In this document: positions 1 to 24,096 of the stretch, in pieces
How the letters are laid out: every line of letters begins with the position of its first letter
Position numbering within the stretch: position 1 is the first letter of the stretch
IMG/VR virus record: IMGVR_UViG_3300034789_000989
Span: 1 to 24,096 of that record
Length of the DNA stretch: 24,096 bases
Strand: one strand, 5' to 3'
Source of the DNA: a virus
Translations under genes and position numbers: made by a program
The notes under the pieces: generated by a model
The model's input: only the letters and a program-made list of their open reading frames with translations
Databases searched by the model: none
What the model was told of the DNA's origin: nothing

Positions 1-1
1 A

Positions 2-151
2 CCGAAAAATCAAAAATGGATGGACCAGCTTTTTAGAGATATTTGCATTGAACAAAACGGATTTAAATTATTAAACTATCTTGCATACTGGGCACTTAGA
101 GTAGCAGGATTCGTGGCGTGGAACGGACATAGAAAACATGACCCAAATTGA
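2..151 (+). CDS. C-terminal end of an unknown protein (partial)
   Basis: An open frame enters from the left edge and ends at TGA 149-151, giving 49 visible residues. The middle is rich in hydrophobic and aromatic residues (LLNYLAYWALRVAGFVAW), which could be a single membrane segment, and the end is polar (HRKHDPN). The next gene's ATG at 138 overlaps this reading frame by 14 bp, the tight coupling seen throughout the window, which supports it being real. I do not recognise the family. A holin-like or other lysis-region membrane protein is possible given the spanin-like genes just downstream, but nothing visible proves it. Confidence 0.55.
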   Translation, partial: PKNQKWMDQLFRDICIEQNGFKLLNYLAYWALRVAGFVAWNGHRKHDPN

Positions 152-437
152 GCAAAAACAAGAAGAAGTATTAGTAACCGTTGGAATCTGGGCAAAGATA
201 AAACATTGGTGGCGTACTCTTATTCGAGAAGAATGGGAGTTAACAGTATTCTTTCCTGGCGAAACAAGATTCTTAGAGGATGGCTCACGAATAGAGAGCG
301 GTGCTCCTAAAACTTACCGAGCAAAAGAAATAAAAAAGATTTCTACTACTCACATTATTTTTGTAGATCTGCTCGGTGTAAAACATGAAATCAAAGTTGT
401 AAATCCTGTAGGCTATGACTTGAGGAAAATATACTAA
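138..437 (+). CDS. Hypothetical 99-residue protein upstream of the spanin pair
   Basis: A 99-residue protein starting with ATG inside the end of the previous gene and ending in a TAA whose last base is the A of the next ATG (TAATG). It has a charged N-terminus, a Trp-rich amphipathic stretch around residues 18-33 (WAKIKHWW, then EEWELTVFFPGE), and a probable beta-rich C-terminal half. I recall similar short proteins near the terminase of T7-like and other marine phages, where they are unannotated. No catalytic motif or signal peptide is visible. Position in the late operon suggests a lysis or structural accessory role, but no function can be assigned. Confidence 0.7.
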   Translation: MTQIEQKQEEVLVTVGIWAKIKHWWRTLIREEWELTVFFPGETRFLEDGSRIESGAPKTYRAKEIKKISTTHIIFVDLLGVKHEIKVVNPVGYDLRKIY

Positions 438-859
438 TGTTAGGACTAATAAAAGCAATGCCGCTTCTATTACTTGTAGGTGGAGGAGCATATGCTTATC
501 ACACTACAACTGTTAGTAAAGCGGAAGCAACCATTGCTCAGTTAGAAGCAAATAATGTAATTCTAAAAGAGAATACATCAAAGCTGGAAACAGCACTGGA
601 AACAGAAACAGCTTCTAGAGAGCAGGCAGAGAAAAACTTAAAAGTACAGCTAGAAGCTGTGGGAAAACTTACTGAAGCTAATACTGCAATGCAAGCAGAA
701 ATGGATGACTACTTATCTATTTTTAAACGGCATGATCTTACGAAGTTAGCGAGAGTTAAACCAGGACTTATTGAACCTCGGATCAATAATGGTACAAAAA
801 AAGTTTTTGAAGCGATAGAAAAAGACAGTGAAGAGGTGGAAAATGCGGATAGTAACTAG
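437..859 (+). CDS. Inner-membrane spanin-like protein (Rz-like i-spanin)
   Basis: A 140-residue protein with one N-terminal hydrophobic segment (about residues 5-22, AMPLLLLVGGGAYAY) followed by a long heptad-like, Glu/Ala/Leu-rich coiled coil (about 28-95). This is the layout of inner-membrane spanins, which lie anchored in the cytoplasmic membrane and span the periplasm. The C-terminal part (HDLTKLARVKPGLIE and RINNGTKKVFEAIE) resembles a conserved block I recall from marine phage proteins. A lipoprotein gene begins inside its 3' end in another frame, as in Rz/Rz1 pairs. In the known systems the two proteins join to fuse inner and outer membranes in the last step of lysis. The assignment rests on topology and neighbour arrangement, not on a database match. 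Confidence 0.7.
   Translation: MLGLIKAMPLLLLVGGGAYAYHTTTVSKAEATIAQLEANNVILKENTSKLETALETETASREQAEKNLKVQLEAVGKLTEANTAMQAEMDDYLSIFKRHDLTKLARVKPGLIEPRINNGTKKVFEAIEKDSEEVENADSN
833..839 (+). promoter_or_regulatory. Shine-Dalgarno site for the lipoprotein gene
   Basis: GAGGTGG lies inside the coding end of the upstream spanin-like gene, three bases before ATG 843. It argues for the 843 start and for translational coupling of the pair. Confidence 0.6.
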
Positions 860-1217
860 TTGTTTAATGATAGCATTTTTATCTGGCTGTTCTTTTATGA
901 AAAGTGACCCTCTGCCTACCCCCGAGCCCATCATAAAAACAGTTACAGAATATAAAACACTGGAGATCTATCAGCCTCAATTACCTAAAAAAATAGATTT
1001 ACAGGATGTAGAATTTTTTGTAGTGACAGAAAAAAATCTTGAAGAGCAAATTGCAAAAATCTCAAAGATGCAAGGTGGCACTTTTGTTATTTTTGGAATG
1101 ACTCCCCAAGACTATGAAAATATGGCATATAATCTTCAAGAGCTGCGTAGATATATTCGGCAGCAAAAAGAAATAATTATTTACTATAGGGATGCTACAA
1201 AAGTAGAAGGACAGTAA
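843..1217 (+). CDS. Outer-membrane lipoprotein, o-spanin-like (Rz1-like)
   Basis: A 124-residue protein with a classic type II signal: basic start, hydrophobic run, and lipobox LSGC with the lipidated Cys at residue 16. A short Pro-rich stretch follows (PLPTPEP, about 22-28), as in Rz1 proteins. The rest is soluble, with a C-terminal block (MTPQDYENMAYNLQELRRYIRQ) of a kind I recall from proteins near the terminase in marine podoviruses. I chose ATG 843 over the in-frame GTG 828 because GAGGTGG at 833-839 is a good ribosome site for 843 and the signal peptide then starts properly. The gene overlaps the preceding i-spanin-like gene by 17 bp in another frame. It could instead be another periplasm-facing lipoprotein. 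Confidence 0.7.
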   Translation: MRIVTSCLMIAFLSGCSFMKSDPLPTPEPIIKTVTEYKTLEIYQPQLPKKIDLQDVEFFVVTEKNLEEQIAKISKMQGGTFVIFGMTPQDYENMAYNLQELRRYIRQQKEIIIYYRDATKVEGQ

Positions 1218-1219
1218 CA

Positions 1220-2524
1220 ATGACGGTAGAAGTTAGCCGTGCTGATGTAATAACTGAAAAATTAGTCGATTTACAATCTGAGACAAGATTCCTCAAATTA
1301 CCAGTATCTCAATATCTTGAGCTACTCGGCGTAAGTCCTCTGCCCTCTCAGATGGCAATTATAAATGCGGTAAATAACGATAAATACCGCTTCGTTGTCG
1401 CTTCTATTTCTAGGCGACAAGGAAAAACTTATATTGCGAATATTATAGGACAGTTAGTTTCGCTTGTTCCAGGATCTAATATTCTCATAATGTCACCAAA
1501 TTACTCCTTGTCTCAGATTTCTTTCGATCTACAACGTCAGCTAATTAAACACTTCGACTTAGAAGTTGCAAAAGATAACGCAAAAGATAAAGTTATTGAA
1601 CTTACAAACGGCTCTACAATTCGGATGGGGTCAGTAAATCAAGTCGACTCTTGTGTTGGACGATCTTACGACCTAATTATATTCGATGAAGCAGCGTTAG
1701 CGGATGGTGAAGATGCCTTTAATGTAGCACTTCGTCCCACATTGGATAAAGATAATTCTAAAGCTATTTTTATTTCGACTCCACGAGGAAAGAATAACTG
1801 GTTTGCAAAATTCTATCATAGAGGATTTAGTGACGAATTTTCAGAATGGGCTTCAATTAAGGCAACTTATAAAGATAATCCGAGAATGTCTGAAACGGAT
1901 ATTGCGGAAGCTCGAAAAAGTATGTCCGAGGCTGAGTTTCGTCAAGAGTATGAAGCCGATTTTAATACCTACGAAGGCCAGATTTGGAGTTTCAATCACG
2001 AAGAGTGCGTAGCAAATCTCGAAGAAATAGATACTCGAGGTATGGAAGTTATTGGAGGTCTTGATGTAGGGTACCGCGATCCAACTGCATTTTGTGTAAT
2101 TGGCTATGATTGGAATGAAGAAAAATATTATGTACTGGATGAGTACATGAATAACGAAAGCACAACTGAGCAACACGCGATTCAAATACAAAGACTAATG
2201 AATAAATGGGATATTGACTTTATATTTATCGATTCTGCGGCTCAACAGACACGATATGATTTTGCTCAGCAATATGATATAAGTACTAACAATGCAAAGA
2301 AGTCTGTTCTTGATGGTATCGCCCACGTAGAAAGAATTGTTGATAATAACAAACTTATAGTTTCACAAGACTGCAAAGAGGTATTAGCCTCATTAGATCA
2401 ATACCAGTGGGATCCAAATCCTAACTTAGCAAAAGAAAAACCTAGGCACAATATGGCGTCTCATATGGCAGATGCTTTGCGATACGCATTGTATTCTTTT
2501 GAGACTTCATCAACAAGTTTTTAA
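1220..2524 (+). CDS. terL: Terminase large subunit (packaging ATPase/nuclease)
   Basis: A 434-residue DNA-packaging motor protein. The N-terminal ATPase half shows a Walker A variant (SISRRQGKT, about 62-70), Walker B with catalytic acid (DLIIFDEA, 151-158) and the coupling motif (ISTPRG, 185-190). The C-terminal RNase H-like nuclease shows its three acidic sites: GGLDVGYRD (Asp282), FIFIDSAAQ (Asp338) and HMADALRYAL (Asp418). These are the known TerL metal ligands. Length is normal to slightly short for the family. The gene starts 2 bp after the spanin-like lipoprotein stop and is followed by a strong promoter. No small terminase was recognised beside it. Function: docks at the portal, translocates DNA by ATP hydrolysis and cuts the concatemer. 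Confidence 0.95.
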   Translation: MTVEVSRADVITEKLVDLQSETRFLKLPVSQYLELLGVSPLPSQMAIINAVNNDKYRFVVASISRRQGKTYIANIIGQLVSLVPGSNILIMSPNYSLSQISFDLQRQLIKHFDLEVAKDNAKDKVIELTNGSTIRMGSVNQVDSCVGRSYDLIIFDEAALADGEDAFNVALRPTLDKDNSKAIFISTPRGKNNWFAKFYHRGFSDEFSEWASIKATYKDNPRMSETDIAEARKSMSEAEFRQEYEADFNTYEGQIWSFNHEECVANLEEIDTRGMEVIGGLDVGYRDPTAFCVIGYDWNEEKYYVLDEYMNNESTTEQHAIQIQRLMNKWDIDFIFIDSAAQQTRYDFAQQYDISTNNAKKSVLDGIAHVERIVDNNKLIVSQDCKEVLASLDQYQWDPNPNLAKEKPRHNMASHMADALRYALYSFETSSTSF

Positions 2525-2546
2525 GATACCTAATCAAAAAAAGTAT

Positions 2547-2575
2547 TTGACAATTTATCCTACCCGTTATATAAT
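2547..2575 (+). promoter_or_regulatory. Consensus sigma70 promoter ahead of the HNH/head genes
   Basis: TTGACA at 2547-2552 and TATAAT at 2570-2575 are both perfect matches to the sigma70 consensus, with the ideal 17-bp spacer. The upstream flank is A-rich (2535-2545), like a weak UP element. Transcription should begin near 2582, only about 8 nt before the HNH ATG at 2590, so the transcript is almost leaderless for that gene. It lies in the only non-coding gap (65 bp) between terminase and HNH. The strength of the match suggests recognition by the host vegetative polymerase. Confidence 0.9.
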
Positions 2576-2589
2576 TCTGGTATAAAAAT

Positions 2590-2997
2590 ATGAAAAAAGC
2601 CCCGACAAGAAAAAGTTCTAGGCTAAAAAGAGACCCGGTAAAATATATACGTGACAAGGCAAAATCTTTATACAAGAAAGATAATGAATGTTATATTTGT
2701 GGTGCTTCAGTTACTTTAGACTTTCACCACTATTATACGTTGACTCCTTTATTGGCAAAGTGGCTACGAGAAAAAAGAGATTCTCGCCCGGACCATTATG
2801 TAGACGAGTACATCGTAGTTTGGAGAGACGAATTCATAGAGGATAACTGGGCAGAGTTATACGATCATACTGTAACGTTATGCCATAAGCACCATCTTTT
2901 ACTTCACTCAATATACGGACGCAACCCTTCATTAGCGACTGCTGATAAACAAAAAAATTGGGTTGAGATACAGAGAACAAAACATGGCATGGTATAA
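2590..2997 (+). CDS. HNH endonuclease, packaging-associated
   Basis: A 135-residue protein with a clear HNH fold: zinc knuckle pairs CYIC (Cys34, Cys37) and CHKH (Cys98, His101), the catalytic segment LDFHHYY (His46-His47), and C-terminal His residues in HHLLLHS (101-106). The N-terminal 30 residues are very basic. HNH proteins encoded next to the terminase, such as HK97 gp74, are known to assist terminase cleavage during packaging; the position between TerL and portal fits this rather than a free-standing homing enzyme. The ATG at 2590 is the only plausible start, with no Shine-Dalgarno visible, and lies about 8 nt from the predicted transcription start. The end overlaps the portal start by 14 bp. 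Confidence 0.88.
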   Translation: MKKAPTRKSSRLKRDPVKYIRDKAKSLYKKDNECYICGASVTLDFHHYYTLTPLLAKWLREKRDSRPDHYVDEYIVVWRDEFIEDNWAELYDHTVTLCHKHHLLLHSIYGRNPSLATADKQKNWVEIQRTKHGMV

Positions 2998-4180
2998 TTT
3001 TGGATTTGGTAAAAAGGATACGGAAGAAAAGCTAAATCCGATTCAACCATACTATGGTAAAACTACTGAACCCAGTAAAGAATTTACATACAGTTACGAA
3101 AGAGCATACGAAGATTTAGAAATTGTAAATCGTGGTGTGAATATTCTTGTAGACGACTGTGCAGAAATTGATGTAGTTGTTCACGAACAGCTCCCAACAC
3201 AAAGTGTAGTAAAAGGAATAAAAGCTTCACGTATAAAAAAGCTTTTAAATCAGGAGCCGAATCCTTTTCAAGATATTTCTTCCTTTCGAAGGAATCTATT
3301 TACAGATTATATACTTGATGGTAATATTTTTGTTTACTATGATGGAGTACATCTCTATCATTTACCAGCAAGTAAGATGACTATTCATGCATCTTCTAAA
3401 ACTTACATAGATCATTATAGTTTTGATGGAGATGAGCAAAAGTTTTCTGTTAATGAAATCATTCACGTAAAAGAAAACTCTTTTTATTCAATTTATCGCG
3501 GGGTCTCTCGTTTGAAGCCAGCATTACGAACGATGCTTCTTATGAGAAATATGCGAGATTTTCAAGATAACTTCTTTAAGAATGGTGCAGTCCCGGGACT
3601 AGTAATTAAATCACCAAATACTTTGTCAGAAAAAAACAAAGAAAGAATGATTCAATCTTGGACAGCTAGATATAAGCCGGATGCAGGTGGCAAGCGTCCT
3701 TTAGTGCTTGATGGCGGAATAGAAGTGGATGAACTTTCGAAGATTAACTTTAAAGAGTTAGATTTTCAACAAGCGATTACAGAAAATGAAAAAATTATTT
3801 TGAAAGCATTGGGAGTTCCCCCTATTTTGATGGACTCTGGAAACAATGCAAACATTCGACCAAATATGCGAATGTATTATTTAGAAACTATCTTGCCGAT
3901 TGTTAAAAAGATGAACAAAGCCTACTCACGATTTTTTGGCTTTGATATAGGCGAAGATATTACAGATATTCCTGCCCTACAGCCAGAGCTGAGGGATCAA
4001 GCAACTTTCTACACTTCTCTTGTGAATGCAGGAATCATAACACCTAATGAAGCTAGAGTTGCTATGAATTTTGACGAGCTACCTGATGCGGACGAAATTC
4101 GTATACCTCAAAATATAGCTGGAAGCGCAGTAGACCCATCACAAGGTGGCCGACCTACTGAGAATGGAGATGACGAATAA
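2984..4180 (+). CDS. Portal protein
   Basis: A 398-residue HK97/lambdoid-type portal protein (Phage_portal family), forming the dodecameric channel at the capsid vertex where terminase docks and the tail attaches. Supporting segments are YERAYEDLEIVNRGVNILVD near the N-terminus, LLNQEPNPFQDISSFRRNLF, DYILDGNIFVYY, the IYRGVSRLKPA loop, FFKNGAVPGLVI and ALGVPPILMD. The C-terminus is polar and acidic (PTENGDDE). I chose ATG 2984, giving MAWYNFGFGKK, rather than the upstream in-frame TTG at 2963, because AGAGA at 2972-2976 is suitably spaced and the protein then begins like typical portals. It overlaps the HNH gene by 14 bp and the next gene by one base (TAATG). Confidence 0.93.
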   Translation: MAWYNFGFGKKDTEEKLNPIQPYYGKTTEPSKEFTYSYERAYEDLEIVNRGVNILVDDCAEIDVVVHEQLPTQSVVKGIKASRIKKLLNQEPNPFQDISSFRRNLFTDYILDGNIFVYYDGVHLYHLPASKMTIHASSKTYIDHYSFDGDEQKFSVNEIIHVKENSFYSIYRGVSRLKPALRTMLLMRNMRDFQDNFFKNGAVPGLVIKSPNTLSEKNKERMIQSWTARYKPDAGGKRPLVLDGGIEVDELSKINFKELDFQQAITENEKIILKALGVPPILMDSGNNANIRPNMRMYYLETILPIVKKMNKAYSRFFGFDIGEDITDIPALQPELRDQATFYTSLVNAGIITPNEARVAMNFDELPDADEIRIPQNIAGSAVDPSQGGRPTENGDDE

Positions 4181-4476
4181 TGGCTTCACGAAATAGATTA
4201 AGACAAGCTGTTAGTAAAAAGCTAGCAGAACAATTCAAAGAGTGGGGGCTGCCCAAAGATATTGATTATAAAAGCTACTGTAGTATCGTAGACAAGCCCG
4301 TAACTCCAAAAGAAGTTCAAAAGTCTTTTTATAACTGGAGAACTGCTGTACATTCTGTGCACATTATAGATAAGACAGTGTTTGCTCCTAAGCCTGCAGC
4401 AGCGCCTAAGAAAGAGGCTCCGGCCCCTAAGAAAGAACCTGCTAAGAAAGTAGAGAGTAAGAAAGATGATAAATAA
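4180..4476 (+). CDS. Small basic protein with Pro/Ala/Lys-rich tail, between portal and protease
   Basis: A 98-residue protein. Residues 1-68 look folded and helical (NRLRQAVSKKLAEQFKEWGL, then YKSYCSIVDKPVTPKEVQK). Residues about 69-98 are a low-complexity Pro/Ala/Lys tail with repeats of the type APKKE, probably disordered and positively charged. It is translationally coupled on both sides: 1 bp overlap with the portal stop and 11 bp overlap with the protease-capsid start. I do not recognise a family. Position suggests a head assembly factor or a small DNA- or scaffold-contacting virion protein; that is inference only. Confidence 0.75.
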   Translation: MASRNRLRQAVSKKLAEQFKEWGLPKDIDYKSYCSIVDKPVTPKEVQKSFYNWRTAVHSVHIIDKTVFAPKPAAAPKKEAPAPKKEPAKKVESKKDDK

Positions 4477-6523
4477 GATTTTTAATCTTACGTCTACCTT
4501 TAAAGCCCTTCACGAAGATGATGACGGGAGCGTTCATATCTGCGGTATGGCAAGTACTCATGATGAGGATCGTGCAAATGATGTTATTATGGCAGAAGCT
4601 TGGACAAAAGGTGGACTCGGCAATTTTGAAAAGAACCCTATTATTCTTTTTAACCATGATTACAATAAACCTATTGGTAGAGCTACAGGTCTTAAAGTTA
4701 CCGATAGTGGGCTTGAACTAAAGGCAAAAATTTCTAAATCTGCGCCAGATTCTGTGGCGCAATTAGTAAAAGAAGGCATTCTTGGAGCTTTTTCTGTTGG
4801 TTTCCGAGTCAAGGATGCTGATTATATGTCGGAAACTGACGGATTAAAGATTAAGGATGCTGAGTTGTTTGAAGTATCAGTTGTATCGGTACCTTGCAAT
4901 CAAGCAGCAACTTTTTCTCTGGCAAAATCTTTTGACTCTATAGAGGAGTACAATGATTTTAAGAAAACTTTCACCAATCGTGTAGATCTAGCCGGTCAGT
5001 CTCTGGCTAAGGATGAAAATTCATCGGTAGCTAGTGAAACACCGGACGAAGCGGACATTTCCGTGAAACAGGAGATCAAAATGTCGGAAGAAGTAAAAAC
5101 TCCCGAAGTCGACTTGGAAGCTTTTGCGAAGAAGGTGGCAGAAGAAACTGCTGCTAAGATTGCAATGAAGCAAGCCGAGCAAAAAGCTGCCGAAGATGCG
5201 GCAGCACAAGAAGCTGTTGAGAAAGCTCAGGCAGAAGCCGAGCAAAAAGCTCAGCAGGAAGAAGAAGTCCAAGCAGCTATTAAGGTTGGTGTCGAGTCCG
5301 GCGCTGATCGTCTGATGGCTGACGTCGAAGCTAAAATGGCCGAGAAGGACGCAGATATGGCCCAGGTTATCGAGCAGTACAAGAAGGACCTGGAAGAGAA
5401 GAGTGAAGAGCTCGAGAAGATGCGTGAGTCTAAGCGTGTATTCGCTGATCGTTCATCTGGCGATCTTCAGAAGCACTCTAAGGACTTGATGTATGCCCAC
5501 ATGCTGGGTGTGTTCACTCAAAAAGGCTGGGACACTCAGTATGGCCGTGAAACTCTTGAGAAAGCAGGTTTGGCTTATCCTTCTGCAAACTCAGGTACTC
5601 CCGCACTGGCTACAAGTGTTCAAACTGCACTTGAGAAGGAAGTTCAATTCCAGTATCGTCTGGCTCAAGCTTTCCGCGAAATCAATATGCCTTCGCAGTC
5701 AATGGTTCTGCCTCTGCAAAGCGATACGTCAAAGGCTGTATTCCACTCCGGTGGTGAGTCTGAGCGTTTTGTAGGTGGCACTGCTAATTCTGGCGCTGGC
5801 ACTGGTGTAACTAATGATGGCGGTACTGCAGGTACTTTTGACGTATCTCAGATCGTTCTTACTGCACACCGTCTGATTTCAACTACGTTCCTCGACAATC
5901 ACATTGACGAAGAGATTCTTGTTAATCTTCTCCCAATGATGACCGAGAATGTTGCACGTGCTCACGCAAAAGCAGTAGATGATATGGTTCTGAACGGTGC
6001 AGCTGGCCCCGGTATCAATGGTATTGCTGACATGGCTACCAATGTTACTTTGTCAACCGCTAACCAAGTTTCACTTTCAAACAATGATGCTCTTACCGCA
6101 GCCGCTCTTCTTGAAGCGCGTTCTGCAATGGGTAAGTATGGCCTTTCGCCGACTGACGTTACCTTCATCGTCTCTCAGAAGCGTTACTACGATCTGATTG
6201 CTGATGCTGGTTTCGCAGACATCACTGACGTCGGTTCCGACGTAGCTACCAAGCTGGTTGGTTCTATTGGTTCTGTTTATGGTACTCCCGTACTCATTTC
6301 TGATAACTTTGCCACTACAGAAACTACGTCTACTGACATTGCTTACGCAGTCAATACTTCCAACTTTGTTATTCCACGTCTCCGTGGTGTCAATGTTGAG
6401 CAAGACTACGAAGTACGCGAGCAGCGTCGTCTCGTTGTCGCTAGCCAATCTCTCGGTTTCGACCGTCTGTTTGGTGCTACTAGCAACAACGTTGCAGCTT
6501 TCGCTATCAAGCCTGTCACCTAA
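4466..6523 (+). CDS. Prohead protease-scaffold-major capsid protein fusion
   Basis: A 685-residue fusion. Residues 1 to about 165 are an HK97-type prohead protease (peptidase S78): LFNHDYNKPIGRA carries the probable catalytic His64, GAFSVGF carries Ser110, and ELFEVSVVSVPCNQAA is the family's typical end. Residues about 206-325 are an Ala/Glu/Lys-rich coiled coil equivalent to the HK97 delta or scaffold domain. Residues about 335-685 are an HK97-fold major capsid protein, from the TSVQTALEKEVQFQYR region to a C-terminus with QDYEVREQRRLVV. The protease would remove the delta region, probably near residues 320-335 (inferred). An internal in-frame ATG at 5081 with its own ribosome site should make capsid protein alone. 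Codon choice changes sharply at this junction. A terminator follows the stop. Confidence 0.93.
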   Translation: MINKIFNLTSTFKALHEDDDGSVHICGMASTHDEDRANDVIMAEAWTKGGLGNFEKNPIILFNHDYNKPIGRATGLKVTDSGLELKAKISKSAPDSVAQLVKEGILGAFSVGFRVKDADYMSETDGLKIKDAELFEVSVVSVPCNQAATFSLAKSFDSIEEYNDFKKTFTNRVDLAGQSLAKDENSSVASETPDEADISVKQEIKMSEEVKTPEVDLEAFAKKVAEETAAKIAMKQAEQKAAEDAAAQEAVEKAQAEAEQKAQQEEEVQAAIKVGVESGADRLMADVEAKMAEKDADMAQVIEQYKKDLEEKSEELEKMRESKRVFADRSSGDLQKHSKDLMYAHMLGVFTQKGWDTQYGRETLEKAGLAYPSANSGTPALATSVQTALEKEVQFQYRLAQAFREINMPSQSMVLPLQSDTSKAVFHSGGESERFVGGTANSGAGTGVTNDGGTAGTFDVSQIVLTAHRLISTTFLDNHIDEEILVNLLPMMTENVARAHAKAVDDMVLNGAAGPGINGIADMATNVTLSTANQVSLSNNDALTAAALLEARSAMGKYGLSPTDVTFIVSQKRYYDLIADAGFADITDVGSDVATKLVGSIGSVYGTPVLISDNFATTETTSTDIAYAVNTSNFVIPRLRGVNVEQDYEVREQRRLVVASQSLGFDRLFGATSNNVAAFAIKPVT
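5070..5074 (+). promoter_or_regulatory. Internal Shine-Dalgarno for a nested capsid start
   Basis: AGGAG at 5070-5074 stands six bases before the in-frame ATG at 5081-5083 (Met206 of the fusion). It is the strongest ribosome site in the head genes, far better than the weak sequence ahead of the full-length start at 4466. Confidence 0.8.
5081..6523 (+). CDS. Nested major capsid protein (delta domain plus capsid), internal start
   Basis: Predicted second product of the fused gene: 480 residues starting at Met206 of the long frame. It contains the delta/scaffold coiled coil and the complete HK97-fold capsid domain, without the protease. Evidence is the AGGAG site with ideal spacing, the position exactly at the domain boundary, and codon usage: all 18 arginine codons from here to the stop are CGT or CGC, whereas the protease half and most neighbouring genes also use AGA and CGA. 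This would give hundreds of capsid copies per few protease copies, logically like the nested C/Nu3 genes of lambda. The start is predicted, not observed. Confidence 0.75.
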   Translation: MSEEVKTPEVDLEAFAKKVAEETAAKIAMKQAEQKAAEDAAAQEAVEKAQAEAEQKAQQEEEVQAAIKVGVESGADRLMADVEAKMAEKDADMAQVIEQYKKDLEEKSEELEKMRESKRVFADRSSGDLQKHSKDLMYAHMLGVFTQKGWDTQYGRETLEKAGLAYPSANSGTPALATSVQTALEKEVQFQYRLAQAFREINMPSQSMVLPLQSDTSKAVFHSGGESERFVGGTANSGAGTGVTNDGGTAGTFDVSQIVLTAHRLISTTFLDNHIDEEILVNLLPMMTENVARAHAKAVDDMVLNGAAGPGINGIADMATNVTLSTANQVSLSNNDALTAAALLEARSAMGKYGLSPTDVTFIVSQKRYYDLIADAGFADITDVGSDVATKLVGSIGSVYGTPVLISDNFATTETTSTDIAYAVNTSNFVIPRLRGVNVEQDYEVREQRRLVVASQSLGFDRLFGATSNNVAAFAIKPVT

Positions 6524-6540
6524 GAATAGGCTTTTCTTCA

Positions 6541-6570
6541 AACTGGGGAGGCTCGCCTCCCCAAGTTTTT
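6541..6570 (+). terminator. Intrinsic terminator after the capsid gene
   Basis: A GC-rich hairpin, GGGGAGG (6545-6551) with CCTCCCC (6556-6562) around a CTCG loop, extends through a bulged A to AACT/AGTT and is followed by TTTTT at 6566-6570. It begins 17 bp after the capsid stop. The following gene starts at 6583, so read-through must supply the downstream genes. Confidence 0.85.
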
Positions 6571-6582
6571 ACTTATTGACTT

Positions 6583-7173
6583 ATGGCTAAAGATCTGATT
6601 ACATTGCAAGAGTATAAGGATATGGAAGTTATTTCCAATCCGAAAGACGACTATAAGTTAGATAGAATAATTAATTCTGTGAGTCAATTAGTAAAAACTT
6701 ATTGTGCTACGAGTTTTGTTGATTTTTACAATGTAGATAAAGTTGAAACTTTTCACCATACGTGGGAAACAAATATAGTTCAATTAACGGAAACTCCTTT
6801 AGTTTCCGTTAGTCTTGTACAAGAACGAGACAACTTATCTGCAGCTTACACTACATTGACAGTAGATAAAGATTACTACTTAGATATGGATACAGATAGT
6901 ATTTTTCGTGTAAGTTCTACTGGAGCAGTAAAAGACTGGCCAAAAGGCCCCGGGGCTGTAAAAGTTACTTATCGAGCAGGGTATTCTGCAGCTCCTCTTG
7001 ATTTAAAACTAGCAGTAATTGATCTTGTTACTTACTATGCAAGAGACGAATATAAAGAGCGACGAACTTTGGCAGGGGCAACTTTACAGAATCCTCAGTC
7101 TGCGCGTCAAGATAATACTGTAGCTTTTCCGGATCATATTAAGAGAGTATTAGATTTATATAAAAACTTTTAA
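6583..7173 (+). CDS. Head-tail connector (HK97 gp6-like)
   Basis: A 196-residue protein beginning MAKDLITLQEYKDMEV, with an early helical region (YKLDRIINSVSQLVKTYC), a beta-rich middle (about 45-125) and a late helix (DLKLAVIDLVTYYARDEYK). This is the usual layout of gp6-like connector proteins that form a ring beneath the portal. Position directly after the capsid gene is the standard place in HK97-like phages. No good Shine-Dalgarno precedes ATG 6583, which lies just 12 bp past the terminator T-run. The stop overlaps the next ATG by one base. Confidence 0.8.
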   Translation: MAKDLITLQEYKDMEVISNPKDDYKLDRIINSVSQLVKTYCATSFVDFYNVDKVETFHHTWETNIVQLTETPLVSVSLVQERDNLSAAYTTLTVDKDYYLDMDTDSIFRVSSTGAVKDWPKGPGAVKVTYRAGYSAAPLDLKLAVIDLVTYYARDEYKERRTLAGATLQNPQSARQDNTVAFPDHIKRVLDLYKNF

Positions 7174-8504
7174 TGGCAAATAGTGGCTTAGCAAGAATGG
7201 CAAAAAGAGCACTAACTAGATTAGATGCTCAAATTCGAGAAGAAGTTGAAGTTTACCAAGGACAAGTTTTTATATGGGATCGAAAAGGTTTTGAGGAGTT
7301 AGTAGGTTTAACAGCCTCAGATACAATAGTTTCTAAACTAGTTAGTAGTTATAGAAGGCAGCTAAAACAAGCAGATAAAAATATTTTAAGAGTAAAATCT
7401 GTAGGAAAAAGACTCGCAGCTGCAAAAAGAAATATAATTAGTAAAAAGATAGAAGGCTACGATCCTTCTCGGCACGAAGTCTATGCAGTATATAATTATG
7501 GTACTGCAGAAAGAATAAAAAGAAATATTGGTAGCGAGTACGAAAATTTAACAGGAAGAAACTCTAAAGAAATTACAGGTCGACTGGATAAAGGAGACAA
7601 AGCCTCAGAAGCAGGAGGTGTACAAGTAGGTCACGGAGAGTTCGGGCACGCAGTAAGTACAACAAAAGTACTTGGTGCAGAATCTGTTATGAAAACTAAA
7701 ACTTCTATGCAGAAGTACAGTAGAATGGAGGGATATAAAAGATTAGAGTCCCACATCACTACTTACAAAGAAAGAATGAATGTAAATCTAAGCATTGACC
7801 ACTATCAAGAAGTGTCTGCTAGAGGTAAATTAAAGAAAACATATACGCCTATACTTTCTTCCCAAGGAACAGGTGAAAACTTATTAGATGCAATGGAAGA
7901 AAGAGAAGCTTTAGCAGAGCTTCGTAAAGCAATGCAAGAAGAGTACGAAACTATTGTAGATCAAGAAGGATCTCGAACTCTTCGACAAGCTATTGATGAT
8001 ACAACAACTTACGCTTTAATGAAAGGCGTAAAAATAGCAAAGTATAAAGGTGATGCCAAGCCTAAAAAGGTAGTAAAAAGTAAAGGGAGAGGCCGAAATA
8101 CTAAGAGCGTAAGTAAAACTGCAAAAGTAGGAGTTGTAAAAGGAACAGGGGCTCCCTCGCCAAAAAATAAAAGAAATACTAAACGAAGTAGTACTTCTAT
8201 AGTAAATCTTATAGGAGTTCTAAATGCCCAGCTACCTAAAACAGTAGCTAAAAATATGGGAGCTCCTGCTTTAGAGTATCAAACAGGGCGTTTTGCTAGC
8301 AGCGTACAGATAACTGATATTAGCCAAACAAACCAAGGATTTCCGAGTATAGGATATACTTACCAAAGAAACCCATATGAAACGTTTGAAGTTGGAAATC
8401 GACAAGGGACAATAGATAGGGATCCAAGAAAGCTAATAGATAGGTCTATACGAGAAATCGCTGCTAGTATGGCAATTGGAAGATTTTATACACGGAGAAA
8501 TTAA
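7173..8504 (+). CDS. Neck/head-closure protein with HK97 gp10-like C-terminal domain and long extra N-terminal region
   Basis: A 443-residue very basic protein. The C-terminal part (about 345-443) has the pattern of HK97 gp10-type neck proteins: TGRFASSVQI (371-380), NPYETFEVGN (400-409) and RDPRKLIDRSIREIA (416-430). In front lies a Lys/Arg/Ser low-complexity linker (about 295-342, including KSKGRGRNTKS) and before that a mainly helical region of about 290 residues with a distinct motif VGHGEFGHAVS (152-162). The usual gp10-type protein is roughly 100-150 residues, so about 300 residues are added. Its place between connector and tail terminator fits a neck function. The role of the extra region is unknown. 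ATG 7173 overlaps the previous stop by one base. Confidence 0.72.
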   Translation: MANSGLARMAKRALTRLDAQIREEVEVYQGQVFIWDRKGFEELVGLTASDTIVSKLVSSYRRQLKQADKNILRVKSVGKRLAAAKRNIISKKIEGYDPSRHEVYAVYNYGTAERIKRNIGSEYENLTGRNSKEITGRLDKGDKASEAGGVQVGHGEFGHAVSTTKVLGAESVMKTKTSMQKYSRMEGYKRLESHITTYKERMNVNLSIDHYQEVSARGKLKKTYTPILSSQGTGENLLDAMEEREALAELRKAMQEEYETIVDQEGSRTLRQAIDDTTTYALMKGVKIAKYKGDAKPKKVVKSKGRGRNTKSVSKTAKVGVVKGTGAPSPKNKRNTKRSSTSIVNLIGVLNAQLPKTVAKNMGAPALEYQTGRFASSVQITDISQTNQGFPSIGYTYQRNPYETFEVGNRQGTIDRDPRKLIDRSIREIAASMAIGRFYTRRN

Positions 8505-8963
8505 ATGGGAGTTTATAGCAGGACGTATACTACTAGACGAACCTCCATTGTTGAAGCTATCGTAGATAAACTTAAAGACATAGACGGTAATGGAAACTTT
8601 CTTACTGATGTATTTAATAATGTACACCCTCGTTTAAAGTTTTGGGATGAAGTAACTGAGTTTCCTGCAATTCATGTAAATGCAGGAAATGAAACCCGCG
8701 AATATCAAGGAGGAGGATATAGAGATCGATTCCTTACTGTAACTATTCGATGTTATGTTAATGAAGAAGATGCTACAGTAGCTCTTGATAAATTACTAGA
8801 AGATGTGGAAACAGTTTTAGACGCTAATAGTCAACTTACATATACTGATAAAACTGGAGCTTCACAACAAACTCACCAAATTTCCATCATCAGTATAGAC
8901 ACTGATGAAGGAGTACTAGAACCGCTAGGAGTAGGAGAAGTTCTTATAGAGGTTCGATATTAG
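8505..8963 (+). CDS. Tail terminator protein (lambda gpU-like position)
   Basis: A 152-residue protein starting at the base after the previous stop. It shows an N-terminal helix (TSIVEAIVDKLKDI), a strand with FPAIHVNAGNETRE, an RFLTVTIRCYV strand, a helix (LDKLLEDVETVLD) and a final strand (VGEVLIEVRY). This alpha-beta arrangement and size are typical of tail terminator proteins, which cap the tail tube and join it to the neck. Its place directly before the major tail protein is the standard one. No catalytic motif is expected or seen. Confidence 0.75.
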   Translation: MGVYSRTYTTRRTSIVEAIVDKLKDIDGNGNFLTDVFNNVHPRLKFWDEVTEFPAIHVNAGNETREYQGGGYRDRFLTVTIRCYVNEEDATVALDKLLEDVETVLDANSQLTYTDKTGASQQTHQISIISIDTDEGVLEPLGVGEVLIEVRY

Positions 8964-9015
8964 AAAATACTGACACGAATCAAAGGATTCACGTTCAAGT
9001 CTTTTCAAGTCTCAT

Positions 9016-9020
9016 AGGAG
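9016..9020 (+). promoter_or_regulatory. Strong Shine-Dalgarno for the major tail protein
   Basis: AGGAG at 9016-9020, seven bases from ATG 9028, in a 64-bp non-coding gap. It fits high expression of the tail tube subunit. Confidence 0.75.
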
Positions 9021-9027
9021 AAACACT

Positions 9028-10257
9028 ATGGCTGCAAATTTGCAACTGAGTAGAAATACTCATGTATTCCTACAGAAAACACAGGCGGCATATTCAAGTC
9101 AGACTGCCGACTACCTGTGGCAGATTCCTGTTCTGGATGGATACTCTTTCTCGCAGGCTGTTGCGACTTCAGAAATTACTCTGAACGAAATGGCACGAGA
9201 TTCTAACTTGTCAACTCGTAGGGCACGAGCAATGTTTAACGATGCTCTTGAGCCCGCAGAGTGGTCTTTTACAACTTATATGCGCCCAAATAATAACGGT
9301 ACTTCAGTTGATGAATCTCTCTGGGCAAATATGCTTGGCGATGTTTATTTTGACGGTTCAGACTGGCAAACAGTTTCTACTACCCCTAACGGTCCTGTTA
9401 CTCGTACGGGTGCTTCACAAACTGTAACTTTTGACACTGAAGATTCAAACTATGTACAAGTTGGTAGATTTAATCTCTTCTTTGTTCTTGGTGCGTGTGG
9501 TGATACTGCAAACTCTTCTTATAGTCAAACAAATGGTCAAACTATTTATAAGATTTCAGACTGTGTTGTAAACAGTGCCGCAATTGAATTTGATATTGAT
9601 GGTATTGCACAAATTACTTGGAGTGGTTTCGGTACTCAAATCGAACAACTAGCCACTGCAAATATGTCTACTAACCTAACAACTACTGGTATTAGCTCTA
9701 CAAAGAACTTTATTAAGAATCGACTCACTCAGTTAACAGTAGTTCCTGGAGCCGTAGGATCGCCCGCTCGCAGTCAAGATACTGATGCAGCAAATGAATT
9801 TGATGCGCAGTACTATTTGACTTTGACTGGCGGAAGCATTTCTTTTGAAAATAACATTAGCTTCTTGACTCCAGAAGAGCTCTGTAAGGTGAATATCCCT
9901 ATCGGTCACGTTACAGGTACTCGTAGTATTTCTGGTAGCTTTACTTGCTACTTGGATGATTCTCAGCTTCAGGCGGATGGATCAACTGCAGGCTCAACTT
10001 CCTCTAAGCTGTTTAAAGACTTGGTAGATGATGAAGCCCGCGGTGTTGTACAAAATGACTTTAACTTGGTATTCGATGTTGGCGGTACTGCTGGCATTCC
10101 CCGAGTTCAGTTCAACTTTGCGAATGCTCACCTTGAGATTCCAAATCTTAACATTGAAGACGTTATTTCACTTGAAACTAACTTCCACGCACTGCCCACT
10201 AGCTTGGACGGCGCAGACGAAGCAGTTATCACGTATGTTGGCCCGACCAGCTTGTAA
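9028..10257 (+). CDS. Major tail (tube) protein
   Basis: A 409-residue beta-rich protein placed between tail terminator and tail chaperones, the constant position of the tail tube subunit. The N-terminal region (VLDGYSFSQAVATSEITLNEM and then the EPAEWSFTTYMRP strand) and the C-terminal FDVGGTAGIPRVQFNFANAHLE segment are typical of large tail tube proteins of this type. It has no signal peptide or membrane segment. The length is larger than lambda gpV-like subunits, suggesting an additional surface domain, perhaps the central 210-330 region. A strong ribosome site precedes it and a dedicated hairpin terminator follows, both fitting a highly expressed virion protein. Confidence 0.85.
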   Translation: MAANLQLSRNTHVFLQKTQAAYSSQTADYLWQIPVLDGYSFSQAVATSEITLNEMARDSNLSTRRARAMFNDALEPAEWSFTTYMRPNNNGTSVDESLWANMLGDVYFDGSDWQTVSTTPNGPVTRTGASQTVTFDTEDSNYVQVGRFNLFFVLGACGDTANSSYSQTNGQTIYKISDCVVNSAAIEFDIDGIAQITWSGFGTQIEQLATANMSTNLTTTGISSTKNFIKNRLTQLTVVPGAVGSPARSQDTDAANEFDAQYYLTLTGGSISFENNISFLTPEELCKVNIPIGHVTGTRSISGSFTCYLDDSQLQADGSTAGSTSSKLFKDLVDDEARGVVQNDFNLVFDVGGTAGIPRVQFNFANAHLEIPNLNIEDVISLETNFHALPTSLDGADEAVITYVGPTSL

Positions 10258-10269
10258 TAACCTTGATAC

Positions 10270-10289
10270 AAAGGGGCTACGGCCCCTTT
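10270..10289 (+). terminator. Hairpin terminator after the major tail gene
   Basis: A perfect 8-bp stem, AAAGGGGC (10270-10277) with GCCCCTTT (10282-10289), encloses the stable C(TACG)G tetraloop. It lies 13 bp after the double stop TAATAA. The T-run is short (TTT, then ACCTTTC), so termination may be partial, or the arm may serve as a 3' end stabiliser. Confidence 0.75.
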
Positions 10290-10308
10290 ACCTTTCAAAA
10301 AATTTTTC

Positions 10309-10337
10309 TTGACTTTTTAATGCTTTTGTAATATACT
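10309..10337 (+). promoter_or_regulatory. Sigma70-type promoter for the tail chaperone/tape measure genes
   Basis: TTGACT (10309-10314) and TATACT (10332-10337) each match the consensus at five of six positions and are separated by exactly 17 bp. The expected start near 10344 gives a leader of about 38 nt containing GAGG at 10369-10372 ahead of ATG 10382. It follows the terminator by 19 bp, so the pair divides the late region into separately driven units. Confidence 0.8.
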
Positions 10338-10381
10338 TATATTTCAAAAATAAAAAATTCTTTTATACGAGGCTACAATAA

Positions 10382-10804
10382 ATGAGCGACACCCCTATTT
10401 CTCTTTCGAGTCTTATGACTCCAAGTAAAACTGTAACTCTTGATTTTCCAGGCTACTCAGGATTTACTGTAGATGTAACTTACTTAGCTCGAGAGGAGCT
10501 ATTAAAACTTCGTAAGAAGTGTGTAAGTACTAAATTTAATCGCAAAACGCGACAACCAGAAGAAGAACTAAATGAAGATATGTTCTTGGTTGAGTATGTA
10601 AAAGGAGTTATTAAAGGTTGGAAAGGCCTTAAATATCGATACCTAGAAGAGCTTCTTTTGGTAGATGTTTCTGAGCTAGACCCGGATGACGAACTTCCCT
10701 TTACACAGGATAACGCAGAGCTTTTGATGAAAAACTCTGGAGATTTTGATACGTGGGTTACTGAGGTTGTTGGTGACCTTGAAAATTTTACTGGGAACAA
10801 GTAG
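10382..10804 (+). CDS. Tail assembly chaperone (gpG-like, short product)
   Basis: A 140-residue protein, the first product of the tail chaperone locus located between major tail protein and tape measure. It has a beta-like N-terminal region (KTVTLDFPGYSGFTVDVTYL) and helical later parts (REELLKLRKKC, LEELLLVDVSELD), as in many lambdoid gpG-type chaperones. Such proteins coat the tape measure during tail assembly and are not in the finished particle. The frame ends at TAG 10802-10804, 13 nt past a slippery heptamer, so a fraction of ribosomes should extend into the next frame. Confidence 0.82.
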   Translation: MSDTPISLSSLMTPSKTVTLDFPGYSGFTVDVTYLAREELLKLRKKCVSTKFNRKTRQPEEELNEDMFLVEYVKGVIKGWKGLKYRYLEELLLVDVSELDPDDELPFTQDNAELLMKNSGDFDTWVTEVVGDLENFTGNK

Positions 10805-11220
10805 CTGAAATACGAAAGCTACTAAAACGTTATGTAGAACAGAAAACATCTAATTTTGACTTAGATAAGTATCTTACAATTTGTGAACAGCTAGGCCAAG
10901 AACCGGACCCTGCCAAAATGCCGCTCGAATCTTCAGAATTTCCTGAAGAAGTTCAAGTGGCATTTTTTATATACTCACTATTTGCAGATAGATGGGAGGG
11001 TATGAACGGAACTTACTTAGGAAAAGATTGGACAAATGTTAAGTATTATTTTAAGGTCTACAAAGTTCAAGATCCTGCAGTAGTTATTTATTTTATGCAT
11101 ATATATGATGAACTTATAATTGAAAGTAGGATGACAGAAGCAGAAAATAGGCGTAAACAACAAGAAAGAAAGGCTAAAACAGGCGGCGGAAAAAATTTCG
11201 CCCATAAGATTCAAGGCTAA
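10382..11220 (+). CDS. Tail assembly chaperone, frameshift-extended product (gpGT-like)
   Basis: Predicted 279-residue fusion made by a -1 ribosomal frameshift at 10783-10789. Residues 1-136 come from the first frame; after decoding TTT at 10787-10789 the reading continues with TAC at 10789, giving YWEQVAEIRKLLKRYVEQ and on to TAA 11218-11220. The extension (about 143 residues) has a helical start, a middle with VQVAFFIYSLFADRWEG and a Lys/Arg-rich end. The second frame is open from 10783 (after TGA 10780-10782) but has no convincing start or ribosome site of its own. This arrangement and position are the hallmark of the lambda G/GT system, whose T part contacts the tube subunit while G binds the tape measure. 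Confidence 0.85.
10783..10789 (+). promoter_or_regulatory. Slippery heptamer for -1 frameshifting
   Basis: A AAT TTT in the zero frame is an exact X XXY YYZ heptamer (AAATTTT). It is the only place compatible with the two stops that bound the overlap, TGA 10780-10782 in the -1 frame and TAG 10802-10804 in the zero frame. Confidence 0.85.
10800..10823 (+). promoter_or_regulatory. Hairpin downstream of the slippery site
   Basis: AGTAGCT (10800-10806) pairs perfectly with AGCTACT (10817-10823) around a 10-nt loop. It starts 10 nt after the heptamer and contains the zero-frame stop codon, so it could stimulate frameshifting by pausing the ribosome. Confidence 0.6.
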
Positions 11221-14200
11221 TGGCTAAAAAGATACAAATAGATATTGAAGTCAATGGCAAAATGCAGAAGGCTACTGTTTCTGCAAAAAAGCTGAATAAA
11301 GCCCTACAGGATACTAGCGATAGTGCCCAACAAACAGATAGAAATATAAAGGGTACTGCACAAGCTTCTTCAAATGCCAGTAAAAACTTTTCAAAAATGT
11401 CTCAAGGCATGGGAGGTCTTGTAGGGGCTTATGCTGCTTTAGCTGCGTCTTTATTTGCTGTATCTGCTGCGTTTAATTTTCTAAAAAGAGCCGGCGAACT
11501 AAAATCTTTACAAGCAGGACAAGTAGCCTATGCCTCTGCTACAGGTACTTCTTTGTCTGCTTTAACAGAAAATATTATTCAAGCCACGAATGCTCAAATC
11601 GCATTTAGAGATGCAGCACAGGCCGCCGCTATCGGTACTGCCGCAGGACTCGGTGCAGATCAATTAGAGCGTTTAGGTAAAGCAGCTGCTGATGCTTCTC
11701 AAGTTTTGGGAAGAGATGTAACAGACTCATTTAATCGTTTAATTCGTGGTGTTACAAAAGCAGAACCAGAACTTCTTGATGAATTAGGTATTATTCTTAG
11801 ATTAGAAAATGCAACAAATATTTATGCATCTGCTTTGAATAAAAATGCAAAAGAATTGACAGCTTTCGAAAGAAGCCAAGCGGTAGCAAATGATGTATTA
11901 GCCCAGGCAGAAGATAAATACGGACGAATTCTAGATATTACAGGTAGAAGCCCAAATCAGTACGCACAGTTGGGTAAAGCTTTTGATGACCTAGTTATGA
12001 AAGTTCAAAAGCTAGTTGATGTAGTTGCTGGTCCTCTGGCTAAAGTTCTTCAGGATACTCCTGCTTTGGCAATTGCTTCATTTTTACTCTTGCTAAGAGG
12101 GCCTTTGGCAGCACTTGGAATTAATTTTCAAGATATGGCTGCAAATGCAAGCACTTCAGCAGCTAAACAAGTAAATGCTTTAAAGGCCGTAAAATTAGAA
12201 GCTGCTAGAGCCGCAAAAAGTGTAAAAGTTTTAAGGCAAGAATTCGCAACACAAGCAGGAGCTGCGTCAGCTCTTAATCCGGACAGTAAAGTACTGGAGC
12301 GTGCCTCACAGGGCAAAATGAGAGGAGCAGATTTTGCTAACTTAGATAAAGCTTTAAAGTCTGCTGAAGCCCAATATGCAAAACATGGAAGAGTAACTAC
12401 TGGCATATTTAAAGGTATGTCCATTGATATCGTACGTTCTGTAGATGCTGCATTTCTTGAGATGCAAAGAGCTCAAGATGTAACTGTTACAAAAACAAAA
12501 GTTGCAACAACTCAAATAAAGTTGATGTATACTAAAGTAGCGACTGCAATTAAGGTTGCTGGTGCAGCTATCTTAAATTTTGGAACCAAGATACTTAGAT
12601 TCGCAGGTTATGTAGGTATTGCTGTAACTATATATGAAGTTTTTAAAGACTTACTTTTTGGAACAGAAGAAGCAGCTGACGCTGCCTCAAGAGGTTTAGA
12701 ACAGCAACGAAGAACAATAGAAAAAGTCACAGGAGATTTAGAGCATTTTGCAGAAATTCAAGGAATTTTAGCAGAAAATTCAAAAGGTCTATCAGGTTTT
12801 GGAAACATAGGAAATGCTTTAGGTAATTTAACCGGAAGCACTTTAACTACCGCGATCGGCGATCTTAAAGAATATGGTCGTATACAAGACCAAATAGCCA
12901 AAGAAGAGGCTATGAGATCCGGTCGTACAAACAATATGAAAGATATGTTTGGGGACTATGTTGGAGGTAAATTAGGCGATCTATTTGGTTTTGGTGACGA
13001 ACTTTTATTTGGCACTGAGCAAACAGAGGCAACAGAAAATGCAAAGAAAACTTTCAATGAAATAAGAAATGCTATTATTTCAGTAGAAAAAGAGACTGGT
13101 AGAACTATGGTTACTTTCACTAAACTGAAAGAAATGCTAGCAAACCCAGATCAATATCCTACCGAAGATATAGAGGCATATATTAAAAGAGCTCAAGATC
13201 TAGGAAAACAACTTTCCGAGTATCCTCGAATAGCCCAAACTGCTAGTCAATCTTTGCTTAACTTTAGAAATAGTATTGCACCTGTTACTGAAGCACAACA
13301 GACTATAAATGATTTACAAGCTCAAGTAGATGCTATTTTTTCACCTGCCGAACAAGGAGAAACCTTTTTAACTCAAGAAGAAATAGATAAAATGAATGAG
13401 TTAAAAGACCAAATAAAACTCGTAGCTGATTTTCGTGATAGAGCACACCGAGCAACTATGCGTCAACTGGCAACTCAGTTAAAGCTTACAAACGAAGTTG
13501 TAGGGGAGAGCCAAGCAGATAAGGCTATCAGAGAAGCTCAGAATGCCATAACTCAAAATGCGGATAAGCAACTAGATATTCAAGAAAAAATAAAAGATAT
13601 TGTAGTAACAAAAAGAGGCTTAGCAGGAGAGTTAACAGCAGAAGATATACAACAATTAGAAGTTTTAGGTGCTCAATTTGCTGTTGAACAAAAACTTAAA
13701 GGTATTCTGGAAGAAAAATTAGCACTTGAGCAAGAGCTTAAACCTCTTCGTGATTCAGAAACGGCTGCAAATGTAGAACAAAAACGTTTACAAAACTTGC
13801 AACAACTAGTTAATTTAGAACAAAAGAAAATGGGGTATGTCAAAGAGCAGGCAGATGCTCTTGAAACAGTTTTGAACGCACGTTTTGATAGGGCGCTTAT
13901 GTCAGCTAGAAGTGCCGGGGGCCATATGGACCCAAGAAAAGAACAGGCTGCAAGAATTAAACTAGAAGAGCATCTAGTAAAAATAAAAACAGCTCAAATT
14001 AATCGTGAGTTTAAAATGAAAATGACAACTCTTACGATGGAGGAAAAGAATTTAAAGGTAAGAAATAAGCTAGCAAAAATACAATATCAGATTGCTGTAA
14101 AGGAAAATCCAGAGCTTGCGGATCAAGCTACTCTAGCTATGTTTGACGCAATTGATAAGAGTATATCAGAAACAGCTCGTTTAGGTAGAGAAACTGCAGA

Positions 14201-15737
14201 AATAACACGAAATACAGCTCTTGAAACAGTAGACTTAACATTAGAGAAGTTGAAGCAAGCTGCAGCAGATATGTCCTTTAAGGGTCAGATGGCACAAGCT
14301 TTTGAAGAGAGTTTTAGAGAGGGATTAAATAATGCGCTTTCTGGTTTAATTTCTGGAGAAATGACTTTCAAAGAAGCAATGATGTCTTTTATAAATACAA
14401 TTGCAGATGCAGCAATCCAAAGACTACAAGATATGCTAGTAGATGCCATAATGGAAGCAATATTCGGACCTGAAGAAGATATTGCTGAGAAAATGGAAAG
14501 AATTCTTAAAGAAGAAAAAATGTCCTCAAAAGTTGGAGAAGCTATAGAAGAGGGCGGAAATAATATGGCTAAAAAACTGGATGACGTTTTAAGCCAAGAA
14601 ATACAAACTCGAGTCAAAGTTGAATGCTGTGAAAGCGGCGGAATAGATGGTGAAACTGCAGCAAAAGCTGGCAAAACTATACTAAGTATTGCAGGAGTAG
14701 CTGGAGCAGGTTACTTACTTATGAAAGGTATGAGCGGATCCGGCGGAGGTAAAATGGAAGTTAAGTTACCGAGTATGAATGTTCCTATGCCTGGAGGCCA
14801 AACAGCTGACTTTGGGTATACAACGCACGAAGGTCGTGAAATTGAAGAAGTAAAAGTAACTGCTAAAAGAGCAACAATGACTTTTGGAGAAAGAGTACTT
14901 GAATTTTTTACCGGAGCCGCTTCCGGAGTGGGAGAATTTTTTAAGTTTATATTCAGCGGTTTTAAGCTGCCTCAAATTGGAAATGATGGCTATAACTATG
15001 CCGGTATTAGTAGTGCAGGCATTGATAGACAAATTGACGATATTGCAGGAGGAACCCCACAGCAAGGCGGTATTTTTGGTTGGATAAAAAAGTTTTTTGG
15101 AACAATAGGAGAAGGAGCCAGTAATTTATTTGAATGGTTTAAAGGATTATTTGGAAGTAAAGAAGACACAAAGGGATTGAGTCTTATGGCTTTTGCAGCT
15201 GATCTTCTCGGGAGTACCGAAGGAGAAGGAACAGGTATGGCAGGGATGTTTATGAACATGATAAATATGTTCAAAGGACTGTTTGGAGGAGGCGGAATGG
15301 GCGGTGGCGCCGGTGGTGGAGGTGGTGCAGGCGGAGAAGGCTTCTTCGCTTCAATAGCTTCATTTTTCTCCGGACTGTTTGGAGGAGGAGCAAGATACGG
15401 CGGAATTATGGAACCTCCTAAAGGCTATAGAGCAGGAGGAATAGCCTATGGACCTTCTAGAGGCTATCCAGCTATGCTTCATGGAAAAGAAGCAGTAGTT
15501 CCTTTGCCTCATGGTAATAAAATTCCTGTAGAAATAAAAGGAGCCGGAGGGCAACAAAATAATATTGGAATAACTGTAAATATTGCATCTGATGGAAGCT
15601 CTAGTGTGAGCCAAGACAGTCCACAATCAGAACAAGAGGGCAAGACTCTAGCAACAGCAATTTCTGCGGCAGTTACACAAGAACTTATAAAGCAAAGAAG
15701 AGCAGGCGGAATGTTAAGTCCGTACGGAGCAGCATAA
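11220..15737 (+). CDS. Tape measure protein
   Basis: A 1505-residue protein, by far the longest in the tail region after the chaperones, as expected of the tape measure that sets tail length and is ejected ahead of the DNA. By the common 0.15 nm per residue rule the tail would be roughly 220 nm (inference). Features in order: a basic start; hydrophobic segments near 64-88 (GAYAALAASLFAVSAAFNFL), 271-300, 445-480 and 1153-1172; a tape-measure domain around 90-250; long helical/coiled-coil regions (about 690-1130); and a Gly-rich C-terminus (about 1355-1385) followed by GYRAGGIAYGPSRGYPAMLHG and EAVVPLPHG, a C-terminal block I recall from other tape measures. No peptidase or lysozyme motif was recognised. 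ATG overlaps the chaperone stop by one base. Confidence 0.92.
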   Translation: MAKKIQIDIEVNGKMQKATVSAKKLNKALQDTSDSAQQTDRNIKGTAQASSNASKNFSKMSQGMGGLVGAYAALAASLFAVSAAFNFLKRAGELKSLQAGQVAYASATGTSLSALTENIIQATNAQIAFRDAAQAAAIGTAAGLGADQLERLGKAAADASQVLGRDVTDSFNRLIRGVTKAEPELLDELGIILRLENATNIYASALNKNAKELTAFERSQAVANDVLAQAEDKYGRILDITGRSPNQYAQLGKAFDDLVMKVQKLVDVVAGPLAKVLQDTPALAIASFLLLLRGPLAALGINFQDMAANASTSAAKQVNALKAVKLEAARAAKSVKVLRQEFATQAGAASALNPDSKVLERASQGKMRGADFANLDKALKSAEAQYAKHGRVTTGIFKGMSIDIVRSVDAAFLEMQRAQDVTVTKTKVATTQIKLMYTKVATAIKVAGAAILNFGTKILRFAGYVGIAVTIYEVFKDLLFGTEEAADAASRGLEQQRRTIEKVTGDLEHFAEIQGILAENSKGLSGFGNIGNALGNLTGSTLTTAIGDLKEYGRIQDQIAKEEAMRSGRTNNMKDMFGDYVGGKLGDLFGFGDELLFGTEQTEATENAKKTFNEIRNAIISVEKETGRTMVTFTKLKEMLANPDQYPTEDIEAYIKRAQDLGKQLSEYPRIAQTASQSLLNFRNSIAPVTEAQQTINDLQAQVDAIFSPAEQGETFLTQEEIDKMNELKDQIKLVADFRDRAHRATMRQLATQLKLTNEVVGESQADKAIREAQNAITQNADKQLDIQEKIKDIVVTKRGLAGELTAEDIQQLEVLGAQFAVEQKLKGILEEKLALEQELKPLRDSETAANVEQKRLQNLQQLVNLEQKKMGYVKEQADALETVLNARFDRALMSARSAGGHMDPRKEQAARIKLEEHLVKIKTAQINREFKMKMTTLTMEEKNLKVRNKLAKIQYQIAVKENPELADQATLAMFDAIDKSISETARLGRETAEITRNTALETVDLTLEKLKQAAADMSFKGQMAQAFEESFREGLNNALSGLISGEMTFKEAMMSFINTIADAAIQRLQDMLVDAIMEAIFGPEEDIAEKMERILKEEKMSSKVGEAIEEGGNNMAKKLDDVLSQEIQTRVKVECCESGGIDGETAAKAGKTILSIAGVAGAGYLLMKGMSGSGGGKMEVKLPSMNVPMPGGQTADFGYTTHEGREIEEVKVTAKRATMTFGERVLEFFTGAASGVGEFFKFIFSGFKLPQIGNDGYNYAGISSAGIDRQIDDIAGGTPQQGGIFGWIKKFFGTIGEGASNLFEWFKGLFGSKEDTKGLSLMAFAADLLGSTEGEGTGMAGMFMNMINMFKGLFGGGGMGGGAGGGGGAGGEGFFASIASFFSGLFGGGARYGGIMEPPKGYRAGGIAYGPSRGYPAMLHGKEAVVPLPHGNKIPVEIKGAGGQQNNIGITVNIASDGSSSVSQDSPQSEQEGKTLATAISAAVTQELIKQRRAGGMLSPYGAA

Positions 15738-18700
15738 ATGTCAACAACAGTTTCAGCAACAGCACCCTCTAGCCCGTCAATTGGAGACTTATGGTTCGAT
15801 AGTGTAAACCTTAGACTCTTTGTATATTACAATGATGGTAGTAGTGCTCAATGGGTAATAACAGGTCCTACAGGTGCAGCAGGGCCGACTGGAAGCACGG
15901 GACCTCAAGGTAGTACTGGACCTCAAGGCCCTCAAGGCCCTCAAGGAGCCACGGGACCTGCTGGTCCATCTGGAACTACTGGGCCGCAAGGTAATACTGG
16001 CGCAGTAGGACCACAAGGAGCTGATGGACCTGCCGGACCAGCAGGAAATACTGGTCCCGCAGGGCCTACAGGACAAACAGGAGCTACTGGTGCCGCAGGG
16101 CCTCAAGGAGCAACTGGACCTCAAGGGCCTACTGGGGATGACGGACCCGCTGGGCCACAAGGACCAGCAGGAAATACTGGTCCCGCAGGACCACAAGGAC
16201 CTGCTGGAACGGATGGAAATACAGGACCCGCTGGGCCGATCGGAGCCACTGGACCCACTGGACTAACCGGACCACAAGGACCTGCAGGACCTCAAGGACC
16301 TGCAGGGGACGATGGACCTATAGGGCCTCAAGGTGTTCCTGGGCCTCAAGGAGCTACTGGACTAACTGGTGCGAATGGTGCAGATGGTGCAGATGGACCT
16401 CAAGGACCACAAGGACCAACTGGATTTACTGGAGCAACTGGACCCGCTGGACCCGCTGGACCTCAAGGGCCCCAAGGAGCTGATGGGCCACAAGGACCAA
16501 CTGGTTTAACTGGTGCAACTGGACCCGCTGGAGCAGACGGAGCGGATGGGGCTGACGGAGCAACTGGACCTCAAGGAGCCGTTGGACCTGCTGGACCTGC
16601 CGGACCTGCTGGAGCAGATGGAAATGACGGAGCAACTGGACCCGCTGGACCTGCCGGACCTGCTGGACCCACTGGCAATGATGGACCTGCTGGACCAACG
16701 GGACCCGCTGGACCTGCTGGACCCGCTGGACCTCAAGGAGCAACTGGACCTCAAGGACCTCAAGGAGCTGATGGACCTGCCGGACCTGCTGGACCTACAG
16801 GAGCTGCAGGCGCAGATGGAGCAGATGGAGCAGATGGTGCTCAAGGCGGAATTGGCCCCCAAGGACCTACAGGACCGATTGGAGCCACTGGTGCTCAAGG
16901 AGCTCAAGGAGAAAGAGGCTTTCCAGGACAAACAGGAGCACAAGGACCCGCAGGAGCAGACGGTAATACAGGACCTCAAGGTCCTGCAGGAGTTGATGGA
17001 GATGGATTCACTGGAGGAACCTATAATTCTTCTACAGGTGTAATAACATTTACATCCAACGATGGAATTGGATTTAGTACTGGGGATGTTCGAGGAGCTC
17101 AAGGACCTCAAGGACCTCAAGGGCCCGCAGGTACAAATGGTCAAAACGGTAATACAGGTCCTCAAGGAGCTACTGGAGCTACCGGGCAAACAGGTCCACA
17201 AGGACCTGCAGGCGATGGATTTACTGGAGGATCTTATAGCTCCTCTACAGGCATTGTAACATTTACTTCTAATGATGGAATTGGTTTCACTACAGGAGAT
17301 TTAAGAGGCGATGGAAATAGAGGTATTTCTTCCGCAACTGTAAACTCTAGTGATGATTTAATTCTTACACTAGCCGATAATACAAATATTAATGCAGGAA
17401 GCGTTGTTGGGCCTCAAGGCCCTCAAGGTCCTCAAGGAGTAACAGGACAAACCGGAGCAACGGGACAACAAGGGTTACAAGGTCTTACAGGGAGTACAGG
17501 CCCCGCAGGTCCACAAGGGGCCACGGGGGATGGATTCACTGGAGGAACCTATAATTCTTCTACAGGTATTGTAACATTTACTTCTAATGATGGAATTGGT
17601 TTCAATACTGGAGATTTAAGAGGAGATGGGAACAGGGGTATAAGCTCTGCTACTGTCGATTCTAATGACGATTTAATTCTTACTCTAGCAGACAGCTCTA
17701 CTGTAAATGCAGGAAATGTAACTGGCCCGCAAGGACCGACTGGAGCGGCTGGAGCAAATGGAGCGGGCTTTACTGGGGCTACTTACTCTAATACTACAGG
17801 TGCTGTAACATTTACTTCTAATGATGGACTTGGCTTTTCAACAGGAGATTTAAGAGGCCCTCAAGGGGCAGCCGGAGCAGATGGGGTTGATGGACAAAAT
17901 TTAATAGAGTTTGATGTTGCTCCAAATAGTACAAGCACAGCATTTTCTTTTACTGGAGCAGGCTTTACTTCATCCACAGATAATCCCACTTTATACTTAC
18001 AAAGAGGTCTAACGTATCATGTAGACTTATTCGATGCAGGTCTTCCTTTAGCAAATACACACTGGACTGCTTCACCTAACGAAGCTGCTGACTATACTAC
18101 TTTATTTGGACAAAGCACAGGAATAAGTGATGGAAGCGCAACATTATTAAATCCAATATCAGGAACCGCACAGTTTACGACGTATAATAGCGTTCCTTCT
18201 TTATATGTTACAACCACTTTTTCACAAGGTCAACAAAGTGGGGCACATACTCGTCGAGGTTGGGCATACTCAAATGAATTTACAGCTCCGGCCGGTACAG
18301 TACTACAGTTTGATGTAACTTCTTCAGGACATACCTCTGATTATGAGTCAGTTAACGCAATAAGTCTTATAGACTATACAAATAACTCATATAATATTTT
18401 ATTTAATAGACTAAGCTCTAATACTGCGTTAAATAGTAACGGAACTAAAACTTTTACAATACAGAACGCAGGTACCTTTCGTATAATGCTTGCAAGTGGT
18501 GGAAAAAGAGCCTCTGGAGGGTTCTCGTCTTCAAACTATACTTTTTCCATGCATTTCTATAATCTTTCCATATCAAATGGCCATCCTATTTGGTTTCAAA
18601 CCTCCTCTGGAGCATACAATGCTTCAAATGTTTTAGGAACTTCAGATGGAGTTACAAATAATGGTGCGAGTAGCGGAACTTTAATTTACAAAGTGCCAAT

Positions 18701-19271
18701 GAACGCACCTAGTACGCTCTACTATGTCTGTCAAAATCATTCAGCAATGGCAGGCACAATCTATACAACTGATGCGGCGAGCGGAGGGAGCAGCAGCTCT
18801 AGTATCACAGATGGTACGAAAACTTTAGATTTTGACTCCAGTAATAATCTGCAAGCAAATACTCATTTATTACCTGATACAAATGCAACTTATGATTTAG
18901 GAAGTTCAACTAAAAAATGGAGAGATCTCTACTTAGATAGTGCTTCTTTACACTTAGGAAGTACTGAAATCTCTATAAATTCTTCATCTGAGTTAGTTCT
19001 TCCTGCAATTCAAATGACAGGTCATATGATTCCTGATACTAATGCAGCGTATGATTTAGGTAATGCTGAATATAAAATCCGTCATCTGTTTCTTTCTGAC
19101 AACACTATTTATTCTGATAGTGGAACAATGAAAGTGGCACAACACCAGTCAGGAGGTACTCCTCAAACACCTACAAAACTTATGACTTTTGCACAAATAA
19201 AACAAATTGCCGCAGCATCTCCGGATTATGCAGCATTCCAAGCAGCTATTGCAGCTCTTGACGATAGTTAA
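15738..19271 (+). CDS. Collagen-like tail fibre with split cupredoxin-like module
   Basis: A 1177-residue mosaic fibre. Residues 1-42 are a short head module ([13 protein letters not shown]). Residues 43 to about 421 are uninterrupted Gly-X-Y triplets, mostly GPQ, GPA, GAT and GAD, with one GER as the only basic triplet. About 421-707 alternates four copies of a [12 protein letters not shown]-type beta module with short collagen stretches and two [11 protein letters not shown] modules. About 719-1014 resembles a cupredoxin-like domain with possible ligands His949, Cys998, His1001 and Met1004, interrupted by about 130 residues. The end carries two [10 protein letters not shown]-type fibre repeats and an Ala-rich tail; no S74 chaperone domain is seen. 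It starts immediately after the tape measure stop. Role: probably trimeric receptor or surface-binding fibre. Confidence 0.88.
15864..17000 (+). repeat. Collagen-type coding repeat region
   Basis: About 126 consecutive Gly-X-Y codon triplets, built at DNA level from shuffled 9-bp units such as GGACCTCAA, GGACCTGCT and GGAGCAACT. The region is more GC-rich than its surroundings. Its internal similarity makes length change by slippage or recombination likely, and short-read assembly here may be unreliable. Confidence 0.9.
17001..17859 (+). repeat. Four GFTGG-type modules in the fibre, with an identical 39-bp pair
   Basis: Four copies of a roughly 32-residue beta module begin near 17001, 17214, 17529 and 17763. 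The first and third share an identical 39-bp stretch (17001-17039 and 17529-17567). Two copies of a second module ([11 protein letters not shown], then DDLILTLAD) occur near 17308 and 17622. The pattern indicates segment duplication inside the fibre gene. Confidence 0.85.
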
Positions 19272-19282
19272 GGAGTAACTAA

Positions 19283-19822
19283 ATGTCCTTTAATTTTCCA
19301 GATAATCCTAGTAATGGAGATTCAGTTACACACTTAGGAATAACTTATGTATACAATTCTTCTATTCCTGCTTGGACGGTTGATACTGCAAGTGCAGGTC
19401 AGTCTGGCAGCTCTTATGGAAATAAATTTGTAATGGTAATTCCGCAAGATGCAATATCATCAGGAACGCCCGCATATGAAACATTTATAACTTTTGATAG
19501 AGGCTTTGGGCGTAGCGTTAAGCATCGAGTTTTAACTGCTCAATTTGGAGATGGATACGATCAAACTCTTACTGATGGAGTTAATACAAAAAATGATACT
19601 TTTTCAGCAACTTTTAAAAATAGACTTGCTTATGAAATTAATCTTATTTCAGACTTTTTAGACTTACGAGCTGCAAAAGAATTTGAAATTAGAGTGCCAA
19701 ATAGAACTGGTATAGAAATTATGTATGTAAGACCTAAAAGCTATAGTATTACATATGACTATGATCAATTTCACACTCTGACTGCTCAACTAACTAGAAT
19801 TTACACACCTAGAACTACTTAA
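19283..19822 (+). CDS. Minor tail protein, lambda gpM-like
   Basis: A 179-residue protein. Residues about 66-179 match the gpM pattern, with RVLTAQFGDGYDQTLTDGVN (83-102) being the typical core and a C-terminal YDYDQFHTLTAQLTRIY. Residues 1-33 are an extra segment (FPDNPSNGDSVTH, ending PAW) resembling the fibre's own N-terminal module. GpM belongs to the lambda tail-tip assembly set that builds the initiator complex with L, K, I and J; those genes follow directly here. GGAG at 19272-19275 precedes ATG 19283. Length exceeds lambda gpM (about 109 residues) mainly because of the N-terminal addition and a linker. Confidence 0.83.
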   Translation: MSFNFPDNPSNGDSVTHLGITYVYNSSIPAWTVDTASAGQSGSSYGNKFVMVIPQDAISSGTPAYETFITFDRGFGRSVKHRVLTAQFGDGYDQTLTDGVNTKNDTFSATFKNRLAYEINLISDFLDLRAAKEFEIRVPNRTGIEIMYVRPKSYSITYDYDQFHTLTAQLTRIYTPRTT

Positions 19823-19823
19823 T

Positions 19824-21662
19824 ATGGCTACTTTTAATTACTATTTTGAGCTTGGTGATGTACCTGCAGGAACTTACGGGTATCATCCTCCTATTGCAGA
19901 TGCTTCATCTAATTATACCGTAATTATGAAAACTGGCGATACTGTAAATATTCGTACAGTATTTACAGGATCCGCAACTGACGCTAATGCAATAACATAT
20001 ATTCCAGCGCCAAATAATGATTCAGGATTAAATGATCCCGACGCAACAGGAACCCCGGGACTAGACACAACTTGGACACTTACTGCCACTGATAATACTG
20101 ATTATTATGCTAGATGGTTTTGGTTCACTTCTAGAACAGGAGGTGGATCTCTATCTCCGGCGGCTCAGTTATCAACTAGAATTTTAATTCTTCCAGATGC
20201 TTTTGGATTTACGGGCCTACCTAATTTTATAGGACCTGGAGGAGTAGAAGATATAGAAATAACAATGCCGGATGATTTGGAGCCCTTTTTAGATGGCACC
20301 TTTAATACTGGTGATTATGATGGACCTGTAGGAGGTCCAGAAAAGTTTTATTGGAAAATTACTACAGATGCAAATGCAACTCAACTAGCTCCTGTTAATT
20401 CTTTTGCACGTAGGACAGGAATTATAACTGCCCCTAAAAATGGCACTACAATTAATATTCGACCTAGCCAAACTTGCCCTTTGGCAACCTACTATCTTAG
20501 TTTATACCACTTTAATACAACACCTCAATTTGTAAATGGGGCTGCTACTCCTTCTACAACTGCAGGACAAGCAACTTTAATCCAGACTTCATCATTCACA
20601 GTAGCTACAGACCCTTATATTGCAATAAGGCAATCTCAGCAGCAGTCAATTGATGATGCTTTAATAGAATTATTTGAAGTAACACTTCCAAGTGGTACTA
20701 TTTTGTATTTACATAATGGACTTGATTATGATGCTGGAACGATTGGTGAAAATATTTATTTTCCAAATGAGCTTGGAAATACATTAAATGAATATTTAGC
20801 CTTTCCAATTGAAATTACAGGAATATCACATACTTCTCAAGGATCTAGTAATCGTCCTTCGCTAAGAATGGCAAATATACCTCAATTAGCAGGAGGAAGA
20901 GGAAACAATGCAAATGGAGTAGAAGATGAACAAACAATTTATAATGTTCTCCAAAGTGAAGGTCTTTTTACTGCCGATGATTTAGTTAATACTAAAGTAG
21001 TTTATAGAAGTACTCTTTTTAAACATACATTCAGAGTAGGAGATACTCCTCAAGTACCTACAGAATTTCCTAAAGGTACTTATTACGTAGAAAGAGTCCA
21101 TCAAGAAGATAATGTATTTGTCAACTATGAACTTGTAAGTCCTGCGGATATGGAGGGATTAGTAATTCCTGCAAGATTTGCAGTTGGAAAGTACTGTGCT
21201 TGGGAGTATCAAGGACTTCTTCATGGTAGAGGAGGTTGTCCTGTTCCTGCAAATGCTTTTAGTCTTTGGATTGATGAGAACGATAGATTAATTGCAACTA
21301 GTGCTGCGGGCAGCGGAATTTCAACTTGGGCTTCCGCTACAACTTATGAGAGCGGGATAACAAATGGAACAGGTATTGGAGACAAAGTAAGAAGGGTAAA
21401 CCCTAGCACTAATGGTTGGCAATTTTATGAGTGCGTTATTACAAATTCTGGTAGGGAACCAGAAAAATACCCTACCTATTGGAAGCGTTTAGATGTTTGT
21501 GGTAAAAAACTAAGCTCTTGTAAAGTTAGATTTCAAACAAGACATAGTGCAGTACATAATACACTTGCAGCAGGTAGTTTAATACCAGATGATGAAACAC
21601 ATAGAAATTCTGCAGAACCTTTACCTTTTGGAGGCTTTCCAGGATCTCAAAAGTTTAGATGA
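19824..21662 (+). CDS. Minor tail protein, lambda gpL-like with N-terminal extension and inserted domain
   Basis: A 612-residue protein; lambda gpL is about 232. The gpL-like core begins near residue 270 (SIDDALIELFEVTLPSGT) and continues through YLAFPIEITGIS. Four cysteines match the iron-sulfur ligands known for lambda gpL: Cys458 (YCAWEYQG), Cys472 (GGCPVP), Cys559 and Cys566 (VCGKKLSSCKVRF). The end LPFGGFPGSQKFR is typical. Residues 1 to about 265 are an added beta-rich region, probably two Ig-like domains. Between Cys472 and Cys559 sits an inserted module (about 498-556) with W...TTYESG and YPTYWKRL, resembling carbohydrate-binding type 5/12 folds. It works with M, K, I and J at the tail tip. 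It begins 1 bp after the gpM stop and ends in an ATGA overlap. Confidence 0.83.
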   Translation: MATFNYYFELGDVPAGTYGYHPPIADASSNYTVIMKTGDTVNIRTVFTGSATDANAITYIPAPNNDSGLNDPDATGTPGLDTTWTLTATDNTDYYARWFWFTSRTGGGSLSPAAQLSTRILILPDAFGFTGLPNFIGPGGVEDIEITMPDDLEPFLDGTFNTGDYDGPVGGPEKFYWKITTDANATQLAPVNSFARRTGIITAPKNGTTINIRPSQTCPLATYYLSLYHFNTTPQFVNGAATPSTTAGQATLIQTSSFTVATDPYIAIRQSQQQSIDDALIELFEVTLPSGTILYLHNGLDYDAGTIGENIYFPNELGNTLNEYLAFPIEITGISHTSQGSSNRPSLRMANIPQLAGGRGNNANGVEDEQTIYNVLQSEGLFTADDLVNTKVVYRSTLFKHTFRVGDTPQVPTEFPKGTYYVERVHQEDNVFVNYELVSPADMEGLVIPARFAVGKYCAWEYQGLLHGRGGCPVPANAFSLWIDENDRLIATSAAGSGISTWASATTYESGITNGTGIGDKVRRVNPSTNGWQFYECVITNSGREPEKYPTYWKRLDVCGKKLSSCKVRFQTRHSAVHNTLAAGSLIPDDETHRNSAEPLPFGGFPGSQKFR

Positions 21663-21982
21663 AAACTATTAAGAAACACTTTGAAGATTGGGCACCAAAA
21701 GAAGCGTGTGGCGTTTTTATAGATAATTTTAGATTTTTAGGGTGTAAAAATATTTCTTCAGAAGACAATGTTTTTTGCTTTTGTCCTGAGGAGTACTTTA
21801 ATATTTTACGACAATATGAAATAGAAGGAATTGTTCATAGTCACGTTAATGAATCAAATAGTCCTTCAGAAGCTGATATAAATACGTGTAATGCAATGAG
21901 TATACCTTACTACATATATTCTTATCCAACAATGGAACTAAATGTAGTCTTACCAAAATTAACTATAGGAGCTAGAAAATGA
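21659..21982 (+). CDS. Tail-tip JAB/MPN metalloprotease-like protein (gpK N-domain type)
   Basis: A 107-residue protein with a JAMM metal site: Glu16 (PKEACGVF), His60 and His62 (GIVHSHV), then Ser70 and Asp73 (SPSEAD). Lambda gpK carries such a JAB domain followed by an NlpC/P60 cell-wall peptidase domain; here only the JAB part is present and the next gene begins at once. It may help process or assemble the tail tip. Both ends overlap neighbours in ATGA form, so it is strongly coupled with L and I. Absence of a frameshift or second domain is visible in the sequence; the functional meaning is inferred. Confidence 0.85.
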   Translation: MKTIKKHFEDWAPKEACGVFIDNFRFLGCKNISSEDNVFCFCPEEYFNILRQYEIEGIVHSHVNESNSPSEADINTCNAMSIPYYIYSYPTMELNVVLPKLTIGARK

Positions 21983-22644
21983 GAAGAAAAATAGTCTTTG
22001 AAGGAGAATTAGGCGAAAAATTCGGAAAAGAAACTTATATAGACGCATCCTCTTTTGGAGATGTTATTAGATGTTTTTCTGCAAATTTTGATAATTTTAA
22101 GCAATATTTATTAGATTGTGATAAAAGACAGATTGCTTTTATATGTAAAGTAAATAACGTTGCTATTAGTGAAAAAGAACTTCCTTTACGATATGGGGAA
22201 GGAGATATGGTTATAACTCCAGTACCTGCAGGTGCCTTTATAAAAGGAATCATAAAAGCAGTAGCCGGAGTAGTTTTAGTTATTGTTGGGGCGATTACTG
22301 GCAATGTTCAGTTAATGATACAAGGGGGAATGATGGCTTTCTCAGGTATTGCAGAGCATTTAGCACCTGATCCCCTTGGAGACCCTAAAGATCCAGACCC
22401 TGACTACTTATACTCAGGAACAGCTCAATTAATATTAGAAACTGATCCTATTCCTATTTGTTATGGTAGAATGAGAGTTCCCGCTAAACCAATAAGTTTT
22501 GATATACGTACAAATACTACAGCAATTTCTGTAAATGCTGCATCGTCTGATAATTTAAAAGGCGCAAGAGGCGGAAGTTCTAGAAATGCAAGCATGGGTA
22601 AATATACTGCGGCAATCGCTGCCGTTACAGAAATTAGCGCGTGA
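21979..22644 (+). CDS. Tail assembly protein, lambda gpI-like
   Basis: A 221-residue protein. The first 82 residues form a ubiquitin-like alpha-beta region ending in GDMVITPVPAGA. A hydrophobic segment follows (about 87-108, IIKAVAGVVLVIVGAI), then a Asp/Pro-rich linker (129-142) and the typical TDPIPICYGRMRVP stretch. This order is characteristic of gpI in lambda-like tails, an assembly factor for the tail tip acting with J, K and L. The last 40 residues are Ser/Ala/Gly-rich. It overlaps the JAB gene by 4 bp and is followed 11 bp later by the J-like gene. Confidence 0.83.
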   Translation: MRRKIVFEGELGEKFGKETYIDASSFGDVIRCFSANFDNFKQYLLDCDKRQIAFICKVNNVAISEKELPLRYGEGDMVITPVPAGAFIKGIIKAVAGVVLVIVGAITGNVQLMIQGGMMAFSGIAEHLAPDPLGDPKDPDPDYLYSGTAQLILETDPIPICYGRMRVPAKPISFDIRTNTTAISVNAASSDNLKGARGGSSRNASMGKYTAAIAAVTEISA

Positions 22645-22655
22645 AGGTAAACTAG

Positions 22656-24096
22656 ATGAGTAGTTTTTTAAAAAAAATCATACGTGGAGGTACTGACGAT
22701 AATACTGCAGTAGGTACTCTCGTGGGTGGAGAATACCAAAACGTCTCTTATACTGATTTAGTTAGTGAGGGACCAATTTGGGGCTTGGTAGATGGGGCAC
22801 ATTCTGTTTATTTTGATGATAACCCTGCGGAAGAAGGTAATTATACAGGATTCAAGCCAAAAAGAATAAATGCAAAGGTTACTTTTACTGGAAGCAGTAC
22901 AACAGGCACTTTTGATGTTGACACAAACTTACCCGTAGATTTTAGCTTGGGGGAAGGTAGAGAACTTGTTACAGCTCCTCATACAGCTTTTAATGTTACA
23001 ATAACTTCAAAGACAAAAACGGATGGTGGATTTGAGTTTCAAGTTGAAACAAATGGTAGTACTCCCTCTCCCTTTAATTTTACTTCGTCAGTTTTTGATA
23101 GTACTTCGTCAGCAGATTTTGATAGAATTATTGCTTTAACCCTTTTATTTCCTAATGGCGGAATCAAAAGAGTAAGTTTACAAGGCAGTCTATCTACTGT
23201 TAATACCAGCACTGCAAATTTCACCGGCTCTTTTAATGGGGTATCATCAGCAGTTTTTGAAGATATTATTGTAGGTACACTTAATAATGCAACTAATACA
23301 ACTGGATATATTACAGTTATTGAGCATCGAAAAATTAATTCTATCAATATAGCTCAACGTCAAGTTGTAGTTGCGGGATCTAATCCCCCAGCACAATCTT
23401 CTCTTTTTTGGATAACTGATGCGGTAACTTTTTCAGCAGCAATTACAACGGGGACTAATGTAGATATAGGTTTAAGTGCTAATTCTAATATTGGAAAAAT
23501 TGACGACCTAATGGTTCAAGAAAATTTTGGAACTGTTGATCAATATCCTTTACCGCGTATTCAAAATGTAGGAGGTTCCGCAGCAGTTGTTGGCCCAAGC
23601 CAAACAACTACTATACGAATGTTTGATTACAGGGAAATGAGCAATCTACCCAGCAATCATGTACCCTTTGTTCACCAACCTATTGAGCCTCAGCATTTAG
23701 CTCCAAAAGAAGGAGAGGAAATACCTTATGATGATACTGAAACTCTTTCAAAACAGTTTCTACCTTCTGATTTTGGACTTTCAAGTCTTACTCAAATACG
23801 TCAAGCAGATACAATACAATTTGATATAATTTATAATCAAGGATTAATATATTTTGGAGGAAATGGAACTCCAAATTACTATCATATGACAGCAATATAT
23901 GATGTAATTCTAGAGTTATATGTAGGTAACGCTCTACGAGATACAATACATGTATATGATAACCCTGCTCTCGTACATAGAGGAAAAAGACAGGGGCCCC
24001 TTGCATTTACGCACGAAGTTGATATTAGTCAATATAGAACAAAATTCGGAGACTTTACAAGTTTTAGGCTTCATTTTTATAGAATTACTCGACACC
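22656..24096 (+). CDS. Host specificity/tail tip protein J-like (partial, runs off right edge)
   Basis: Open from ATG 22656 to the window end, 480 visible codons with no stop. AAGG at 22644-22647 is a good ribosome site. The start (YTDLVSEGPIWGLVDG, then VYFDDNPAEEG) is the gpJ signature, and later parts (ENFGTVDQYPLPRIQNVGG near 287, ADTIQFDIIYNQGLIYF, GKRQGPLAFTHEVDISQYR) follow gpJ order. In lambda, J forms the central tail tip and binds the receptor. Between the first signature and ENFGTVDQ lie about 220 residues, Thr/Ser/Phe-rich and beta-like, where lambda J has only a few tens, so a domain is inserted. The receptor-binding C-terminus is outside the window. Confidence 0.88.
   Translation, partial: MSSFLKKIIRGGTDDNTAVGTLVGGEYQNVSYTDLVSEGPIWGLVDGAHSVYFDDNPAEEGNYTGFKPKRINAKVTFTGSSTTGTFDVDTNLPVDFSLGEGRELVTAPHTAFNVTITSKTKTDGGFEFQVETNGSTPSPFNFTSSVFDSTSSADFDRIIALTLLFPNGGIKRVSLQGSLSTVNTSTANFTGSFNGVSSAVFEDIIVGTLNNATNTTGYITVIEHRKINSINIAQRQVVVAGSNPPAQSSLFWITDAVTFSAAITTGTNVDIGLSANSNIGKIDDLMVQENFGTVDQYPLPRIQNVGGSAAVVGPSQTTTIRMFDYREMSNLPSNHVPFVHQPIEPQHLAPKEGEEIPYDDTETLSKQFLPSDFGLSSLTQIRQADTIQFDIIYNQGLIYFGGNGTPNYYHMTAIYDVILELYVGNALRDTIHVYDNPALVHRGKRQGPLAFTHEVDISQYRTKFGDFTSFRLHFYRITRH

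Follow-up and report, generated by a model that had tools for sequence, protein, structure and literature searches.

The window, i.e., the whole stretch of DNA analyzed here (24,096 nucleotides), is a 24-kb viral contig whose head module encodes homologous terminase, portal, protease, delta-capsid, head completion, and tail proteins in the order found in phage T5. Positions 4466-6523 are open throughout and comprise 685 codons with an ATG start and no internal stop, as a sequence-only reading of this DNA had proposed. The features of this gene and its surroundings are as follows.

4466..6523, + strand: fused gene for protease, linker, delta (scaffold) domain, and capsid, 685 aa (from ORF reading, Pfam, and a profile of relatives)
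4466..4468, + strand: full-length start with a weak Shine-Dalgarno (SD) sequence, overlapping the end of ORF 4180-4476
4535..4930, + strand: S78 prohead protease domain, residues 24-155 (Pfam), with His64 at 4655 and Ser110 at 4793, both invariant
4982..5044, + strand: near-invariant H1 module, with the hairpin proper at 4993-5044
4993-4996/5041-5044, 5003-5009/5028-5034, and 5012-5016/5021-5025, + strand: lower stem, middle stem, and covarying tip of H1, respectively (pairing analysis)
5051..5064, + strand: H2 hairpin (GCGGA-CATT-loop region-TCCGT), strongly covarying, 5 bases 5' of the SD
5070..5074, + strand: nested SD, AGGAG (sequence and conservation)
5081..5083, + strand: nested ATG (Met206) for the capsid, without exception in 321 distinct genes
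5081..5560, + strand: delta (scaffold) domain, its end placed by alignment with the T5 pb8 cleavage position
5561..6520, + strand: HK97-fold capsid domain, T5 pb8-like (alignment and profile matches)
6544..6563, + strand: terminator-like hairpin with a T-run, 3' of the gene (one scan hit, not above shuffled expectation)

The N-terminal part of the encoded protein matched Peptidase_S78 (PF04586) in Pfam (E = 3e-16, 60.5 bits against a cut-off of 21), and the window protein scored 70.6 bits against TIGR01543 (cut-off 59). With these curated cut-offs passed and H64 and S110 invariant, it was assigned to the HK97-family prohead proteases (S78). The C-terminal part matched T5-type capsid structures (E about 1e-50; profile of relatives searched against the PDB), and residues 206 to about 365 are Ala/Glu-rich, helical, and located at the same position as the T5 scaffold (delta) domain. 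Pfam, the profile search, and the T5 alignment thus recovered the three domains that the sequence-only reading had placed in one frame. The two forms that it had put at roughly 75 and 52 kDa have computed masses of 73.8 kDa for the whole frame and 51.5 kDa when started at Met206. The full fusion was poorly modeled by AlphaFold (mean pLDDT of 54).

A promoter scan of the region gave no sigma-70-like hits beyond chance level, and the linker had none. In the T5 record, a terminator is annotated at the position equivalent to that of the hairpin at 6544..6563. The 98-residue ORF at 4180-4476, between the portal and protease genes, has a Lys/Ala/Pro-rich tail, shares an 11-base overlap with the fusion start, and had no Pfam or PHROG match.

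The nearest phage isolates were T5-like, with about 30-34% identity, and none had a single site matching 80% of the fusion. The protease and capsid genes of T5 and of the other T5-like records compared (the annotation of AhSzw-1 being incomplete) are separate neighbors, with the capsid start 3-17 bases past the protease stop, an arrangement of the T5-like module that the window lacks. The protease part is homologous to T5 pb11 (protease, T5.150; 43% identity) and the capsid part to T5 pb8 (capsid with a delta domain, T5.149; 22% identity). The gene order is the same, whereas the two genes of T5 correspond to one fused gene with a nested start in the window. Met206 aligned to the start region of the separate T5-like capsid proteins, and residues 1-205 matched protease alone. 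Because the two capsids are only 22% identical, the equivalence of Met206 and the pb8 start rests on position and domain order. Given the T5-like gene layout and the alignment of Met206, the window gene is a merger of two older genes that has preserved the former capsid start.

Relatives were collected from five IMG/VR scans and one scan of GTDB genomes, with the best 80 matches retained per scan, a procedure that favors full-length matches. Hundreds were obtained, and one scan that came close to exhausting its patterns (84 stretches) gave the same picture as the best-80 scans. Among the matches listed, the protease and capsid were fused in frame at 412 of the 414 related loci carrying both parts. 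One of the two unfused loci has an apparent frameshift (L220), and the other, L444, is distantly related (25%) and has the two genes separate. The frame breaks of L220 and of a further locus, L170, fall outside the junction and are apparently errors. Judged from these sequences, the fused gene is typical of a large group of uncultured phages that are distant relatives of T5.

The AGGAG at 5070-5074 is followed by six bases (ATCAAA) and then by the in-frame ATG at 5081 (codon 206), an arrangement at the domain junction to which the sequence-only reading had drawn attention. It had also described the full-length start as weak, in agreement with predicted SD energies of -3.3 kcal/mol at that start (context GAGAGTAAGAAAG-ATG) and -7.4 kcal/mol at ATG 5081. 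An SD energy at least as good as -6 kcal/mol was predicted for 22/22 nested starts, compared with 7% of 1178 other in-frame ATGs. The mean predicted pairing to the 16S tail was -8.0 kcal/mol for the nested start and -5.0 kcal/mol for the full-length start. The nested SD was the stronger one in 58 of 68 cluster representatives, and the full-length SD was at least as strong in 10 of the 68.

Among the matches listed, all 321 aligned distinct fused genes had ATG at the Met206 column, and all 321 had GGAG or AAGGA 6-9 bases 5' of it. In a later scan, the nested SD and ATG were likewise found in 50/50 script-parsable genes of the outer clade (see below). The codon holding the first SD bases encodes Lys, Gln, Glu, Thr, Met, Leu, or Arg, and its third base is always G where present. 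The next SD codon was GAG in 286 cases and GAA in 23, against the general preference of these genes for GAA as the Glu codon. When each 75%-identity cluster was represented by a single sequence, the fixation of these SD wobble bases despite amino-acid change had P values of about 3e-7 and 7e-9. The wobble bases, the ATG, and their spacing were kept across >40% amino-acid divergence. With an SD and a start codon both conserved inside the frame where two domains meet, the gene has the sequence features of a nested in-frame dual start. The linker is rich in insertions and deletions, yet stays in frame and without stops, which suggests that the fusion is also under selection. Both products therefore seem to be selected, the short form as indicated by the retained SD and ATG, and the long form as indicated by the uninterrupted linker.

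Strong SDs inside reading frames are sometimes silent. Given that the ATG and SD were kept in all distinct genes and that this SD is stronger than that of the full-length start, we conclude that the nested start is very probably used to make capsid. Alternatively, all capsid could be produced from the full-length fusion by proteolysis, with the internal SD and ATG a useless relic of the separate gene. This would fit with the frame being open throughout, with a linker that could be cut by the protease itself, and with the annotation of related fusions as single proteins. A relic would decay, however, and here the SD wobble bases, ATG, and spacing were kept in 321/321 distinct genes, so we regard production by proteolysis alone as very unlikely. 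It would also supply one protease per subunit, far more than the about 60 proteases per 415 subunits of HK97 proheads (PMC12749128). In T5, the 775 capsid subunits are cleaved by the separate protease pb11 (PMC5292684).

Codons 172-192 stood out in a synonymous-conservation scan, as genes of <90% identity hardly differ there at any of the three codon positions, and RNA structure appears to be the cause of this conservation. The H1 hairpin has a lower stem, a near-invariant seven-pair middle stem, and a tip whose two sides vary together (GATGA/TCATC, GAAGT/ACTTC, GAAGC/GCTTC, and more). The folding energy of the window linker was -35.2 kcal/mol, compared with -24.5 (sd 3.2) for shuffles. Across the whole linker structure, two-sided changes were found in 13 pairs (65 distinct sequences). 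The two-sided changed cells numbered 89 compared with 30 (sd 4.6) in shuffles (0/500 shuffles as high), and sliding the pairing partners abolished the covariation signal. L170, which was outside the model building, scored 95 bits and had compensatory changes also in the middle and lower H1 stems. Taken over hundreds of phage genes, the covariation shows that the predicted linker structure is selected.

In a fixed register, G-U pairs outnumbered A-C mismatches 25 to 8 (one invariant G-U pair excluded), which favors a coding-strand RNA rather than a DNA hairpin as the selected form; a looser pairing script gave 13 to 13. A candidate helix between GATCT and the bases from the SD on (alignment columns 4-8/104-108) pairs in 98% of cells and never covaries, and was set aside as unproven.

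The second hairpin, H2, ends 5 bases before the SD in the window and a few bases before it in the relatives, and usually has four to seven pairs. It was found by script in 130 of 138 clusters. Of the eight misses, four contain H2 on visual inspection, its stem including a G-U pair or its loop being longer, and the other four, of the L350 type, form just three pairs. The mean stem score was 13.7, compared with 5.3 (sd 0.6) in shuffles. The inner four bases of the 5' arm occurred in 36 different versions, and arm complementarity was 94% with the real partners against 47% (sd 3) with swapped partners. Even the most distant fused genes carry H2, whether or not they have H1. Among T5-like isolates with separate genes, a short H2-like hairpin lies beside the SD in T5 and phiR2-01, and most others are without one.

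In a tree of the capsid part, H1 was detected in 61 of 66 inner-clade genes and was missing from five scattered ones. It was absent from the outer clade (14 genes), where the H1 label of L305 is a pattern error. This distribution fits an H1 that was ancestral in the inner clade and lost at least five times, with H2 and the start retained. Because both the losses and the outer-clade absence leave H2, the SD, and the ATG in place, these three are taken as the core, and H1 as accessory. A conserved linker motif peculiar to the outer clade (L318, L326, L361, and relatives), GCAGACGCTGT...GAGCAGCCAAG, lies about 70 to 40 bases 5' of the nested ATG and may be another kind of upstream element in this clade without H1.

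The clean in-frame presence or absence of about 63 near-invariant bases of H1 between relatives is also what would be seen if H1 were a mobile or selfish insert with no tie to capsid expression. An exact 28-base core pattern was searched for in IMG/VR, and 249/249 locus copies (duplicates included) were in or beside the protease-capsid gene, with no other location. An RNA model search of five whole records, including a 101-kb contig, found a single copy in each, with no second copy. As the tree also fits ancestral presence in the inner clade followed by losses, a mobile H1 is disfavored and seems improbable.

Against Rfam 15, the best hits of the linker RNA scored 19 and 15 bits, with E above 0.3 and far below the gathering scores, and a blastn search gave no copy of the element in cultured phages. 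We found no account of this RNA element, or of a nested capsid start in protease-capsid fusions, in the literature searched, which had most subscription journals outside its reach. H1-H2 is thus an apparently undescribed conserved RNA element, in a type of fusion that is already known elsewhere.

We propose that the separate protease and capsid genes of a T5-like head operon were merged, with the capsid start and its SD retained inside. Ribosomes entering at 4466, with its weak SD and overlap with the previous gene, would make the 74-kDa protease-delta-capsid protein, and those entering at ATG 5081, with its strong SD, would make many 51.5-kDa delta-capsid subunits. One mRNA could plausibly yield few protease-carrying fusions and many plain capsid subunits in this way. 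The fusion would co-assemble via its delta/capsid part, with the protease entering the prohead in limited copies, and we consider covalent delivery of the protease into the prohead somewhat more likely than not. The cleavages that take off the delta domain would then also free the protease, with a cleavage near residue 365 corresponding to the T5 cleavage position. The central proposal of the sequence-only reading, a fusion with a nested capsid start, stands on the homology, the 321/321 conservation, and the SD strengths; it mentioned neither the two hairpins nor the fusions known elsewhere.

The two linker hairpins may tune entry at the nested start. H2 would be a fixed border that helps to keep the SD single-stranded, and H1 an accessory module, such as a processing signal or a protein- or ribosome-responsive element. 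The predicted openness of the SD was 0.57 with the native upstream sequence and 0.48 with shuffled codons (p=1e-8), a modest gain restricted to genes with H1; genes without H1 showed no gain (0.47 vs 0.46). We lean slightly towards an action of the hairpins on nested initiation. The broader proposal, to which we give an even chance, is that H1-H2 is a new kind of in-coding phage regulatory element, which would set the ratio of protease-carrying to plain capsid via nested-start entry and perhaps respond to a protein, ribosome traffic, or RNA cleavage.

The hairpins could also, in addition to this reading, form an mRNA processing or protection site that gives a separate capsid mRNA, for example by an RNase III cut in H1 that leaves H2 as a protective 5' hairpin. 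RNA cleavage, rather than initiation tuning on the long mRNA, would then set the ratio. The length, imperfect pairing, and internal loops of H1, the location of H2 directly 5' of the SD, and the terminator-like hairpin 3' of the gene are all in line with processing. The outer clade, however, has no H1, and inner-clade genes lost it at least five times; we consider this possibility less likely than not. Structured RNA within a coding region is typical of recoding sites, and stops occur just inside H1 in another frame, so that a frameshift releasing free protease might be envisaged. But visual inspection revealed no conserved slippery site, the universal part, H2, adjoins the SD and not a shift site, and the indels, being in frame, show read-through of the main frame. 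Recoding is therefore extremely unlikely.

Phage lambda C/Nu3 is a protease gene with a nested in-frame scaffold gene. As predicted for the window, its shorter product comes from an in-frame internal start in the protease gene; the nested product of the window would be a capsid subunit with a delta domain, whereas that of lambda is a separate scaffold, and the protease families differ. HK97 gp4 (protease) and gp5 (delta-capsid) share the domain logic and protease family of the window, but are separate genes (H115 is annotated as protease alone) where the window has one fused gene. The HK97 protease is incorporated without covalent fusion. How tailed phages dose just enough protease into the prohead is poorly understood, and a fusion with a nested capsid start, if true, makes the protease/capsid ratio a property of one mRNA.

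Protease-capsid fusions are described, in the accessible parts of the reports, for Arthrobacter phages of clusters AM, AU, and AN (PMC5513430) and Microbacterium phages of cluster EE (PMC9671004); these parts make no mention of a nested start or RNA element. Such actinobacteriophage fusions, and those of the NCBIfam entry NF045541, resemble the window in joining an S78-type protease and a capsid in one gene, but the capsid lineage is different, and the window protein did not match NF045541 (45-46 bits against a cut-off of 525). In 6/6 Curtobacterium and Microbacterium fusions examined (L083 2820-2842, L447-L451), GAGGA precedes an in-frame ATG at the junction, at a distance that varies between genes. 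A protease-capsid fusion of the E. coli phage vB_EcoS-783R2 (L510 2171-4105) has AAGGA ten bases before an in-frame ATG193 at the junction. The SD-like junction sites in these two unrelated fusion families are weaker cases than that of the window. Together they suggest that a nested capsid start may be a recurring companion of protease-capsid fusions, and hint that this solution evolved more than once. The Microcystis phage Mvi-JY20 (L084 2351-3844) was considered as a further fusion and rejected, as the long C-terminal part of its 498-residue protease gene matches no capsid family.

A second patch of very strong synonymous conservation was observed at window positions 4781-4820 (about codons 106-118, around Ser110), with identical codons at 0.95-0.98 compared with about 0.6 expected, possibly reflecting another nucleotide-level constraint.
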